Part shown: in pieces, positions 1 through 64,000 of the stretch
How positions within the stretch are numbered: position 1 is the first letter of the stretch
How the letters are laid out: each line of letters starts with the position of its first letter
From: Hymenobacter psychrotolerans DSM 18569
Lineage (GTDB): Bacteria > Bacteroidota > Bacteroidia > Cytophagales > Hymenobacteraceae
Assembly: GCF_900142395.1 (NCBI RefSeq)
Contig: NZ_FRAS01000008.1
Coordinates: forward strand, 1-64,000
DNA length: 64,000 nucleotides
Reading direction: 5' to 3'
The notes under the pieces: generated by a model
The model's database searches: none
Seen by the model: only the letters and a program-made list of their open reading frames with translations
What the model was told of the DNA's origin: nothing
Made by a program: the position numbers and the translations under genes

Positions 1-84
1 ACGGTCTGTTCTGTCATAGGAAGGGGGCTTGAAGGGGTCGAATACTTCAAACCTAGTCTTTCCCGTGCGGAACAGACTTTTTTT
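1..84 (+). other. possible structured RNA 3' end with U-run
   Basis: GTCTGTTC at 4-11 can pair with GAACAGAC at 70-77, which is followed directly by seven T residues (78-84), a rho-independent-like end. Inside, TTGAAG and CTTCAA could form a smaller hairpin. This may be the terminator of a transcript entering from outside the window, or a small RNA. The long loop makes a simple terminator a weaker fit. Low confidence because the left context is missing. Confidence 0.25.
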
Positions 85-245
85 AGCCCCAACCTACTCC
101 GCAACTTGGGTTATATAAAATGTCACAAAATCGAGAGGTGTGTCCTTTTCTATTCCAGGATAGCCGGCGAAATTTGTGCTTCCTCTAACCCAGTCTGGTC
201 ACTGCATTCCTAGAAAGCCAGATTATCATTTCAACCACAATACCC
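85..245. other. intergenic leader, nothing clear
   Basis: About 160 bases without a convincing gene. It presumably contains the promoter of the lipoprotein gene that starts at 246, but no clean TAnnTTTG box with proper spacing is seen. An AT-rich stretch at about 110-130 (TTATATAAAATG) may be part of it. Confidence 0.3.
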
Positions 246-1487
246 GTGTACAAACTCTTGCGTATGGGTGCTACGGCTCTGCTAAGCAGCGTTCTGACTC
301 TTTTCGCTGGCTGCACTGCCCAGGAGCCCGAAGAACTGCCCACGCCGGTTTCTGCCCTGTCGGTGGGGGCGGCGCGTACCTGGTACGAAACTACCCAGGT
401 CCCGCAGCCGGGCGCTGCTTCTGCCGCCCAAAGTGACACTTCCTCTTCGCAATTATGGAGTCTGAACTGGGCGCGGGCCATTGCGCTTCCCGGGTCTCAA
501 CCGCTGGTTCTGGTGCCCCTGCGGGGTGATGCACGCCTCTTCGCGGGCAAGCCGGTGCAGGGCACCCGCTACCTGGTGGTAGGGCAGGAACAAAACGCCA
601 CCACACCCACCGGGCTGCTGGTGGAGCTGCTGCTCCAGCGCACGGCAGCTCCCCTGGACACAGCGGCGCTGTTTGCGTCGCTTTACCGGAGCTACCGGGC
701 CGGGCAGCCGGTTGCACCGGCAAACGGCAGCGGCTTACTGCTGTTCTACACGCCGTCTTACCGCTATTTGGCAGGCCGGCGCTTCGAGAATGGTAGCCTG
801 CTGGCCGGCAATGTCCGGCTGGCTTTCCGGGAGCGGAACGCGGCCACTGCGGCGGCACGTACGGTTTCTGCCACCGTACCCGCTACGCCGGTGTCTAATT
901 ATGATGCCCCTTCAGCCTGTATCGACTGGTATCAGGACCACGGGGACGGGACGTATACCTACATTACCACCACCGGCGACTGCACCTCTACCAGCCACGG
1001 CAGCGGCGACGGCAGTGGCGGACCTTACGGCGGCACCGGCGACGGCGGCTGGGGCGGCGACGCTGGTGGTAGTGGTGGAGATGGCGACGGACAATGCAGA
1101 GGGTGTGATGATGGAAGCAGCAACATGGTAATTGGGGATATCCCAGAGGTCAATGCCATAGTTATTCAGACTACTCCAACATTAGGAAATTATGGGGCGA
1201 CGCTTAGAGTTATGGATGGACTGGCACAAGTTGTTGAAGTGAGAGTTGAAGTTGATACGAATGGAAAGGACTTGAAGAAGGTTGTAGTTGATGTTGCAGG
1301 AGTTGTATGGTTTACTAAGCTGACTCAGCAAGGAGACGGAACACTGACTAGATATGATCCGGTAAATGATACTTATTACTTTCAAGTAAGTATCACTAAA
1401 ACTTATGGAGACATATTTTCAAATACCCGGACCCTCTATGGCCAAATATCACCTAGTAGAGGGGTTGGAATAATATATTTTCCGTAA
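246..1487 (+). CDS. hypothetical lipoprotein with Gly-rich linker and AT-rich C-terminal domain
   Basis: A 413-residue protein of unknown function. The N-terminus has basic residues, a hydrophobic stretch and a lipobox (LFAGC, Cys about 23), so it is probably an exported lipoprotein. The GTG start at 246 gives the better signal peptide; an ATG at 264 is an alternative. Residues about 250-285 form a Gly/Asp-rich low-complexity linker containing CRGC. The last ~125 residues are probably beta-rich. They are encoded by clearly AT-richer DNA (from about 1100) than the GC-rich first two thirds, which suggests a replaced or acquired C-terminal domain. A small membrane-protein gene follows 50 bp downstream. 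No family was recognised. Confidence 0.7.
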   Translation: MYKLLRMGATALLSSVLTLFAGCTAQEPEELPTPVSALSVGAARTWYETTQVPQPGAASAAQSDTSSSQLWSLNWARAIALPGSQPLVLVPLRGDARLFAGKPVQGTRYLVVGQEQNATTPTGLLVELLLQRTAAPLDTAALFASLYRSYRAGQPVAPANGSGLLLFYTPSYRYLAGRRFENGSLLAGNVRLAFRERNAATAAARTVSATVPATPVSNYDAPSACIDWYQDHGDGTYTYITTTGDCTSTSHGSGDGSGGPYGGTGDGGWGGDAGGSGGDGDGQCRGCDDGSSNMVIGDIPEVNAIVIQTTPTLGNYGATLRVMDGLAQVVEVRVEVDTNGKDLKKVVVDVAGVVWFTKLTQQGDGTLTRYDPVNDTYYFQVSITKTYGDIFSNTRTLYGQISPSRGVGIIYFP

Positions 1488-1537
1488 CAACTGAGGGAAA
1501 GAGGTTCAATTTGTTGCTAATTGATATTTGAAAGAAA

Positions 1538-1705
1538 ATGAAAAACATAGTTGAGGTAGATACCTGGACCTATTTGTTTGGCTCTTGGGGAGGTACGCTT
1601 CTCGGTCTGGCCAAAGTACTTCTTGTGCTGTTTTATGCGGCGGTTCTTTATTACGGTATAAAGTTTTTAAAGAAGCTTCTTCGCACTCGCTCCATCATAA
1701 AATAG
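1538..1705 (+). CDS. small single-pass membrane protein (55 aa)
   Basis: A 55-codon ORF with an ATG start at 1538 and TAG stop at 1703-1705. It encodes an acidic N-terminus (KNIVEVDTW), one hydrophobic segment (about residues 20-40, ending YYGIKFL) and a basic tail (KKLLRTRSIIK). That is a coherent single-pass membrane protein with positive-inside charge. It lies 50 bp after the lipoprotein gene on the same strand, shares its AT-rich composition, and is followed by a strong terminator, so the two probably form one transcript. Function unknown. Short length is the main reason for caution. Confidence 0.5.
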   Translation: MKNIVEVDTWTYLFGSWGGTLLGLAKVLLVLFYAAVLYYGIKFLKKLLRTRSIIK

Positions 1706-1770
1706 TGCATCTGGTACTGGATTTGATAGGGTAGCTCATGGCACTATGAAGTGTTAGGGGCGCAAGCTAA

Positions 1771-1805
1771 GAGAGCCTGTCGAAGTTTCGGCAGGCTCTC
1801 TTATT
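1771..1805 (+). terminator. rho-independent terminator
   Basis: A 12-bp stem, GAGAGCCTGTCG paired with CGGCAGGCTCTC (one G-U pair), with a short AAGTTT loop and TTATT after it. It lies 65 bp after the 55-aa ORF and would end the 246-1705 transcript. Confidence 0.75.
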
Positions 1806-1917
1806 AGGTGAGTAGACTTCACTGCGAGTTTTCTGTATTCGGCTGGTAATTTTTACGGAGCTATCAATGCGGGGCATCCTGTTATGATAGATATATTCTC
1901 CCACATGGATGGACCTA

Positions 1918-2082
1918 AGAGCCTGTTAAAAATTAGCTAAACACCATATTTTGAAATGCCCTCCGCTGCCTCAAATGGCACTTTGGCATCAGCAAGTGGC
2001 TTCGGCTGTCTAGCGAGAATGGCTGTTTTTGGGCTGATATAGCTGTTGAAGCATTCAGAATTGCTAATTTTTAACAGGCTCT
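1918..2082. mobile_element. MITE-like element with perfect 20-bp terminal inverted repeats
   Basis: AGAGCCTGTTAAAAATTAGC at 1918-1937 is the exact reverse complement of 2063-2082. The two enclose about 125 bp with no ORF. Perfect 20-bp ends around a short non-coding core are typical of a non-autonomous transposable element (MITE) moved by a transposase encoded elsewhere. No target-site duplication is obvious in the immediate flanks, so the exact ends or the age are uncertain. It sits inside the low-GC patch, between two lipoprotein genes. The 1706-2134 gap otherwise holds only the terminator described above. Confidence 0.7.
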
Positions 2083-2134
2083 GATTACATACGACATGCT
2101 GAAAAGTCATCAGATAGTTTATTCTTGGTCAACC

Positions 2135-2632
2135 ATGCGAAGAAAAATACTTGCGCTGCCGGTTATTGTATGTATCTCGTGTGTGTATGGTTGTGACTTT
2201 AGTACGCCGGTTAAAAAGTATACGATGGATGATATGCTTTATAATGGCAGCAAAGAGAATATAATAGTGGACGTAAATAGCCCCTTGATTGATACTAACC
2301 TTTGTCGGAAAGCAGGAAAAGAATGGGATTCGATATTGGTAGTTAGCCCATACACAATCGATGATTCAATTAAGTCGTTTTCTATTCAAAACTATTCGGC
2401 TGTCAAGAGAGAGGTTAATATACAATCTACCGTGGATTGGACGTATACTCTGTTGTTCGTTAAAAATAGGAAATATGTAGGAATAGGGGTTTTTCAAAGG
2501 AATGAAATGAATCTTAGTGACATGAATGACAATAGAGTCAGCTGGATTACAGACAAAAATTGCCATAAACTAGTAGCTAAAGTGGGTATTGTAGACGGAA
2601 AAACACGTTATTCGGTAGAATACAAGCAATGA
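2135..2632 (+). CDS. hypothetical lipoprotein
   Basis: A 165-residue protein of unknown function. ATG 2135 is preferred over an upstream in-frame ATG at 2096, because it puts basic residues (MRRK) directly before a hydrophobic core and a lipobox-like VYGC, giving a lipoprotein signal peptide. The mature part is polar and probably beta-rich, with no motif recognised. Base composition is much poorer in GC than the genes from 2761 onward, in line with the MITE just upstream and with recent acquisition. A palindromic terminator follows. Confidence 0.65.
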   Translation: MRRKILALPVIVCISCVYGCDFSTPVKKYTMDDMLYNGSKENIIVDVNSPLIDTNLCRKAGKEWDSILVVSPYTIDDSIKSFSIQNYSAVKREVNIQSTVDWTYTLLFVKNRKYVGIGVFQRNEMNLSDMNDNRVSWITDKNCHKLVAKVGIVDGKTRYSVEYKQ

Positions 2633-2696
2633 TGAATGAGTTGCGCTGTTTTTAACTTACCTGTAAATGAATAAATAATCAGTACTAGCTTGTTAA

Positions 2697-2744
2697 AACC
2701 GTAAAAAGGGTCTGCCGGAATTCCGGCAGACCCTTTTTACGGTT
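2697..2744. terminator. bidirectional terminator (48-bp perfect palindrome)
   Basis: A perfect palindrome centred on GGAATTCC, with A-rich and T-rich flanks on the two sides (AAAAAGGG / CCCTTTTT). It lies between the converging genes ending at 2632 (+) and 2761 (-) and can serve both. Confidence 0.85.
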
Positions 2745-2760
2745 CACGCACGTAGCCGGC

Positions 2761-3393
2761 CTACAGCTTTTCACCTCCGCTGCCGCCGCCTCGATGCACG
2801 ACTTTGGCGGCGGCCCGGAACTCGTTCCAGAGGTCGGGCTCGTCTTCCTTATATAGGGCGAAGTAGTCTTCGAGGTCGGCTACGAGGCGGGCGTTGGCCT
2901 TGATGAGGCGCTCCAGGGCCTCGCGGCCGGTGCTGCCGCTGGTGTCAGCGAGGCGGCCTTCGGTACGCTGGGTCTGGAAGTCGGAGAGCAGGCTTTCGGC
3001 CTGGGTGTGGTGGGCGGCTGTGTAGTGGCGCCTGGCCAGGTCCTTGGCGTGGGGCTGGCCCAAGTCGAGCAGCAGCCGGGCCTGCTCGGCAAAGCTGGTT
3101 TCGGAGAGGCGGCTGAGGTCGGAGAGGCGGCGCGGCACGCGGGCGGCCAGTTCCGGGTTGGCGGTGCTTTTGGCGTGGGCCGTGAGGGCCCGGCTCAGGC
3201 GCTGCAGCAGGGCCGTGAGCTGCCCGCGCACGCCGCGCTTGCGCGCCGGGTTCCGGTCCTGGTCGGCGGCCAGCGCCGTGCGCAGCGGGGCCACGTCCGG
3301 CTCTGTGTCTTCGTAGCGGGGCCGGGCCTGGTCCAGAAAGGCGCTCAGCGTGGTGTCGCGGCGCAGGCGCGCCTCAATCAAGTCGTTTTGCAT
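2761..3393 (-). CDS. hypothetical helical protein
   Basis: A 210-residue soluble protein rich in Ala, Arg, Leu, Asp and Glu, with no signal peptide or membrane segment. It is predicted mostly alpha-helical. It reads from ATG 3393 to TAG. The C-terminus ends in a flexible Gly/Ser stretch (HRGGGSGGEKL). No domain was recognised; the composition recalls uncharacterised helical-bundle proteins. High-GC codon use matches the chromosome. It is a single gene, separated on the 5' side by the 21-bp repeat array. Confidence 0.7.
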   Translation of the reverse strand: MQNDLIEARLRRDTTLSAFLDQARPRYEDTEPDVAPLRTALAADQDRNPARKRGVRGQLTALLQRLSRALTAHAKSTANPELAARVPRRLSDLSRLSETSFAEQARLLLDLGQPHAKDLARRHYTAAHHTQAESLLSDFQTQRTEGRLADTSGSTGREALERLIKANARLVADLEDYFALYKEDEPDLWNEFRAAAKVVHRGGGSGGEKL

Positions 3394-3452
3394 AAACTAA
3401 GTAGTAAATAAGTACGCCTTAAGATACAGGCGAATCCGGTGGAAACAAGCAG

Positions 3453-3682
3453 CCGGAGCCGTGCGCGCCGCTTCCGGACGCCTGGGCCAGCCATTGCGAC
3501 GGGTGCGCACCACCTCCGGACGCGTCCTGCCCGCCTCCGGAGCCCTGCGCGCGCTGCCGGAGGCCCGACCTGCGCCTTGCAACGCCCGACCTGCGCCTTG
3601 CAACGCGTGATTTATGGATTGTGACGCCCAATTCCGGCTTTGTAACGCCCGACCTGTGCGTTGCACAGGTAGAGGGGCCGGA
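3453..3682. repeat. degenerate 21-bp tandem array, about 11 units
   Basis: A recurring core, CCGGAsGCC or TGnrACGCC, occurs at 3453, 3474, 3495, 3516, 3537, 3557, 3578, 3599, 3620, 3641 and 3662. Spacing is 21 bp except for one 20-bp step. Two adjacent units, 3563-3583 and 3584-3604, are identical. Outer units diverge, as in a decaying tandem repeat. It fills most of the 3394-3851 gap, upstream of both divergent neighbours. Open frames run through it on the minus strand, giving 7-residue repeats such as ALQGAGR. One 20-bp step shifts frame, so a non-coding role is more likely. Confidence 0.65.
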
Positions 3683-3851
3683 AGCTTCAAAATGGGAAAG
3701 CCGGGCTATGTTGGGAAGGCCTTGCTTGGCAGGTATAAACCAGGCAGTTTTATAGCTTACTGCTGCCATACAATTTCCGCCACGGCCTGCCGCGGCCCGG
3801 TTTCGGCTGTTGCAGCCGCTGCATCACGGGCAAAACGGCCCGCCATTTCCT

Positions 3852-4676
3852 ATGCTGCCTATGGATGTTGTCCTTCGTCATCATGTCTCCACCTACGGCG
3901 CCGGCACGCTGCCGCTCGTATTTGCCCACGGCTTCGGCACCGATCAGCAAGCGTGGAACTATGTGGCCCCAGCCTTTGCCGCCGACTACCGGGTGGTGCT
4001 TTTCGACCTGGTAGGAGCGGGCCGATCCGACAAAGCCGCCTACGATTTCACGCGCTACCGCACCCTTGATGGCTACGTGACGGACCTGCTGAACCTGCTG
4101 CGCGAGCTGAACCTGCCCAAAGTGGTGTACGTGGGGCACTCGGTGAGCGGTATGATTGGGGTGCTGGCCGCCATCCGGGCGCCGGAGTTGTTTGAGCGGC
4201 TGGTGCTGCTGGCCGCCTCGCCGTGCTACGTCAACGACGGCGACTACATCGGGGGGTTCGAGCCCGATGATCTGGAGGAGCTGCTCGGCCTGCTGGACCG
4301 CGACTACCTCAACTGGTCCAGCGCTATGGTGCCCTCCATTGTGGGCAGTGATATGCGCCCGGAGCTGCTGGATGAGGTGCTGAACAGCTTTCAGCAGGTA
4401 GCGCCGGCCGTGGCCCGCCAGTTTGCCCGCGCCACGTTCCTGTCTGACTACCGCAGCGAGTTGGCCAAGCTGGGCGTGCCCGCCCTGGTGGTGCAGTGCG
4501 CCCACGATTCGGTGGCACCCTCGGTAGTGGGCCAGTACCTGCACGCGCATCTGCCCGGCAGCACGCTCGACATCCTCGATACCACCGGGCACTATCCGCA
4601 CCTGAACGCTCCTGTAGCCACCATTGCCGCGCTGGAGCGCTATCTGGCCCCGGTCAAAGCCGCCGCTTCGGCCTGA
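3852..4676 (+). CDS. alpha/beta hydrolase, RsbQ/KAI2-like
   Basis: A 274-residue alpha/beta hydrolase. The nucleophile elbow GHSVSG gives Ser97, and the acid (AHDS) and base (GHYPH) give Asp219 and His247, completing a Ser-Asp-His triad. The oxyanion motif HGFG lies near residue 26. GHSVSGM and the compact lid resemble RsbQ of Bacillus and the plant strigolactone/karrikin receptors D14 and KAI2. In RsbQ systems the hydrolase activates a stress-sensing phosphatase partner, but no such gene is adjacent here. The longer frame starts at TTG 3810; ATG 3852 (or 3861) fits the family length better. Confidence 0.85.
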   Translation: MLPMDVVLRHHVSTYGAGTLPLVFAHGFGTDQQAWNYVAPAFAADYRVVLFDLVGAGRSDKAAYDFTRYRTLDGYVTDLLNLLRELNLPKVVYVGHSVSGMIGVLAAIRAPELFERLVLLAASPCYVNDGDYIGGFEPDDLEELLGLLDRDYLNWSSAMVPSIVGSDMRPELLDEVLNSFQQVAPAVARQFARATFLSDYRSELAKLGVPALVVQCAHDSVAPSVVGQYLHAHLPGSTLDILDTTGHYPHLNAPVATIAALERYLAPVKAAASA

Positions 4677-4707
4677 AGCTGGCTGAGCGGTTGCCGCGCT
4701 ACTCGCG

Positions 4708-6768
4708 CTACTGCAGCAGCTTCCCGAAGCCCGCTACTACGGCCAGCTCCGTTTGTCCGGCCGGTGCTTTGGCGGCCTCCAGCTGTTTTTTGGCGGCGGC
4801 CAGCCACGCGGCCGAAGGGGCGGTGCCGAGCTCCAGCTGCGTGAGCCGCTCCAGGCCCAGCGTGGCCAGCAGGCGCAGCTGCGTAGAGTGCGGAGCATAT
4901 TCTGTCAGCGGAGCCGAGGTAGTAAGCAGCGGCTGCAGGCGGGTATCGTTGGTTTGCCAGAGCGTGAGCTGCTCGCGCAGGGCTTTGAGGCGGGCGCGGG
5001 CTGCCGCCGTGCGCGGCAGTGCCGCCGTTTTGGCCGGGCGAGCCGCCAGCAGCGAGTCCACGCGCCATCCGAACTGCCGCGCCACATCCGATTCGGCCGG
5101 GGCCGCGTCCACGAGGCGGTTCAGGGGCGTGCCGGGCGTGTAGGTGAAGCCCTGGAAGTGGCGCTTGTATTCTTTCACGGGTTCCAGCACGTCGGCCAGG
5201 GTGCGCAGCGGAGCCAGGGCGGCCGGGTCGGGGCCGGCCATCTGGCGGAGCAGCTGCGCCGGCGCCTTGCGGTGCTGCAGGCTCAGCCCTTCCAGCTGCC
5301 CCGAGACGACGGCCAGACGGCGGTACATGTCGGGCACGTCCGTAACCGTGCGCGCCGACCACAGTCGCTCGGCCACAGCCGCACCGCGGGGCCAGATGCG
5401 CGAATCCACAATGACGCTGTCGGCAAACTCGGCCCACATAGTGGCCTCGCCGCCCAGAATCAGCTTTTGCTGCTCCGGGGTGAGGGGCGCGTCGGCGGGC
5501 AGCGGGTCGGTGGCGTAGCTGCTGGCGGCCGTCAGGTACAGGTCGAGGTAGTAGCCACTGGACAGAATGGCCGGGTTGCCGGCTTTGGCGGCATCGTAGA
5601 GGCCCTTTTTGCCGCGCCAGCTCTGAATCACGGCATTTTGGGGCAGGCCGGGGCCCAGAATTTCGTCCCAGCCCACCATCTTCTTGTTGTATTTCGTGAC
5701 GATGGTGAGCACCCGGCGGTTGAAGTAGGTCTGTAGCGCGTGCTTGTCGAGGGTTTTGCCATCGGCTTTCAGAAAGCCTTTTTCGCGGGCAAACTGCATA
5801 ATGCGCGGACTTTTACGCCACTGCCGCCCGTCGTTCTCGTCGCCGCCGATGTGGAAGTAGGGGTCGGGAAACAGGGCTGTCATCTCTGCAAAAAGCGTGT
5901 CCAGCAGCTTGTAGGTGCTTTCCTTGGTCGGGTCGATGGCCATGTTGGCGGTGCGCCAGCTCTGGTACACGCCGTAGATGGAGTCGTTGGAGGCCAGCTG
6001 CGGATAAGCCGCCATCCAGGCAATGGTGTGGCTGGGTACATCGAACTCGGGCAGCACCCGGATGCCGCGGGCGGCGGCGTAGCGCAGCACGTCGCGCACC
6101 TGCTCCTGCGTGTAGTGCTGGCCGCTGACTTCGTGTAGGCGCGGCAGCACCTTGCTTTCCACCCGGAAGCCCTGGTCGTCGGAGAGGTGCCAGTGAAACA
6201 CGTTCAGCTTCACGGCGGCCATAGCATCCAGGTTGCGCTTAATCACGGATACGGGCATGAAGTGGCGCGCCGCATCAATCAGCAGCCCGCGCCACGCAAA
6301 CCGCGGCTGGTCCTGAATATCCACTTCCGGCAGCACGGAGTGGCGGCCTTCGGGCTGGGGCAATTGCTCCAGCGTGGCCAGGGCCCGCAGCACGCCCAGG
6401 CTGGTAGGCGCGTCAATCAGCACCCCGGCGGGCGTGACGCGCAGGCTGTAGCGTTCCTCGTCGTTGTTTTCCGGCTTCCCGATGCTGCCGTACCGGATTT
6501 GCAGCGGCACGGTGGCCGTGGGCGCAATGCCGGTAGCGGCGTTGCGGTGCAGCCGCACGAGCGTGCGCAGCACGGCCGCCGTCAGATCGGCATCGAGCGG
6601 GCCCTGCAGCTCCGGTTTCAGCATCAGCTTCCAGCCCAGGCTGCCGGTGCCCCAGCGCACCGAAGTGGGCACGGGCATGAGGTTGCGGGTAGCGGAAGCC
6701 GGCTGGGCAACCGCCGAAACGGTGCAGAGCCACAACAAAAACAGGGCAGCAGAAAGGCGGAACAGCAT
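4708..6768 (-). CDS. beta-N-acetylhexosaminidase, GH20
   Basis: A 686-residue exported glycoside hydrolase that removes terminal N-acetylglucosamine or N-acetylgalactosamine from glycans such as chitin or peptidoglycan fragments. ATG 6768 was chosen because it opens a signal peptide ending at AVAQ (about residue 22). Residues about 30-145 form the GH20b domain. The catalytic TIM barrel follows, with HWHLSDDQGF (192-201), the PEFDVPSH motif, the catalytic pair Asp310-Glu311 in HIGGDE, and the substrate-binding Trp in GWDE and GEATMWAE. The last ~150 residues are helical. No sorting domain is seen. It is a single gene, diverging from the membrane protein at 6966. Confidence 0.93.
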   Translation of the reverse strand: MLFRLSAALFLLWLCTVSAVAQPASATRNLMPVPTSVRWGTGSLGWKLMLKPELQGPLDADLTAAVLRTLVRLHRNAATGIAPTATVPLQIRYGSIGKPENNDEERYSLRVTPAGVLIDAPTSLGVLRALATLEQLPQPEGRHSVLPEVDIQDQPRFAWRGLLIDAARHFMPVSVIKRNLDAMAAVKLNVFHWHLSDDQGFRVESKVLPRLHEVSGQHYTQEQVRDVLRYAAARGIRVLPEFDVPSHTIAWMAAYPQLASNDSIYGVYQSWRTANMAIDPTKESTYKLLDTLFAEMTALFPDPYFHIGGDENDGRQWRKSPRIMQFAREKGFLKADGKTLDKHALQTYFNRRVLTIVTKYNKKMVGWDEILGPGLPQNAVIQSWRGKKGLYDAAKAGNPAILSSGYYLDLYLTAASSYATDPLPADAPLTPEQQKLILGGEATMWAEFADSVIVDSRIWPRGAAVAERLWSARTVTDVPDMYRRLAVVSGQLEGLSLQHRKAPAQLLRQMAGPDPAALAPLRTLADVLEPVKEYKRHFQGFTYTPGTPLNRLVDAAPAESDVARQFGWRVDSLLAARPAKTAALPRTAAARARLKALREQLTLWQTNDTRLQPLLTTSAPLTEYAPHSTQLRLLATLGLERLTQLELGTAPSAAWLAAAKKQLEAAKAPAGQTELAVVAGFGKLLQ

Positions 6769-6965
6769 ACGCAGGCAGGGTAGGGTGGTGGCGAAAGATA
6801 CGGCGCAGCGCCTCGGGGGTGGCAGGCAGCCGCGTGCGGGCCGGCAGAAAACGGCGCCGTAGCAGACCGGCAGCCGCAACAACGGTTGGTCTGGGCGCTA
6901 CTTTTCAGCAATTTGCGGGCCGCTGTTGGTCCGGGCTGCTCCGGTGCCGGCGGGCGCGTGTTTCT

Positions 6966-8780
6966 ATGGCTATGATTTCTCCTTCCCGGGCCGCGGCCTG
7001 GGGTGCTACCGTGCTGCTGCTGGTGCTGTCGTGGTGGTATTATCCGCCGCCGCAGCCGTGGCGCACGTCGCCGGTCCTCAACTGGGATGCTTCCGGCTAC
7101 TACCTGTATCTGCCCGCCATTTTCGTGCACCACGACCTGCGCGAGCTGAACTTCCGCGACCAGCTGCTGAAGGACTATGCCCCTACGCCCGAGTTCTACC
7201 AGGCTTACCGGCATCCGGGCAGCGGCAATTTCGTGATGAAGTATCCGGCGGGGCTGGCGGTGCAGGAGCTGCCGTTTTTCCTGGCGGCCCACGCCGTAGC
7301 CGCGCCCCTGGGCTTTCCCGCCGATGGGTTTTCGCCGCCCTACCAGCTGGCTATTAAGCTGGCGAGCCTGCTGGTGTCGGTGCTGAGCTTCTGGCTGGTG
7401 CGGCGGGCGCTGCTGCCTCGTTTCGGGGAGTGGCCCACGGCTCTCACGCTGCTGATTCTGCTGCTGGGCACCAACTACCTCACCTACAGTGGCGCGGGCC
7501 ACGCTGGCATGACGCACTGCTGGCTGTTTTTCTGGTATGCCGTGCTGCTGCTGCTGACGCCTGCTTTCTATGCCCGCCCCAGCCTGGGCCGGGCCGTGGG
7601 CATCGGGGCCGTAGTGGGCCTGATGACGCTCACGCGGCCCACCGAAATCCTGGCGCTGCTGCTCGTGCTGCTCTGGGGCCTGACATGTAACCGGGCAGTG
7701 CTGCAAGCGCGGCTGGCGTTCTGGCGGCAGCACTGGCTGCTGCTGCTGGCGGCCGCCCTGGCCGGCGCGGCGCTGCTCAGCATCCAGCTGTTCTACTGGC
7801 ACTACGCCACCGGCGACTGGATAGTCTACAGCTACCAGGAGCAGGGCTTCAGCTGGCTGAAGCCGCATCTGTGGGAGGGTATTTTCAGCTTCCGCAGCGG
7901 CTGGCTTATCTATTCGCCGCTCCTGCTGACGGCGCTGGTTGGGTTCGGGTCGTTGCGGCGGCAGCACCCCGACGTATTCTGGGCGCTGCTGGTGCACACG
8001 GTACTGTTTACGTACGTGACGTTTGCCTGGGATGAATGGACCTATGGCGGCGGGCTGGGCAACCGGGCCATGATACAGAGCTACGCCGTGCTGGCCTGGC
8101 CGATGGCGGCCGCGCTACGCTGGCTGCTGGCCCGTCCGGTGTGGGCCGCGGCTTATGGCGTGCTGGCGGTGCTGGGCTGCGCCTATGGGTTCTGGCTGAC
8201 GCAAATGGCCATTCCCGGTGGCCACGGCCTGCTGGCAGCCGGCGACATGACCCGCGCCTACCTCAGCCGCATCCTGTTCCGCTACGAGGTGCCGCCCGAA
8301 ACCGCGCTGCTGCTCGACAGCAACTCCGAGTTTACGGGCGCCCCGCTCAACAGCCGCGTGCTCTGGCAGCAGGACTTCGAGCAGCCCGCATCCGGCCTGT
8401 GCGGCACCCCAGCGTTGCAGGGCAGCTGTTCCCTGGCCCTCGACGCCGCCCACCCGCAGAGCACCGAATGGGTAATTCCGGCCCGGCCCGGGCAGTTTGA
8501 GTGGGTGCGTGCTTCCGCCGATGCCCGCGCCGACCAGGCCGAATGGGACGCCAGCCGCATGACGCAGTACGTGGTGCGGTTCCGGCGCGGCAATGAGGTG
8601 GTGAAAGAGCGCACCGTACGCCTGCAGCGGGCCCTGGACGCCGCGTGGCCCCGCACGCTGCACTTCGATATGCGCCCGCCCAAAGCCGAGTTCGACAACG
8701 TGTCCATCACGTTCCTGTACTACGGCACCAACGCCAACCTGCTCCTGGACAACGCCCGGCTGGAAGCCTTCGACGACTAA
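6966..8780 (+). CDS. polytopic membrane protein, glycosyltransferase (GT-C)-like
   Basis: A 604-residue integral membrane protein with about ten hydrophobic segments over residues 10-460, then a soluble C-terminal region of ~140 residues that is probably beta-sandwich. The first periplasmic loop contains DASGYYLYLP. An acidic residue in that position, in a loop after the first membrane segment, is typical of GT-C lipid-linked sugar transferases such as the ArnT/PMT group. The assignment is by architecture only. ATG 6966 (or 6972) is chosen over a long upstream extension that lacks hydrophobic character and overlaps the divergent promoter region. It converges with the DUF58 gene, leaving 33 bp. 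Confidence 0.7.
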   Translation: MAMISPSRAAAWGATVLLLVLSWWYYPPPQPWRTSPVLNWDASGYYLYLPAIFVHHDLRELNFRDQLLKDYAPTPEFYQAYRHPGSGNFVMKYPAGLAVQELPFFLAAHAVAAPLGFPADGFSPPYQLAIKLASLLVSVLSFWLVRRALLPRFGEWPTALTLLILLLGTNYLTYSGAGHAGMTHCWLFFWYAVLLLLTPAFYARPSLGRAVGIGAVVGLMTLTRPTEILALLLVLLWGLTCNRAVLQARLAFWRQHWLLLLAAALAGAALLSIQLFYWHYATGDWIVYSYQEQGFSWLKPHLWEGIFSFRSGWLIYSPLLLTALVGFGSLRRQHPDVFWALLVHTVLFTYVTFAWDEWTYGGGLGNRAMIQSYAVLAWPMAAALRWLLARPVWAAAYGVLAVLGCAYGFWLTQMAIPGGHGLLAAGDMTRAYLSRILFRYEVPPETALLLDSNSEFTGAPLNSRVLWQQDFEQPASGLCGTPALQGSCSLALDAAHPQSTEWVIPARPGQFEWVRASADARADQAEWDASRMTQYVVRFRRGNEVVKERTVRLQRALDAAWPRTLHFDMRPPKAEFDNVSITFLYYGTNANLLLDNARLEAFDD

Positions 8781-8813
8781 CACAGCCTGCAAGCAGGAAA
8801 CCGGAGCCAGTCC

Positions 8814-10169
8814 TTAGATCAAGCCTCTTGACTTGAACTCCAAGTACTTGTTGATGGTATTCACCGTCAGGTACTGCGGGGCCGTGAGTAGGGCATGGAT
8901 GCCGTAGCGGTTCAGCTCCCGCACAATCTGGCGCTTTTCCTGCGCGAATTTTTCGGCAATGGTCTGGTTGTAGACGTCCTGCGTGGTTTCGGCGGAAGCG
9001 TCCAGAAACTCGCGCAGCTCGGTATTTTCGAAGAACACGACCAGCAGCAGGTGGTCTTTGGCCATGCGCCGCAGGTAAGGCAGCTGGCGCTGCATACCGC
9101 TGAGCGTCTCGAAATTGGTGAACAGAATCAGCAGGCTGCGCTGCCGAATGTTGTTCCGGACGCTGATGTAGAGTCGCTCGTAGTCGGTTTCGAGGTACTT
9201 GGTGCGCTGGCGGTAGAGCACCTCCAGCAGCTTGCGCATGTGGCCGCCGCGCCGGTCGGCGGGCAGCAGGGTGCCGGGCTGGTGCGAGAACGTAAGCAGC
9301 CCGGCTTTGTCGTGCTTGAGGATGGCAATGTTGCTCACCACCAGCGTGGCGTTGATGGCATAATCGAGCAAACTGAGGCCCTCAAACGGCATCCGCATCA
9401 CCCGACCCTTATCAATGAGGCAGTAGACCTGCTGGGCGCGCTCATCCTGATAATGATTCACCACCAGCGCATCGGCGGCGTGGCCGGTGGTAGCGCGGCG
9501 GGCCGTGGCTTTCCAGTTGATGGCGCGCGTGTCGTCGCCGGCCACGTAGGGCCGGATCTGCTCGAATTCCAGGCTGTGGCCCACCCGCCGGATGCGTTTC
9601 ACGCCCACTTCCGTGAGGCGGTTGCTGATGGCCAGCAGCTCGTACTGGCGCATCTGCAGAAACGACGGATACACGGGCACGGTGCGGGCGGCATCAAACC
9701 GAAACCGCCGCCGCGCCAGTCCCAGCGGCGACGCCACGTACACATTCACGGCCCCAAACTCATACTCGCCCCGCTTCACCGGCCGCAGCTGGTAGCGGAC
9801 TACCTGCGTCTCGCCGGCCGCAATGGAGGCCCGAAACAGCACGTCGCGCCGCTGAAACTGGTGCGGTATCTCATCAATGGTTTCGGTGCGAACCGGAAAG
9901 CGGTAGTGGTTTTCGAGGTAGATGCTGATGTCGTTGTCGGAGCCGTTGGCGAGCTTGTCGCCGAGTACGCGCCGCCCGAATACGTGCCCGGCGCCGTTCT
10001 GCGCCGGCGCGTACAGCAGCAGCACATCCAGCCCGGCCAGCGCCGCCAGCAGCCCCAGCGCCACCTGCACCGGCGCCAGCCAGCCCGGCAGAAAGAAGGC
10101 TACTACCAGCCCCAGAATCAAGGCAGTGAGCAGCAAAAAGAAGCGGCGGGTAAGGAAAAAGGAATTCAT
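8814..10169 (-). CDS. DUF58 domain protein
   Basis: A 451-residue protein with two N-terminal membrane segments (about 8-30 and 32-54), a beta-rich middle region, and the DUF58 signature YVAGDDTRAINWKATAR at residues 208-224. That signature leads into a von Willebrand A-like fold (FTNFETLSG further on). DUF58 proteins are almost always encoded beside MoxR AAA ATPases, as here: moxR lies 45 bp upstream. The pair is thought to act as a chaperone system for envelope or metal-dependent proteins, but the substrate is unknown. ATG 10169 was chosen over a start 18 bp earlier, because it directly precedes the membrane segment. Last gene of the cluster. Confidence 0.9.
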   Translation of the reverse strand: MNSFFLTRRFFLLLTALILGLVVAFFLPGWLAPVQVALGLLAALAGLDVLLLYAPAQNGAGHVFGRRVLGDKLANGSDNDISIYLENHYRFPVRTETIDEIPHQFQRRDVLFRASIAAGETQVVRYQLRPVKRGEYEFGAVNVYVASPLGLARRRFRFDAARTVPVYPSFLQMRQYELLAISNRLTEVGVKRIRRVGHSLEFEQIRPYVAGDDTRAINWKATARRATTGHAADALVVNHYQDERAQQVYCLIDKGRVMRMPFEGLSLLDYAINATLVVSNIAILKHDKAGLLTFSHQPGTLLPADRRGGHMRKLLEVLYRQRTKYLETDYERLYISVRNNIRQRSLLILFTNFETLSGMQRQLPYLRRMAKDHLLLVVFFENTELREFLDASAETTQDVYNQTIAEKFAQEKRQIVRELNRYGIHALLTAPQYLTVNTINKYLEFKSRGLI

Positions 10170-10214
10170 GCTGTCTGCTAGTGGCATCAGTGCTTCGCTC
10201 GCAACGGCACCGAA

Positions 10215-11267
10215 TTACCGGGGAACCTCAATCTGCTGCAGAATCTGCTTCACAATGTCGTCGGCGGTGTGGCCTTCCATTTCGCGCTCCGGCGTGAGCT
10301 GAATGCGGTGGCGCAGCACCGGCGCGGCCAGGTACTGAATGTCTTCGGGCGTCACGAAGTCGCGGCCCCGCAGGGCAGCCAGGGCTTTGGCCCCGTTGAG
10401 CAGCGCCAGCGAGGCCCGGGGCGAGGCGCCCAGATACAGGCCCTTGTGGGCGCGGGTCTGGCCCACTACGCGGGCAATGTATTCGAGCAGTTTGGGCTCC
10501 ACGTGCTGGCGGCGCACCTGCTCACGCAGGCCCTTCAGGTCGGCGGCCGTGAGTACGGCGCGCACCGCCTCCAGCGGCGTGCCGCCAAAGCCGGCGTGGT
10601 GCCCCTGCAGAATGGCTATTTCCTCTTCTACGGTTGGGTAGCCCACGTTCAGCTTGAACAGAAACCGGTCGAGCTGGGCTTCCGGGAGGCGGTAGGTGCC
10701 TTCCTGCTCAATGGGGTTTTGCGTGGCCAGCACCATAAACGGCTCCGGCACGGTGTAGCGGGTGCCATCCTGCGTTACCTGGCGCTCCTCCATCACCTCA
10801 AACAGCGCCGACTGCGTTTTGGCCGGGGCGCGGTTGATTTCGTCAATCAGGACGATGCTGGCGAAGATAGGGCCGGCCCGAAACTCAAACTCCGCCTTGT
10901 TCGGGCGAAAAACCGAGGTGCCTAGCACGTCGGAGGGCATCAGGTCGGGGGTGAACTGCAGGCGGCTGAAGGGCACTTCCAGGGTGCGGGCCAGTAGCTT
11001 GGCGGTAAGCGTTTTGGCCACGCCCGGTACGCCTTCCAGCAGCACATGCCCATCGGCGAGGATGGCAGTGAGCAGCAATTCGGCCAGGGCCTGCTGGCCT
11101 ACTATCACCTTGCCCAGTTCCTGCCGGATGGCATCGGCGTGGCGGCCCAGGTGGCTGAGGTCGGTGCGGGAAGTGAAGGGCGCCGGGGCTGCTTGCTCCA
11201 CTGGGTTGGCAGAAGGAGTGAGCTCCGGCTGCAGTTCCGGCGCGCCAGGATTCAGATTATTTTCCAT
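10215..11267 (-). CDS. MoxR-family AAA+ ATPase
   Basis: A 350-residue AAA+ ATPase. The Walker A motif GVPGVAKT is at 79-86 and Walker B with its DEINRAP extension at 142-148; sensor 1 (ATQNP) and the C-terminal lid follow. A ~40-residue Pro/Glu-rich N-terminal tail precedes the domain. MoxR ATPases form hexamers that remodel or mature partner proteins, commonly with a DUF58/VWA partner, which is encoded directly downstream. ATG 11267 is preferred over the TTG at 11279. A 166-bp AT-rich gap upstream suggests that moxR and the DUF58 gene can also be transcribed separately from the genes before them. Confidence 0.93.
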   Translation of the reverse strand: MENNLNPGAPELQPELTPSANPVEQAAPAPFTSRTDLSHLGRHADAIRQELGKVIVGQQALAELLLTAILADGHVLLEGVPGVAKTLTAKLLARTLEVPFSRLQFTPDLMPSDVLGTSVFRPNKAEFEFRAGPIFASIVLIDEINRAPAKTQSALFEVMEERQVTQDGTRYTVPEPFMVLATQNPIEQEGTYRLPEAQLDRFLFKLNVGYPTVEEEIAILQGHHAGFGGTPLEAVRAVLTAADLKGLREQVRRQHVEPKLLEYIARVVGQTRAHKGLYLGASPRASLALLNGAKALAALRGRDFVTPEDIQYLAAPVLRHRIQLTPEREMEGHTADDIVKQILQQIEVPR

Positions 11268-11433
11268 CTTGAAATTCAAAAGCAGAGAAGGTAAAATCGA
11301 GGAGGAGGTCAGCAGGAAATAATTTCATAGTAGAGATAGGATGTTGTTTAAAAATCTGTCTCCGCATCGCTGATTGGCTATGTTGGAATAGTTATAAATA
11401 TGTAAAGTTAAATTTTTAAGGATAGTGCAATTT

Positions 11434-12843
11434 TTACGAAGCCGCCTTGCGGAACTGATTTAGGGCTTTATTCAATGACAGAAGCTCAGCATCCGAAACC
11501 CGCGGGGCAGTCAGCAGATAGTTTATCCGGCGTACCAGCGCATCCACATCGGCCTTGGGTAGTCCGGTTTTCTGGGCCAGCCGCTCCCGTGCAGAGTCGT
11601 CGTTGAGGTCGAGGCCGGGCTCGTGGAAGCGGGTGCGCAGGTGCTCCAGAAACAGCCCGATTTTCTTTTCCATAATCGGCAGATGGTTGCCGCTCTGCTG
11701 GTAGAGGCTGGCCACGGTGCGGGTGAACAGCAGGGTAGTGTTGGGCAGCGGCTTGAGCACCGGAATAATGCGCTGCCGCCGCCGGGCCTCGAACGCCACA
11801 AACAGCAGCGCGCCCAGCATGCTCAGGTAGAGGGCCCAGCGCAGGGCATCGTGCGCCAGCACCACCCGCAGCAACGACTGTTCCTGCTGGCGGCCCTGCT
11901 TCTGATACTCGTCCCACCACACCTGGCGGGCCGTAGGCAGATAAGAAAGCGCAGCAAAGGCAAAGTTGGAAGTGCGTGGCTGCAGCACAAAGTAATTGGT
12001 GAAGGCCAGCGGCACGGTGCACAGGTAGAGGTGGCCGCGGCCGTGCGGCACCCGCACCAGCACGGCGCGCCCGGCCGTGTCCGTAGCGAGCTGAGTGGCC
12101 CGCAGGCCGCTGTCGGGCAGGAAGCGGTAGGCGGCGCCCGTGGCCGGTAGCCGGAACCCCCGCCGCCCGGCCTGCCCGGCCAGTTTGGGGTTGCTGAGCT
12201 GCAGCAGCACCGAATCCTGGAGCAGCTTGGCCGTTGGCTTGCCCTTCAGGCGCGGACGGCTGATGAATGGCGCCGTGCGGAAACCCAGCGTATCGGCAAA
12301 CTGCGCGTCGAACTGCTCGGCTGCAATAAATACGTCGTTGCCACGGGCCACGTGGCGCAGCAAAGAGCGGCAGTCGGAGCCGCTCAGCTCGAAGGCGTCG
12401 TCTACGAAAAGGTAAGTGGCTTTAGGAAAGCCCGACTCCGCCAGCCCGGCCATGTAGTCGGCGTCGCCGGTTTCCACAGAGTCAGAAGAGGAAGTAGTTG
12501 CCCGCGGTTCAGCGGTTTCGGTGGAATCAGTGGGGGATTCCAGAAGCTGACTTTCATCCACCACTGCCTCGTTCTGGTCGTCGGTAGTGGCGTCGGGCTG
12601 GTCTTCGGCGTCCTCGCCCTCAATCTGGTTGTAGATGGGCACGCGCACGGATTTCACGTCGCGCTTCTCCACACCCATTACCTCGGGCAGCACGTCGAAG
12701 AGCACGTAGGTACCGTACGGAATCTTATCCTTATTCTGAAAGGTCGGCGTCCAGTCGAGCGGCTTGGGGCGGTAGTACTCCACGGCCACATAGGCCCCGA
12801 ACAGCAGCGCCAACCCGAGCAGATACCAGCGAAAAGTGGTCAT
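11434..12843 (-). CDS. DUF4350 domain membrane protein
   Basis: A 469-residue protein anchored by an N-terminal membrane helix (residues 5-22). A periplasmic region with an acidic low-complexity stretch (about 85-145, rich in Asp, Glu, Ser and Thr) follows, then a DUF4350 GATase-like fold, a second membrane helix (WALYLSMLGALLFVAFE) and a cytoplasmic helical tail of ~110 residues. DUF4350 genes occur in MoxR/DUF4129 clusters; biochemical function is unknown. ATG 12843 is used, since the upstream extension lies inside the DUF4129 gene. It starts 14 bp after the DUF4129 stop, so the two are likely cotranscribed. Confidence 0.85.
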   Translation of the reverse strand: MTTFRWYLLGLALLFGAYVAVEYYRPKPLDWTPTFQNKDKIPYGTYVLFDVLPEVMGVEKRDVKSVRVPIYNQIEGEDAEDQPDATTDDQNEAVVDESQLLESPTDSTETAEPRATTSSSDSVETGDADYMAGLAESGFPKATYLFVDDAFELSGSDCRSLLRHVARGNDVFIAAEQFDAQFADTLGFRTAPFISRPRLKGKPTAKLLQDSVLLQLSNPKLAGQAGRRGFRLPATGAAYRFLPDSGLRATQLATDTAGRAVLVRVPHGRGHLYLCTVPLAFTNYFVLQPRTSNFAFAALSYLPTARQVWWDEYQKQGRQQEQSLLRVVLAHDALRWALYLSMLGALLFVAFEARRRQRIIPVLKPLPNTTLLFTRTVASLYQQSGNHLPIMEKKIGLFLEHLRTRFHEPGLDLNDDSARERLAQKTGLPKADVDALVRRINYLLTAPRVSDAELLSLNKALNQFRKAAS

Positions 12844-12857
12844 AGGTGCGAAGTAGG

Positions 12858-13640
12858 TCAGGCGGCGCGGCGGCCGGTAGAAAGCAGTTGCTGAAAGGCC
12901 AGCCTGGTGGCGCGGGCCTGGGCGTAGTGGGCGGGCGTGAGGTCGTCGTGCTCCCCGTACCACACGTAATCAAACTGCCGGGTCAGCTCCCGGAAGGCTT
13001 CGGGCAGCGGGCCGGCGGGCAGTTCAAACAGGTAGTCGTGGTTGGTTTTGTCGGGCTGCCAGCGGATGAGGCTTCGGTCGGCGAGCTGCTTGAGCACGTG
13101 CAGGTAGCCGAGGCGCACGGCCAGGCGGTAGTTGCCTTCGGTTTCGGCCGCGGTCAGCAGCGCGTCAAAGTCCAGCCCATGAATGTCTTCGGCCTGCACA
13201 TCGTAGGCCAGCGCGGCCGGGCGCGGGCTGCGGCCAAAGGCGCGAGTGAAATCTATCTGCAGCAGTTTCAGCACCACAAACACCAGCGCCACCACCAGCC
13301 CGGCGTAGATGCCGTATTCCCACATCAGCTTGCCGGGCCGCGTTTCCAGCAGCTCAGAAAGCCAGTGCCAGAACCGCGCCCAGAACAGGTCCCAGCTGCT
13401 TTGCTCGCTCTTCACTTCCACATACTGAAACTCGCGCTGCTGCCGAAACCCCCGAAGCCGCTCGGGCGTGGGCTGGCGCAGCGTTACGCGTGTGGTGCGG
13501 TCGGGCGGCAGCGGGTAGGTGGTGGCGGCATTGCGCGGGCGCTGCGCCGTAGCCGGCACCACGGCCAGCGCCAGCAGCACCAGTAGCACCGCTGGGCGGC
13601 ATCGGCGGAAAAGCAGAGCTAGAAACACGGAGCGGAGCAA
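12858..13640 (-). CDS. DUF4129 domain protein
   Basis: A 260-residue protein with a signal peptide (ending ATAQ), a short periplasmic region, one membrane helix (YAGLVVALVFVVLKLL) and a cytoplasmic helical DUF4129 domain (about 140-255, with YRLAVRLGYLHVLKQL and a C-terminal FDYVWYGEHD). DUF4129 is found in transglutaminase-like and MoxR-associated gene clusters of unknown role. No ATG is available: the frame opens at TTG 13640 or GTG 13628, and either start leaves a good signal peptide. It is followed closely by the DUF4350 gene. Confidence 0.85.
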   Translation of the reverse strand: MLRSVFLALLFRRCRPAVLLVLLALAVVPATAQRPRNAATTYPLPPDRTTRVTLRQPTPERLRGFRQQREFQYVEVKSEQSSWDLFWARFWHWLSELLETRPGKLMWEYGIYAGLVVALVFVVLKLLQIDFTRAFGRSPRPAALAYDVQAEDIHGLDFDALLTAAETEGNYRLAVRLGYLHVLKQLADRSLIRWQPDKTNHDYLFELPAGPLPEAFRELTRQFDYVWYGEHDDLTPAHYAQARATRLAFQQLLSTGRRAA

Positions 13641-13683
13641 CAGCTACAAATCAGCGGAAAAGGCAGCATGGAGAGAGGAGGGG

Positions 13684-14664
13684 CTAGTATTCGCCTTCTT
13701 CATCGGGGCGGTAGGCCTGGTTGTGCGCCACGGGGGCCGGGCCGCTGCCCAGGCGGTTTACCAACGTGCGCAGGCCCACGCCTTCTTTGCGCTCCACGAG
13801 GTTGAAGTACTGAAATACCAGGGCCATCAGCGAAATAGGGTAGGTGAGCAGCGCCCCGGAAGTGTACAAGCACTGCGCCACCACACCTATGGCGTCGGAG
13901 CTGAGCACCGGCACTTTGAGCATTTTGCCGAACATCACGCCGTATTGCGGCAAGGCAAAGACGATGGTGAGCATGCCCTGAATCAGGCCGGCCACCAGCA
14001 GCAGCCCAAACGTAGACCACCACTTGCCATGCGCCAGGTAGAAGCTGCGCCGCAGCGCTGCCAGCGGGCCGCCATCCTCAAGCAGCAGCACCGGGAAATA
14101 CAGGGCCATCGGTACAGCCAGGTAGAACATAGCCGGTATCATTACCACCATCAGCAGGAAGGCCAAGCCGTCCAGAATGGCAACTATTCCGGCGAACAGC
14201 AGCAGTATAACCACGTAGGCAACCAGTATCAGGCCGAAAGCGGCTAGCACCCGGCCCAGGCGGGGCTTCATTGCCAGCCAGACCTGAGCCGGCGCCGGTG
14301 GCGTGGCAAACTCAGAGGTGAGCAGCAGGCGGACGTAGGCATACACGGTGTTCACCAGCATGAGGAAGGCCAGCATGCCCCCCAGCATAGCCAGGCCCAT
14401 ACCGGAGAAATAAGACGCGCCGAACATGGACGCCGGATCTACGGCCTGCGGGTTGCGCTGCGCGTCTCCCATCAGGTTGAGCATGTTGTTCATCACCAGC
14501 CCCATCCCCACGCCCATCAGCAGCGCAATGGGCAATACGAAGTAGAGCAGGCACTTGCCCAGCGGCCGCCAGTGCGCCCCCAGAAACTCAAACGTAGCCC
14601 CGATTTTGGCCCCGAAGTCCCGCTCCTGGCGGAAATCGGCTTCGTGGGTAAATTTTGCGTGCAT
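13684..14664 (-). CDS. polytopic membrane protein of the MoxR cluster
   Basis: A 326-residue integral membrane protein with about six hydrophobic segments, rich in Gly, Met and Leu (for example LPIALLMGVGMGLVMNNML). The N-terminus is charged and amphipathic (MHAKFTHEADFRQERDFG). The fold resembles the membrane domain seen in glycerophosphodiesterase-linked and DUF975-like proteins, but no catalytic motif is visible. ATG 14664 was chosen over a longer frame that runs into the spoIIM gene. It lies 52 bp after SpoIIM and 43 bp before DUF4129 on the same strand, so it probably belongs to the same operon. Confidence 0.75.
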   Translation of the reverse strand: MHAKFTHEADFRQERDFGAKIGATFEFLGAHWRPLGKCLLYFVLPIALLMGVGMGLVMNNMLNLMGDAQRNPQAVDPASMFGASYFSGMGLAMLGGMLAFLMLVNTVYAYVRLLLTSEFATPPAPAQVWLAMKPRLGRVLAAFGLILVAYVVILLLFAGIVAILDGLAFLLMVVMIPAMFYLAVPMALYFPVLLLEDGGPLAALRRSFYLAHGKWWSTFGLLLVAGLIQGMLTIVFALPQYGVMFGKMLKVPVLSSDAIGVVAQCLYTSGALLTYPISLMALVFQYFNLVERKEGVGLRTLVNRLGSGPAPVAHNQAYRPDEEGEY

Positions 14665-14716
14665 GAAACGGATAATGAAGTGGGTGGATAAGCGGGTATG
14701 TAGTTCCGAAGGCCGG

Positions 14717-15667
14717 CTACAGGCGCTGTATGCGGGCCAGCAGCTGCCGCGGATACAGAATGAAATACCAGACGATGAACGCCGCTGAAGAACCAATGAT
14801 GGCCAGGCTCAGCCACACCGGCATCTCGGTGTGGCGCGTCACGAAGCCTTCCAGAAAGCCCGCCGCGATGAAGATAGGCACCAGCCCGATAGCCAGCTTC
14901 AGCCCGTCGCGGGCGGCCTGCCGGAAAGCCACGGCGCGCGAGTAGGTGCCCGGAAACAGAATGCCGCGCGCCATCACGAAGCCCGCGCCGCCGGCCAGCA
15001 CAATAGCCGATATCTCCAGCGTGCCGTGTATCCAGATGCTAAGCAGCGAGGGCAGCAGCACGCCTTTCTGATAAAAGAAGTACTGAAAGGAGCCCAGCAT
15101 CACGCCGTTGCGGAACAGTGCCCACACGGTGCCCAGCCCCAGCGTGGCGCCCAGCGCGTAGGCCACCAGCGCCACGTAGATGTTGTTGACCGTGATGGCC
15201 AGAAACATCGGGGTTTCGCTCATGCCCTTGTACACGGCCATCGGGTCGCCGCGCTCAATATTTTCGAGAGTCTTGTTCACGTACGCATCGCCCAGCACCA
15301 CGCGCACAAACGTGTCGTCGTAGGCCGCCGAAAGGGCCCCCAGCAGCGTGAACACCGTGAACAGCACCAGCGACACAGCCAGCGTGCGGTGGTGGCGCGC
15401 CACCAGCAGCGGCAGCTCCTGCCGCCAGAAGTGGCGGAAGCGGCCCGTGCTTTCCGTCTTGTTTTTGTAGATGGCCTGGTGCTGGCGCGCCGTCAGGTCG
15501 TTGAGGTAGCGGGTGGTGGGCGAGCCGGGGTAGAAGGTCTGGGCGTAAGCCAGGTCGTCGGTCAGCTCCACGAAGCGGGCCGCCAGCTCATCGGGGCCGG
15601 CGGGCTGCTGGCTCTCGTACTGCTTCCATTTGGCCTCATTGAGCCGCAGAAATACCGCTTCGCGCAT
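14717..15667 (-). CDS. SpoIIM (stage II sporulation protein M) family membrane protein
   Basis: A 316-residue protein. A soluble helical N-terminal region of ~100 residues (MREAVFLRLNEAKW) is followed by about six membrane segments. One of these contains the family-typical N-G-x-x-x-G helix (FRNGVMLGSFQYFF) and a following IHGTLE motif. SpoIIM of Bacillus acts in engulfment, but this organism has no sporulation genes here. In Bacteroidota the family is a standard member of RDD/DUF4129/MoxR clusters, with unknown function. ATG 15667 is used, since the longer frame overlaps the divergent RDD gene. First gene of the minus-strand operon. Confidence 0.88.
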   Translation of the reverse strand: MREAVFLRLNEAKWKQYESQQPAGPDELAARFVELTDDLAYAQTFYPGSPTTRYLNDLTARQHQAIYKNKTESTGRFRHFWRQELPLLVARHHRTLAVSLVLFTVFTLLGALSAAYDDTFVRVVLGDAYVNKTLENIERGDPMAVYKGMSETPMFLAITVNNIYVALVAYALGATLGLGTVWALFRNGVMLGSFQYFFYQKGVLLPSLLSIWIHGTLEISAIVLAGGAGFVMARGILFPGTYSRAVAFRQAARDGLKLAIGLVPIFIAAGFLEGFVTRHTEMPVWLSLAIIGSSAAFIVWYFILYPRQLLARIQRL

Positions 15668-15857
15668 ATTGAACTGGCCGGGTAGAAAAAGCGGCGGGAA
15701 ATAACGGATAAGATGCGCCGGTGAAGTAACTGAAATGCGGGCAGAACCCGTAATTTGCGGCCTTACCGGACACGGCGAAGATGGGTATTTTTTCCGGCCC
15801 CGCCGCTTTTTTTCGTCTTCTAAATTCCGGCCGGCTGCCGCGCCGCGCCACCTATCC

Positions 15858-16574
15858 ATGAGCACCATCCGCGTTCAGACTGCCCAAAACGTAACGCTCG
15901 AATACGAAGTAGCCAGCGTGGGCGAGCGAATTCTGGCGGCCATTATCGATTACCTGATTCTGGGCGCCTGGGCGCTGCTGTGGATTCTGCTGATTGCGGC
16001 GCTGGGGGCCAAGAACAACACGCTGTATGTGCTCATTGGCGTTGTGGTAGGGGCCACCTACGTGTTCTACGACCTGCTGTGTGAGCTGTTCTTCAACGGC
16101 CAAAGCCTGGGCAAGAAGGCGCGCGACATCAAGGTGATGCGGCTGGACGGCACCAAACCCACCCTCGGCGACTACCTGCTGCGCTGGATTCTGCGCATTG
16201 TGGATATCAGCACCATGAATGGGCTGGTGGCCGTAATCGTGATTCTGGTAAATGGCCGGGGCCAGCGCCTCGGCGACCTGGCCGCCGGTACCACCGTCAT
16301 CAGCACGCGCCAGCGCCAAAGCGGCGGCCCGCTGGCCCCCGCCTTCACCTCGCCCGACTACATGGTGGTATTTCCGCAGGCCGCCCAGCTCCAGGACCAC
16401 GATGTGGCTACCATCCGGCAGCTGCTGCACAAAGGGCTGGAGCACGAAAACTACACGCTGCTGAACGAGGTGGCTACCAAGGTAAAGTACCTGACCGGCA
16501 TCCAGACCCAGCTTTCCGACGAAGCATTCCTGCGTACCGTCCTGCGCGACCACGCGCACCTGGCGGCCAGCTAA
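15858..16574 (+). CDS. RDD family membrane protein
   Basis: A 238-residue membrane protein with the RDD domain at about 18-150. The Arg in VGERILAAIIDYLIL and the Asp of that helix match the family name residues, and the NGQSLGKKARDIKVMR motif follows the second helix. A soluble helical tail of ~85 residues comes after. RDD proteins are suggested to transport small solutes or ions, but their role is poorly known. It is divergent from the spoIIM gene (190 bp between starts), the usual arrangement of this cluster. ATG 15858 fits the family N-terminus. It ends 4 bp before the converging DUF4394 gene. Confidence 0.88.
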   Translation: MSTIRVQTAQNVTLEYEVASVGERILAAIIDYLILGAWALLWILLIAALGAKNNTLYVLIGVVVGATYVFYDLLCELFFNGQSLGKKARDIKVMRLDGTKPTLGDYLLRWILRIVDISTMNGLVAVIVILVNGRGQRLGDLAAGTTVISTRQRQSGGPLAPAFTSPDYMVVFPQAAQLQDHDVATIRQLLHKGLEHENYTLLNEVATKVKYLTGIQTQLSDEAFLRTVLRDHAHLAAS

Positions 16575-16578
16575 CGGC

Positions 16579-18558
16579 TTAGCGCACCACCGTGCCGCGG
16601 CGCGTGCCAGCTGGCCGGCCATCGAGGCTGAGGCGAAAAAAATAGGTGCCGGCCGCGTGCTCCTGGCTGTGCCACTGCAGCTGCTGGCGGCCCGCTGCCA
16701 GTGTCCCCGCGTCCAGCGTGTCTATTGTGCGGCCCAGCATGTCCGTCACGGTCAGCTGCACGTGGCCGGCGCGCGGCAGCGTAAACTCCACAGCCGCTTC
16801 CCGGCGCACCGGATTAGGATAGAGCGAAAGAGCCGTTAGCAGGGCCGGGCCGCGCACCCCCGTGACGCCCGCCGCGCTGGCTACGGCAATGTCGCGCATT
16901 ACCAGGCCGTTGCCGACCACGCCCACCGGCGTCGCCAGGCCGGTAGCCACGTTGAGCGTATAGAAAATGCTGTTGCCGTTGGGCGCGGTATTCGCCACCA
17001 GATAGCCCTGGGTGGTGGAGCTGGTGCTGTAAATGTCGAGGTCTACGTCGCGGAGCACGGTAGCACTCAGGCTGCTGCCTCCCACAGTGCTCAGCGCGCC
17101 CGTGTTCGGGGCGCTTTGCCGGGCCAGTACATTGCGCACTTCATCGTAAGCAAAGAGCTTCGTAGAAGTGGCACCGGCGGCGCTGTTGGTATGAGCTATT
17201 GCCCCAATAGCCGGGCTGTTAGCGGCGTTGGCGTCGCCGGGAGCATACGTAAGCAGGCCATCGGCGGTAGCGGTACCGTCGGTGGGGTTGAGGCGAAAGT
17301 TGGCCCGGTTAGCACCCGTTACCCGAATCTGGTCGGTGACCGGGTTGAAATCGAAGCCGAAGCTGCCCGTGCCCAGTGCCAGCGCCACCGGCGTGGCATT
17401 AATAGCCTGCGCGGCGCCGGTAGCAGCATGGAGAGTATACAGCGTGGCCGTTTGGGCGTCAGCGCTATAGCCCAGCGCGTAGAGCGAGTTGGTAGCCGGC
17501 CGCACATCCAGGCCCACCAGCGTTTGGGCCGGATCGAGGCCGCTGATGACGGTGGCGGTCCGGATCAGGCCGGGGTTCGTGGAGTCGAAGGTGAGCAGGT
17601 TGGTGCCGGCCAGCGCGTATACCAGCGGGCCTACCAGGGCCGGCAGCGGGTCTGGGCGGGCCGTCTGCACGGCAATGTCGCTTAGGCCAATGCGCCCATC
17701 CCCGACCGTACCCGACAGAAACGTAGCGCCGGAGGTCAGGTTGAGCACATGCAGCTGCGTACCGTAGCCGCCCGCAATGCCCGGCGTCGCCACCGACAGG
17801 TACGCATAGTTTACCAGCGTCATGGGGTTGAAATACGCGTCGAAATCCACTACCTGCCCGTTGCCCGAAAGCCGGATGTCTACCGCGCCCACGGTGTTGA
17901 GCGTCCCGTTGTTGGGCGGGTTCTGGGTAAGCAGGCGGTTGGCCGTTTCGTCGAGGGCATAGAGCGTGGTAGTGGTAGCGCCGATATAGGCGTTGCTGTA
18001 CGCCACGGCCCCAACCGCCGGAGTCTGGCCCGCATTTGCATCGGTAGGCGCATACGCCAGCCGGCCATCGGTAGCTACCACGGCGCCGGTGGTAGGGTGC
18101 AGGCGCAGGTTGGCCTGGGTCAGGCTGCTCACTACCCGAATCCGGTCGGCGGTGGGGTTGAAGTCGAAGCCGATGCGGGCCGTAGGGCCACCCAGAGCCA
18201 TGGGCACGGGCCCGGAGCCTACGGCGCGGGCCTGCCCCGTGGCTGGCTCCATGACGTAGAGCTGCCCGGTTTGCGTGCCGGCGTCGTAGCCCAGCGCGTA
18301 CAGCTCGTTGGTAGCGGGGCGCACATCCAGGCCCACCAGCGTCTGGCCGCCCGTCACGCCCGCTATGCTCACCCTATCTAGAATGGTGTTGGGGTCGATG
18401 CCGGTGAAGGTCACCAGCGTGTTGCTGGCTGAGGTGCCCGCGGGCGTGAGGCCAAATATGGTTTGGGCCGAGGCCGATAGCGCCACCGCCGTACTGAAAA
18501 CGGCCGTCAGCAGTACGTGGTGACGAGAAAAGGTACGGTGGGTAGAAAATCTATGCAT
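16579..18558 (-). CDS. DUF4394 repeat protein with T9SS sorting domain
   Basis: A 659-residue secreted protein. A signal peptide (ending SASAQ) is followed by two tandem DUF4394 domains (about 35-300 and 310-560). Each has the repeated pattern QTLVGLDVRPATNxLYALGY and GFDFNPxxDRIRV, which suggests a beta-propeller. The C-terminal ~80 residues (LYPNPVRREAAVEF, then LQLTV- and GTYFFRL-like strands) are a type A sorting domain, so the protein should be exported by the type IX system and anchored or released at the cell surface. Function beyond that is unknown. ATG 18558 was chosen for its signal peptide. Confidence 0.88.
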   Translation of the reverse strand: MHRFSTHRTFSRHHVLLTAVFSTAVALSASAQTIFGLTPAGTSASNTLVTFTGIDPNTILDRVSIAGVTGGQTLVGLDVRPATNELYALGYDAGTQTGQLYVMEPATGQARAVGSGPVPMALGGPTARIGFDFNPTADRIRVVSSLTQANLRLHPTTGAVVATDGRLAYAPTDANAGQTPAVGAVAYSNAYIGATTTTLYALDETANRLLTQNPPNNGTLNTVGAVDIRLSGNGQVVDFDAYFNPMTLVNYAYLSVATPGIAGGYGTQLHVLNLTSGATFLSGTVGDGRIGLSDIAVQTARPDPLPALVGPLVYALAGTNLLTFDSTNPGLIRTATVISGLDPAQTLVGLDVRPATNSLYALGYSADAQTATLYTLHAATGAAQAINATPVALALGTGSFGFDFNPVTDQIRVTGANRANFRLNPTDGTATADGLLTYAPGDANAANSPAIGAIAHTNSAAGATSTKLFAYDEVRNVLARQSAPNTGALSTVGGSSLSATVLRDVDLDIYSTSSTTQGYLVANTAPNGNSIFYTLNVATGLATPVGVVGNGLVMRDIAVASAAGVTGVRGPALLTALSLYPNPVRREAAVEFTLPRAGHVQLTVTDMLGRTIDTLDAGTLAAGRQQLQWHSQEHAAGTYFFRLSLDGRPAGTRRGTVVR

Positions 18559-18603
18559 AGCAATAGCGGAAAGCTGTAAAGGTACGCGCCGTACTTCCAC
18601 AGA

Positions 18604-18634
18604 AAAGCCGCTTCTGCTGAGCAAAAGCGGCTTT
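18604..18634 (-). terminator. rho-independent terminator of the SDR gene
   Basis: AAAGCCGCTT and AAGCGGCTTT form a 10-bp stem with an 11-nt loop. Read on the minus strand it ends CGGCTTTTCT. It lies 28 bp beyond the SDR stop codon. Confidence 0.7.
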
Positions 18635-18661
18635 CCCAGACATTATTTTTATGGCGCCAGC

Positions 18662-19381
18662 CTACCACGGCACGTGCTGGTTCTGCCAGGTCACGAAGCT
18701 GCCGTTTTCCTCGGCGTGCAGCTGGTCGGCGAGGCGCAGGATGCCTTTGGCTGCCACGGCGGGGTCCTGTGCGGCCTGGTTGCCGCCCATGCCCGTGCGT
18801 ACCCAGCCCGGATCTACCAGCACCGACAGCACGCCATACTGCCCGATTTCGGCGGCCAGGGCGCGCATATACATGTTCAGGGTGGCTTTGCTGGCGCTAT
18901 AATGGTACGGGTCGCCGGAGGCTTTCCAGGCCAAAGAGCCCTGGCCGGAGGATAAGCTCAGGATGCGGGCCTTGGTGCCGGCGCGCAGCAAATCGAGGAA
19001 AGCCTGCGCTACCAGCAGCGGGCCTACGGCATTCACGCGCAGCACCTGCAGCGCGCCTTCCGCCGTGAACTGGCCCAGCCGCTGGTTTTCGGGGTCTTCG
19101 GGCCCCATGCCAGGATACGTGCCGGCGTTGTTGATGAGCAGGTCGAGGCTGCCGGTGGCGGCTTGTACGGTGTCGTGAGCGGCCCGGATGCTGGCCTCAT
19201 CGGTCACGTCGAGCTGCACGAGGGTGAGGTGGCCAGGGTACTGGCCGGCCAGCTGTTGCAGCTCGGTGGCGGCTTCGGGGCGGCGGCTGGTAGCAAACAC
19301 GGTGTCGCCGCGCTCCAGCGACTGGCGGGTGAGTTCGAGGCCCAGGCCGCGGTTGGCACCGGTGATGAGGACGCGTTTCAT
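18662..19381 (-). CDS. SDR family NAD(P)-dependent oxidoreductase
   Basis: A 239-residue short-chain dehydrogenase. Residues 7-14 (TGANRGLG) are the Rossmann cofactor loop. LDVTD and NNAG follow, and the catalytic Ser-Tyr-Lys set is present (SLSSG, YHYSASK). Classical SDRs of this size reduce or oxidise carbonyl or alcohol groups, and the sequence resembles the C-factor/sniffer carbonyl reductase subgroup. The substrate cannot be read from sequence. ATG 19381 was chosen because the Rossmann fold starts immediately after it; the longer frame adds non-conserved sequence. It is a single gene with its own terminator. Confidence 0.92.
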   Translation of the reverse strand: MKRVLITGANRGLGLELTRQSLERGDTVFATSRRPEAATELQQLAGQYPGHLTLVQLDVTDEASIRAAHDTVQAATGSLDLLINNAGTYPGMGPEDPENQRLGQFTAEGALQVLRVNAVGPLLVAQAFLDLLRAGTKARILSLSSGQGSLAWKASGDPYHYSASKATLNMYMRALAAEIGQYGVLSVLVDPGWVRTGMGGNQAAQDPAVAAKGILRLADQLHAEENGSFVTWQNQHVPW

Positions 19382-19491
19382 AGGGAAAAGGCTTACGGTA
19401 AAAGCGGCGCCAGCCGGCAAAAAGCTGGTGGGCGGCTGGAAGTTTACCCAAATAAAAGTGGCTTTCCCGAGGCTTTCCGCATCCACTATGC

Positions 19492-19527
19492 AAAGAGCCG
19501 TTCGGGAACGTTCCCGAACGGCTCTTT
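19492..19527 (-). terminator. palindromic terminator of the RDD gene
   Basis: A 36-bp perfect palindrome centred on GGGAACGTTCCC with AAAGAG / CTCTTT ends. It lies 46 bp past the stop of the minus-strand RDD gene at 19573 and upstream of the SDR gene. Confidence 0.75.
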
Positions 19528-19572
19528 CACAAAATTTTATTTTTCCGGCGGGTTTACCCAGCCCGGCACGCA

Positions 19573-20040
19573 TTAATCCATCTTCACGACTCTGGTTTTG
19601 GAAATCGAGTCGTGCAGGCCGCTGGCGGCATCGTTGAAGAAAGAAAAAGCCTCAAACGGAATGATGCGGCAGAGTGTGCGCTTCAGCACGGCGCTGGTGG
19701 TTAGCTTGGAGCCATCGGCCATGACCACGCGGGTGCGGGTAACCAGTTTGCCCATAGTACGCCCCGTCGTGGATTCCAGGATGAAGTAGTAGCAAAGCAT
19801 GATGAAGATGGCTACCAGACTGCCCATCGGGCCATCGAATACCTGCAGGATGGCTTGATTGTCGATGGCAACGGCCACAATGCCCAGGCCAATGCCTATG
19901 GCAAACATGCCCGCGTAAAACGTGGCCAAATCAACCAGGTAGTTGATAAAGCGCTGGCCTCTGCTTGCAGAAACCAGCGCTAAAGGAGAATGGAGAAGTT
20001 CGGTGAAAACAGACGAGGGTTGTGGGTAGTCTTGTTCCAT
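19573..20040 (-). CDS. RDD family membrane protein (short)
   Basis: A 155-residue protein made almost only of an RDD domain. SRGQRFINYLVDLATFY gives the Arg and Asp of helix 1, a second helix spans about 75-95, and TTGRTMGKLVTRTRVV matches the conserved segment after it. A third weakly hydrophobic part (IIPFEAFSFF) follows. Role unknown; RDD proteins are proposed small-solute or ion transporters. It is a different, shorter paralogue from the RDD gene at 15858. ATG 20040 is the clear start. Confidence 0.87.
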   Translation of the reverse strand: MEQDYPQPSSVFTELLHSPLALVSASRGQRFINYLVDLATFYAGMFAIGIGLGIVAVAIDNQAILQVFDGPMGSLVAIFIMLCYYFILESTTGRTMGKLVTRTRVVMADGSKLTTSAVLKRTLCRIIPFEAFSFFNDAASGLHDSISKTRVVKMD

Positions 20041-20080
20041 ATGTTGGCGGTAGAATTAGCCAACAATATAAGCACGAAAC

Positions 20081-21775
20081 TTACCCCGCCGATACGGCTT
20101 TGCGGCGGCTGGCAGTTTTAGGGGCGCGTTCTTCGCCCTGCGCCAGCAGCTCATCGTCGCGCTCGGTCTTTTTGGCCCAGCTCAGCGAGTACAGGTCTTT
20201 GCGCCGGTCGCGGAGGTTACGCACCGCGCCACTGGTGTTCAGGTCCTTGAGCAGGTCCAGGTCGAGGTCGGCGATGAGCGTCATTTCCGTGTTGGGCGTA
20301 GCCTCGGCCACAATGGCATCGTGCGGGAAGGCAAAGTCGCTGGGGCTGAACACGGCGCTCTGCGAGTACTGAATGTCCATGTTCTCGACGCGCGGCAGGT
20401 TGCCCACCGAGCCGGTAATGGCCACGTAGCACTCGTTTTCGATGGCCCGGGCCTGGGCACAGAGCCGCACCCGCTGGTAGGCGTTCTTGGTGTCGGTCCA
20501 GAACGGCACAAACAGAATCTTCATGCCTTCGTCGGAGAGCATGCGCGAGAGTTCCGGGAATTCCACGTCGTAGCAGATCAGGATGCCGATTTTGCCGAAG
20601 TCCGTGTCGAAGCAGCGCAGCTTGTCGCCGCCGCGCATACCCCAGTAGCTGGCCTCGTCGGGCGTGACGTGCAGCTTATACTGCTCGTCCACGGTGCCGT
20701 CGCGGCGGCAGAGGTAGCTTACGTTGTAGAGCTTGCCGTCGTCGTAGAGCGGCATCGAGCCCGCAATAACGTTGATGTTGTAGCTCACAGCCAGCTCCAT
20801 CATCTTGTTTTTGATGGGCTCGGTGAAGGCCGACATCGAGCGGATAGCCACCGACGGCGACTCCTCGTTGGTGAGGGCCATCATGGGCGCGTTGAAAAAC
20901 TCCGGGAACAGCACGCAGTCGGCCTTGTAGCCGCTCACCGTATCCACGAAGAACTCCATCTGCTGGAAGAAGTCGTCCAGGTCTTTGGTGGCGCGCATCT
21001 GCCACTGCACAATGCCAATACGGGCATTCGACTTCTGGTTGCCAATGAGCTTGTCGGTTTCCTCGTCGTAATACACGTTAATCCACTCCAGCAGCGTGGC
21101 GTAGGCCTTCGACTCGGAGTCGTAGGGCAGGTAGCCCCGGATGAGCTTGCGGACGTAGAAGTCGTTGGAAAGCTGGAAGGTGAGGATGGGGTCGGTCAGC
21201 TCCTTGTTGCGCACCATCTCCACGTACTTGGCCGGCGTCATTTCGCTGGCGTAGGCGGCGTAGCCCGGAATGCGGCCCCCGGCCACCATGGCGCGCAGGT
21301 TCAGGTTTTCGCAGAGCTCCTTGCGGGCATCGTAGAGGCGGCGGCCCAGGCGCAGGCTGCGGTACTCGGGGTCCACGAACACATCTACGCCATAGAGCGT
21401 GTCGCCGTCGGGGTTATGGGTGTTGAACTTGCCGTTGCCCGTGATTTTGGCGTAGGTGTGCCGGTCGCCGAAGTCGGAATACTGCACGATGATGGCCAGC
21501 GCCGCCGCTACCACCTGCCCGTTGTCCTCGATGCAGATCTGGCCTTCCGGGAATTTCTTGAGCAACGCGTTGTACTCATCCTGCGCCCAGGCGCCTTCCA
21601 TGTTGGAATACACCTTGTCCATGATTTCCTGCACCACCTTAAAATCGGAGCGGGTCAGGGCGCGCAGCACCAGTTTGTGGGCCGGCACGGCCGTGGGCGT
21701 GAGTCGCTCGGTAGCGGTAGGAGTCTGCTTTTTGGCGTGGCTGCCGCCTGCTTTACCGTTAGAACTAGTTGCCAT
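20081..21775 (-). CDS. GNAT acetyltransferase / carbon-nitrogen hydrolase fusion
   Basis: A 564-residue two-domain enzyme. Residues about 34-215 form a GNAT acetyltransferase fold (VDVFVDPEYRSLRLGRRLYD contains the acetyl-CoA loop region). Residues about 250-530 are a nitrilase-superfamily amidohydrolase with the full triad: Glu292 (FPEFF), Lys367 (KLHVT) and Cys401 (ICYDVEFPE). The N-terminal ~30 residues and the C-terminal tail are basic. Such fusions are found in several bacteria; the substrate is unknown but should be an amide that could be acetylated or hydrolysed. ATG 21775 is the first start. A TATCTTTG box lies 35 bp upstream. Confidence 0.92.
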   Translation of the reverse strand: MATSSNGKAGGSHAKKQTPTATERLTPTAVPAHKLVLRALTRSDFKVVQEIMDKVYSNMEGAWAQDEYNALLKKFPEGQICIEDNGQVVAAALAIIVQYSDFGDRHTYAKITGNGKFNTHNPDGDTLYGVDVFVDPEYRSLRLGRRLYDARKELCENLNLRAMVAGGRIPGYAAYASEMTPAKYVEMVRNKELTDPILTFQLSNDFYVRKLIRGYLPYDSESKAYATLLEWINVYYDEETDKLIGNQKSNARIGIVQWQMRATKDLDDFFQQMEFFVDTVSGYKADCVLFPEFFNAPMMALTNEESPSVAIRSMSAFTEPIKNKMMELAVSYNINVIAGSMPLYDDGKLYNVSYLCRRDGTVDEQYKLHVTPDEASYWGMRGGDKLRCFDTDFGKIGILICYDVEFPELSRMLSDEGMKILFVPFWTDTKNAYQRVRLCAQARAIENECYVAITGSVGNLPRVENMDIQYSQSAVFSPSDFAFPHDAIVAEATPNTEMTLIADLDLDLLKDLNTSGAVRNLRDRRKDLYSLSWAKKTERDDELLAQGEERAPKTASRRKAVSAG

Positions 21776-21809
21776 ATAAATCGGAAAGAAAGGTTGAGAG
21801 AAGAGAAGG

Positions 21810-21817
21810 CAAAGATA
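21810..21817 (-). promoter_or_regulatory. -7 promoter box TATCTTTG
   Basis: It matches the Bacteroidota -7 consensus TAnnTTTG on the minus strand, 35 bp upstream of the GNAT-nitrilase ATG. No clear -33 TTTG is seen. Confidence 0.5.
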
Positions 21818-21961
21818 CCGCGCCCGGTGGGCTGGCGGCTTTCTTTACGGCTGCACAACAACTTCGGCGGAAAAAAGGCTCACCACCGCCGTCCCAACGC
21901 CGCCACCAACTTACCGGGCTGTGTACGGCCAGCGGCCAGAATACTCCTGAAAGGAAGACGG

Positions 21962-23086
21962 TTAGTCGCGCACGATGCGCCGCACGGCCACGCCGGTTTC
22001 CGTCTGCACGCGCAGCAGCAGCACGCCCCGGAACGCGCCGAACAGGCTGGCGGGTAGCTCGGTTTCGCGGGAGGTGGCGGCCAGCGTGTGGCGGAACAGC
22101 AGGCGCCCGGCCAGATCGGTGGCGCTGATGGCAACCGGGCCGGCTGCGGGCAGCGTCAGGTGTAGTGGCGCAGAGCTGCCGGACGGGTTGGGAAAGAGGC
22201 GTAGAGCCGCCTCCGGCAGCAGGCCACCGGTGCCAAGCGTACCCAGGCGGCGGTATACGTCGCGGTACTCCACACCTGACACAACTTCCTGCGTCCCGGC
22301 CTGAGTGGTGGTGATGGTGAGCAGCGGCACATGCTGCCCTACTGCCAGCCACTTATACTCGCGCACAATGGGCAAGTCGAAACCCTGGCTGATGCCGCCG
22401 GCCGAAAGACTGTCGTGGTCTTCGATGCGGCTCACGACGCGCACGGTCTGGTAGGTGCCGAACGGCGTAGTGAGGCTACCCCAGGCATCTACTTTATTTA
22501 CCCGCTTGCGCTCCTGGCTCAGGAAACCCGTGCCCGGCACGTTAATGCTGAAAAACGAGGTGCTGGAATCGGGGGCACTGGCAAAGCTGAGCGGAAACCG
22601 GTAGATAACGTCTTGCCGCGCCGCGCTGGCATACGTCACGGGCACGGCCGTACCGGCCAGCTTGCCGCCGTAGCCCACCGACCGGAAGTCGGCGGCCGAG
22701 GCGTTGAAAAACTGGTACGGCTCGGTGATGGGCAGCGTGAAGCCTGGCGGCAGCGGCACGCTCTGCGGCGAAGCTACCGTAGCCCGGTTGCTGCCGCTCA
22801 GCACCGAGTTGAACGTGAATGTATACAGCGGCTCGTTGGGCACTGTGCCGAAGCGGGCCACCTGTTGGGCCGTGGGCACCAGCGCACTGTAGTTCCAGGT
22901 TTGGTTGGCGCCGCGCTGGGTGAGGGGCGGGGCAGTGGCCGGCAGCAGCACCGAGGCCGTGCTCCGGCGCAACGTGTCGTTGGGCACGGGCATGGCCGCC
23001 GCCGTAATAACGGGCGACTGAGCCCGCGCTGCCAGACAGGTGCCGGCCAGCAGCAGGGAGAAAAAAAGCGGGTAGCGGTGTTGCAT
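21962..23086 (-). CDS. secreted protein with T9SS sorting domain
   Basis: A 374-residue exported protein of unknown function. ATG 23086 gives a signal peptide ending AARAQ. The middle part is beta-rich, with the pattern TWNYSAL...YxFFNAS and RRVSRIEDHDS, typical of uncharacterised Bacteroidota surface proteins. The last ~85 residues (LRLFPNPSGSSAPLHLTL to VRRIVRD) are a type A C-terminal sorting domain, so secretion through the type IX system is expected. No catalytic motif was recognised. It is a single gene, divergent from the hypothetical gene at 23182. Confidence 0.85.
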   Translation of the reverse strand: MQHRYPLFFSLLLAGTCLAARAQSPVITAAAMPVPNDTLRRSTASVLLPATAPPLTQRGANQTWNYSALVPTAQQVARFGTVPNEPLYTFTFNSVLSGSNRATVASPQSVPLPPGFTLPITEPYQFFNASAADFRSVGYGGKLAGTAVPVTYASAARQDVIYRFPLSFASAPDSSTSFFSINVPGTGFLSQERKRVNKVDAWGSLTTPFGTYQTVRVVSRIEDHDSLSAGGISQGFDLPIVREYKWLAVGQHVPLLTITTTQAGTQEVVSGVEYRDVYRRLGTLGTGGLLPEAALRLFPNPSGSSAPLHLTLPAAGPVAISATDLAGRLLFRHTLAATSRETELPASLFGAFRGVLLLRVQTETGVAVRRIVRD

Positions 23087-23181
23087 AAAGACGAGGCTGG
23101 GGAAGAGAGAAATTAGGAACCCGAATATAGCAGCTTCGTTGCCGCACGGCCGCATCCGGCCCCACCGTTGTACCTTGCCGT

Positions 23182-23658
23182 ATGCTTCCTCCCGAAGAAC
23201 GCCGCCTTCAGACCCTGGGTCGGCTGCTCACTCAGCCCGCCGGCTTCCCGCCCACGGCTTGGCTCTGCGCCCCGCCCGACGTCAGCCGCTGGCAGCCCGA
23301 TATGCCGGCGGCCGTGCTGCTGGTGGCCGCCGCGGGCCAGCCTGTACCTACGCCGCCCGGCCTGGTGCGCACCCTGTTCATGGATGAGGTGCAGCTGGTA
23401 ATGGAACGCCTCGTGGCGCAGGTGCCGGGTGCACCGGCTGCGTTGCGCGTCAGCATCCTGGCCCGCTACAAAACGCACTACGAGTTTCCGGCTCTTACCA
23501 GTCACCCCGATACCCTCGCCGACCACCTTGCCGAAGCCGTGCGGGCCGGGGGGCTCACGCCCGCTGCCGCCCTGGCCCAGCTCCAGCGCTACTTCGCTCA
23601 CTTCACTCCCGATGCCGCCGAGCGGATTCTGGCCCAGGCATTCCTGCGGCTGAAGTGA
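23182..23658 (+). CDS. hypothetical protein
   Basis: A 158-residue soluble protein without signal peptide. It has the pattern of a small alpha-beta protein with a helical C-terminal half (LAQLQRYFAHFTPDAAERILAQAFL). The family was not recognised. ATG 23182 follows a TACCTTG motif that resembles a -7 box. Base composition is that of the chromosome. It is followed by a long extragenic inverted repeat. Confidence 0.65.
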   Translation: MLPPEERRLQTLGRLLTQPAGFPPTAWLCAPPDVSRWQPDMPAAVLLVAAAGQPVPTPPGLVRTLFMDEVQLVMERLVAQVPGAPAALRVSILARYKTHYEFPALTSHPDTLADHLAEAVRAGGLTPAAALAQLQRYFAHFTPDAAERILAQAFLRLK

Positions 23659-23673
23659 GGTTCAAAGAATTGT

Positions 23674-23762
23674 CTGTCATCCTGAGCACAGCGAAGGACC
23701 TTGTCACGCCAGAACGATTCTGTTCAACGTGATAAGGTCCTTCGCTGTGCTCAGGATGACAG
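23674..23762. repeat. extragenic inverted repeat element with 34-bp arms
   Basis: The arms 23674-23707 and 23729-23762 are complementary over 34 bp with one mismatch and flank a 21-nt loop. The ends read CTGTCATCCTGAGCACAGCG. It sits between converging genes and can act as a bidirectional terminator, but the arm length and the GTCATCCTG ends, shared with the repeat at 53387, suggest a dispersed REP or MITE-like family. Confidence 0.7.
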
Positions 23763-23782
23763 GTGAATCACCATCCAATGAT

Positions 23783-24439
23783 CTACACCCCCGTCATTTC
23801 CGGGATTTCGCCGCGCACGACCAGCTTGCCGGCGGTGGCCGCCTGAATCTGCTCCACCGTGACGCCGGGCGCCCGCTCGCGCAGCACAAAGCCGTCGGGC
23901 GTTACATCAATAACGGCCAGCTCTGTCACGATTTTCTTCACGCAGCGCAGGCCGGTGATGGGCAGCGTGCAGGCGGGCAGCAGCTTGCTGCTGCCGTCGC
24001 GGGCCACGTGCTGCATGGCCACAATGATGTTCTTAGCCGAGGCCACCAGGTCCATGGCGCCGCCCATGCCTTTCACCATCTTGCCCGGAATCTTCCAGTT
24101 GGCAATGTCGCCGTTTTCGGATACCTCCATGGCGCCCAGAATGGTCAGGTCCACATGCTCGCCCCGAATCATGCCGAACGAGTCGGCGGAGGAGAAGATG
24201 CTGGAGCCGGGCAGCGTGGTTACGGTCTGCTTGCCGGCGTTGATGAGGTCGGGGTCTACCTCGGCGTCGGTGGGGAAAGGTCCCATGCCCAGCAGTCCGT
24301 TTTCGCTCTGCAGCTCCACGTTGATGCCTTCGGGAATGTAGTTGGCCACCAGCGTCGGAATACCGATGCCCAGGTTGACGTAAGAGTTGTTTTGTACTTC
24401 CTGCGCGATGCGCCGGGCAATGCCGTGTTTATCTAACAT
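23783..24439 (-). CDS. scoB: 3-oxoacid CoA-transferase subunit B
   Basis: A 218-residue beta subunit of a family I CoA-transferase, which moves CoA from succinyl-CoA to acetoacetate or a related 3-oxo acid. The catalytic Glu46 lies in [10 protein letters not shown], and GGAMD and the GIGIPTL motif are typical. Its partner, subunit A, is at 25089. The ATG at 24439 follows the upstream small membrane gene by 3 bp, so it is translated from the same message. In most genomes the two subunit genes are directly adjacent; here they are separated by two membrane-protein genes. Confidence 0.94.
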
Positions 24440-24442
24440 GGG

Positions 24443-24685
24443 TTAGGAGTTGAAAGGGGTGGGACGAAAAGCGGCGGCGCGGCGCAGCTTCCGGAGCTGA
24501 AACCACTGGGCCACCCGCACGCCAATGAGCAGCGTGAGCAGACCCGGAATCAGCAGCAGTAAAATCCAGGTATTGGCTTCATCATAAGAGGAGTGCGTGC
24601 GGTTGGCCAGGTTCACCATGAAGTCGGTGCAGTACCAGAACGCCTGATTGATGAGGCGGTCAGCCCAGGGCAGCAGACTATGCAT
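24443..24685 (-). CDS. small membrane protein (80 aa) inside the sco operon
   Basis: An 80-residue protein with one strong membrane segment (WILLLLIPGLLTLLIGVRVAQWF), an aromatic-rich N-terminal part (about residues 5-35) and a basic C-terminus (RKLRRAAAF). Function is unknown and no family was recognised. Its ATG overlaps the 3' end of the preceding 126-aa gene by 8 bp, and scoB begins 3 bp after its stop, so it is translationally coupled on both sides. Confidence 0.7.
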   Translation of the reverse strand: MHSLLPWADRLINQAFWYCTDFMVNLANRTHSSYDEANTWILLLLIPGLLTLLIGVRVAQWFQLRKLRRAAAFRPTPFNS

Positions 24686-25058
24686 GCGCAGAAGACTTGA
24701 GGCGGCGAATCAGGACCATGTTCCGCAGGGCGCCGTAGGTGAGCCACATCAGCAGCAGCGGAATCAGGACAAGGTACAGCGCAATGTTGGCGGCTGCGTA
24801 CAAGCTGCTGCCACCCACCGACAGCGCCTTGATGGTGCCCACGTACAGCGGGCGCAGCCGGAAAAAAGCCGGGCTGTTGGCTTCCGTAGCGTGCGGGCAC
24901 CCGTGCTGCTCGCAGTAGCGGGTGCATCGGTCGGGGAGAAACGTGGCGGTAGGCGGCGGGCTGGTGGCATTAACGTAGAAGCCAACAGCCAGCGGCAGCG
25001 CCGAAAGCAAAGCCACCAGGCAGAGCAGAACAAGACGAGTGGAAATGCTGAGCCGCAT
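24678..25058 (-). CDS. membrane protein with Cys-rich extracytoplasmic loop (126 aa)
   Basis: A 126-residue protein with an N-terminal membrane helix or signal anchor (LVLLCLVALLSALPLAVGFYV). An extracytoplasmic segment carries three Cys residues and His in RCTRYCEQHGCPH, and a second hydrophobic region (IALYLVLIPLLLMWLTYGAL) is followed by a basic tail. The Cys/His cluster could bind metal or form disulfides, but this is inference. It lies 30 bp after scoA and overlaps the 80-aa gene, so it is part of the CoA-transferase operon. Confidence 0.72.
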   Translation of the reverse strand: MRLSISTRLVLLCLVALLSALPLAVGFYVNATSPPPTATFLPDRCTRYCEQHGCPHATEANSPAFFRLRPLYVGTIKALSVGGSSLYAAANIALYLVLIPLLLMWLTYGALRNMVLIRRLKSSAHA

Positions 25059-25088
25059 ACGTGCTGACGGACTGTGAAATGCCTGGCC

Positions 25089-25790
25089 TTATACCGTAGC
25101 GCGTACCGTACGCTGCTCGATGCGCTTCTCGTAGTTCTGGCCCTGGTAGATGCGCTGCACAAAAATGCCGGGCGTATGAATCTGGTTGGGGTCCAGCTCG
25201 CCGGCGGGCACCAGCTCTTCCACTTCGGCCACCGTGATTTTGCCGGCCGTGGCCATCATGGGGTTGAAGTTGCGGGCCGTGCCTTTGAACACCAGGTTGC
25301 CGGCCGTGTCGCCTTTCCAGGCTTTCACGAAGGCAAAATCGGCGTGCAGGGCGGTTTCCAGCAGGTACATCTTGCCGTTGAACTCGCGGCTTTCCTTGCC
25401 TTCGCCTACTTCTGTGCCGTAGCCGGCCGGCGTGTAGAAGGCCGGAATACCCGCGCCCCCGGCCCGGCACCGCTCGGCCAGCGTGCCCTGCGGAATCAAT
25501 TCCACTTCCAGCTCGCCGGAAAGCAGCTGCCGCTCAAACTCGGCATTCTCGCCCACATAGCTCGAAATCATCTTTTTTACCTGCCGGGTCTGCAGCATCA
25601 GCCCGATGCCGAAATCATCGACGCCGGCGTTGTTGCTGATGCAGGTCAGATCTTTCACGCCGAGGCGCAGAATTTCCCGGATGCTGTTTTCCGGAATGCC
25701 GCACAGGCCGAAGCCACCGAGCATCAGCGTCATGCCGTCGGTGAGGCCGCGCAGGGCTTCTTCCGGGCCGGCTACTACTTTGTTGATCAT
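25089..25790 (-). CDS. scoA: 3-oxoacid CoA-transferase subunit A
   Basis: A 233-residue alpha subunit of the CoA-transferase whose beta subunit is at 23783. GGFGLCGIPE (about 25-34), the CISNNAG motif and the FNGKMYLLE region are characteristic. The enzyme activates acetoacetate or other short 3-oxo acids with succinyl-CoA, and thereby links ketone-body or branched-chain catabolism to the TCA cycle. ATG 25790 is clear. It is the first gene of a four-gene operon with two membrane proteins before scoB. Confidence 0.94.
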   Translation of the reverse strand: MINKVVAGPEEALRGLTDGMTLMLGGFGLCGIPENSIREILRLGVKDLTCISNNAGVDDFGIGLMLQTRQVKKMISSYVGENAEFERQLLSGELEVELIPQGTLAERCRAGGAGIPAFYTPAGYGTEVGEGKESREFNGKMYLLETALHADFAFVKAWKGDTAGNLVFKGTARNFNPMMATAGKITVAEVEELVPAGELDPNQIHTPGIFVQRIYQGQNYEKRIEQRTVRATV

Positions 25791-25838
25791 AGGAATAGAA
25801 AGGGTGGGATGTTTGGAACAGCAAGGTAGGATTTCTCG

Positions 25839-25919
25839 CAGAGGTCCGCGGAGGCCTGCGCAGAGGGAAAAGGAGGTCGTTCCTCTGCCAGCCTCTGCGC
25901 ATGCCTCCGCGGACCTCTG
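25839..25919. repeat. extragenic inverted repeat with ~28-bp arms
   Basis: CAGAGGTCCGCGGAGGC at 25839 and its complement ending at 25919 extend to 28-bp arms with about one mismatch (CTGCGCAGAGG against CCTCTGCGCAT). The loop holds a further CCTCTG copy. It lies between scoA (transcribed away) and the end of ribF, where it can act as a ribF terminator. Its shape is that of a dispersed extragenic repeat. Confidence 0.65.
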
Positions 25920-25928
25920 AAAGAAACG

Positions 25929-26882
25929 CTAGCCGCCTATCAGGTGGCGGCGGGCATCGGCGGCATCCAGCGCCAGCTGGGCTTTCAACTCATCGAGGCC
26001 ACTGAATTTCTGCTCGTCGCGGAGGCGGGCCACAAACTCCACAGTCAGCGGCTGGTCGTACAGGTCGCCGTCGAAGTCGAGCAGGTGTGCCTCTACGGTC
26101 TGGGCCAGGTCGCCGCCGATGGTAGGGCGCACCCCAATGTTGAGCATTGCCGGGTGATGCGTGCCGGCGGCGGTGGTGGCCATTACGGCATACACGCCGC
26201 GGGCCGGCGTGAGTTTCAGCGGCTCCTCACACACGATGTTGGCCGTGGGCCAGCCGATAGTGCGGCCCAGCTGCCGACCCTTTACTACTGTGCCCGTGAG
26301 CGGGTAGGAATAGCCCAGGTAGCGGTTGGCGGTGAGAATGTCGCCGCTTTCGATGGCGCGCCGGATGCGGGTGCTGCTCACGCCTACGGCGTCCACGTCT
26401 TCGCGCGGAATTTCCTCCACGCTCATGCCGTAGCGGTCCGCGTTCTGGCGCAGATAGTCGAAGCCGCCTTCCCGGTTTTTGCCGAAACGGTGGTCGTAGC
26501 CAATCACCAGCTTGCTGGTGCCCACCGTGCGCAGCAGAATGTTCTGGATGTATTCTTCCGAGGTCCAGGCCGCAAATTCGGGGGTGAAGGGCACCACCAA
26601 CAAGTAATCCACGCCGAACTCTGCCAGCTTGGCGGCACGCTCCTCCAGAGTGCTGAGCAGGCGCAGGGCCAGCATTTCGGGGTGGGAGGGCGGCGGCCCC
26701 AGCACCAGCCGCGGGTGGGGCCAGTAGGTAATCACCACGGCCGGGCCACCGCTGTGCTCGGCCACTTCGCGCAGCCGCCGCAGAATCTGCTGGTGGCCTA
26801 TGTGCACGCCATCAAACGTGCCGCTGGTCACCACGGCATTGCCAAGGTGCGGAAACTGGGCCGGGGCGTGGATGATGTGCAT
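25929..26882 (-). CDS. ribF: bifunctional riboflavin kinase / FAD synthetase
   Basis: A 317-residue enzyme that phosphorylates riboflavin to FMN and adenylates FMN to FAD. The N-terminal FAD synthetase (1-185) has the nucleotidyltransferase motif GTFDGVHIGHQ at 22-32 and the SSTRIR motif. The C-terminal kinase (190-310) has GxVVKGRQLGRTIGWPTAN and LNIGVRPT. Length is normal for the family. It lies about 50 bp after truB on the same strand, at the end of the ftsX-DUF3098-uppP-truB-ribF series. Confidence 0.96.
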   Translation of the reverse strand: MHIIHAPAQFPHLGNAVVTSGTFDGVHIGHQQILRRLREVAEHSGGPAVVITYWPHPRLVLGPPPSHPEMLALRLLSTLEERAAKLAEFGVDYLLVVPFTPEFAAWTSEEYIQNILLRTVGTSKLVIGYDHRFGKNREGGFDYLRQNADRYGMSVEEIPREDVDAVGVSSTRIRRAIESGDILTANRYLGYSYPLTGTVVKGRQLGRTIGWPTANIVCEEPLKLTPARGVYAVMATTAAGTHHPAMLNIGVRPTIGGDLAQTVEAHLLDFDGDLYDQPLTVEFVARLRDEQKFSGLDELKAQLALDAADARRHLIGG

Positions 26883-26933
26883 GGGTGAGAAAGGACTGGC
26901 GGGTAGTAAAGGAGTGGGAGAGAAGCCTGCGTG

Positions 26934-27740
26934 CTACGCCTCGCTCTTGTCTTGGGACTGGTCGGAATCCGCCTGGTTGGTATTGAAATACTCCAGGCCG
27001 GCCCGACGCTCGGGGCGGAGTTGCCGCTGCCGGCGGGGCCGTTCGGTTTCGCCTTCCGGGCGGGGCGGGCGCATAGCCTCCACAGCTTCCATGGTCAGGG
27101 CATCTTCTACGCGGTACTCCCCAATGCGGGTGCGGACGAGCTTGGTGAGGTGGGCCCCGCAGCCCAGCGCGGCGCCAAAGTCGCGGGCGAGGCTGCGGAT
27201 GTAGGTGCCTTTGGAGCAGGTTACGCGGAAGTCCACGTCGGGCAGGGCAATGCGCGTGATTTCAAAATCCCGAATCGTCACCTGCTTGCTCTTGATTTCG
27301 GCTTCGTCGCCGCGGCGGGCTACTTCGTAGGCACGCTCCCCGTTCACTTTCACGGCCGAAAACAGCGGCGGTGTCTGCGCAATCTGGCCTACAAACTGTG
27401 CGGTAGCCGCCCGGATTTCCTCTTCGGTGAGGTGGGCGTAGGGTAGTTCGGCATCGACGGGCGTTTCCAGGTCGAAGCTGGGCGTGGTCTGGCCGAGGCG
27501 GAACGTGCCGGTATATTCCTTTTCCTGGGCCTGAATCTGGTCGATTTCCTTGGTTTTCTTGCCGGTGCACAAAATCAGCAGGCCGGTAGCCAAGGGGTCG
27601 AGGGTGCCGGCATGGCCGATTTTCTTGATGCGCAGCGTGTTTTTTACCTTGCGTACCACGTCGAACGACGTCCAGGTAAGCGGCTTGTCGAGCAGCAGCA
27701 CTTCGCCAGCTTCGAAATCAAATGAGCGGGGAATATCCAT
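26934..27740 (-). CDS. truB: tRNA pseudouridine(55) synthase
   Basis: A 268-residue enzyme that makes pseudouridine 55 in the T-loop of tRNAs. [13 protein letters not shown] leads to the catalytic motif [14 protein letters not shown], whose Asp is the nucleophile; [16 protein letters not shown] and [14 protein letters not shown] follow. There is no full PUA domain. Instead the C-terminus is a short charged tail rich in Arg, Glu and Gln. ATG 27740 is chosen because the much longer open frame upstream belongs to uppP in another frame. It starts 5 bp after the uppP stop, so the two are probably cotranscribed. Confidence 0.95.
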
Positions 27741-27745
27741 GAGGA

Positions 27746-28534
27746 TTAAATAAGCTGCATGGGAATGCCCAGCGCAATCATCGCCAGAATGACCCCGCCC
27801 ACAATGATGCGGTAGAAACCAAAGGCACGAAAACCGTAGCGCGACACGAAATTGACGAACGACTTGACGGCCAGCAGCCCCACGATGAAGGCCACCACGT
27901 TGCCGAAGAGCAGCAGCTTGAGGTCTTCGGCACCGGGCGCGTCTATCTTGTAGGTTTTGTAGAGCTGGTACGCCGTGATGACCACCATGGTAGGTACGGC
28001 CAGCAGGAACGAGAAGTCGGCGGCGGAGCGACGGTCGAAGCCCTGGGCCAGCCCGCCCACAATGGTGGCGGCCGAGCGGCTCACGCCGGGCACCAGCGCC
28101 AGGCACTGAAACAGCCCGATACGCAGCGCCTGCGCCAGGCTGGGCGTGGTGACTTCCTTGCGCGGGCCCGAAAACCACCGGTCTACGAACAGCAGCACCA
28201 CGCCGCCCACCACCAGCGACACGGCCACCACCGTCACGCTTTTCAGTAGCTCTTCGATAACGTCTTTCAGCAGAAAGCCCAGCACGCCGAACGGCAGAAA
28301 AGCCACCGCCAGCTTCACGTAGAAGTCAAAGCTCTGCAGGAACCGGCGCCAGTACAGCGCCACCACCGACAGAATGGCACCCAGCTGAATGGAGGTGATG
28401 TAGGTTTCGGTGAAAGGCAACTGGCCGATGCCGAGCAGGTTGGCCACGATAATCATGTGGCCGGTGCTGCTCACGGGCAGAAATTCCGTCAGGCCTTCGA
28501 CAATGGCCAGAATCAGCGCATACCAGTAGTTCAT
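27746..28534 (-). CDS. uppP: undecaprenyl-diphosphate phosphatase
   Basis: A 262-residue integral membrane enzyme that recycles undecaprenyl pyrophosphate to the monophosphate lipid carrier for peptidoglycan and O-antigen synthesis. Family motifs are [16 protein letters not shown] (about 15-30) and [12 protein letters not shown] (about 150-160), which form the active site with its Glu, His and Arg residues. About eight membrane helices. ATG 28534 fits the family N-terminus ([14 protein letters not shown]). It sits between DUF3098 and truB. Confidence 0.96.
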
Positions 28535-28641
28535 AGGAGGGGAGTAGCGCCCGCACAGGCTGCGGGCGGCATGGCAAAATGGGCGAAATAGACCGCAAGA
28601 CCGGTGAGGCGGCAACGGCCGCTACCGGCTGCCGGGCCTGC

Positions 28642-28965
28642 TTACGGGCGCTTGTAGCTGGGCGCGGCCGGGGCCACTGGGGCTGCCGGAGCCGGCTGCT
28701 GGGCCAGCGTGTCGCGGGTGGTGGCGTCCTGCGCTACCGGGGCGCCGCCCTGCGGCTTGGCCATAATGGCCCAGAACTCAATCAGGAAGCCCACTACCAG
28801 CAGAATCGGCCCGAGCGTAATACCCAGAAATCCTTCGCCGTAGTCTGCGGAGTCCAGCGTCATCGTGATGAAACCAGCGGCCAGCACGGCCAGGCCCAGG
28901 AACATCAGGCGGTAGTTGCGCGGCCCGAAGGCGAAGCGCGGCGTTTGGGAGGAAGTAGGTTCCAT
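28642..28965 (-). CDS. DUF3098 domain membrane protein
   Basis: A 107-residue protein with two membrane helices (about 22-40 and 50-72), joined by a short loop containing DSADYGEGFLGI, and a Pro/Ala-rich tail ending KRP. It matches the DUF3098 family, which in Bacteroidota is regularly encoded next to ftsX and uppP. Its role is unknown but the neighbourhood points to envelope or division functions. ATG 28965 directly precedes the short polar N-terminus (MEPTSSQTPRF). Confidence 0.85.
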   Translation of the reverse strand: MEPTSSQTPRFAFGPRNYRLMFLGLAVLAAGFITMTLDSADYGEGFLGITLGPILLVVGFLIEFWAIMAKPQGGAPVAQDATTRDTLAQQPAPAAPVAPAAPSYKRP

Positions 28966-29035
28966 AAGAGGCAAAGCAAGAAGCATCAGCTAGCGCAAGT
29001 GCGGCCCGATGCGTGAGAGTTTTAAGTAAAATCAG

Positions 29036-29929
29036 TTAATACAAATCGTCGAGCGACATGCCCAGGTATTTGCGCACGGCGCGGTAAGAACTCAGAAAGC
29101 CAATACCGCAGCCCAGCACCACCAGCAGCAGCAGCAGCGCGCCCAGCAGCCGGTCGTCGCGGAGCACCCGCAGGTCGGCCACCTGCAGATACGCGTATTG
29201 GAGCAGCGCCAGCAGCAGCAGGCCCGCCAGAATGCCGCTCACCAAACCCTGCCAGGTGGCCCGGTTCAGGAACGGCCGCTGAATGAAAAACGACGTGGCG
29301 CCCACCAGCTGCATGCTCCGGATAAGGAAGCGTTGCGAGAACAGCGCCAGCTTGATGGTATTGTTGATGAGCACCGTCACGACGAACGTGAGCACCACCG
29401 CAAAGCCCAGCAGCACCAGGCTCAGCTTGCGCACATTCTGGTTGATGGAGCTGATCAGGCTCTGCACGTACTGCACCTCATGCACGCCCGGCTCGGCCTT
29501 CAGCTCCCGCTCAATGCGGCCCATCTGCAGCGAGTCGGAGTATTCGGCGTTGATTTTCAGGATGTAGGCGTCGCGCAAAGGGTTGTCGCCGAGAAACTGC
29601 TGAAAATCCTCGCCGGTCTGCTCGATGAACTGCCGGGCGCCTTCCTCCTTCGAGAGAAACCGCACCTGCGCCTTGCCGTCGCGCTGGGCAATGTAGGGCT
29701 TGCGCGAGAAGTCCTGCTGCAGGCGCAGCAGCTCGGTGGCCGGCAGGTTGCGCTCCAGATACACCTGCATTTCAATGTTCTCCTTCACCAGGTTGGAGAG
29801 CTTGTGCGCATGAATCAGGAGCAGCCCGAACAGCCCGATAACCAGCAACGCCAGCGTAATGCTGAACACCACCATCAGGTGGGGGTAGCTGCCTAGCTTC
29901 TTCTTGCGGGTCGGGCGGGGTTGGGCCAT
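29036..29929 (-). CDS. ftsX: cell division protein FtsX-like permease
   Basis: A 297-residue membrane protein. After a basic N-terminus (TRKKKLG) comes one membrane helix, then a periplasmic domain (about 45-165) of the type that engages cell-wall hydrolase activators, and three more helices (about 170-195, 220-245, 260-285). The four-helix topology and lack of a signal peptide fit FtsX, which works with the ATPase FtsE. No ftsE is next to it, as is usual in Bacteroidota. ATG 29929 is preferred over the TTG 9 bp earlier. A -7 box lies so close that the mRNA may be leaderless. Confidence 0.9.
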   Translation of the reverse strand: MAQPRPTRKKKLGSYPHLMVVFSITLALLVIGLFGLLLIHAHKLSNLVKENIEMQVYLERNLPATELLRLQQDFSRKPYIAQRDGKAQVRFLSKEEGARQFIEQTGEDFQQFLGDNPLRDAYILKINAEYSDSLQMGRIERELKAEPGVHEVQYVQSLISSINQNVRKLSLVLLGFAVVLTFVVTVLINNTIKLALFSQRFLIRSMQLVGATSFFIQRPFLNRATWQGLVSGILAGLLLLALLQYAYLQVADLRVLRDDRLLGALLLLLVVLGCGIGFLSSYRAVRKYLGMSLDDLY

Positions 29930-29935
29930 AGAGGG

Positions 29936-29943
29936 CAAAGGTA
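29936..29943 (-). promoter_or_regulatory. -7 promoter box TACCTTTG next to the ftsX start
   Basis: It matches TAnnTTTG on the minus strand and ends 6 bp before the ftsX ATG at 29929. Transcription from it would start at or beside the start codon. No -33 element is visible, so it may also be chance. Confidence 0.4.
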
Positions 29944-30019
29944 ATTTGATTATTGATTGTCGGGTGCTGATTGTTGGTCGTTTTACGCGGCGCCATCAGC
30001 CAGGTCCGGCAGGCAATGC

Positions 30020-33000
30020 TCACATATTCGTGCGCGGGTCGTCGTCCACGTTGAGCACTTCGCGGGCTTTGCGCGCATTCACTTCGCGGCGGCGCAGGTG
30101 CTTGCGCGCAAACAGCTCACTCAGCGAGTCGAACTGCTCGGTGTGCACCAGCGAAATGCCGGCCCGGGCCTGGTTCTGGCCGTTGCTCAGGGCTACTACG
30201 TCGCGCGGCGTGGTTTCGTAGCGCAGCTTTGCCCGGAATTTGCCGTCGGCGCGCAGGTAGTATTCCAGGCTCAGGTCGCCGATCAGGGACGTATTGTTGA
30301 CGGAAGTCGTGACACCCGTGTTGGCATCCGTCACGACGCCGTTGTTGAAGCCGCCGTCCCGCGTCACGCGCAGCCGGCCGTTCATAAACGAGTAGCTGAG
30401 CCGCACCTGCAGGGCCTGCAGCTGCTCGGCCGAAATGCCGTTGAAGTTGAAGCTGATTTCCAGATTCGGGTCGAGCTGCGAGGTGAGGGCTCCGAGCTGC
30501 GTGCTGATAATCTGGCCCAGGCTGTTGCCCAAGGCATTGTTCTGGCCCTGAAACGAGGTAATCGACGACAGCGAAGCCGCCGGGGCCAGCTGCTTGAACA
30601 CCACCAGGCTGAACACCTGCCGGCTCAGCTCCTGCTCATCATTGCGCAACGACGACAGGAACGGCACCAGGTCACCTTCCAGCGACGAGGGAATGTCGTT
30701 GAATTCCAGATTGAGCTTGATAACCGGCAGCAGCAGCGGCCCGGTCAGGTTCATCACGGCCGTAACGGGCACCACGGCGCTGTTGCTGGCCAGAATAGGG
30801 GAGAGAGACGTGCGCTGGGTGTAGGCGGCCGTTACGTTCATTTCGCCGGCCAGCGGGTCGCCGTTCCAGGAAATGCTGCCGCCGGGCCGCACCACAAATT
30901 CCTTGTTCACCAGGCCCTGCAGTGTGAAGTTGTAGGCGCCGCGCACAATCTCAATCTGCCCGAACATGTTGAAGTCGCCGCGCGTGTCGATGTTGAGGCG
31001 CAGGCGCCCCGAGGCCGAGCCCCGGATAACGTCGCCGGTGCTTTCGTCCAGCAGAATTTCCACGTAGGCGTCGGGCGTCACCTCCAGGTTCATGTTCAGC
31101 CGGATGCCCGAGAGGTCTACTTTTTCCTGTACCCCCACCGGAATAGGCGTGGTCGTGGTGTCGGTGAGGTTGCGGTTTACGAAGCGGATGTAGCTGGCCT
31201 TTTCGGCGCGGGCGGCATTATCAAGCGGCAGCGAGAGGCGCGTGCCCGGCTCCGATTTGGCCAGCACGTTCACCACCAGGTTGTCGGAAGGGCCGTTTAC
31301 GCGGGCCGTGCCGGTAGCGTAAGCCGTGCCGAAGTACAGCTCGTTGTCTTTGCGGGTGGTGTTGAGCACCAGTAGCTTGCGGAACGAGGCTTCCAGGGCC
31401 AGCCGCATGTTCTGGAACCCGTCGTGGAAAATGTCGCCGTTCACGGTGCCCGTGTTGCCCAGCGGGTCTTTCACCTTGATGTCGCGCAGCGCAATCCGGT
31501 CATCGGCAAACCGCACCCGGTCGGCGAAGGTGTAGGTGGTGCCCAGGTAGATGAAGGTGAGCTGTCCGTCGCTCACGTCGATGGCGCCCGTGAGGTGGGG
31601 CTGGCTGAAGCGGCCGGCCAGCCGCAGCGTGCCCACGGCCGTGCCGCCCAGGTCGCGGAACAGGGTTTTCAGAAAGGGCTCGGCCAGCTTTACGGGGGCA
31701 TTGTCGAGTACGGCCGTCAGGTTGAGCTGCTCTTCTTCGCGGCCCGGGGCCAGCGTGCCCGCTACCCGCACCACGCGGCTGCCGCCCCGCAGCACATCCA
31801 GGTCTACCAGCGCCTGCTTGGCGCGGTTGTCCCAGCTGCTTTCACCCTTCACATTGCCAATCAGTACGTTGTCGAAGTGCAGCGAGTCAACGGCCAGCGT
31901 GGAGTTGATGGCCAGCGGCCCGTAGATGCCGCTCACGGTGCCTTCGGCATTCACGCGGCCCGTCATGTTCTGGCTGGTCAGGGAGGTAAGCGTGGCCAGC
32001 TCCAGGTCTTTCACGGTCAGCTTCAGCTCCTTGTCCGCGTTCTGCGAGATAAAGCCCTGCGCACTCACGCTCTGGGCGCCGTTGCTCAAACTCAGGTTCT
32101 GAATATCAAACTCCTTGCCCTGGCCCGAGATAATCACGGAGTTGTCCTGCGCAATGGTCCAGTCCTTACCCAGCAAGTTCACGCCCGACCGCCGGAACAC
32201 CACCTGCACGGCATCGGGCAGGAAGGAAAGCGCGCCGTTGATCTGGGCTTTGTTGGTGGTGTTGGTCTGGGCCAGCGCCGTCGAGAAATTGATGCGCTCC
32301 TGGTCCCACACGCCTTCCACGTAGAAGCCTTCGGTGCGGCCCAAGCCCGGCAGCATCTGCCTTTCCGACGTAATGTTGGCCTGGGCCAGCACCTCGGGCC
32401 GATAAGGCAGCTTGGAGGTGTTGAATTCGAAAGCCGTGCGGTAGGTGCGCACGCTGTCCACGGTCAGCGTGTCGAAGCTGCCGCCGAGCTGCAGAATCGA
32501 GGTTTGGCCGTTGCGGAACGAGCCGTCGATGCGCGAATAGTTGGCCACCCGCAGCCCCGGCATAAACAGCTGGAGCATGGGGTTAGGCTTCTTTAGATAC
32601 AGGTCCAGGTCGATGGCGTACTCCGGGATGGCGCGCTGGCGCTTGCGGCGGTAGTAGTCGGCAATGGCCGCATCGTTGCTTTCGAAGTTGAGCTGGTACT
32701 CCGTCAGCAGCACCTGCGTGTTCCGCAGCACTTCGCTGAAGTCGAAGTTGCCGGTGGCCGTCAGGTTGAGCACTTCCGAGCGCACAGCCAGCCGGCGCTG
32801 GGCCGCCGTCCGCTCGCTCACCACGTCCAGCGTATCTACCAGCACGGTGCGGCCGGCGTAGCCCACGCGCGAGTTGCGCAGCTTGATGCGGCCAATCAGG
32901 GCATCCAGCGTCAGGCCCTGAAATTTGACGTCGGCGGTGGTGGCTACCACCACGCTTTGCTTGGTGAGGCCCAGGGCCCGCAGGTCGGCGCGGCGGATGC

Positions 33001-34594
33001 GGGCCCGCACGTCAAACGCCTGCCGCTTCTTGTTCATGTCGATGGTCCCGTCGGCGTCGAACTGCAGGCTGGGGTCGTTGGCGGCAATCTTGCCCGTAAA
33101 CGATTCCCGGCTGAAGCGGCCGTTGGTCGTGATGTTACGGTAGCGGTAGCCGTTCAGCCAGATGCTTTGCACGGTGGCGTTGGCCGTGAGGCGGGCCCCT
33201 TCCGGCGTGAAGCCCACGCCCTGCACCCGGCCGCTGAACGTCACGTCGCGCACCACGTTTTCCTGGCCCAGCAGCTTGCCCAGCTGGAAGTTGGTGGTGC
33301 GTACGTCGCCTTCGTAGGAGGAAAACCGCGGGTCGTCTTTGAACTTCAGGTTGACGTCGGACACCACCGAGCCCAGCGCGGTCTGGAACGAGCCGTTGGC
33401 CACAAAGTCGTTGTAGAAGCCCAGAAACTGCCCTTTTAGCTTCACAATGCCCAGGCGCTGCACGTAAGGCCAGCCCGAGGCCGGAATGTACTTGCGAATG
33501 TCGCGCCCATCAATGACGGACGGCTGCAGGCGCATTTCCACAAAGCTTTCCTTCAGGTTGGGCAGCCCTTCCACGTTGATGTTGCCCACGACCCGCGTGT
33601 TTTTGCCGTAGGTGATGTCGAGGTTTTTGGTTGTGAAGTTCTTCACGTAGCCTTTGGCCTCGCCCGAAAGCAGTACCGTTTCCTTCAGCTCCCGCATAAA
33701 CGGCTGCGGCGCAAACTGGGCAATATCGTCGGAGTACACCCGCGACGGGTCCAGCCGGGCCACCACCCGCACCGAGTCGTTGAAGTCGGCGAAGTTGAGG
33801 AAGTGCTGGTACTCGAACCGCAGGTAGTTGCGCAGCTGGCTGTTGCCGACGCGCAGGTTCAGGCCCGCGAATTCCCAGAACTTACTTGCGTAGGTCATGT
33901 TGGCCGTCAGCTCGCGCAGGCGCGTGTTCGAGGGCCTATCTACGGCGCGCAGGCCGTCAATCTGGGAGTGAATGGTGTCGCCGCGCAGCCAGATCTGCGA
34001 GAAATCCGCGTAGATGCTGTCAATCTGCATGTGGGCGTAGTCCATCGAGCGGCCGTAGTACGGCTCCCGCGGCTTGTGCCGGTCGTCCAGAATAAAGCGC
34101 CCATTGCGCAGGCCGATAGCCTCAATTTTGAAGTCGAACGGCTTGCTGACTTTCGTGGTATCCGAAGGCCCCACCAGCCGGCGAATAGCGGCCAGAAACT
34201 CCGACAGGTTGGTGGAGTCGGGCTGGTCTTTATACGTGACCAACGCAAACCGGGGCTCTTCCAGCGTGAGCTTGCCCACGTGCAGGTGGCTGGGGTCGAA
34301 GATGCTGAACAGGCTGATGTCGGCGTCGGCGCGGCCCACGTTGAACAGCTCTTCGCCGCGCCGGTCGAGCACCCGCACGCCTTCCAGCAGCACCCGCGAG
34401 AAAGGCCGGATATCCACGCGCCCCACCAGCACCTTCTGGCCCAGCTTGTCGGTCAGGATTTCGGCGGCTTCCTGGGCCAGCTTGGTTTGCACGCTGGGCA
34501 CGCGCAGGGCCACCAGCGCGGCCACCACCGCCAACGCCACCACCAGCAGCAGGGCTAGCAGCACTTTCAGCAGGATGGAAACGAAACGGGGCAC
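30020..34594 (-). CDS. tamB: TamB/DUF490 translocation-assembly module protein
   Basis: A 1524-residue protein with one N-terminal inner-membrane anchor (LLKVLLALLLVVALAVVAALVAL) and a very long periplasmic beta-helical body of repeated short strands. The C-terminal ~450 residues are the TamB domain, with the conserved LEVTPDAYVEILLD, GRLRLNIDTRGDFNMFG and GAYNFTLQG sequences. TamB-family proteins form a hydrophobic groove across the periplasm that moves phospholipid or helps assemble outer-membrane proteins. No ATG is available near the start: GTG 34594 directly before the anchor is preferred, with TTG 34657 as an alternative. It is divergent from tsaD. Confidence 0.93.
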   Translation of the reverse strand: MPRFVSILLKVLLALLLVVALAVVAALVALRVPSVQTKLAQEAAEILTDKLGQKVLVGRVDIRPFSRVLLEGVRVLDRRGEELFNVGRADADISLFSIFDPSHLHVGKLTLEEPRFALVTYKDQPDSTNLSEFLAAIRRLVGPSDTTKVSKPFDFKIEAIGLRNGRFILDDRHKPREPYYGRSMDYAHMQIDSIYADFSQIWLRGDTIHSQIDGLRAVDRPSNTRLRELTANMTYASKFWEFAGLNLRVGNSQLRNYLRFEYQHFLNFADFNDSVRVVARLDPSRVYSDDIAQFAPQPFMRELKETVLLSGEAKGYVKNFTTKNLDITYGKNTRVVGNINVEGLPNLKESFVEMRLQPSVIDGRDIRKYIPASGWPYVQRLGIVKLKGQFLGFYNDFVANGSFQTALGSVVSDVNLKFKDDPRFSSYEGDVRTTNFQLGKLLGQENVVRDVTFSGRVQGVGFTPEGARLTANATVQSIWLNGYRYRNITTNGRFSRESFTGKIAANDPSLQFDADGTIDMNKKRQAFDVRARIRRADLRALGLTKQSVVVATTADVKFQGLTLDALIGRIKLRNSRVGYAGRTVLVDTLDVVSERTAAQRRLAVRSEVLNLTATGNFDFSEVLRNTQVLLTEYQLNFESNDAAIADYYRRKRQRAIPEYAIDLDLYLKKPNPMLQLFMPGLRVANYSRIDGSFRNGQTSILQLGGSFDTLTVDSVRTYRTAFEFNTSKLPYRPEVLAQANITSERQMLPGLGRTEGFYVEGVWDQERINFSTALAQTNTTNKAQINGALSFLPDAVQVVFRRSGVNLLGKDWTIAQDNSVIISGQGKEFDIQNLSLSNGAQSVSAQGFISQNADKELKLTVKDLELATLTSLTSQNMTGRVNAEGTVSGIYGPLAINSTLAVDSLHFDNVLIGNVKGESSWDNRAKQALVDLDVLRGGSRVVRVAGTLAPGREEEQLNLTAVLDNAPVKLAEPFLKTLFRDLGGTAVGTLRLAGRFSQPHLTGAIDVSDGQLTFIYLGTTYTFADRVRFADDRIALRDIKVKDPLGNTGTVNGDIFHDGFQNMRLALEASFRKLLVLNTTRKDNELYFGTAYATGTARVNGPSDNLVVNVLAKSEPGTRLSLPLDNAARAEKASYIRFVNRNLTDTTTTPIPVGVQEKVDLSGIRLNMNLEVTPDAYVEILLDESTGDVIRGSASGRLRLNIDTRGDFNMFGQIEIVRGAYNFTLQGLVNKEFVVRPGGSISWNGDPLAGEMNVTAAYTQRTSLSPILASNSAVVPVTAVMNLTGPLLLPVIKLNLEFNDIPSSLEGDLVPFLSSLRNDEQELSRQVFSLVVFKQLAPAASLSSITSFQGQNNALGNSLGQIISTQLGALTSQLDPNLEISFNFNGISAEQLQALQVRLSYSFMNGRLRVTRDGGFNNGVVTDANTGVTTSVNNTSLIGDLSLEYYLRADGKFRAKLRYETTPRDVVALSNGQNQARAGISLVHTEQFDSLSELFARKHLRRREVNARKAREVLNVDDDPRTNM

Positions 34595-34804
34595 AGCAGC
34601 AGAAAAAGAAGATACGGGAGCGAAGATACGGGTTGGCAGTTGCCGGCCCAGATGCAACTAGCCGGGCTGCGGTTGCCGCAAGAACGAAGCCGGGTGCCGG
34701 CGGGTTGGCTACGGCACAACGTCTTTTGCAAACCAACTGGCCCGGGTTGCTGGTTTTAAACGAACTTTGCAGCTGTTTCTGCTGCCGCTTTCCAACTAAG
34801 TACT

Positions 34805-35815
34805 ATGCATCACCCCACCATCCTCGCCATCGAATCTTCCTGCGACGACACGTCAGCCGCCGTACTCGTGAACGGCGAAATCCGGGCCAACGTGGTGGCC
34901 ACGCAGCAAGTGCACGAACAATATGGCGGTGTGGTGCCCGAACTGGCCTCGCGCGCGCACCAGCAGCACCTGATTCCGGTAGTAGAAGCGGCCCTGCAGA
35001 AAGCCGGCGTTTCCCGCCAGGACCTCGACGCGGTGGCCTTCACCCAAGGGCCCGGCCTGCTGGGCTCGTTGCTGGTGGGCGGCATGTTCGCCAAAACCCT
35101 GGCCCTGGCCCTGGGCAAACCGCTGATTGCCGTCAACCACATGCGGGCCCACATTCTGGCGCACTTTATTGAAGAGCCCCGGCCCGCCTTTCCGTTTTTG
35201 TGCCTCACCGTTAGCGGCGGGCACACGCAGCTGGTGGTGGTGAAGTCGGCGCTGGAAATGGAGATTATCGGCCAGACCATTGATGACGCCGCCGGCGAGG
35301 CCTTCGACAAAACGGCCAAGCTGCTCGGCCTGCCGTATCCCGGTGGCCCGCACCTCGACAAGCTGGCCCGCACCGGCAACCCCACCCGTTTCCCGTTCCC
35401 GGTAGGCGCCATGCCCGGCTACGATTTCAGCTTCAGCGGCCTGAAAACCGCCGTGCTTTACTTCCTGAAAAAGGAAACGGCCCAGAATCCCGACTTCGTG
35501 CCGCAGAACCTCGCCGACCTCTGCGCCAGCATCCAGCACACCATCATCCAGACGCTGCTGCGCCAGTTGCGCCGCGCCGCCGCCGACAACGGCCTGACCC
35601 AGATTGCGCTGGCGGGCGGCGTAGCGGCCAACTCCGGTTTGCGCCAGGCCCTGCAGGATGAGGCCGCCGCGCAGGGCTGGCAGGTATTCATCCCGGCGTT
35701 TCAATACTGCACCGACAATGCCGGCATGGTGGCTAAAACCGCCGAGTTCCAGTACCAGGCTGGGGACTTTGCCACTCAGCTCATCAGCTCCGACCCGCGC
35801 CTCAAGCTGGTCTGA
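34805..35815 (+). CDS. tsaD: tRNA N6-threonylcarbamoyladenosine transferase subunit TsaD
   Basis: A 336-residue ASKHA-fold enzyme that transfers the threonylcarbamoyl group to A37 of ANN-decoding tRNAs. ESSCDDTS, the metal-binding NHMRAH with His112 and His116, SGGHTQL, the DDAAGEAFDK signature and AGGVAANSGLR are all present. Length is standard. ATG 34805 lies after a divergent 210-bp region shared with tamB. The partner genes tsaB and tsaE are not in the window. Confidence 0.97.
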   Translation: MHHPTILAIESSCDDTSAAVLVNGEIRANVVATQQVHEQYGGVVPELASRAHQQHLIPVVEAALQKAGVSRQDLDAVAFTQGPGLLGSLLVGGMFAKTLALALGKPLIAVNHMRAHILAHFIEEPRPAFPFLCLTVSGGHTQLVVVKSALEMEIIGQTIDDAAGEAFDKTAKLLGLPYPGGPHLDKLARTGNPTRFPFPVGAMPGYDFSFSGLKTAVLYFLKKETAQNPDFVPQNLADLCASIQHTIIQTLLRQLRRAAADNGLTQIALAGGVAANSGLRQALQDEAAAQGWQVFIPAFQYCTDNAGMVAKTAEFQYQAGDFATQLISSDPRLKLV

Positions 35816-35904
35816 AGCTGCTTATAGCGGAACAAGGACTGATTTTGCGTTATTTCGGGATGTAAACAGGCTGTACCCAACAGTTGCTTCCCTTTCACAT
35901 ACGC

Positions 35905-36519
35905 ATGCGCCACTTCTATTTACTCCTATTGCTGACGGGCCTGCTCGGTGGGTGCCGGGCGTTTGATCCAAAGCTGCTGGAGCCTACGGCCGGAACCTTG
36001 GCGCCGAAGTTGCCCACGGCCACACAAGCCGCCCAAACTGACTGGATAGTGCTGATAGGAGCGCCAGGGTTGGGCAGTGCCGGGCCGCGGGGCGGCTCCC
36101 GCGACGTAAATACCTTGTTTGAGCGGGAAGTGCGCGAAACGCTAACCGACCCCTACGGCACGCCCAACTGCTACCTGCTGCTCACGACCACCATCGTCAG
36201 CAACCGGGCGGGCCTGGGTTGGGCCGTGGCCTCAGGGGCTACTTTGGGTGGGCTGAATTTGCTGGGAATGCCGTTTTCTCGCTCTCGGATGGTGGTAGAC
36301 ACCAAGCTGGATGTACTGGACCGGCAGCGCCGGCTGGTGGGCTCTTACCGTGCCACTGCCGAAGCCAAGGCGCTGGGCAGCATTTTCAGTAGCACCAACT
36401 ACGGCACGCCGGGGCGCGTAGTCTATCTGCAGGCCGTACGGGCAGGGCTACTGCAGATCAAGCCGCAGCTACAGGCCGATATAACCCGGGTTCAGGCAGC
36501 ATTGCTGGCGGCTCGGTAG
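35905..36519 (+). CDS. hypothetical lipoprotein
   Basis: A 204-residue lipoprotein of unknown function. ATG 35905 gives MRHFYLLLLLTGLLGGC, a short signal peptide with lipobox LGGC. The mature part includes the Gly-rich GAPGLGSAGPRGGSRD, a hydrophobic stretch (GWAVASGATLGGLNLLG) and a polar C-terminal half. No family was recognised. It is between tsaD and smpB on the same strand, with 50-90 bp gaps, so it may share a transcript with smpB. Confidence 0.75.
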   Translation: MRHFYLLLLLTGLLGGCRAFDPKLLEPTAGTLAPKLPTATQAAQTDWIVLIGAPGLGSAGPRGGSRDVNTLFEREVRETLTDPYGTPNCYLLLTTTIVSNRAGLGWAVASGATLGGLNLLGMPFSRSRMVVDTKLDVLDRQRRLVGSYRATAEAKALGSIFSSTNYGTPGRVVYLQAVRAGLLQIKPQLQADITRVQAALLAAR

Positions 36520-36570
36520 TTTTCTTTCTCAGTCGGCTTCCCATGAAGCAGACTTTCTCTTACCTATTCC

Positions 36571-37044
36571 ATGGCTAAAGCCAAAGACGACGCGCCCAAG
36601 CGCATCAATATCCAAAACCGCCGCGCCAGCCACGAATACGTGTTTCTGGCCAAATACGACGCGGGCATCATGCTGCAGGGCACCGAAATCAAGAGCATCC
36701 GCGAGGGCAGTGTGCAGCTGCAGGACGGCTTCTGCACCTTCCACTCCGACGGCAGCCTGTGGCTCAACCAGGTAACTATTGCCAAGTACACCGAAGGCAC
36801 CTACAACAACCACGAGCCTATGCGGGCCCGCAAGCTGCTGCTCAACAAGCGCGAGTTGAAGCAGCTAGCCAACAAAAACCAGGAGCAAGGCCTCACCATC
36901 ATTCCGATTCGCATGTACGTGAGCGACCGGGGCTTTGCTAAGGTGGAAATTGCGCTGGGTAAAGGCAAAAAGCTTTTCGACAAGCGCGACGACCTGAAAG
37001 CCAAAGACCAGAAGCGCGAAATGGACCGTGCCCGGGATTATTAG
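36571..37044 (+). CDS. smpB: SsrA-binding protein SmpB
   Basis: A 157-residue RNA-binding protein that delivers tmRNA to stalled ribosomes in trans-translation. NRRASHEYVFLAKYDAGI, LQGTEIKSIREG and KRELKQL form the OB-fold core, and the basic C-terminal tail (KKLFDKRDDLKAKDQKREMDRA) is the one that enters the mRNA channel. Length and start (ATG 36571) are standard. The tmRNA gene itself is not seen in this window. Confidence 0.97.
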   Translation: MAKAKDDAPKRINIQNRRASHEYVFLAKYDAGIMLQGTEIKSIREGSVQLQDGFCTFHSDGSLWLNQVTIAKYTEGTYNNHEPMRARKLLLNKRELKQLANKNQEQGLTIIPIRMYVSDRGFAKVEIALGKGKKLFDKRDDLKAKDQKREMDRARDY

Positions 37045-37181
37045 AGTGAACGAGTGAATGAGTGGTTTTTTGCCGGATATTTGGCGGCTTGCGTATTAAG
37101 CAGGAGCTTCGCATTAGTGGAGAAGCACCAGTTTCAGCAGAAACCGCGCCTTCACTCATTCACTCATCTTCTCATTCACTC
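37044..37181. repeat. GAGTGAA/TTCACTC inverted and direct repeats before the NlpC gene
   Basis: GAGTGAACGAGTGAATGAGTG at 37044-37064 is made of three GAGTGAA-like copies. CACTCATTCACTC at 37153-37165 is complementary to its last 13 bases, and TTCACTC recurs up to 37180. The 90 bp in between has no gene. The unit could form a long hairpin in the leader of the peptidase gene or be a simple-sequence relic. Confidence 0.5.
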
Positions 37182-37184
37182 CCC

Positions 37185-37991
37185 GTGGAACACGGAATCT
37201 GCGCCCTGAGTGTCGTGCCGGTGCGCGCCGAGCCTACCGACAAGGCTGAAATTGTCACGCAGCTTATTTTCGGCGAGTGCTATTCCATTCAGCTCACCCA
37301 GGGCCAGTGGATACAGGTAAAAACGGCCGCCGACCAGTACGTGGGCTGGATGGATGTGAAGCAGCACACGCCCGTGAGCAGCGAGTACCTGGCGGCCTGG
37401 CAGGCGCAGGACCACCCGCGCACCCTCGATGTGGTGCAGATGGTGAGCTGCCCCAACACCCGGATTGCGGTGCAGATAGGCTCGCGGCTGCCGTTTTTTG
37501 ATGGCATGAACCTGCGGGTAGGGGAGCGGCAGTTTTTCTACAACGGCGCTGCCACCAACCCGCAGAACGGCCACGGCCCGCACGGCCCCGTAGACCAGCG
37601 GCTGCGGCTGCTCCAGAAAATGGCCCTCACCTACCTGAAAGCGCCCTACCTGTGGGGCGGCAAAAGCCTGTTCGGCATCGACTGCTCAGGCCTGATGCAG
37701 CAGCTCTACGGCCTGATTGGGGTGCAGCTCCCGCGCGACGCCCGCCAGCAGATCAACCTGGGCCAGACCGTGCATTTCGTGGCCCAGACCTTGCCCGGCG
37801 ACCTGGCCTTCTTCGATAACGCCGACGGCAACATTGTGCACGTGGGCCTGCTGCTCGAAGACCAGCAGATTCTGCACGCCAGTGGCGAAGTCCGTATCGA
37901 TCCGCTCGACCATAACGGCATCTTCAACCGCGAGCGGCAGAAATACACCCACAAGCTGCGCCTCATCAAGCGGATTCTGACCGAAGACTAA
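37185..37991 (+). CDS. NlpC/P60 family cell-wall peptidase
   Basis: A 268-residue C40 peptidase predicted to cut peptide bonds in peptidoglycan stems. It has an N-terminal SH3-like region (about 1-110) and a C-terminal NlpC/P60 domain with catalytic Cys167 (GIDCSGLMQQ) and His219 (NIVHVGLLL), preceded by YLWGGKS. No signal peptide is visible from GTG 37185. The frame remains open upstream to GTG 37062, but that part runs through the simple repeats and looks non-coding. The true start and the export route are uncertain. It may act on imported muropeptides in the cytoplasm. Confidence 0.88.
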   Translation: MEHGICALSVVPVRAEPTDKAEIVTQLIFGECYSIQLTQGQWIQVKTAADQYVGWMDVKQHTPVSSEYLAAWQAQDHPRTLDVVQMVSCPNTRIAVQIGSRLPFFDGMNLRVGERQFFYNGAATNPQNGHGPHGPVDQRLRLLQKMALTYLKAPYLWGGKSLFGIDCSGLMQQLYGLIGVQLPRDARQQINLGQTVHFVAQTLPGDLAFFDNADGNIVHVGLLLEDQQILHASGEVRIDPLDHNGIFNRERQKYTHKLRLIKRILTED

Positions 37992-38111
37992 GCCGGCCGG
38001 CTGCTATCGGTTAGCAACCCGCTACGGTCGGAAACTAAACTCCTGAGCTGTTGTTAATGCGCTTAGAATCATCTAGCTTTCGCTCAACCCGATGATTCTC
38101 TCCAAGCGCGT

Positions 38112-38609
38112 ATGGATCAAAAAGTCTTAGTCCTCAACGGCGATTATACCGCCATAACGCTGTGCAGTGTGCAGAAGGCCTTCGTGCTGCTGTTTCTCGA
38201 TAAGGCCGAGATGATAGCCCGCTCGGAAAACGGGGTTCTGCGCACGGTAAGCACCACGTATCCCAAGCCCAGCATCATTCGGTTGCAGCGCTACGTGCGC
38301 GTGCCCTACAAAGGCATTGCCCTGAGCCGCCACAACATCATGAAGCGGGACCATTTCGAGTGCCAGTATTGCGGCTCCACCAAAAACCTGACCCTGGACC
38401 ACGTGCTGCCCCGCTCCCGTGGCGGCGACAGCAGCTGGGGCAACCTGCTCACGGCCTGCGCCCGCTGCAACCACGCCAAAGGGCACCGCACCCCCCAGGA
38501 AGCCGGCCTCACGATAAGACAACACCCCAAAAAGCCCACCTTATCGGGTTTCCTGAAGCTGAGTGCCGGTACTATAGATCAGAACTGGCACGCCTATCTT
38601 AACCACTAA
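38112..38609 (+). CDS. HNH endonuclease
   Basis: A 165-residue HNH nuclease. The HNH domain (about 80-125) has a structural zinc site CQYC...CARC and the catalytic LDHVLPRSRGG with His-Asn-His. The N-terminal part (VLVLNGDYTAITLCSVQKAF) is the conserved segment of a stand-alone HNH family widespread in Bacteroidota and Cyanobacteria, whose biological role is unclear. No recombinase or phage genes surround it. ATG 38112 is the first start. Confidence 0.92.
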   Translation: MDQKVLVLNGDYTAITLCSVQKAFVLLFLDKAEMIARSENGVLRTVSTTYPKPSIIRLQRYVRVPYKGIALSRHNIMKRDHFECQYCGSTKNLTLDHVLPRSRGGDSSWGNLLTACARCNHAKGHRTPQEAGLTIRQHPKKPTLSGFLKLSAGTIDQNWHAYLNH

Positions 38610-38673
38610 CGCCGGGAGCTACTGCTTACCGGCTTTTTTACGGCCTGTCTGCAGGGTAGTACCACCCATCTGA

Positions 38674-38719
38674 CGCACCAAAAAGCCTCCTCTGCCAGCA
38701 GAGGAGGCTTTTTGGTGCG
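38674..38719. terminator. bidirectional palindromic terminator
   Basis: Perfect 22-bp arms (CGCACCAAAAAGCCTCCTCT and complement) around a 2-nt loop, with A/T runs on both sides, between the converging HNH and hydrolase genes. Confidence 0.85.
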
Positions 38720-38738
38720 CTAAAAGAACAGAATCAGG

Positions 38739-39602
38739 CTAGCTGTTCTCGCCGCTGCGTACGGTGCCGCCAGTGGCAAACTCAATCAGGTCACGGTTGA
38801 GTTTGTCCTTTTCGGTGATGAAGAGGCCGTGCGGGGCGCCGTCGTAGGTGATGTAGGTGGCGTGCTGCAGGTGCTGGCTCATCCGGTCGCCGCTGTTCTT
38901 GATGGGCACCGTCTTATCGTCTTCTCCATGAATCACGAGGGCCGGCACCTGAATGCCTTCCAGGTCGCGGCGGAAGTCGGTTTCGGCAAAAGCGTGGCCG
39001 CACGCTACCGTAGCCTGGTGCGAGCCCAGCGACGCCATACCGAACGACCAGTCGAGCACTCCCTTGCTGACGGGGTTGCTGAGCGGGCCTTCGCCGTAGA
39101 ATTGCTTGCCGAAAGTCTGCAGGAAATCGAACCGGTCTTTGGCAATGTTTTTCTGGATGTCGTCGAACGTCGACTTGTCCACGCCGTCAGGGTTGTCGTC
39201 GGTTTTGAGTAGATAGGGCGTTACGGCCGACACGAACACTACCTTGGCCACGCGGGCTCCGCCGTGGCGGCTCATGTAGCGGGCCACTTCGCCGCCGCCC
39301 ATCGAGAAGCCTACCAGCGTCACGTTTTGCAGATCCAGCGTGTCGAGCACCGCTTTCAGGTCGTCGGCCAGTGTGTCGTAGTCGTAGCCTTCAAACGGTT
39401 TCGACGAATTGCCGAATCCGCGCCGGGTGTAGGCCACCACGCGCAGGCCGTGCTTCGGCAACTCGCCCAACTGGTAGGTCCAAGCCTCGTGGCTCTGGGG
39501 CCAGCCATGAATGAGCACGACCGGCGCGCCCTGGCCCTGGTCGGTATAGTGCAGTTTGATGTCTTGGCCGTTGGCGTCCTGGCCGGCTTTGATGTAGCTC
39601 AT
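38739..39602 (-). CDS. alpha/beta hydrolase, haloperoxidase-like
   Basis: A 287-residue alpha/beta hydrolase resembling cofactor-free haloperoxidases and esterases (non-haem chloroperoxidase type). HGWPQSHEAW gives the oxyanion loop, GFSMGGGE the nucleophile Ser, HGEDDKTVP the Asp and APHGLF the His. The YTRRGFGNSSKP motif and the short cap match the group. The natural reaction is unknown; peroxidase activity is often incidental to ester hydrolysis. It is a single gene with ATG 39602. Confidence 0.9.
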   Translation of the reverse strand: MSYIKAGQDANGQDIKLHYTDQGQGAPVVLIHGWPQSHEAWTYQLGELPKHGLRVVAYTRRGFGNSSKPFEGYDYDTLADDLKAVLDTLDLQNVTLVGFSMGGGEVARYMSRHGGARVAKVVFVSAVTPYLLKTDDNPDGVDKSTFDDIQKNIAKDRFDFLQTFGKQFYGEGPLSNPVSKGVLDWSFGMASLGSHQATVACGHAFAETDFRRDLEGIQVPALVIHGEDDKTVPIKNSGDRMSQHLQHATYITYDGAPHGLFITEKDKLNRDLIEFATGGTVRSGENS

Positions 39603-39719
39603 CTGGGAAAAATTAGTAGAAGTATGGAATCGAACAGCTGAGCTTTACGTCGGCTGGCTGGTGATGGCACAGGAAGCACAATATCCTGTACGACGCAGCA
39701 AATTCCCTTTCTTTGGGGC

Positions 39720-40985
39720 ATGAGCTTCTTACCTTTTCTGCGGCTGGGGCCCGTCGGTGCCGCCGCTCTGCTGTGCAGCGGCCTGCTGACTGCCTGCCAG
39801 TCCAACTCTGATTCCGGCACCGCGGCCCAGACCACCGGCCAGCAGCCGGCCACTACCCAGTCCGCCGCCCACCTCACCGACTCGCCGGGCACGTGGTACC
39901 GCCAGTACCGGGGTGTGCTGCCCGGCACCTCCGACAGCATCACGCTGCAGCTGCAGGCCTGGCCCAGCAACGCCTCCGACAGCGAATCGACGGGGCTGGT
40001 GGCCTCCTACGCCGGTTCTGATGGCCATACCTTTGAGCTGTACAGCGAAGTCAGCTCCTCGCCCGACAGCATCAACCTGGTTGACAGCACGCCCGAGCAC
40101 GCCGGCCCCGATTATGCCAACAGCATCAAGTGGCAGCTGAAGCTGCACGGCAATGAGCTGCTGGGAACTGTGGGCGGCCGGCCTGTGCGGCTGCGCATGG
40201 TGCAGCCGGCCGGCAGTCTCCGGCTGGCTTCTCGCTACTTCATCGATTCGGTGGCGGCTTTCCCCGACGTGGCCCGCACGCCCTATGCCCACCGGCGCCT
40301 GCTGGCTGTGCTGCCCACGGGCGGCGCATCGGCCACGGCGCAGGCCACCTTGCGCGACAATCTGCTGCGCGGCCTCAACGACGATACCCTCGGCACGAAG
40401 CCCGTGCTGCCGCTGGAGGAAATGTGGCGCCAGCAGCAGCAGCGCTACCTTACCGACTACCGGCAGGACGCCGCCGCCAGCAAGCCCGCGCCCGGCGACA
40501 CAACCTCGCCGGAGTTTGGCATCGGGCTGCGCTACGATGAGCAGCAGCTCATGCACGTGCTCTGGAACCAGGCGCCGCTGCTCAGCATCGGGTACTACAA
40601 CTACAGCTACACCGGCGGGGCCCACGGCAACTACGGCACCATCGTCGCCACTTTCGATACCCGCACCGGCCGCCGCCTCCGCTACGACGACATATTCCGG
40701 GCCGGCACCAAAACGCAGCTCGTTGCCCTGCTTGATCAGGCGGCCCGCCGCACCTTCCGGCTGGCACCCAGCACCCCACTCGACCAAGTGCTGTTTGTGA
40801 AGCAGTTGCCGGCCACCCGCAACGTGTTCCTGACCACCGGCGGCGCCACCTTCGTGTATACTCCCTACGAAATAGCCTCCTATGCGCAGGGCGAAATCCG
40901 CTTGTTTGTGCCGCTGTCGGAGCTGCGGCCGTTGCTGAAGCCTGGCCTGCCAATACCGGGCGGGGGAGAAGTGACGCGGCCCTGA
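39720..40985 (+). CDS. DUF4163/DUF3298 domain lipoprotein
   Basis: A 421-residue exported lipoprotein. The signal peptide ends at the lipobox LTAC (Cys about 26), and a Gln/Thr/Ser-rich linker follows. The C-terminal half contains the DUF4163/DUF3298 (PdaC/RsiV-like) fold with NYSYTGGAHGNYG, followed by the FDTRTGRRLRYDDIF motif. Related domains occur in secreted peptidoglycan-interacting or anti-sigma proteins, but function here is unknown. ATG 39720 is preceded by TTCTTTG, a weak -7-like box. Confidence 0.85.
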   Translation: MSFLPFLRLGPVGAAALLCSGLLTACQSNSDSGTAAQTTGQQPATTQSAAHLTDSPGTWYRQYRGVLPGTSDSITLQLQAWPSNASDSESTGLVASYAGSDGHTFELYSEVSSSPDSINLVDSTPEHAGPDYANSIKWQLKLHGNELLGTVGGRPVRLRMVQPAGSLRLASRYFIDSVAAFPDVARTPYAHRRLLAVLPTGGASATAQATLRDNLLRGLNDDTLGTKPVLPLEEMWRQQQQRYLTDYRQDAAASKPAPGDTTSPEFGIGLRYDEQQLMHVLWNQAPLLSIGYYNYSYTGGAHGNYGTIVATFDTRTGRRLRYDDIFRAGTKTQLVALLDQAARRTFRLAPSTPLDQVLFVKQLPATRNVFLTTGGATFVYTPYEIASYAQGEIRLFVPLSELRPLLKPGLPIPGGGEVTRP

Positions 40986-40991
40986 GCTGAC

Positions 40992-41081
40992 GTACAATGG
41001 GCGCCCCATCCCGCAGCAGGTGCCGGGAGCGGCGTTTATTCGTCTCGTTTGGCTGCATGTCTGTGGCGGCGCCTCTTGTAC
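40992..41081. repeat. inverted repeat, 14-bp arms
   Basis: GTACAATGGGCGCC at 40992-41005 and GGCGCCTCTTGTAC at 41068-41081 pair at 12 of 14 positions across a 62-nt loop. It lies between the DUF3298 gene and the desaturase and may be a transcript end or an imperfect extragenic element. No T-run follows. Confidence 0.35.
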
Positions 41082-41131
41082 ATAATCAAGGCGTATGGCA
41101 CTAATTGCCATTGGGCTGCCTTTAGAAGCAG

Positions 41132-41139
41132 TATATTTA
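41132..41139 (+). promoter_or_regulatory. -7 promoter box TATATTTA
   Basis: A near match to TAnnTTTG, 25 bp upstream of the desaturase ATG, with TTGG 17 bp before it. Confidence 0.4.
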
Positions 41140-41164
41140 CTCGAATTTCCCTTAACCGTTTTTC

Positions 41165-42229
41165 ATGCACGCACCCAAATTCGCGGCCTCGCGCTCTTTT
41201 CACCAGGAGCTGAAGCGCCGCACCAACGCTTACTTTCAGGAAGCCGGCAAGGCTACCACCGGCGACACCAGCCTGTTCGTGAAGGCCATCATCCTGACGG
41301 TTGCCTTCGTGGCCGTGTACGTGCACCTCGTGTTCCTGACGCCGCCTACCTGGCTGGCCCTGGCCGAATGCGCCCTGCTGGGCTTCGTCGGCTCGGCCAT
41401 CGGCTTCAACGTGATGCACGACGGTGCCCACGGCTCGTTCAGCAAAAAGCGTTGGGTCAATCAGTTTGCGTCGTTCACGCTGAACGTGCTGGGCGGCAGC
41501 AGCTTTATGTGGAACGTGAAGCACAACCTGATCCATCACATGTACACCAACGTAGATGGTATCGACGACGACTTGGACGCGCAGCCTTGGCTTCGCCTGA
41601 GCTCCACGCAGCCGCGCCACCGTTTTCATCGGTTTCAGCACCTGTATTTTTGGTTCTTCTACGCGCTGCTGTTCATTGCCTGGGTGTTCTTCATGGACTA
41701 CCAGAAGTATTTCAAAGGCAAGGTAGGGGAGATGCCCATCAAGAAAATGACGGCCACCGACCAGGGCGTATTCTGGGGCTTCAAGGCACTGCACCTGTTC
41801 CTGTTCGTGGGCCTGCCTATCTACACTACCGGCTTCGTGGCCTGGCTGGTTGGCTTCATGGTGTTCACGACAGTGGTAGGCCTCACGATGAGCATCGTGT
41901 TCCAGCTGGCGCATACCGTAGAGCACACGGCCTTCCCGATGCCCGATGAAATCACCAACAAGCTGGAAGACGAGTGGGCCATCCACCAGATCAAAACCAC
42001 CGCCAACTTCGCCACCGACAGCAAAGTCATTAGCTGGCTGGTAGGCGGCCTCAACTTCCAGGTGGAGCACCACTTGTTCCCCACCATCTCGCACGTGCAC
42101 TATCCGGCCCTGAACAAAATCATCCGGCAGGCCTGCCAGGAGTTCGGCGTCGAGTACAACGAGTACCCCAAGATGCGCTATGCCGTAGCCTCCCACGTAG
42201 CCCACCTGCGCGAATTGGGGCGGGCGTAG
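41165..42229 (+). CDS. membrane fatty acid desaturase
   Basis: A 354-residue membrane di-iron desaturase. The three His boxes are HDGAH (about 90), HNLIHH (about 120) and QVEHH (about 300), with membrane helices before the first and between the second and third. QVEHH in the third box is typical of front-end or acyl-lipid desaturases, which introduce a double bond nearer to the carboxyl end. There is no cytochrome b5 domain, so a separate electron donor is needed. It probably adjusts membrane fluidity, as expected in environmental Hymenobacter-like bacteria. ATG 41165 is clear, and a terminator follows. Confidence 0.93.
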   Translation: MHAPKFAASRSFHQELKRRTNAYFQEAGKATTGDTSLFVKAIILTVAFVAVYVHLVFLTPPTWLALAECALLGFVGSAIGFNVMHDGAHGSFSKKRWVNQFASFTLNVLGGSSFMWNVKHNLIHHMYTNVDGIDDDLDAQPWLRLSSTQPRHRFHRFQHLYFWFFYALLFIAWVFFMDYQKYFKGKVGEMPIKKMTATDQGVFWGFKALHLFLFVGLPIYTTGFVAWLVGFMVFTTVVGLTMSIVFQLAHTVEHTAFPMPDEITNKLEDEWAIHQIKTTANFATDSKVISWLVGGLNFQVEHHLFPTISHVHYPALNKIIRQACQEFGVEYNEYPKMRYAVASHVAHLRELGRA

Positions 42230-42247
42230 AAAACCATCCTTATGTTG

Positions 42248-42279
42248 AAAAGGCCTCACGTTGCAGTGAGGCCTTTTTT
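42248..42279 (+). terminator. rho-independent terminator
   Basis: AAAAGGCCTCAC and GTGAGGCCTTTTTT form a 12-bp stem with loop GTTGCA, 19 bp after the desaturase stop. Confidence 0.85.
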
Positions 42280-42342
42280 ATTGTCGATTATTATTGTATT
42301 TCAAGGTACACTTAATAATATCTATTGTATTTTGAAAATGCG

Positions 42343-42930
42343 CTAAATGTAAATTCTTGGGAGTTCTGGTTCATATAAGTTATTATTTGTATATGCAATT
42401 GTGTCTACTAAGTCATTCTTGTCGAATCCAGTAAAGCATAGTATTTCAATTCTATGTAATACAAAATCATTATCAGTTTTTTTGAAAGAAACTACCAGTT
42501 CCGCGTCGCCACCAAACTCTAATTCATTACTTCCAAATCTGTTTTCATCAATCCTGCTTACAAACTGATAAAGTTTATTCAACGCATTGTGACGTGCATT
42601 ACTGTGTAGATCTTTACTATATTCTTCCTCGAAAGAAATATCTTCATTCTCATCTTTATCAATATTAACTCTGTAATAAAATAAGTCATCTGCGTAGCGC
42701 ATAACAGGAACGTCATTGATTTTAATTGAATATACATCCCATAAAGCAATATGACACCAATCACATGTTATGTCTGATTCTAATAAAGAAGAAGCCAGAT
42801 CTTCAGCCTGACTAAACTCACTCATGTTACTCGTTATTGAGTCTAACGTATCGTAGTAGTACGAAACTTGAGGAAATTGCTTTCCTTCACCGCAGTTGCG
42901 GCATCTCATTTTATATTCGATAGAATACAT
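42343..42930 (-). CDS. hypothetical AT-rich protein with CxxC pairs
   Basis: A 195-residue acidic soluble protein of unknown function. CRNCGEGK at residues 10-17 and CDWCH about 50 residues later form two CxxC knuckles, compatible with one zinc site. The rest is rich in Asp, Asn, Glu and Tyr. The gene is strikingly AT-rich compared with the desaturase and rpsA genes beside it, which suggests recent transfer. The ATG at 42930 or at 42909 (directly before the first CxxC) may be the start. Confidence 0.7.
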   Translation of the reverse strand: MYSIEYKMRCRNCGEGKQFPQVSYYYDTLDSITSNMSEFSQAEDLASSLLESDITCDWCHIALWDVYSIKINDVPVMRYADDLFYYRVNIDKDENEDISFEEEYSKDLHSNARHNALNKLYQFVSRIDENRFGSNELEFGGDAELVVSFKKTDNDFVLHRIEILCFTGFDKNDLVDTIAYTNNNLYEPELPRIYI

Positions 42931-43003
42931 ATAGTTATTTGCCTTGCAAAAAGTGGAATTTAGAGTGAGTCAGTTCAAAGCTAATAAATCTCCCCAAACT
43001 CCG

Positions 43004-43011
43004 TATCTTTG
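43004..43011 (+). promoter_or_regulatory. -7 promoter box TATCTTTG of rpsA
   Basis: An exact TAnnTTTG match. It would give a ~110-nt GC-rich 5' leader for rpsA, with room for hairpins such as those around GGCCCCGCC / CGGGGC. Confidence 0.65.
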
Positions 43012-43123
43012 CGGCCCCGCCAGGGTGGCGAGGCCGGCGCTTCGGGGCTGTGTATCAAACAAAAACGCGTTCCGGAGGCGGGCCCTGCGCCGGACGTGTA
43101 TACGAGGGCCACTGCAATACAAC

Positions 43124-45139
43124 ATGGCAGAAGTAGTAGACAACTTCGACTGGGACAATGTCGGAGCCAACAGCTTCGGTGGTAACTATACCGCTGAGCA
43201 GCGCGCCGAAATGGAGCAGATGTACAGCGAAACGCTGACCACTGTCCAGGAGGAAGAAGTAATCAAAGGCACCGTGGTTGGTATCACCGACCGTGATGTA
43301 ATCCTGAACATCGGCTTCAAATCCGATGGTCTGGTGCCCCTCTCCGAATTCCGCGACCTGACCGACCTCAAAGTTGGTGACGAGGTAGAGGTGTTCATCG
43401 AGGACCAGGAAGATGCTAACGGCCAGCTCATCCTGAGCCGTAAGAAGGCCAAGATTAAGCAGGCCTGGAAAGCTATTTACGACGCTCTGGAGAACGATAC
43501 CGTTCTGGAAGGTGTAGTAAAGCGCCGCACCAAAGGCGGCCTGATCATGGACCTGGACGGCGTAGAAGCCTTCCTGCCCGGCTCGCAGATCGACGTGAAG
43601 CCTATCCGTGACTTCGACATCTATGTGGGTCGTCGCATGGAAGTGAAAGTGGTGAAAATCAACGCCGCTTTCGACAACGTGGTAGTTTCACACAAAGTTC
43701 TGATCGAGAAAGACCTCGAGAAGCAGCGCGAAGCCATCCTCAACAACCTGGAGAAAGGCCAGATCCTGGAGGGCGTTATCAAGAACATGACCAACTTCGG
43801 TGTGTTCATCGACCTTGGCGGTGTAGACGGTCTGCTGCACATCACGGACATTTCGTGGGGCCGCATCGCTCACCCGAGCGAAGTACTCCAGCTCGACCAG
43901 AAGCTGAACATCGTGGTTCTGGACTTCGACGAAGCCAAGAAGCGTATCAGCCTCGGCCTGAAGCAGCTGACTCCCCACCCATGGGATTCGCTGGGCGCCG
44001 ACATGGGCGTAGGCTCGAAAGTGAAAGGCCGGATCGTGAATGTTGCCGACTACGGCGCGTTCATGGAAATCATCCCCGGCGTAGAAGGCCTGATCCACGT
44101 TTCAGAAATGAGCTGGAGCCAGCACCTGCGTAACCCGCAGGACTTCATCAAGCAGGGCGACGTAGTAGAGGCTCAGATCCTGACCCTCGACCGCGAAGAC
44201 CGCAAGATGAGCCTCGGCATCAAGCAACTGAGCGAAGACCCATGGACCCGCGGCGACTTCGGTACGAAGTACGCAGTAGGTACCAACCACAACGGTCTGG
44301 TGCGCAACCTGACCAACTTCGGCCTGTTCGTAGAGCTGGAAGAAGGTGTGGACGGCCTCGTACACGTTTCGGACCTGTCGTGGACCAAGAAGATCAAGCA
44401 TCCTTCGGAAGTGGTGAAGGTGGGCGACCGTTTGGACGTGGTAGTTCTCGAACTCGACGTTGCCAACCGTCGTCTGGCCCTGGGCCACAAGCAGCTGGAA
44501 GAAAACCCCTGGGATACGTTCCAGACGGTATTCACCCCCGGCTCGGTGCACAAGGCTACCATCACGGAGAAAACCGACCGTGGTGCGGTGCTCGAGCTGC
44601 CATACGGCATCGAAGGCTTCGCTTACCCCAAGTCGCTGGCCAAAGAAGATGGCTCGCAGGCTGAAAACGGTGAAGCGCTGGACTTCCGCGTAGTTGAATT
44701 CTCGAAGGAAGACCGTCGCATCGTGCTGTCGCACAGCGCCGTGTACAACCAGCAGGCTGAAGAAGACAGCCGCGCTTCGAAGTTCACGAAGAAGAAGCCG
44801 GCCGGTGGCGCTGCTTCCACGCAGGGCGAAGGCAAGCTGAGCGACCTGAAGAAGCCCGCAACGGCTGAGAAGTCGACCCTCGGTGACCTAGACGCTCTGT
44901 CGGCTCTGCGCGACAAGATGATGGGCAACGAGCGTCAGGCTGGCGAGCAGAAGCTGGCTGGCAAAGCCGCTCCGGCCGCTGAAGAAGCTCCTGCCGAAGG
45001 TGGTATCGTAGCTGCTGTAACCAGCGCTGCTTCGGCCGCTATCGACAAAGTGTCGGAAGTAGCTGGCGACGTGGTTGACACGGTGAAAAACGCCCTGTCG
45101 AGCGACGACACCGACAAGAAAGACGAAGAAAAAGCCTAA
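43124..45139 (+). CDS. rpsA: 30S ribosomal protein S1
   Basis: A 671-residue RNA-binding ribosomal protein with six S1 (OB-fold) domains at about 37-104, 118-192, 205-280, 293-368, 380-455 and 468-540; domains 3-5 have the canonical GVFIDLGGVDGLLH pattern. The last ~125 residues are an Ala-, Lys- and Asp-rich low-complexity tail. ATG 43124 gives the typical acidic N-terminus (MAEVVDNFDWD); the longer open frame covers the GC-rich leader. Codon use is biased, as in highly expressed genes. In Bacteroidota, S1 helps initiation on mRNAs that lack Shine-Dalgarno sites. Confidence 0.96.
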   Translation: MAEVVDNFDWDNVGANSFGGNYTAEQRAEMEQMYSETLTTVQEEEVIKGTVVGITDRDVILNIGFKSDGLVPLSEFRDLTDLKVGDEVEVFIEDQEDANGQLILSRKKAKIKQAWKAIYDALENDTVLEGVVKRRTKGGLIMDLDGVEAFLPGSQIDVKPIRDFDIYVGRRMEVKVVKINAAFDNVVVSHKVLIEKDLEKQREAILNNLEKGQILEGVIKNMTNFGVFIDLGGVDGLLHITDISWGRIAHPSEVLQLDQKLNIVVLDFDEAKKRISLGLKQLTPHPWDSLGADMGVGSKVKGRIVNVADYGAFMEIIPGVEGLIHVSEMSWSQHLRNPQDFIKQGDVVEAQILTLDREDRKMSLGIKQLSEDPWTRGDFGTKYAVGTNHNGLVRNLTNFGLFVELEEGVDGLVHVSDLSWTKKIKHPSEVVKVGDRLDVVVLELDVANRRLALGHKQLEENPWDTFQTVFTPGSVHKATITEKTDRGAVLELPYGIEGFAYPKSLAKEDGSQAENGEALDFRVVEFSKEDRRIVLSHSAVYNQQAEEDSRASKFTKKKPAGGAASTQGEGKLSDLKKPATAEKSTLGDLDALSALRDKMMGNERQAGEQKLAGKAAPAAEEAPAEGGIVAAVTSAASAAIDKVSEVAGDVVDTVKNALSSDDTDKKDEEKA

Positions 45140-45165
45140 GCTTTAGCACTCGTTGCAGTAAAGAG

Positions 45166-45195
45166 AGGCCCCGGCGTAAGTCGGGGCCTTTTTTG
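45166..45195 (+). terminator. rho-independent terminator of rpsA
   Basis: AGGCCCCG paired with CGGGGCCT, loop of 8 nt, followed by six T residues; 27 bp after the rpsA stop. Confidence 0.85.
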
Positions 45196-45300
45196 TGCCC
45201 ATTGGGCAGCAAGCGCCAGTGAGCAGGGACTGCGCGTGCAAAATTTTCCGCACGCTGCCAGCCACTTACCCGCCGGGACGCGAAAACCTCGCCTCCGCCA

Positions 45301-45331
45301 TTGGCAGAAGTCAGATTAAGCTGTATGTTTG
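45301..45331 (+). promoter_or_regulatory. promoter of tRNA-Cys
   Basis: The -7 box TATGTTTG at 45324-45331 and TTGG at 45301-45304, a partial -33 element, with a 19-bp spacer. The mature tRNA begins 17 bp downstream. Confidence 0.65.
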
Positions 45332-45347
45332 CATCCTCAAAACCACT

Positions 45348-45418
45348 GGTGACGTGACCGAGTGGCTAGGTAGAGGTCTGCAAAACCTCCTACAGCGGTT
45401 CGAATCCGCTCGTCACCT
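45348..45418 (+). tRNA. tRNA-Cys (anticodon GCA)
   Basis: A complete cloverleaf can be folded. The acceptor stem GGTGACG pairs with CGTCACC (45411-45417), with discriminator T. The D stem is ACC/GGT, the anticodon stem GAGGT/ACCTC with loop CTGCAAA (anticodon GCA), and the T stem AGCGG/CCGCT with loop TTCGAAT. The CCA end is not encoded. A promoter lies directly upstream and a terminator hairpin downstream. It is the only tRNA gene seen in the window. Confidence 0.96.
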
Positions 45419-45428
45419 CTTCTGCCTG

Positions 45429-45467
45429 AAGGCCCGCCATAAGCTCTGTGCTTGCGGCGGGCCTTTT
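45429..45467 (+). terminator. terminator after tRNA-Cys
   Basis: AAGGCCCGCC and GGCGGGCCTT form a 10-bp stem, followed by TT, 10 bp after the tRNA. Confidence 0.75.
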
Positions 45468-45606
45468 GCTTTGCGTAAATCCTCACCGAAAAAAGGAGCT
45501 GCCGCTTAGATATTCCGCTCGGATTCTGCGTACACGCCTTCCCGGGCTGAGTGGCCGGGCATCCGAAGGGGTGCATTCTACAGACTTATTTCAGGAACCA
45601 CGGCTG

Positions 45607-46422
45607 ATGAAAGTAACGCTATACGGATGGGTACTTGCCATGACTATGGCCGTGGCGCCACTTACCCAAGGCTACGCCCAGGACACGCCGGCACCGGCCG
45701 ACACAACGCATAAGTTTGAGAATCCAGCGGGCGTACCGGCACCGCAAAAGCAGCCCTGGTACAAAAGCAAGGTGGTGAAAGCCACCATCGTGCCGGCCGT
45801 GCTGATCGGCTACGGGGCGTATACTTTCAATGGCGGCGGCTTCTACACCAATCAGGAGGCCAACCGCGACATTCATAAGCTGTTTCCCACGTTTCGTACC
45901 CGCGCCGACGATATTCTGCTGATTGCGCCCTACCTGGAGTTGGGCGCGGTGGCGCTGGCCGGCGTGGAAACGCGCAACGACCGGATCAATATTGGCCTGG
46001 TAGTGCTGAAGAGCGAAATATTTATGCTCTCGACGGTTTTCGCTATAAAAAACCTCACGCGCGAACCCCGCCCCGACGGCTCCGATAACCTGTCGTTTCC
46101 ATCGGGGCATACGGCCCAGGCATTTTTGGCGGCCAGCATCGTGCACAACGAGTTTCGCGACAAAAGCCAGTGGTATGGGGTAGGAGCCTATACCATTGCA
46201 ACCAGTGTGGCCGCCCTGCGCATGATCAACAACAAGCACTGGCAAAGCGACGTGGTAGCGGGAGCCGGCATCGGGATTCTGTCGGCGCACGTGGGCTACC
46301 TGACGCACCGCAACCGCTGGGGCCGCAAGCCGCGCCTGCCGGAAGGCATGACGTTCACGCCGACCTGGGTGCCGGGTCCAGGCGGCGGGATGGGCATGGG
46401 AATGGTCTGGCAATTGCGCTAA
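45607..46422 (+). CDS. PAP2 family phosphatase
   Basis: A 271-residue exported or membrane-associated phosphatidic-acid phosphatase-type enzyme. ATG 45607 gives a signal peptide ending GYAQ. The PAP2 signature is complete: KNLTREPRPDG, SFPSGHTAQAF with the conserved His, and NKHWQSDVVAG with the second His. A Gly/Met-rich C-terminus follows. It may dephosphorylate lipid phosphates such as phosphatidate or polyprenyl diphosphates. It is a single gene downstream of tRNA-Cys, in a separate transcription unit. Confidence 0.9.
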   Translation: MKVTLYGWVLAMTMAVAPLTQGYAQDTPAPADTTHKFENPAGVPAPQKQPWYKSKVVKATIVPAVLIGYGAYTFNGGGFYTNQEANRDIHKLFPTFRTRADDILLIAPYLELGAVALAGVETRNDRINIGLVVLKSEIFMLSTVFAIKNLTREPRPDGSDNLSFPSGHTAQAFLAASIVHNEFRDKSQWYGVGAYTIATSVAALRMINNKHWQSDVVAGAGIGILSAHVGYLTHRNRWGRKPRLPEGMTFTPTWVPGPGGGMGMGMVWQLR

Positions 46423-46740
46423 GCGAGCCGCTGAATTCCTGCCGTTAGCTTCCGGCAAACTGGTGCGTAGTAGCCCTGAGTGCCGCTGGCAGAACTGTAC
46501 CTGCCGGGCCGGAAGAGCCGCGTTTCGGCCACAACAGGAGGATTATGATAGATTTTTTATCGGTTGTGCAGGTAGTACTGCAGTAGGTTGGCAACGGCAA
46601 GATGCTGACATTGTGAGGCAAGTGAAAAGCCGCGGCTGTCCGGTGCTGAAAGAAGCCCGCGCTGGCTTTACAGGCTCAAATCCCTACATTTAACTTCAGC
46701 GTACAATCCGCTCTACTCAGTCTCCACCCCCTTTCCCTGT
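46423..46740. other. intergenic region before the cyanophycin synthetase gene
   Basis: 318 bp without a supported gene. TACATTTA at 46685-46692 is a likely -7 box for the synthetase gene. AGGAGG at about 46536 lies before a 13-codon ORF starting at ATG 46544, but its reality is doubtful. Confidence 0.4.
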
Positions 46741-49368
46741 ATGAAGATTATTGACCTCCGCACGATGCGCGGCCCCAGCTATTGGTCTGTCAAGCACTAT
46801 AAGCTGATTGTACTGAAAGTAGATATGCAGGATATGGCCGAAGCCTGGTCGAATGCGGTGCCGCTGCTGGCCGAGCAGCTCCCGATACTGCTCCCCGAGC
46901 TAGGCCAGCCGGCACCTATGGAATCGGAAAAATCGGTGCTGAAAAACCCGCCCCTCAATCAGGAACAACTAGCCGACGGTGAGCCGCTGGGCCACGTTAT
47001 TCAGCACGTAGCGCTGGCGTTGCAGCGCATGGCCGGCATGCCCGTGTACTGGGGCAAGTCGTATCCGGCGCATCAGGAAGGCGTGGAGTTTGTGGTGTTC
47101 AGCTACCAGGAGGAGCGGGCCGGCCGCATGGCTGCCGAAGCCGCCGTGCAGCTCGTGGACGACCTGTGCCACGGCCGTTCCGTGAACGTGAAGCCGATAA
47201 TAGACGAGTTGCACCAGATTCGGGAAGACGAGTTTTTCGGTCCCAGCACGTGGAGCATCGTGACGGAGGCGGCTTCCCGCAACATTCCCTACATCCAGCT
47301 CAAGAACAGCAGCATCATTCAGCTCGGCTACGGCGTTAACCAGAAGCGCATCTGGGCCACCACCACCAGCTACACCTCGCACGCCGGGGTGGAGGTGGCC
47401 GGCAATAAAAACCGCACCAAAGCCATGCTCAAGGATGCCGGCGTGCCGGTGCCCAACGGCACCACCGTCTATTCTGAAGACGGCCTGCGCGACGCCATCG
47501 AAGAGCTGGGCTTCCCCATCGTGACCAAGCCGCTCGACGGCAACCACGGCAAAGGCGCTACCATCCGCATCATGAACTGGGAAGACGCCGTGGAAGGCCT
47601 GCACGCCGCGCAGAAGTATTCACGCGCGGTTATCGTAGAGCAGTTTATCGAAGGCGACGACTACCGGATGCTGGTGGTAAGCGGCAAGCTGATTGCGGCC
47701 GCCAAGCGCACACCGGCCGCCGTTACCGGCAACGGTACGAGCACCATTCAGCAGCTGATTGATAAGGTTAATGAAGACCCGCGCCGCGGTGTGGGCCACG
47801 AGAAGGTGCTTACCAGCATCAAAGCCGACCAGCACACGCAGGATTTGCTGCAGAAGCAAGGGCTTACGCTGGAAAGTGTACTGCCGGCCGGGCAGGAGCT
47901 GTATCTGAAAAGCACGGCTAATATCAGCACCGGCGGCACCGCCACCGACGTTACGGACCTGGTGCACCCCTACAACGTGCTGATGGCCGAGCGGGTAGCC
48001 GGCATCGTGGGCCTCGACATCTGCGGTATCGACCTGCTGACCTCCGACATTGCCATTCCGCTGAACGAAACGCGGGGCGCGGTGATTGAGGTGAATGCTG
48101 CCCCCGGCTTCCGGATGCACATTTCGCCCACCGAAGGCCTACCCCGCAACGTGGCGGCTCCGGTAGTAGACATGCTGTTTCCGCGCGGCAGCAATGCCCG
48201 GATTCCGATTTTCGCCGTCACGGGTACCAACGGCAAAACCACCACCACCAGTTTGTTGTCGCATATTGTAGCTTCCAAAGGCTACAAAGTAGGCCACACA
48301 ACTACCAGCGGCATCTACATCCAGGGTGTGCAGCTCCAAAGCGGCGACTGTACCGGCGGACAGAGCGCGGAGTTTGTGCTGAAAGACCCCACGGTGAATT
48401 TCGCGGTGCTGGAAACGGCCCGCGGTGGTATGCTGCGCTCCGGCCTGGGTTTCCATACCTGCGACGTGGCTATCGTGACCAACGTAGCCGCCGACCACCT
48501 GGGCATGCGCGACATCTATACTGTGGAGGAAATGGCCGCCGTGAAGGGTGTACTGCCCCGCACGGTGCGCAAAAACGGCTGGGCCGTGCTCAACGCCGAC
48601 GATGACCTGGTGTATGCCATGCGCGAAAAGCTGGATTGCCGGGTAGCCCTCTTCAGCATGGACGAGCACAGTCCCCGCATCCGGGAGCACGCCGAAAACG
48701 GCGGGCTGGCAGCCGTGTACGAGGAAGGCTACATCTCCATCTACAAAAACAGCTACAAGCTGCGCATCGACCGGGCCGCCGAATTCCCGATTACGTTTGG
48801 GGGCCGCGCTACCTTCAACATCGAAAACTCGCTGGCGGCCGCGCTGGCCTGCTACTGCTACGGTTTCGACAAAGACGACATCAAGCAGGCGCTCCGCACG
48901 TTCGTGCCTTCGGCGGCCAAAACGCCAGGCCGCATGAACGTCTACAAGTTTCCGCAGTTCGAGGTGATTGTGGACTACGCCCACAACACGCACGGCATCG
49001 AGAAATTCGCCGAGTTCCTGAACGCCACCGAAGCCACGCGCAAAGTCGGCGTAGTCTCGGGTCTCGGCGACCGGCGCGACGAAGACACGCTTAGCTTCGC
49101 CCGCATTGCCGGCCGGATTTTCGATGAGGTCGTCTTGCGTCAGGACCGTGACCTGCGCGGCAAAACCAAGGAGCAGCTCAAGGAAATCATGGAGCGTGGC
49201 CTGCGGCTCGATGCCCCCGACCTGCCCATCACCTATATCGAGGACGAAATGGACGCCATCAACCATGTGCTGGCCACGGCCCAGCCCGGCTCGGTGGTAG
49301 TGCTGTTCGCCGAAAACGTGAAGGCGACCCTCAAAAAGCTGGATGAGTACGAAGCTTCGCTGACCTAG
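46741..49368 (+). CDS. cphA: cyanophycin synthetase
   Basis: An 875-residue enzyme that polymerises Asp and Arg (or Lys) into cyanophycin, a nitrogen reserve. An N-terminal region (1-160) precedes an ATP-grasp domain (about 210-480) with NKNRTKAMLKDAGVPVP and NGKGATI-type loops. The C-terminal Mur ligase-like domain has its P-loop GTNGKTTTT near residue 495, then ETARGGMLRSGLGF and DYAHNTHGIEKF. Length is standard. The usual partners, cyanophycinase (cphB) and isoaspartyl dipeptidase, are not adjacent. ATG 46741 is clear, and the gene is followed by a strong bidirectional terminator. Confidence 0.95.
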   Translation: MKIIDLRTMRGPSYWSVKHYKLIVLKVDMQDMAEAWSNAVPLLAEQLPILLPELGQPAPMESEKSVLKNPPLNQEQLADGEPLGHVIQHVALALQRMAGMPVYWGKSYPAHQEGVEFVVFSYQEERAGRMAAEAAVQLVDDLCHGRSVNVKPIIDELHQIREDEFFGPSTWSIVTEAASRNIPYIQLKNSSIIQLGYGVNQKRIWATTTSYTSHAGVEVAGNKNRTKAMLKDAGVPVPNGTTVYSEDGLRDAIEELGFPIVTKPLDGNHGKGATIRIMNWEDAVEGLHAAQKYSRAVIVEQFIEGDDYRMLVVSGKLIAAAKRTPAAVTGNGTSTIQQLIDKVNEDPRRGVGHEKVLTSIKADQHTQDLLQKQGLTLESVLPAGQELYLKSTANISTGGTATDVTDLVHPYNVLMAERVAGIVGLDICGIDLLTSDIAIPLNETRGAVIEVNAAPGFRMHISPTEGLPRNVAAPVVDMLFPRGSNARIPIFAVTGTNGKTTTTSLLSHIVASKGYKVGHTTTSGIYIQGVQLQSGDCTGGQSAEFVLKDPTVNFAVLETARGGMLRSGLGFHTCDVAIVTNVAADHLGMRDIYTVEEMAAVKGVLPRTVRKNGWAVLNADDDLVYAMREKLDCRVALFSMDEHSPRIREHAENGGLAAVYEEGYISIYKNSYKLRIDRAAEFPITFGGRATFNIENSLAAALACYCYGFDKDDIKQALRTFVPSAAKTPGRMNVYKFPQFEVIVDYAHNTHGIEKFAEFLNATEATRKVGVVSGLGDRRDEDTLSFARIAGRIFDEVVLRQDRDLRGKTKEQLKEIMERGLRLDAPDLPITYIEDEMDAINHVLATAQPGSVVVLFAENVKATLKKLDEYEASLT

Positions 49369-49375
49369 CAGCGCT

Positions 49376-49434
49376 TATAGCGCACACAAAAAAGCCCCGG
49401 CTACTGCAGCCGGGGCTTTTTTGTGTGCGCTATA
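49376..49434. terminator. bidirectional palindromic terminator
   Basis: Perfect 27-bp arms with GCCCCGGC cores and A/T runs around a 5-nt loop, between the converging cphA and coiled-coil protein genes. Confidence 0.88.
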
Positions 49435-49452
49435 ACGAAGAGCTAAACCGGC

Positions 49453-50400
49453 TTATTTCAGCGTGAAAGTAGTTTTGCCAATCATCACACCACCTTCGTA
49501 GAGCTCGATGGTGTGCAGGCCGGTTTTGTAGGCGGCCCCTTTGGCGTAGAGAAATTGCACGGGCTGGCGCGTGTTGTCATACACGATGTCCTGCTTGGCC
49601 GTGTAGAAAGCCTCCGAGCCGTCAATCATGAACGTGCCGCCGCCGGTGCTCAGGTTGTAGAGCGCCGCCCCGTCGGGCTCAATCAGGCGCAGCATAATCT
49701 GCTTGGTTTCCTTCGGCGACACGTCGTTGCGGGCCAGGTTGAAGGTGATTTTGATCTTCTCGACCCGCTTGGCTTTAAACTCGTTGTCGTCGTCGTCTTT
49801 CTCTTTGTTGCGCGAGTTCACAACGCCCACCCGAATGTTTTCGGCCTGCAGGCGTGAGGCCACGGCCACCTTCTCGCTTAGCTCCTGGTTGGAGCGGGCA
49901 ATGGTCGTGATGGTGTCAGAAAGGCGGTTCTGGCGCTCCTTAAGCGTAGTGGTTTCGGTGTAGAGCGCCTCGTTGTCGGCCTTTAGCTGCGCAATTTCGT
50001 CGTCTTTCTTGCGCAGCTGAGCCTCGAAGTTCTGAGCGCGCTGCTTGAAGCGCTGCTGCTCTTTGATGGAGAAGCTGCCCGCCTTGAAGGAGCGCAGCTT
50101 CAGCAGGTCGGCATTGATGGAGGCAATCTTGGCTTCGAGCGAATCGTTGGACAGACCCATGGCCTGCACTTCCTGGCTCTGGCGCTCAAAATCAGCCTTA
50201 AGCTTCTCGTATTCGGTGATTTGGGTTTTCAGCAGGTCATCCTTTTCCTGTACCTGCGTGGTGAGCTGCTGGTTTTCGGCATTCTTCTGCCGGTTCATCC
50301 AGTACAATACGCCATTGATACCGAGCAACACCAGAAAAAGGGCGACAATGAGCAGAATACGGCTGTTGTTCCGGGGTTCTGGGCTAGGATTTTGTTCCAT
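49453..50400 (-). CDS. membrane-anchored coiled-coil protein
   Basis: A 315-residue protein with one N-terminal membrane helix (ILLIVALFLVLLGINGVLYW), a long parallel coiled coil (about 40-190, rich in Lys, Glu, Gln and Leu heptads) and a C-terminal beta-rich domain of ~100 residues beginning after EKIKITFNLARNDVSPKETK. No enzyme motif is visible. The architecture suggests a periplasmic structural or sensory protein anchored in the inner membrane. The ATG at 50400 is clear. It is divergent from the methyltransferase gene at 50515. Confidence 0.8.
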   Translation of the reverse strand: MEQNPSPEPRNNSRILLIVALFLVLLGINGVLYWMNRQKNAENQQLTTQVQEKDDLLKTQITEYEKLKADFERQSQEVQAMGLSNDSLEAKIASINADLLKLRSFKAGSFSIKEQQRFKQRAQNFEAQLRKKDDEIAQLKADNEALYTETTTLKERQNRLSDTITTIARSNQELSEKVAVASRLQAENIRVGVVNSRNKEKDDDDNEFKAKRVEKIKITFNLARNDVSPKETKQIMLRLIEPDGAALYNLSTGGGTFMIDGSEAFYTAKQDIVYDNTRQPVQFLYAKGAAYKTGLHTIELYEGGVMIGKTTFTLK

Positions 50401-50514
50401 TACGAGCGGGGTTAAATGAAGACCGGCGAGCCGGTGCGTGCGTTACCTTTACACACAAACAAACGAAAATTTAAAACAAAACTGGTTTTGGCGAACCGCT
50501 GACGACCACAGGAA

Positions 50515-51138
50515 ATGTACGAGAAGCGCATGAAACCCGATACTGTATTCGACGAAACTTACTGGAGCAGCCGCTACAACACGGGCCGCACCGGCTGGGA
50601 TACCGGCTCCATAACGCCCCCTCTGCGCAATTATTTCGACCAGATGGGCGCGGCTGATGCCCGGCGCATCCTGATTCCCGGAGCCGGCCGGGCCTACGAG
50701 GCGGAATATCTGCACGAATTGGGTTTTTCTCAGGTCCATGTGGCCGACCTCGCGCCCGAGGCCCTGGCGGCGCTGCAGCAGCGGGTGCCCGGGTTTCCGG
50801 CCGCGCACCTGTTGCTGCAGGATTTCTTTGCGCTGCCTGCCCAGCCGCCGTACGACCTGCTGGTGGAGCAGACCTTTTTCTGCGCCCTCGACCCGACCCT
50901 GCGCTCCGCCTACGCCCAGCAGTGTGCCAACCTGCTGCGCCCGGGCGGCAAATTGGTCGGGTTGCTCTTCGAAACTGACTTTGGCCCGTCGTCGGAGCCT
51001 CCTTTCGGCGGTACCCGCGAAGAATACCGCGCCTATTTCGAGCCCTACTTCGACTTTGTGCATTTCGACACGGCCTATAATTCCCTCAAGCCGCGGCAGG
51101 GCAAGGAGCTGTTCATGTGCCTGCGCCGCAAAGCCTAA
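50515..51138 (+). CDS. TPMT-like SAM-dependent methyltransferase
   Basis: A 207-residue class I methyltransferase of the thiopurine S-methyltransferase type. SRYNTGRTGWDTGSITPPLR is the family N-terminal signature (the active-site cover). ILIPGAGRAYEAEYL is the SAM-binding motif I, and VEQTFFCALDP lies in the core. Related bacterial enzymes detoxify thiols, tellurite or selenite, but the substrate here is unknown. The ATG at 50515 or at 50530 is possible. It is a single gene upstream of kdsA. Confidence 0.88.
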   Translation: MYEKRMKPDTVFDETYWSSRYNTGRTGWDTGSITPPLRNYFDQMGAADARRILIPGAGRAYEAEYLHELGFSQVHVADLAPEALAALQQRVPGFPAAHLLLQDFFALPAQPPYDLLVEQTFFCALDPTLRSAYAQQCANLLRPGGKLVGLLFETDFGPSSEPPFGGTREEYRAYFEPYFDFVHFDTAYNSLKPRQGKELFMCLRRKA

Positions 51139-51181
51139 GCCCGCCGCAGTGGCAGAAGCGGGCTTACGGGTTGGTATCCGT

Positions 51182-51189
51182 TACCTTTG
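51182..51189 (+). promoter_or_regulatory. -7 promoter box TACCTTTG of kdsA
   Basis: An exact TAnnTTTG match, 62 bp upstream of the kdsA ATG and 43 bp after the methyltransferase stop. Confidence 0.55.
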
Positions 51190-51251
51190 CTGCCATCCAT
51201 CAGCCCAGGCGGCCCGGTGTCAGCTACTGCTGCCTGCTCTATCTTCATCGT

Positions 51252-52076
51252 ATGCTCGAACTCCTCGCCAACACCCTGCCGCACTTTCGCAATACCAATT
51301 CCGGTCAGTTTTTCCTGATGGCCGGCCCCTGCGTAATCGAGGGCGAAGACATGGCACTGCGCATCGCCGAAAAGGTGCGCCACATGACCGATAAGCTTCA
51401 GATTCCCTACATTTTCAAGGGCTCCTACCGCAAAGCCAACCGCAGCCGCCTTGATTCCTTCACCGGCATCGGCGACGAAAAGGCGCTCCGCATTCTGCAG
51501 AAAGTCGGCCGCGAAATCGGGGTGCCCACCGTCACCGACATCCACGAGTCGGATGAGGCGGCGCTGGCAGCCGAGTACGTAGATGTGCTGCAGATTCCGG
51601 CTTTCCTGTGCCGCCAGACCGATTTGCTGATTGCGGCGGCCAAAACCGGCAAGGTGGTGAACGTCAAGAAAGGACAGTTCCTCAACGGCGAGGCCATGCA
51701 GTTTGCCGTGGACAAAGTGCGCCAGTCCGGCAACAACAACGTGATTCTCACGGACCGCGGCAACTCCTTCGGCTATTCTGATTTGGTGGTTGACTTCCGC
51801 AATCTGCCCGCTATGCGCGAGTTCGGCGTGCCCGTAGTGATGGACGTGACTCACTCGCTGCAGCGCCCAAACCAGAGCAGCGGCGTCACGGGCGGCCAGC
51901 CGGCCCTCATCGAAACCATTGCCAAGGCCGCCATTGCCGTAGGGGCCGACGGCCTGTTTATCGAAACGCACCCAACGCCCGCCACGGCCAAGTCAGACGG
52001 CGCCAACATGCTCTCCCTCGACAAGCTGGAAGACCTGCTCATAAAGCTCACGCGGGTACGGGAAGCTGTGCGCTAA
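51252..52076 (+). CDS. kdsA: 3-deoxy-8-phosphooctulonate (Kdo-8-P) synthase
   Basis: A 274-residue enzyme that condenses phosphoenolpyruvate with arabinose 5-phosphate to Kdo 8-phosphate, a step of LPS inner-core synthesis. It is a TIM-barrel of the DAHP-synthase superfamily: AGPCVIEGEDMA, FKGSYRKANRSR, PTVTDIHES, PAFLCRQTDLL, KKGQFLNGE, LTDRGNSFGY and DVTHSLQRPN are all characteristic. The Cys in PAFLCRQ is conserved; a metal-dependent type is possible. ATG 51252 fits the family N-terminus. Confidence 0.97.
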   Translation: MLELLANTLPHFRNTNSGQFFLMAGPCVIEGEDMALRIAEKVRHMTDKLQIPYIFKGSYRKANRSRLDSFTGIGDEKALRILQKVGREIGVPTVTDIHESDEAALAAEYVDVLQIPAFLCRQTDLLIAAAKTGKVVNVKKGQFLNGEAMQFAVDKVRQSGNNNVILTDRGNSFGYSDLVVDFRNLPAMREFGVPVVMDVTHSLQRPNQSSGVTGGQPALIETIAKAAIAVGADGLFIETHPTPATAKSDGANMLSLDKLEDLLIKLTRVREAVR

Positions 52077-52100
52077 GCTCGGCGGCACGGTTGCAAATGG

Positions 52101-52133
52101 TTGCAATTCGTTCCAAAACAAAGTCTATATTTG
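52101..52133 (+). promoter_or_regulatory. promoter of the candidate structured RNA
   Basis: The -7 box TATATTTG at 52126-52133 and TTGC at 52101-52104 as a -33 element, with a 21-bp spacer. The box is framed by TTCGTTCCAA (from 52107) and TTGGAAACGAA (to 52149), an imperfect inverted repeat that could be an operator. The TTGCAAATGGTTGCAA direct repeat lies just upstream. Confidence 0.6.
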
Positions 52134-52139
52134 TTACGT

Positions 52140-52395
52140 TGGAAACGAAAGTAGCAGAGAGCAACTGCCCCCTGCTACCATTTCCGCTACGGACCGAACA
52201 GGAGGAAAAGTCCTCCCACACCGCCCAAAGCAGCTACCACCTTTACAGCAAAGGCAGTAGTCACTTGGATCGAGCATTCAAAGTGAAGCCCGTCCAAATC
52301 AGCACGTCTCGTACCCATGACCAAATGGATTTGAGGGTGGCCAAAACACCCTTCTTATCCTGAAGCCCGTGTTCCCGCACGGGCTTCGCTGTTTT
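52140..52395 (+). ncRNA. candidate structured small RNA (~255 nt)
   Basis: Between kdsA and a converging methyltransferase gene lies a unit with its own promoter (52101-52133) and a rho-independent-like terminator (GAAGCCCGTG / CACGGGCTTC, 52362-52387). In between are clear complementary segments: GGAAA..GTAGCAG with CTGCTAC..TTTCC (52141-52186), GGAGGA/TCCTCC around AAAG (about 52200-52215), and CCAAATC (52294-52300) with GATTTG (52328-52333). One frame stays open through part of it, but it lacks an ATG after the transcription start and has no coding bias. It was not recognised as 6S, SRP, RNase P or tmRNA. Confidence 0.5.
52362..52395 (+). terminator. terminator of the candidate RNA
   Basis: A 10-bp GC-rich stem with TTCCCG loop, followed by GCTGTTTTC. 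The T-run is only moderate. Confidence 0.6.
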
Positions 52396-52480
52396 CAGGC
52401 AGCCGTGTTGGCGGGGTGACAACCGTACGTATTGCCAAATATACTAGCAATGCAGGGTATAGAGTTGTCGGTTACGTTGA

Positions 52481-52503
52481 TTTTACTAAAAAAAATAGTA
52501 AAA
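52481..52503 (-). terminator. possible AT-rich terminator of the methyltransferase gene
   Basis: TTTTACTA and TAGTAAAA form an 8-bp stem with a poly-A loop, 25 bp beyond the stop of the minus-strand gene at 52528. AT pairs make it weak. Confidence 0.35.
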
Positions 52504-52527
52504 GGGCTTGTGCTTGTCAATTGCGCT

Positions 52528-53382
52528 TCAGGCAGATAAGCGGCGGGTGCGTTCCAGTATCTTGTCCAACGCATTGTTGAAGCGCAGTCGGAAATGCTGC
52601 TTGGGCTGATTGCGGCGGAAAAACACAAGGCCCACAAAAAACAAATCTACCGTCAGGCGCACGTCGGGGTGCTGCCGGATAACCTCCCAGGCCCGCTCCA
52701 TGTCCCGCGACCAGTGAATGTCGTCCAGCACGAACACGCTGCGCTCAGTGCGGTGCGCCAGGCACAGTTCGAAGTAGTGCAGCGTGGGCTCGTAGCGGTG
52801 GTTGCCATCAAAAAAGGCAAAGTCGAGGGGCGCGCCCAGTGAGGCCAGGGCAGGAGCGAGGGTTTCATCAAGGTTGCCCTCAATTACCTCTACATTCTGC
52901 AGGTTCAGCTCGGCGAAAGTCTGGCGGGCCACGGCTGCCGTGGCCGGGCAGCCTTCAAAGGTAAGTATGCGGCTGCGCGAGTCGGCAGAAGCCAGGTAGG
53001 ACGTGGTGAGGCCCAGGGACGTACCCAGCTCAAGCACGGTGCGCGGCCGGAAATGATTGACGAGCCGGAACAGCAGCTGCGCCAGCTTCGGCGGTTTGGC
53101 GGCCGTACGGGCTATGTCCTGGATGCGCCGCTGCCGGCCCGCGCCGGTGTGAGAGCCGGCCCCGAAGTCGCGTACCTGAATGGTCCGGGGGCTATGCAGA
53201 AGCTGCCGCCGACGCTGCTCAATCTGCGGGAAAGTCGCAAACTGTCCGTCGTGGTTGATGACGTGCGCATACAGGCCAAAAACAAAAGGAGAATGCAGGC
53301 CATGTGCATTCCCCGAGCGAAGCAGAAACCGAACGTAGCTGAGGGCCTGAAAAAGCAAGGGAACAGAATTAGGTAGCCACAA
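52528..53382 (-). CDS. class I SAM-dependent methyltransferase
   Basis: A 284-residue predicted methyltransferase. The Rossmann core is at about 110-240: TVLELGTSLGLTTSYLA is SAM motif I, RILTFEGCPATA the acidic end of strand 2, and DFAFFDGNHRYEPTLHYFE and FVLDDIHWS resemble the O-methyltransferase group. The N-terminal ~100 residues are helical and basic, with LRSGNAHGLHSPFVFGLY. Substrate unknown. No ATG exists near the start: the frame opens at TTG 53382 (or TTG 53358), so the start is uncertain. Confidence 0.83.
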   Translation of the reverse strand: MWLPNSVPLLFQALSYVRFLLRSGNAHGLHSPFVFGLYAHVINHDGQFATFPQIEQRRRQLLHSPRTIQVRDFGAGSHTGAGRQRRIQDIARTAAKPPKLAQLLFRLVNHFRPRTVLELGTSLGLTTSYLASADSRSRILTFEGCPATAAVARQTFAELNLQNVEVIEGNLDETLAPALASLGAPLDFAFFDGNHRYEPTLHYFELCLAHRTERSVFVLDDIHWSRDMERAWEVIRQHPDVRLTVDLFFVGLVFFRRNQPKQHFRLRFNNALDKILERTRRLSA

Positions 53383-53386
53383 AGAA

Positions 53387-53433
53387 CGTCATCCTGCGGA
53401 TTCTACACACGGTGCAGCATCCGCAGGATGACG
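53387..53433. repeat. extragenic inverted repeat with GTCATCCTG ends
   Basis: The arms CGTCATCCTGCGGAT (53387-53401) and the complement (53419-53433) enclose 17 nt. It lies between apaG and the methyltransferase gene on the same strand, and could terminate apaG. The GTCATCCTG terminus is shared with the larger element at 23674. Confidence 0.6.
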
Positions 53434-53455
53434 GTGGGTTGAAAGTGGCAGGAAG

Positions 53456-53842
53456 CTAGTTGAGGCGGTAAGGAACTACCAGCGTGAATTCGGGAATTTC
53501 TACGGCAAACGTAGTACCGTCGGCAATGCGCTCCATTTCGTAGGTGCCGCGCATTTTGCCCAGGCCCGACTTCAGGTTGCAGCCCGACACGTACTGGTGC
53601 GCCTCGCCGGGCTCCAGCACGGGTTGCTGGCCTACCACACCTTCGCCTTCTACTTCGCGCACCACGCCGTTGGCATCATAGATATACCAATGGCGGCGGA
53701 GCAGCTTCACGGTGTACTCGCCGTTGTTGCGGATATCAATTTTGTAGGCAAAAACGTAATGCTCCTGGCCGGGGCTGGAGTAGTCGGGCAGATAATTCGT
53801 GGTGACGCTCACGGTGACGCCCTGCGTAGTGGTCGTATTCAT
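53456..53842 (-). CDS. apaG: ApaG domain protein
   Basis: A 128-residue single-domain ApaG protein with a fibronectin/immunoglobulin-like beta fold. The family pattern is clear: VFAYKIDIRNNG, the VKLLRRHWYIYDANG motif, and the VVGQQPVLEPGEAHQYVSG and MRGTYEM segments. ApaG proteins are linked to diadenosine tetraphosphate and cobalt/magnesium homeostasis in enteric bacteria, but the molecular role is not settled. ATG 53842 is clear. It is divergent from ung (110 bp). Confidence 0.93.
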   Translation of the reverse strand: MNTTTTQGVTVSVTTNYLPDYSSPGQEHYVFAYKIDIRNNGEYTVKLLRRHWYIYDANGVVREVEGEGVVGQQPVLEPGEAHQYVSGCNLKSGLGKMRGTYEMERIADGTTFAVEIPEFTLVVPYRLN

Positions 53843-53952
53843 GGCTGCTATGCGGTGTGGGTGGGACTAACAGACGAGGGCAGAAATTGGTTTATTTACG
53901 CAAACGGCGCCCGTTATGGCCTGCCAGATCCGCAAAATAATTTTCCCGCAGG

Positions 53953-54618
53953 ATGAATGTAAAGATAGAAGAAAGCTGGCGCAAGGTTTTGCAGTCCGAA
54001 TTTGAGCAGCCCTATTTCCAGCACCTTATTGCCTTCGTGAAAGGCGAATACGCTACTACTACCGTCTACCCGCCCGGCCCGAGCATCTTTCATGCTTTCG
54101 AAGCCTGCCCGTTTGATGAGGTGAAAGTGGTGATTCTGGGGCAGGACCCGTACCACGGCAAAGGGCAGGCGCACGGCCTGAGCTTTTCGGTGGCGGAAGG
54201 TATCCGTACGCCACCTTCCCTGCAAAATATTTTCAAGGAGCTGCAGGCCGATATTCCCGAAACTCCGCCCGCGCCCAACGGCAACCTCGACCGGTGGGCC
54301 CGGCAGGGCGTTTTGCTGCTGAATGCCACCCTCACGGTGCGCGCCGGCGAGCCGGCCAGCCACCAGAAAAAAGGCTGGGAACAGTTTACCGATGCCGTTA
54401 TCAGGAAGATATCCGAGGAGAAACAGCACGTCGTGTTCATCCTCTGGGGAGCCTATGCCCAGAAGAAATCCGAGCTGATTGACGCCAAAAAGCACCTCAT
54501 CCTCAAGGCGGCTCATCCTTCGCCCTACGCCGCCGACCGGGGCTTTTTTGGCTCCCGCCCCTTCAGCAAAACCAACGCCTACCTTCAGCAGAAAGGCCTG
54601 GAGCCGATACAGTGGTAG
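53953..54618 (+). CDS. ung: uracil-DNA glycosylase (family 1)
   Basis: A 221-residue DNA repair enzyme that removes uracil from DNA and starts base-excision repair. The water-activating loop GQDPYHG has the catalytic Asp65, GLSFSV and LLLNATLTV follow, and the DNA-intercalating HPSPYAADRGFFG loop is near residue 190. Length is standard. ATG 53953 is clear. A long palindromic terminator follows. Confidence 0.97.
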   Translation: MNVKIEESWRKVLQSEFEQPYFQHLIAFVKGEYATTTVYPPGPSIFHAFEACPFDEVKVVILGQDPYHGKGQAHGLSFSVAEGIRTPPSLQNIFKELQADIPETPPAPNGNLDRWARQGVLLLNATLTVRAGEPASHQKKGWEQFTDAVIRKISEEKQHVVFILWGAYAQKKSELIDAKKHLILKAAHPSPYAADRGFFGSRPFSKTNAYLQQKGLEPIQW

Positions 54619-54650
54619 GCTTTTATGGACGGTGCTAGTGCTGCTTAGCC

Positions 54651-54708
54651 AAACCAGCTGAAAAGAAAAGGCTTGCCAAGTGGCAAGCCTTTTCTTTTCA
54701 GCTGGTTT
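54651..54708. terminator. bidirectional palindromic terminator
   Basis: Perfect 28-bp arms (AAACCAGCTGAAAAGAAAAG and following) with only a 2-nt centre, between the converging ung and lepB genes. Confidence 0.88.
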
Positions 54709-54733
54709 CACGCTGGCTACTGAAGGTGTGACG

Positions 54734-55915
54734 TTAGTCGATAGTATTGAAGATGCGGTTCCAGCGGATTTTGTTGAACGCTTCTGCGTACGGATCCACG
54801 GACATCCAGATCAGCACGGCTTTGCCCACAATGTGGTCTTTGGGCACAAAGCCCCAGTAGCGCGAGTCGAGCGAATCGTGGCGGTTGTCGCCCATCATGA
54901 AGTAGTAATCCTGCTTGAAGGTGTAGCTTTTCAGCGGCTGGCCGTTTTGCAGCAGTACGCCGTTCTGTATCGTCACGCCCTCATTATGCTCGTAGCGCAT
55001 GATGATTTTCTGGTAGATGGGCGTATTCTGGGGCGTGAGCTCCACGGTCTGGCCCTTTTTGGGCAGTTGCAGCGGGCCGAAGTTGTCCTTGTTCCAGTTG
55101 TTGACAGGAGCCGGCGTGCTATGCGGATAATCCGGGTTGTTCGGGAATACGTCCGGCTCCGCCTGGCCGGGGGCCGCCTTGTCCTGCAGCACGGCCTTCA
55201 CGTAGGGCTGCTTGCGGAAGAAATTGGCAGTAGCCTCCGTCGCATCAATCATGAAGGTCGGGTCCTGGGTGCCGAAAAGCGGCTCCGGCTTGCCATCAGG
55301 CCGGTTGAAGTTCGTAACGTGCTGCTCCTGGAAAGCCTTATACAGGTCGTCGTTGGGCTGGGGCACCTGCAGGAAGTAGCGGTTCTGGCTTTGCGCCGGC
55401 TGCGTCATCGGCTTGCCGTTGATGTAGACCTGCGTATCCTTGATTTCCAGCACGTCGCCGGCTACGGCCACGCACCGCTTAATGTAGTTGGTGCGCAGGT
55501 CGGCGGGGTGCTGGCTTTCGAACGGCACGTTGAAGACCACCACATCACCGCGCTTCACTTCCGAGAAGCCCGGCAGGCGGTAGCTCGGCAGCTGAATCAG
55601 GTCGGAGTAGCTTTTGAGGTCAAAGCCCCAGAGGGTCTGGTGCGTGAGCGGCACCTGCAGCGGCGTTTGGGGTGTGCGCGGGCCGTAGTGTAGCTTGCTC
55701 ACAAACAGGTAGTCGCCCACCAGCAGCGAGTCCTCCATGGAAGGAGTCGGGATGGTGTAGGCCTCGAAAGTGGCCCAGCGGATGAGCGTGGCAGCCACCA
55801 CGGCAAACAGAATAGCGTCGCCCCACTCCCGAAAGAAGCCTTTCTTCTTTTCGAGGGGCTTGTTGGAAGCGGAAGCCGCTTTCATGCGTTCTTCCCAGGA
55901 CTGTTGTACGGCCAT
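54734..55915 (-). CDS. lepB: signal peptidase I
   Basis: A 393-residue membrane-bound Ser-Lys endopeptidase that removes signal peptides from exported proteins. A cytoplasmic basic N-terminus (KKKGFFREWGD) precedes one membrane helix (about 33-50). The nucleophile Ser59 is in PTPSMEDSL, the general base Lys146 in NYIKRCVAVAGD, and GDNRHDSLDSRYWG is box E. A large insertion (about 170-310) between the Lys motif and box E makes it longer than the Escherichia enzyme, as is typical of Bacteroidota. ATG 55915 is used. It is last in the parA-parB-DUF5683-dapB-lepB series. Confidence 0.96.
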   Translation of the reverse strand: MAVQQSWEERMKAASASNKPLEKKKGFFREWGDAILFAVVAATLIRWATFEAYTIPTPSMEDSLLVGDYLFVSKLHYGPRTPQTPLQVPLTHQTLWGFDLKSYSDLIQLPSYRLPGFSEVKRGDVVVFNVPFESQHPADLRTNYIKRCVAVAGDVLEIKDTQVYINGKPMTQPAQSQNRYFLQVPQPNDDLYKAFQEQHVTNFNRPDGKPEPLFGTQDPTFMIDATEATANFFRKQPYVKAVLQDKAAPGQAEPDVFPNNPDYPHSTPAPVNNWNKDNFGPLQLPKKGQTVELTPQNTPIYQKIIMRYEHNEGVTIQNGVLLQNGQPLKSYTFKQDYYFMMGDNRHDSLDSRYWGFVPKDHIVGKAVLIWMSVDPYAEAFNKIRWNRIFNTID

Positions 55916-55984
55916 AGTGGTGGGGGCAAAAAATGTAGCAGAAGCTTCCGCTCGTGCCGGAGTGTAAATATAACGGCTTATGGG

Positions 55985-56033
55985 AGCCGCGCGGCCTTCA
56001 TCAAGTTGCGCGGCCCAAGTCGGCCGCGCGGCT
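55985..56033 (-). terminator. hairpin after dapB
   Basis: AGCCGCGCGGCC and GGCCGCGCGGCT form a 12-bp stem with a 25-nt loop, just past the dapB stop and 70 bp before lepB. There is little T-run, so it may be an attenuator or processing site rather than a full terminator. Confidence 0.5.
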
Positions 56034-56040
56034 GCCTGCC

Positions 56041-56760
56041 TTACAGCCCCAGCAGGTCCTTCATCCCGAACACGCCCTGGTGGCCGGGCAGCCACTCGGC
56101 GGCCAGCAGCGCGCCATCCACAAATCCGTCGCGGGTGTGCGCCTCGTGCTTGAGCTCCAGCGAGTCGGCCTCCGACGAATACGTGACGATGTGCGTGCCC
56201 ACCACGGCGCCGGTCCGCTCGCTCAGCACAGCCAGCTCGTTGGGCTGCTGGGCGGCTTCGTTGCGCCAGATGGTTTTGGAGGGGAAGTGGCGCAGAATGG
56301 CTTCGGCCGCCGTGAGGGCAGTGCCGCTGGGCTGGTCTACTTTCTGCGTATGATGGATTTCGCGCACCTGCACATCGTAGCCGCCAAACTGATGCATTTT
56401 GGTGGCAATGTACTCGTTGAAGTGAAAGAACAGGTTCACGCCCACGCTGTAGTTGGAGGCGTAGAACAGCGAGCCATCGGTCTGCTGGCACAGGGCCGCA
56501 GCTTCCTGAAAGTGGTGCAGCCAGCCGGTAGAGCCACACACCACCGGCAGGCCCTGGCGCAGGCAGGCCTGCACGTTGGCAAACGCCACGTCGGGGTGCG
56601 TAAATTCGATGGCGCAGTCTACGGTGCTGGGGTCGAAATCGGCAATAGATATTTCCGGACGGGCGGGGTCGATGATGCCGGCAATCTGGTGGCCACGGGC
56701 CACGGCGCGGGCCTCAATGGCACGGCCCATTTTGCCGTAGCCAATCAGCAAAAGCTTCAT
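56041..56760 (-). CDS. dapB: 4-hydroxy-tetrahydrodipicolinate reductase
   Basis: A 239-residue enzyme of the diaminopimelate/lysine pathway that reduces hydroxy-tetrahydrodipicolinate with NAD(P)H. IGYGKMGRAIE is the Rossmann loop, EFTHPDVAFANV and GSTGW lie in the active cleft, and REIHHTQKVDQPSGTA carries the catalytic His and Lys residues. It is slightly shorter than the Escherichia enzyme. ATG 56760 is clear. The product feeds peptidoglycan cross-linking. It is located between DUF5683 and lepB. Confidence 0.96.
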   Translation of the reverse strand: MKLLLIGYGKMGRAIEARAVARGHQIAGIIDPARPEISIADFDPSTVDCAIEFTHPDVAFANVQACLRQGLPVVCGSTGWLHHFQEAAALCQQTDGSLFYASNYSVGVNLFFHFNEYIATKMHQFGGYDVQVREIHHTQKVDQPSGTALTAAEAILRHFPSKTIWRNEAAQQPNELAVLSERTGAVVGTHIVTYSSEADSLELKHEAHTRDGFVDGALLAAEWLPGHQGVFGMKDLLGL

Positions 56761-56833
56761 AGGAGTAGTGAAAAAATTGAGCAGACAAGGCTAAATCCAG
56801 GGTCTTTTCCGACCATGAACCGGAGCCCGTAGC

Positions 56834-57490
56834 TTATTTCAGAGTAAGAGTCAGGCCGACGCCGGGAGTAGCAGCGGCAGTGGGCATGCGAAGCAGCGTG
56901 GGCTCCCAGCGCAGGCTCAGGTCGTCGCTGATGTCGAAGTCGCGCAGGTGAGCGTCTACCACGGCATCCAGAATCTGCATGGTATAAGCCAGCGCCGTCC
57001 AGGCCACAAACGAGTCGCGCTGCCGGCGGTAGACGATGACGCCGCGCTTCACATAGTCGTTGGTGCGGCCCTGGGTGGTTTCCTTTTCCGTGTTGGTATT
57101 AGGGTCGCCGTCGGTGCGGGCGTTGTAAACATCCGCAAAGTCGCGGTAAAGCTTCTGGTAGTGTAGCTCGCCGTAGAGCGTGCCTCCCACGGCGCCATAC
57201 ACCAGCGGAAGCTTCCACCAGCGGCGGTTGTAGATCTGGCCCGCGCTAGGTAGCAGCGCCGCCAGCAGGCCCGCCTTAGAAGGCTTGGTCATCTTCAGCC
57301 CAAACAGCCGCGCCGTGCGCCGCACCGAGTCGGGCACCACCGTGGTGCTTACGCGCGCCGAGTCGGGGCCCGCCGTGACGGTGGTGGGCGACACTCCGGT
57401 ATCCGTGGTTTGGGCCCGCGCCTGCTGAGCCAGAGGCAGCGCCAGCAGCGTTGCTGCCGCTAATGTCGAAAGCCTGGAGCACCGATTCAT
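56834..57490 (-). CDS. DUF5683 domain exported protein
   Basis: A 218-residue protein with a signal peptide (ending ARAQ), a Thr/Val-rich linker, and a DUF5683 domain (about 60-190) recognisable by PSKAGLLAALLPSAGQIYNRRWWKLPLVYG, in pieces PSAGQIYN and RWWK, with two short hydrophobic helices. DUF5683 genes are regularly found next to parB in Bacteroidota; function is unknown. It starts 9 bp after the parB stop, so it is surely cotranscribed with parB. Confidence 0.88.
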   Translation of the reverse strand: MNRCSRLSTLAAATLLALPLAQQARAQTTDTGVSPTTVTAGPDSARVSTTVVPDSVRRTARLFGLKMTKPSKAGLLAALLPSAGQIYNRRWWKLPLVYGAVGGTLYGELHYQKLYRDFADVYNARTDGDPNTNTEKETTQGRTNDYVKRGVIVYRRQRDSFVAWTALAYTMQILDAVVDAHLRDFDISDDLSLRWEPTLLRMPTAAATPGVGLTLTLK

Positions 57491-57499
57491 TGGGAGGTA

Positions 57500-58465
57500 T
57501 TACGCCGGATGCAGGATGTGCAGGATACGCTGCATGTCCTCCACCGAGTCGAAGGCAATCTTGATTTCGCCCCGGCCCTGCGGCCCTGGCTTCACCATCA
57601 CGCGGCTGCCGAAACGCTCGGTCAGGTGGCGCTCGGTGCGGCGCAGTTCCGCTACCGGAATAGCCACCGTATTTTCCTGCACAGACTTGGCTTCCGGCGA
57701 GTCGGGCTTGGCTACCGGGTTCAGACCGGCCCGCACCAGCTGCTCCACGCGCCGCACCGACAGCTCCTCGGCCACAATCCGATGGAACAGAGCCAACTGC
57801 TGCTCGGCATTCTCGATGCTGATCAGGGCGCGGGCATGGCCCATGCTGATGGCCGTATCGCGCAGGCCAATCTGAATATCGGGCGGCAGCTTGAGCAGGC
57901 GCAGGTAGTTGGTGACGGTCGAGCGGTTTTTGCCCACCCGGTCGCCCAGCTCCTCCTGCTTCAGGTTGCACTCGCTCACGAGGCGCTGGTAGCTCAGCGC
58001 TATTTCAATAGCGTTGAGGTTTTCGCGCTGGATGTTCTCGATAAGCGCCATTTCCAGCATCTGCTGGTCGTCGGCTTTCCGGATATACGCCGGAATGGTA
58101 TCGAGGCCGGCCAGCTTGGAGGCCTGCAGACGCCGCTCGCCCGAAATGAGCTGGTAGGCGTTGGTGCCGGTCTGGCGCACGGTCACGGGCTGAATAATGC
58201 CCTGCACCTTGATGCTTTCGGCCAGTTCCTGCAGCGCTTCCTGGTCGAAGTGCGTGCGGGGCTGGTAGGGGTTGGCCTCGATGTTGCCGACCGGAATCAG
58301 CCCAACGGAGTTTACCGGGTGCGGCACCAGGCCCAGCCGGTCGCTCTTTTTCTCGTAGCTGCCTTCAATCAGGGCATTGAGGCCGCGGCCCAGACCACCG
58401 ACTTTGCGCTTTGCCGCTGCGGGAGCCGCAGCCGGAACGGTTTTATCTTCTTGCTTCTCTGACAT
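57500..58465 (-). CDS. parB: chromosome partitioning protein ParB
   Basis: A 321-residue ParB/Spo0J protein that binds parS, spreads on DNA as a CTP-dependent clamp and loads SMC. The N-terminal part (about 24-42) holds GLGRGLNALIEG, which interacts with ParA. The CTP-binding region has NPYQPRTHFD and the GERRLQASKLAG box (the GERRxRA motif). The helix-turn-helix (KQEELGDRVGKNRSTVTNYLRLL) and a C-terminal dimer domain follow. ATG 58465 is clear. Terminator and promoter-like signals separate it from parA. Confidence 0.97.
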   Translation of the reverse strand: MSEKQEDKTVPAAAPAAAKRKVGGLGRGLNALIEGSYEKKSDRLGLVPHPVNSVGLIPVGNIEANPYQPRTHFDQEALQELAESIKVQGIIQPVTVRQTGTNAYQLISGERRLQASKLAGLDTIPAYIRKADDQQMLEMALIENIQRENLNAIEIALSYQRLVSECNLKQEELGDRVGKNRSTVTNYLRLLKLPPDIQIGLRDTAISMGHARALISIENAEQQLALFHRIVAEELSVRRVEQLVRAGLNPVAKPDSPEAKSVQENTVAIPVAELRRTERHLTERFGSRVMVKPGPQGRGEIKIAFDSVEDMQRILHILHPA

Positions 58466-58508
58466 ACCTGCACTCTGCCTGCCGACAACAGCGCCGGAAA
58501 GCGGGATT

Positions 58509-58516
58509 CAAAAATA
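58509..58516 (-). promoter_or_regulatory. -7-like box TATTTTTG upstream of parB
   Basis: It matches TAnnTTTG on the minus strand, 44 bp upstream of the parB ATG, downstream of the parA terminator, consistent with separate transcription of parB. Confidence 0.45.
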
Positions 58517-58545
58517 CACAAACGCGGGGGAAGGCCGGGAAATTT

Positions 58546-58576
58546 TGTTCCACGAGGGATAAATAATCGTGGAACA
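58546..58576. promoter_or_regulatory. parS-like half sites separated by 13 bp
   Basis: TGTTCCACG (58546-58554) and CGTGGAACA (58568-58576) are exact inverted halves of a parS-like sequence (consensus TGTTnCACGTGnAACA). They lie in the parA-parB gap but are split by 13 bp instead of being joined. They could be a ParB operator, a decayed parS or simply a hairpin. Confidence 0.45.
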
Positions 58577-58695
58577 CCGGGCTGCGGTTTCCTACTATTC
58601 AGGCAAAAGAGTGTGGCAGTGGGAGATAAGCCGCATGGAGCAGCAGGTTTGCGCACGCTGGCAGGGTCGGAAAAGTCGGATGGCTACAACAAAAA

Positions 58696-58720
58696 ACGGC
58701 CACCGGAATCCGGTGGCCGT
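58696..58720 (-). terminator. rho-independent terminator of parA
   Basis: ACGGCCACCGGA and TCCGGTGGCCGT form a 12-bp stem with a 1-nt centre. On the minus strand it is followed by TTTTT. It lies 25 bp after the parA stop. Confidence 0.8.
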
Positions 58721-58744
58721 GCTTTTCAAAGACGTATCGGAGGC

Positions 58745-59554
58745 TTACGCCGCCGTATCCTCGGTGGCTTCCTGCGTGCCGGCCGGCTCCACGTTCTTCT
58801 CCACAATTTCGCGGGCCAGGTTGAGGTAGCTGATGCTGCCTTTGCTTTCGGCATCGTGCAGAATAACCGGAATGCCGAAGCTCGGCGACTCCGACAGCTT
58901 CACGTTGCGCGGAATGATGGTATCGAACACGAGCTGCTGGAAGTGCAGCTTCACTTCCTCCACTACTTGGTTGCTCAGGCGCAGGCGCACATCGTACATC
59001 GTAAGCAGAATACCTTCGATTTCCAGATTCTCGTTGAGGCGGCTCTGGATGATCTTGATGGTATTCAGGAGCTTACCCAGGCCTTCGAGGGCGAAATACT
59101 CGCACTGCACCGGAATAATAACCGAGTGCGCGGCCGTAAGAGCATTGACCGTAATCAAACCCAGCGAAGGCGAGCAGTCGATGATGATGAAGTCGTACTG
59201 GTCGGCGAGGGGGCGCAGGGCCTCCTTCATCTTCTCCTCCCGGTTGGGCAGATTGATCATCTCCACCTCGGCGCCCACCAAATCAATGTGGGAAGGCATC
59301 AGGTCGAGGTGAGGCAGGATGTTGGTTTGCAGGATGATGTCCTGGGCATTGATGCCGTCCACCATGCACTCGTAGATGCTGTTCTGAATGTCCTTCGGGT
59401 CGAAGCCCACGCCGGAAGTGGCGTTGGCCTGCGGGTCGGCATCTACCAGCAGGGTCCGATATTCCAGCGCCGCCAGGGAGGCCGCGAGGTTAATCGAGGA
59501 AGTGGTTTTGCCCACGCCGCCCTTCTGGTTGGCTACCGCAATGATTTTTCCCAT
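58745..59554 (-). CDS. parA: chromosome partitioning ATPase ParA
   Basis: A 269-residue ParA/Soj/MinD-type ATPase. The deviant Walker A motif QKGGVGKTT is at 10-18 with the signature Lys, [10 protein letters not shown] gives the switch region, and [14 protein letters not shown]-type Walker B follows. It drives segregation of the chromosomal origin together with ParB. The C-terminal tail is acidic. ATG 59554 is clear. That parA and parB are present together suggests the region may be near the replication origin, but no dnaA or oriC is seen. Confidence 0.96.
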
Positions 59555-59659
59555 GAGTTGAATAGGCTGTTAGCTTTTGGCCGTGCGCTGTACTGCATGC
59601 AGCGGCCGGCCGAAAATTAAGCTAGCAGCTGTTAGCTACCGGCTCAAAGCTTGATTTGG

Positions 59660-60340
59660 CTATAAAGTTACCGTTTCCCCGATGGCCAGCAGCACTAGCT
59701 CCTTGCCGGCCTGCTGGGCTTTGGCGCGGGCCTCGGCCTGGTCGATGGTGATGGGCGGGAAGGTGTCGTAGTGCATCCCGATGATTTTTGAAGCCCCGGT
59801 CCAGTCGGCCGCCGTCAGCGCATCGTCGATGCCCATGGTGTAATGGTCGCCGATGGGCAGGATGGCGAAGTCGAGCCGGTGACGCTCGGCAATCAGCTTC
59901 ATGTCGTAGGTGAGGGCCGTGTCGCCGGCGAAATAGAAGGTTTTGCCTTCTGCCTCCACTACAAAACCTGCCGCCAGCCCACCGTACGAGCCGTCGGGCA
60001 TGGAGCTGGAGTGCGCGGCGGCTACCATTTTCACCGTCCCGAAGGGCAGCTTGACGGTGCCGCCCAGGTTCATGCCGTAGGTGGCTTTCAGGCCTTTCGT
60101 CCCAAACCAGCCTACTACCTCGGCCATGCCCACGAAGTCGGCGCCAGTGCGCTTGCCGATTTCCTCGGCATCGGCTACGTGGTCGGCGTGGCCGTGGCTG
60201 AGCAGGATGAAATCAGCCGGAATATTGTCCACATCTACGTCTTTGGCCAGCGGGTTCGGACGAATGAACGGGTCGAAAAGGACGCTGCTGCCGCCGGTTT
60301 CGAGCAGGAAGCAGGAGTGTCCGTAGTAGGTAAGGTGCAT
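59660..60340 (-). CDS. metal-dependent hydrolase, UPF0173 (MBL fold)
   Basis: A 226-residue metallo-beta-lactamase-fold protein of the UPF0173 group. LTYYGHSCFLLE starts the fold, the metal-binding HGHADHVAD motif is at about 49-57, AHSSSMPDG and GDTALTYDM give further ligands, and GMHYDTFP is the C-terminal motif. Members are predicted hydrolases of unknown substrate. ATG 60340 matches the family start; the upstream 36 bp is the divergent promoter region shared with the peptide-binding lipoprotein. Confidence 0.93.
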   Translation of the reverse strand: MHLTYYGHSCFLLETGGSSVLFDPFIRPNPLAKDVDVDNIPADFILLSHGHADHVADAEEIGKRTGADFVGMAEVVGWFGTKGLKATYGMNLGGTVKLPFGTVKMVAAAHSSSMPDGSYGGLAAGFVVEAEGKTFYFAGDTALTYDMKLIAERHRLDFAILPIGDHYTMGIDDALTAADWTGASKIIGMHYDTFPPITIDQAEARAKAQQAGKELVLLAIGETVTL

Positions 60341-60389
60341 AAAGAGAGGAAAGCAGTTGGCCGGCGCATACCACAACGGCCAGACAGGG

Positions 60390-60397
60390 TACCTTTG
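60390..60397 (+). promoter_or_regulatory. -7 promoter box TACCTTTG
   Basis: An exact TAnnTTTG match 29 bp upstream of the ATG at 60427. Confidence 0.6.
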
Positions 60398-60426
60398 TCA
60401 CAAATATACGTGATTCCGCCTTTCCC

Positions 60427-62100
60427 ATGCTCCCGATTTCGCGCCTGGCCGCTGCTGCTGTGTTCCTGTTGCTTACGGCGCTGGCCGGATGCCAAAGCCC
60501 GGCGCCGGCCACCGACGCGCGCCGCGTATTCCGCTACAACCAGCCCGAAAGCCTGACGTCGCTGGACCCGGCTTTTGCCCGCAACCAGGCCAACACCTGG
60601 GCCGTCACCCAACTCTACAACGGCCTCGTGGAGCTTGATGACAGCCTCACACCTGGCCCGAGCATTGCGCGGCGCTACGAAATTTCGCCCGACGGCAAAA
60701 CGTATACGTTCTGGCTGCGACCCGAAGTACGCTTTCACGATGCCGAGGTGTTTGCGGGCGGCAAAGGCCGGCGCGTAACGGCGCAGGATTTCGTGTACAG
60801 CTTCAAGCGGCTGCTCGACGGCCCTACGGCCAGTCCCGGCGGCTGGATTTTCCGGGGCAAGGTGCTCTCAACAGTGGGCGGCGAGCCGGCGGATACGTGC
60901 TTTGTGGCCGTAAACGACTCGACGCTGCGCATTCATCTGCAGGAGCCGTTTATTCCGTTTCTGGGCATCCTGACGATGCCCTACGCCTACGTGGTGCCGC
61001 GCGAGGCGGTGCAGAAGTACGGCAAGGACTTCCGGGAGCATCCGGTGGGTACGGGGCCGTTTGTGTTCCGGGAGTGGGACGAAGGCAATGCCATCATCTA
61101 CCACCGCAACCCCGGCTACTGGAAAAAGGACGCGCAAGGCCGGCCGCTGCCGTACCTCGACGCGGTGCAGATCAGCTTTATCCAGGACCGCAAAACCGAG
61201 TTCCTGACCTTCATGCAGGGCAAGCTTGACTTCCTGAGCGGCATCCGCAGTGGCTCCCGCGACCTTATTCTGTACCCCGATGGGGCCGTGCGGGAAGACT
61301 TCCGGGGCAAGTTTCAGCTGCAGAAAGTGCCCTACCTGAACACCGAGTACCTGGGCATGCAGCAGGACCCCGCCAACCTGCGCGGCGACAACGCCGAAAC
61401 CGGCCGCGCCCTGCGTGACAAGCGCGTGCGGCAGGCGCTGAACTATGCCCTCAACAAGCCGGAGTTTCTGGCTTATTTCCTCAACAACGTGGGTAAGCCC
61501 GGCAATTCGGGCTTCGTGCCGGCCTCGCTGCCCTCGTTCAGCCCGACGCTGGTGCCCGGCTATACCTACCAGCCCGAGAAGGCGCGGGCGCTGCTGCGCG
61601 CCGCCGGCTACGGGCCCGGCAAGCCGCTGCGCCTGCGCCTGAGCACCGTGGCCGAAACCAAGGAATACTGCGAGTACTACCAGAAAAAGTGGGCCGAAGT
61701 GGGCGTGCAGGTGGAAATAGACGTGAACCAGGGCGCGGCGCACGGGGAGCTGATCGACAACGGCCGCGCCGCCTTCTTCACCCGCAGCTGGCTCGGCGAC
61801 TACCCCGACGCGGAAAACTACCTGGCTCTGTTCTACAGCAAGAATTTCGCGCCCGCCGGCCCCAACAAAACCCACTTCAAAAGCCCGGCTTACGACCGGC
61901 TGTATGAGCAGGCCAGGCTGGAGCAGAACACCGAAAAGCGCTACGACCTGTACCGCCAGATGGACCGCATAGTGGTGGAAGAATGCCCCGTGGTGGCCGT
62001 GTACTACGACGAAGTGGTGCGCCTCACCCAGAACAACGTGCGCGGCCTCACGCCCAACCCCATGAACCAGCTGGTGCTGGAGCGCGTGCGCAAGGAGTAG
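60427..62100 (+). CDS. oligopeptide ABC transporter substrate-binding lipoprotein (family 5)
   Basis: A 557-residue extracytoplasmic solute-binding protein. The lipobox is LAGC (Cys about 22). Domain pattern of the OppA/DppA family: RYNQPESLTSLDPAFARNQ near the N-terminus, LRPEVRFHDAEVF, VGTGPFVFREWD, KRVRQALNYALNKPEF and GDYPDAENYL. It should bind peptides or similar solutes for an ABC importer, but no permease or ATPase gene is adjacent, so it may work with a transporter encoded elsewhere. ATG 60427 is clear. Confidence 0.93.
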   Translation: MLPISRLAAAAVFLLLTALAGCQSPAPATDARRVFRYNQPESLTSLDPAFARNQANTWAVTQLYNGLVELDDSLTPGPSIARRYEISPDGKTYTFWLRPEVRFHDAEVFAGGKGRRVTAQDFVYSFKRLLDGPTASPGGWIFRGKVLSTVGGEPADTCFVAVNDSTLRIHLQEPFIPFLGILTMPYAYVVPREAVQKYGKDFREHPVGTGPFVFREWDEGNAIIYHRNPGYWKKDAQGRPLPYLDAVQISFIQDRKTEFLTFMQGKLDFLSGIRSGSRDLILYPDGAVREDFRGKFQLQKVPYLNTEYLGMQQDPANLRGDNAETGRALRDKRVRQALNYALNKPEFLAYFLNNVGKPGNSGFVPASLPSFSPTLVPGYTYQPEKARALLRAAGYGPGKPLRLRLSTVAETKEYCEYYQKKWAEVGVQVEIDVNQGAAHGELIDNGRAAFFTRSWLGDYPDAENYLALFYSKNFAPAGPNKTHFKSPAYDRLYEQARLEQNTEKRYDLYRQMDRIVVEECPVVAVYYDEVVRLTQNNVRGLTPNPMNQLVLERVRKE

Positions 62101-62112
62101 CTGCGTACCGGA

Positions 62113-62195
62113 GTAACTGCGTAAAAAACCACTTCGTCCGCTTGAATGAGCTGCAGGGCTACATCCAGGCGGACGAAGTGGTTTTACGCAGTTAC
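62113..62195. terminator. long inverted repeat / bidirectional terminator
   Basis: GTAACTGCGTAAAAAACCAC.. (62113-62141) and its complement (62169-62195) pair over 27 bp apart from two extra A residues, with a 27-nt loop. It lies between converging genes. The loop and length also fit an extragenic repeat element. Confidence 0.65.
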
Positions 62196-62198
62196 TCT

Positions 62199-63284
62199 CT
62201 ACTGGTCGGCTGTGACACCCAGTCCGTCGGTAATCTGCTTCTCGATGTAGCGGAAGAAGCTAGTCAGCTCCGCAGGCTCTCCGGATTCCGCGCTTACTTT
62301 CTTGGCCGGGCCACCGGATTGCCGGATGGTAGCGCTGGTTGAAGGCAGGTCGGTGGCGCCATCGGAGTAGCTGCCTTTTAAGTCGGTAAAGTTAATTTCC
62401 CGTGCCTGCGCCAGCATCGTATTAACCGCGGCTGCCGAAATTCTGAACTCACGCTTGCCGGCCACCGGCGCGTGGCGCCACCCTTCGTAGCTGACGCGGC
62501 CATCGGGGTAGATGGTGGCGGTGTAGTGGGGGCAGGTGCCCAGGCAGGGCGTTTTGGTGAAGATGATGCTGGGCTCTTCCTGGGGCTCCGCAACCGGCAC
62601 CTCATCGGCGGCCTGCGCAGTAGTAGGCGTGGTGGGGGCAGATGTGGTTTTAGGCGGCTTCACTCCGCCCGTGGTAGCTACCGGCGCTTCTTCCTGCAGA
62701 GTCAGCTGCCCGGCCAGAGCTTTGCCCGGCTTGGTCGTTGGGGCAGCGGGCTGCTCCGTGAGCACCGTGGTCAGGGTACCGCCGGCAGTTGCCACGGGCG
62801 GGGTAGTTGCAGGCGGGTTCGTTACTACAGGGGTGGGTGTGCTGACGGTGGGCTGCCCGGCGCCGGGAGTGGCCGGGGTAGGGCGCGTGGGTTTGGTAGG
62901 AGCCACGGGTGGGTTCGTAACAGGCGGGCTGGTTACGGGTGGGCGCACCGCCGGATTTGGGCGCACCGGACCGGTGGCAACTGGTGGCGTAGTCCGGACG
63001 GGCGGCGTGGTCCGGACGGGCGGAGCCGTGGGGCCGGGCGCGGGAGTAGGGCGCACGGGCGCGGGCGGCGTACTGGTTACCGGGGGCGTTTCCCAGCGGC
63101 CGTTCCCCTGCTGGGCAGGCTGGTATGCCTGCGGCTGATAACGCTGCGGCCGGGAACGAGGCGGACGGGGAGCAGGAGTAGTAGCCGCAGCATCAGTACC
63201 GGCCGGCACGTAGTAGTTGACGGTGCAGGCGGGCAGCGTGCCGACACCAAGAGCCAACAGAAACAGGGGTAAAAAAGGGCGCAT
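62199..63284 (-). CDS. proline-rich lipoprotein with DUF6438-like domain
   Basis: A 361-residue lipoprotein. ATG 63284 gives a signal peptide with lipobox TLPAC (Cys about 20). Residues about 35-240 are a very long Pro/Thr/Val/Ala-rich region with repeats such as VRTTPPV and NPPVAPT, probably an extended spacer across the periplasm or outside the cell. The C-terminal ~125 residues contain the compact IIFTKTPCLGTCPHYTATIY domain (two Cys, then YPDGRVSYEG), which resembles DUF6438. Function unknown; the Cys pair may be redox or structural. Confidence 0.82.
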   Translation of the reverse strand: MRPFLPLFLLALGVGTLPACTVNYYVPAGTDAAATTPAPRPPRSRPQRYQPQAYQPAQQGNGRWETPPVTSTPPAPVRPTPAPGPTAPPVRTTPPVRTTPPVATGPVRPNPAVRPPVTSPPVTNPPVAPTKPTRPTPATPGAGQPTVSTPTPVVTNPPATTPPVATAGGTLTTVLTEQPAAPTTKPGKALAGQLTLQEEAPVATTGGVKPPKTTSAPTTPTTAQAADEVPVAEPQEEPSIIFTKTPCLGTCPHYTATIYPDGRVSYEGWRHAPVAGKREFRISAAAVNTMLAQAREINFTDLKGSYSDGATDLPSTSATIRQSGGPAKKVSAESGEPAELTSFFRYIEKQITDGLGVTADQ

Positions 63285-63363
63285 AGCGGAAAGGAAGAAG
63301 GAGTACGAAACGGCAATTTCCAAAAAGCGGACCAATTCAACGCTTTCTGAATATTTAGAAACG

Positions 63364-63398
63364 AAAAGGGCCTTCTGCACACTGCAGAAGGCCCTTTT
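63364..63398 (-). terminator. rho-independent terminator of yidC
   Basis: AAAAGGGCCTTCTGCA and TGCAGAAGGCCCTTTT form a 16-bp stem with a 3-nt loop, directly after the yidC stop. Confidence 0.85.
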
Positions 63399-63414
63399 TT
63401 TGATTTCAATTCAA

Positions 63415-64000
63415 CTACGAGCGGCGGGTTGGCTTCTTGGGCTTGGGCTCCACGGTGGCCGAGGTACCCGCGTCGGCGCTGCCGCCGGTGCGGCCCTGGG
63501 CGTCGCGCTCCTGTGCGGCGCGCATGGCGTCCTGCAGGCGCGCTCCGAAGCCGGAGGGCTTCTTGTCCTTGTTCTTCACCTTGTTGGCTTCCAGTTGCGC
63601 CCGGATCTTGGTGTCATCCACGAAGCGGCGCGTGAGAGCCTGCTGGCCCAGCGTGGCGAGGTTCGATACGAGGTAGTACCACGTCAGGCCGGCCGCGAAG
63701 CTGTTCAGCACAAACATGAAAATCACCGGCATCAGGTACGAGTAGAACTTCATCGGGCCCTGCATGGCGGCCGGGTTCATCTGGTTGCTCTGCCACGTCA
63801 TCAGCAGCGTCGAAAGCGTCATCAGGACCGTGAACAGGCTGATGTGACGGCCCAGGAACGGCACTTCAAACGGCAGCTTGATCAGGTCGTCGTAGGTGCT
63901 CAGGTCCTTGGCCCACAGGAAATGCTCCTGCCGCAGCTCAATGGCGTTGGGGAAGAACTGGAACATGGCAAACAGAATGGGCAGCGTCAGCAGCGTGGGT
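63415..64000 (-). CDS. yidC: membrane protein insertase YidC (3' part)
   Basis: The C-terminal ~194 residues of YidC/Oxa1, which inserts proteins into the inner membrane with or without SecYEG. The frame enters from beyond position 64000 (PTLLTLPILFAMFQFFPNA), so the 5' end is missing. The core helices include FLGRHISLFTVLM, the YSYLMPVIFMFVLNSFAAGLTWYYL helices and the conserved LVSN..TLGQQ. The last ~70 residues are a basic, low-complexity tail ending KPTRRS, as is common in Bacteroidota YidC. A terminator follows. Confidence 0.95.
   Translation of the reverse strand, partial: PTLLTLPILFAMFQFFPNAIELRQEHFLWAKDLSTYDDLIKLPFEVPFLGRHISLFTVLMTLSTLLMTWQSNQMNPAAMQGPMKFYSYLMPVIFMFVLNSFAAGLTWYYLVSNLATLGQQALTRRFVDDTKIRAQLEANKVKNKDKKPSGFGARLQDAMRAAQERDAQGRTGGSADAGTSATVEPKPKKPTRRS

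What the first reader, a model, noticed from the sequence alone, without database searches (positions are those of the whole stretch)
52101..52395. Unannotated structured RNA downstream of kdsA
The 450-bp gap between kdsA and a methyltransferase gene has a -33/-7 promoter (TTGC, 21-bp spacer, TATATTTG), a GC-rich terminator-like hairpin at 52362-52387, and several internal complementary pairs (52141-52186, about 52200-52215, 52294-52333). The -7 box is flanked by an imperfect inverted repeat, TTCGTTCCAA / TTGGAAACGAA, which could be an operator. Promoter, defined length, stems and terminator together suggest an independently transcribed RNA of about 255 nt. It resembles no common RNA that I recognise.
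Basis: partly seen in the sequence, partly recalled or inferred. Interest (0 to 1): 0.65.

Follow-up and report, generated by a model that had tools for sequence, protein, structure and literature searches.

The report
Antisense-paired toxin-like small protein gene
The supposed lone RNA downstream of kdsA looks like one half of a two-way module, in which an antisense RNA lies opposite a hidden gene for a 43-residue membrane-type protein; the same kind of module recurs, often several times per genome, across Hymenobacter bacteria and looks like an undescribed family of self-poisoning (type I toxin-antitoxin) genes in a phylum where such genes are barely known.

Summary
The minus strand of the same stretch carries its own -7 box (52443-52436), a structured leader, a conserved 43-codon ORF (52318-52187) and a terminator-like hairpin. 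The plus-strand promoter points back into it, so the predicted ~250-nt plus-strand RNA is antisense to that small-protein mRNA. A covariance model of the leader matches 96 of 120 genomes of the genus at E <= 0.01 (89 at 1e-5), often several times; I saw no convincing copy outside the genus. In 147 fetched copies the layout recurs: sense -7 box, leader, ORF of about 40-50 codons, opposing -7 box. The ORF evolves as coding (median dN/dS 0.22-0.41 in five groups), leader stems covary, and the mRNA 5' end is complementary to about codons 4-6, with covariation and a near-invariant CGT arginine codon there. No significant Pfam, NCBIfam, PADLOC or Rfam match. Best explanation: a new Hymenobacter family of type I toxin-antitoxin-like modules, working like aapA/IsoA of Helicobacter. 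Toxicity, transcription and antisense repression are inferred, not shown.

The parts
52436..52443 (-). sense (small-protein mRNA) -7 box TATATTTG
   Evidence: Read directly. TANNTTYR at the fixed place in 100 of 115 relatives with an ORF of 36-52 aa, shuffles mean 4.7; dereplicated 53 of 62, shuffles 1.9
52307..52435 (-). conserved structured mRNA leader plus first codons (covariance model R1 match)
   Evidence: R1 match 101.3 bits (the window is one of the 38 sequences R1 was built from). On 62 dereplicated leaders 97.4% of cells paired, 12 of 18 pairs changed on both sides, 0 of 500 shuffles as high
52423..52429 (-). 5'-end segment CGTACGG, complementary to CGTGC early in the ORF (long-range pairing)
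   Evidence: pairing probability for the window 0.61 in the full-length RNA
52414..52418 (-). 5' CACCC segment that covaries with the RGGTG segment of hairpin III
52362..52387 (+). hairpin II: leader hairpin of the sense mRNA and, read on the plus strand with GCTGTTTT after it, the terminator of the antisense RNA
   Evidence: terminator scan; covarying stem 99.7% paired (helix 3)
52327..52360 (-). hairpin III just upstream of the start codon (GGAT..GGGTG / CACCC..ATCC)
   Evidence: helix 5
52187..52318 (-). small-protein ORF, 43 codons plus stop (toxin candidate)
   Evidence: the window is in group A: 121 usable pairs, median dN/dS 0.22
52302..52306 (-). CGTGC in codons 5-6, partner of the mRNA 5' end
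52150..52179 (-). sense terminator-like hairpin; the same stem is the 5' hairpin of the antisense RNA
   Evidence: post-stop stretch folds with z < -2 in 52 of 59 relatives
52126..52133 (+). antisense -7 box TATATTTG (-33 TTGC at 52101-52104)
   Evidence: opposing box in 80 of 114 relatives, shuffles 4.6; the -33 element was not tested in relatives
   Evidence: inferred from promoter and terminator; no transcript data

Best explanation
A type I toxin-antitoxin-like module. The minus strand is transcribed from 52443-52436 into an mRNA with a folded leader that encodes a 43-residue, helix-forming, hydrophobic protein. The plus strand is transcribed from 52126-52133 into an antisense RNA that covers the whole ORF and ends at leader hairpin II. 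[quoted passage not shown] If antisense supply fails, the small protein accumulates and harms the cell's own membrane. Shown by computation: the ORF under purifying selection, the two facing -7 boxes, the covarying leader, and the conserved 5'-end/ORF complementarity. Inferred: transcription, toxicity, membrane target, repression by the antisense RNA.
For: Recurrent layout in 147 copies fetched from the genus, 115 with an ORF of 36-52 aa that starts at a nearly fixed distance into the leader. Opposing -7 box 80 of 114 against 4.6 expected. dN/dS medians 0.22, 0.24, 0.41, 0.36, 0.32 in five groups. Leader covariation, 0 of 500 shuffles. Three-way covariation CACCY / RGGTG / CACCY: in 61 dereplicated copies mid G with 5' C 36, mid A with 5' T 22, G with T 2, undetermined 1. 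5' end against ORF start: own duplex -10.36 kcal/mol, permuted partners -8.57 (0 of 500 as low), synonymous recodings -6.45 (0 of 100 runs as low), own better than its recodings in 60 of 60; Arg codon CGT at the motif in 50 of 52 against 17 of 154 other Arg codons of the same ORFs; pairing probability above 0.5 in 53 of 59 leader-plus-about-30-nt stretches and 36 of 59 full-length RNAs. Small, mostly basic proteins: net positive in 58 of 59. Several copies per genome, on chromosomes and plasmids, without a listed gene at the three best plasmid matches. In the 15 kdsA-site copies the neighbouring genes converge, so neither promoter serves a downstream gene there.
Against: No transcript, toxicity or repression data. 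The strict opposing box is missing in 34 of 114 and even the loose one in 17 of 114, where the loose one is expected by chance in 17.8. Only 25 of 59 peptides reach a Kyte-Doolittle 19-residue mean of 1.6 (51 reach 1.2), and the window peptide has net charge 0. The start region is not less accessible than in shuffles (median 0.47 against 0.37 unpaired), so simple start occlusion is not shown. By a crude count only 12 of 59 sense hairpins have a T-rich tail. In the window itself the long-range pairing contains a G-U and has probability 0.61. The statistics ignore common descent of the copies.
Confidence: 0.72

Rival explanations
1. Antisense-controlled small membrane protein that is not a toxin: the same two-transcript layout regulates a peptide with a regulatory, stress or signalling role.
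For: Purifying selection on the ORF and presence at the kdsA site in 15 genomes fit a useful protein as well; no toxicity data exist; many peptides are less hydrophobic than a typical membrane span (34 of 59 below 1.6).
Against: Many divergent copies per genome (at least 9 full-length matches in G061), 32 of 147 copies without an intact ORF, plasmid carriage and presence/absence between species suit toxin-antitoxin modules better than a housekeeping regulator.
Confidence: 0.17
2. Free-standing structured non-coding RNA on the plus strand, with the minus-strand ORF incidental.
For: Plus-strand promoter, terminator and stable fold are real.
Against: Coding evolution of the minus-strand ORF, a minus-strand -7 box at a fixed place, CGT codon bias and 5'-end/ORF covariation that make sense in the minus-strand RNA.
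Confidence: 0.04
3. A selfish, dispersed RNA/DNA repeat whose leader copies itself around the genome, the peptide being part of its propagation or cargo.
For: Dispersed multi-copy distribution and leader-only remnants in front of unrelated sequence.
Against: The 300-nt module itself has no room for a transposase; the copies fetched are mostly divergent (62 of 115 remain after dereplication); both -7 boxes and the ORF are found together. Element ends and target-site duplications were not examined.
Confidence: 0.04
4. Leader peptide or attenuator controlling a downstream gene.
For: Short ORF in a structured leader.
Against: The ORF is followed by a hairpin and then by a promoter pointing the other way; in the 15 kdsA-site copies the next gene on that side is kdsA in the opposite direction.
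Confidence: 0.02

Closest known systems
aapA/IsoA type I toxin-antitoxin family of Helicobacter pylori and other Epsilonproteobacteria (PMC6733600, passages read)
   Same: Several chromosomal copies; small peptide ORF; [quoted passage not shown] long-distance interaction and transient hairpins in the mRNA that restrain translation.
   Different: Here the 5' end pairs with the first codons rather than with the mRNA 3' end; the ORF is longer (about 40-50 aa against 30 aa for AapA3); the predicted antisense is about 250 nt against 80 nt for IsoA3; promoters are of the Bacteroidota -7 type; sequence relationship was not tested directly.
Ldr/Fst family of type I toxins (LdrD/RdlD, Fst; described in PMC8309996, passages read)
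   Same: Small helical peptides; the Hymenobacter peptides of the MGKRAK type end in ..GGAVRAVVSHWL.., which by eye recalls Ldr (recalled resemblance, not a test).
   Different: No toxin family matched in Pfam or NCBIfam and the MGKRAK-type profile matched no solved toxin chain, though the review gives LdrD as 5LBJ; leader, promoters and phylum differ.
Putative type I TA pairs noted in Bacteroides thetaiotaomicron (PMC7366714, passages read)
   Same: Same phylum; cis-antisense pairs with a candidate short ORF; TAnnTTTG promoters.
   Different: Reported for one species from transcript data and, in the passages I saw, not tested for toxicity; no comparison of sequences was made here. The Hymenobacter leader model found no convincing copy outside the genus in the genomes sampled.
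msoT1/msoA1 of the cyanobacterium Microcystis (PMC12390103, passages read)
   Same: Type I system found outside Proteobacteria, Firmicutes and Tenericutes by a search for layout.
   Different: Toxin expression was tested there in E. coli; unrelated organism; no sequence comparison made.

Membership tests
Type I toxin-antitoxin system | Small toxin protein, usually under 60 aa | tested here: met
   ORF of 36-52 aa in 115 of 147 fetched copies, of which L255, L285 and L311 look truncated or spurious; window 43 aa. That it is a toxin is not tested.
Type I toxin-antitoxin system | Hydrophobic, putative transmembrane helix, cationic residues | tested here: inconclusive
   19-aa Kyte-Doolittle maximum at least 1.6 in 25 of 59 and at least 1.2 in 51 of 59, window 2.12; net positive charge in 58 of 59, window 0; window peptide modelled as one helix 4-41, single sequence, pLDDT 82
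Type I toxin-antitoxin system | Antisense RNA gene overlapping the toxin mRNA | tested here: inconclusive
   Opposing -7 box at a constrained place in 80 of 114 against 4.6 by shuffling and a terminator hairpin in the leader; no transcript seen
Type I toxin-antitoxin system | Toxin mRNA carries conserved folded structure | tested here: met
   that the fold regulates translation is inferred, and start-region accessibility is not below that of shuffles
Type I toxin-antitoxin system | Protein is toxic when over-produced | not testable with these tools
   needs a bench experiment
Type I toxin-antitoxin system | Antisense RNA prevents toxin synthesis | not testable with these tools
   needs a bench experiment
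Ldr/Fst toxin family | Match to the family's sequence profile | tested here: not met
   Pfam: 59 members of A4, five families at E <= 0.1 (best 0.02), none of them a toxin family; NCBIfam: 9 peptides, none at E <= 10
aapA/IsoA family | Sequence homology of peptide or antisense RNA | not tested
   No AapA sequence was fetched; only that no Rfam family or Pfam toxin family matched
Any Rfam family | Score at or above the gathering threshold | tested here: not met
   Window and 12 loci holding divergent copies: only tRNA hits; with relaxed E on four loci six sub-threshold matches, among them part of the sar antisense RNA at 30.1 bits against 43 required, over hairpin II

The most novel reading that the evidence does not exclude
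Hymenobacter carries a large family of type I toxin-antitoxin modules that evolved in Bacteroidota, apparently independently of the known families, where mRNAs lack Shine-Dalgarno sequences. Instead of hiding a ribosome-binding site, the toxin mRNA folds its very 5' end onto the first codons of its own reading frame, so that the RNA fold dictates an N-terminal Arg-Ala/Thr motif and its CGT codon in otherwise diverse peptides.
Probability: 0.55. Interest if true: 0.82.

Novelty: new variant of a known kind. Interest (0 to 1): 0.73.

Why it matters
A 2025 paper (PMC12390103, passages) says type I systems were known only from Proteobacteria, Firmicutes and Tenericutes before its cyanobacterial case; for Bacteroidota my searches led only to putative pairs in B. 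thetaiotaomicron (PMC7366714). A covarying family that matches 96 of 120 genomes of the genus (89 at E <= 1e-5) gives a ready set of natural variants with which to ask how antisense-controlled toxins are kept silent in bacteria that do not use Shine-Dalgarno pairing. The leader model also gives a practical way to annotate such genes, which no gene listing I saw at the three best plasmid matches does.

Tried and rejected
Plus-strand ORF of 90 codons (52091-52363): starts upstream of the promoter and was not pursued; the coding signal was found on the minus strand. Known structured RNA: Rfam gave only tRNA at gathering score; mir-3119 (56.2 of 80 bits, E 2.7e-10, L182:3815-3901, outside the module), DUF3085, U4, EF3314_EF3315 and DUF805b are sub-threshold. 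Operator at the -7 inverted repeat: not kept in the relatives read. First thought that the short (5-12 kb) contigs carrying copies were plasmids: not tested; they may be assembly fragments; plasmid carriage rests. Spread beyond the genus: weak R1 matches in 5 non-genus genomes among the 291 searched in the order (E 0.002-0.01) and in 3 non-genus genomes among 296 in the phylum sample (E 1.8e-6, 1.8e-4, 6.8e-4). One locus of each of these eight genomes was read: a hairpin, but no ATG-started ORF of 28-80 codons beginning near the model's end. I do not count them; L319 (E 1.8e-6) is the least clear. The protein profile A5 gave one weak non-genus match, inside a 258-codon frame. Phage records: no match for one peptide. 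PDB: only chance-level matches for profile A5. PHROGs: 12 weak matches, best 0.0013, eleven without a named function. Start-codon occlusion in full-length RNA: not supported (0.47 against 0.37 in shuffles). A second helix between the 13 leader bases after YGYACGG and the start region is only weakly better than permuted partners (29 of 1000 as low).

Rows left out: dN/dS used 71 of 115 ORFs, in five groups defined by regular expressions; 44 that fitted no expression, many of them plainly of the MGKRAK type and L122, L133, L134 plainly of group A, were not tested; pairs with undefined, very low or very high dS were dropped (kept 121 of 136, 58 of 66, 26 of 28, 100 of 105, 170 of 171). L255, L285 and L311 were left out; copies without the motifs also dropped out (54 left), of the two covariation tables (53 left of 60) and (59 left). 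In one search seven of 147 copies (one of 62 dereplicated) had no RGGTG match and the 5' class came from hand-made patterns. Alignment A3 holds 62 of 63 sources given. The 147 copies are a sample: searches listed only part of their matches, and I fetched a choice of them.

Full report
What was claimed and what is there. The gap between kdsA (ends 52076) and a convergent methyltransferase gene (ends 52528) holds, on the plus strand, TTGC / 21 nt / TATATTTG (52101-52133) and a hairpin at 52362-52387 followed by GCTGTTTT. The plus-strand stretch folds with z -5.77. But the minus strand of the same stretch has its own TATATTTG (52443-52436), an ORF of 43 codons (52318-52187) and a terminator-like hairpin (52179-52150), and it folds better still (z -6.84).

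How it was found. A DNA search of 59 related genomes gave one nearly full-length relative (G018, L002) and partial ones. In these the conserved thing on the minus strand is a short reading frame: for instance MGTRRADLDGLHFECSIQVTTAFAVKVVAALGGVGGLFLLFGP in the window against MDKGRTNMDGLQFECSIHVTTTFMVKVVAALGGIGGVYLLFGL in L002. Searching 120 genus genomes with the leader DNA matched 46 at E <= 0.01. A covariance model R1 built from 38 leaders matched 96 of 120 at E <= 0.01, and by my count of that table 89 at 1e-5. Match counts reach 14 in one genome (G134), but a few matches of this kind are partial hits to hairpin II on the other strand; G061 has nine full-length matches. The window's own genome has three, of which one (contig C29, L182) has a broken ORF and one (C56, L183) an intact one.

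Anatomy in relatives. I cut out 147 copies. 115 have an ORF of 36-52 codons; in 62 dereplicated copies the ATG lies 112-130 bases after the model start. 32 have none: some carry stops, frameshifts or lost starts, some keep only the leader in front of unrelated sequence. The sense -7 box is at its fixed place in 100 of 115 (shuffles 4.7). The opposing -7 box lies 36-106 bases after the stop in 80 of 114 (shuffles 4.6, other strand 2); dereplicated 38 of 62 (shuffles 2.7, other strand 1). A looser pattern gives 97 of 114 (shuffles 17.8). So two facing promoters are part of the module. At the kdsA site the module is present in 15 genomes including the window, in each between convergent genes; of 8 named Hymenobacter kdsA loci the model finds it there in one, L013; L019 has a weak match elsewhere (E 7.5e-4).

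The ORF is protein-coding. In five groups covering 71 of 115 ORFs, median dN/dS is 0.22, 0.24, 0.41, 0.36 and 0.32, with 121 of 121, 58 of 58, 23 of 26, 99 of 100 and 170 of 170 usable pairs below 1, and third codon positions vary most in each group. Pairs are not independent. The peptides are short and mostly basic (net positive in 58 of 59, window 0); an Arg-Ala, Arg-Thr or Arg-Val pair lies in the first nine residues in 52 of 60. Hydropathy is moderate to high, 2.12 for the window. A single-sequence model of the window peptide is one helix. No profile library named them, and PLSDB's gene table, which is incomplete, lists no gene at the three best plasmid matches.

The leader is a conserved RNA of the minus strand. 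On 62 leaders 97.4% of pair cells are standard pairs and 12 of 18 pairs show changes on both sides, more than in any of 500 shuffles; partners slid by 1-3 columns give 29-52%. The alignment was fitted to the model, which favours this result. On the MAFFT alignment A2, not fitted, RNAalifold itself proposed these 18 pairs, 8 with changes on both sides. Wobbles are of the minus-strand kind: 62 G-U cells against 11 A-C, but one pair contributes 42. The segment RGGTG of hairpin III covaries with a CACCY on either side: in 61 dereplicated copies the 5' partner gives G with C 36, A with T 22, G with T 2, undetermined 1; the 3' partner gives G with C 29, A with T 21, G with T 5, other or none 6. By Vienna folding the 3' partner dominates, so the 5' pairing may be an early or alternative state; that is inference.

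The 5' end pairs with the reading frame. The leader starts with YGYACGG, and about codons 4-6 of the ORF read CGTRCR. Own duplex energy averages -10.36 kcal/mol in 60 copies; ORF starts permuted among copies give -8.57 (0 of 500 as low), dinucleotide-shuffled ORF starts -6.42, and synonymous recodings -6.45 (0 of 100 runs as low). The arginine codon at the motif is CGT in 50 of 52, against 17 of 154 for other arginines in the same ORFs and 19 of 145 in seven window genes. Two positions covary, in the 53 copies with both motifs: C-G 36, T-A 9, T-G 6, C-A 1, C-T 1; and C-G 35, T-A 9, C-T 3, C-A 2, C-C 2, T-G 1, A-G 1. In leader plus about 30 coding bases the 5' arm pairs with the start region with probability above 0.5 in 53 of 59 (median 0.95), and in full-length RNAs in 36 of 59 (median 0.67; window 0.61). 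So the RNA fold appears to dictate part of the protein. Fisher values printed ignore common descent and are not to be read as probabilities.

Interpretation. [quoted passage not shown] Toxicity, membrane action and repression are not shown. Against the simplest version, the start region is not less accessible than in shuffles, and 17 of 114 copies lack even a loose opposing box.

Distribution. Outside the genus I saw no convincing copy: R1 matched weakly in 5 non-genus genomes of the 291 searched in the order and in 3 of 296 in the phylum sample; one locus of each was read and shows a hairpin without a fitting ORF, L319 being the least clear. The protein profile A5, of the MGKRAK type only, found members in four genus genomes among 148 and one weak non-genus match. 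Copies occur on Hymenobacter plasmids: three good and two weak matches, two confirmed with R1. One peptide had no match in phage records. The genome collections are incomplete, large searches used stricter filters, and the model was made from the genus, so distant relatives may be missed.

Literature. Ten searches of the held open library were made. None listed a paper on type I systems in Hymenobacter; 'Hymenobacter' with 'type I toxin' gave 0. I read passages only: PMC12390103, PMC7366714, PMC10994844, PMC12654330, PMC10367356, PMC8309996 and PMC6733600. Subscription papers and preprints are not covered.

Verdict. Observation confirmed; the lone-RNA reading is partly supported, because the RNA is better read as the antisense half of a coding module. 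Most likely a new Hymenobacter family of type I toxin-antitoxin-like modules, new variant of a known kind.

Noticed in passing
L272, L273, L274: Three genomes (G085, G141, G018) share a nearly identical copy in which the leader is kept but the frame is closed by an early stop and the downstream sequence is unlike the other families; it may be a leader-only derivative with its own role.
   Followed up: no
L182:2403-2532 (window genome, contig C29): Second copy in the window's own genome keeps leader and -7 box but the ORF stops after 17 codons; a third copy (L183, contig C56) is intact.
   Followed up: partly
L319:1501-1624 (G476, another family of the phylum): R1 match at E 1.8e-6 whose middle (CACCCCGAC.. 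AAAAACAGCGAAGCCC .. GGGCTTCAGGATAA) looks much like the Hymenobacter leader, but with no fitting ORF or -7 box; chance, remnant or distant relative is open.
   Followed up: partly
L005 (G019) and L177 (G070): Tandem arrangements: two intact copies about 1.3 kb apart in G019 with identical peptides, and an intact copy next to a degenerate one in G070.
   Followed up: no
L182:2449-2482 minus: Sub-threshold match to part of the Rfam sar antisense RNA model over hairpin II (30.1 bits, 43 required); probably just a shared terminator shape.
   Followed up: partly
L324 (pHsw1) and L325 (p_unnamed1): Plasmid copies lie in stretches without a listed gene on Hymenobacter plasmids and match R1 at 118.3 and 93.4 bits; their role in plasmid retention would be testable.
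   Followed up: partly
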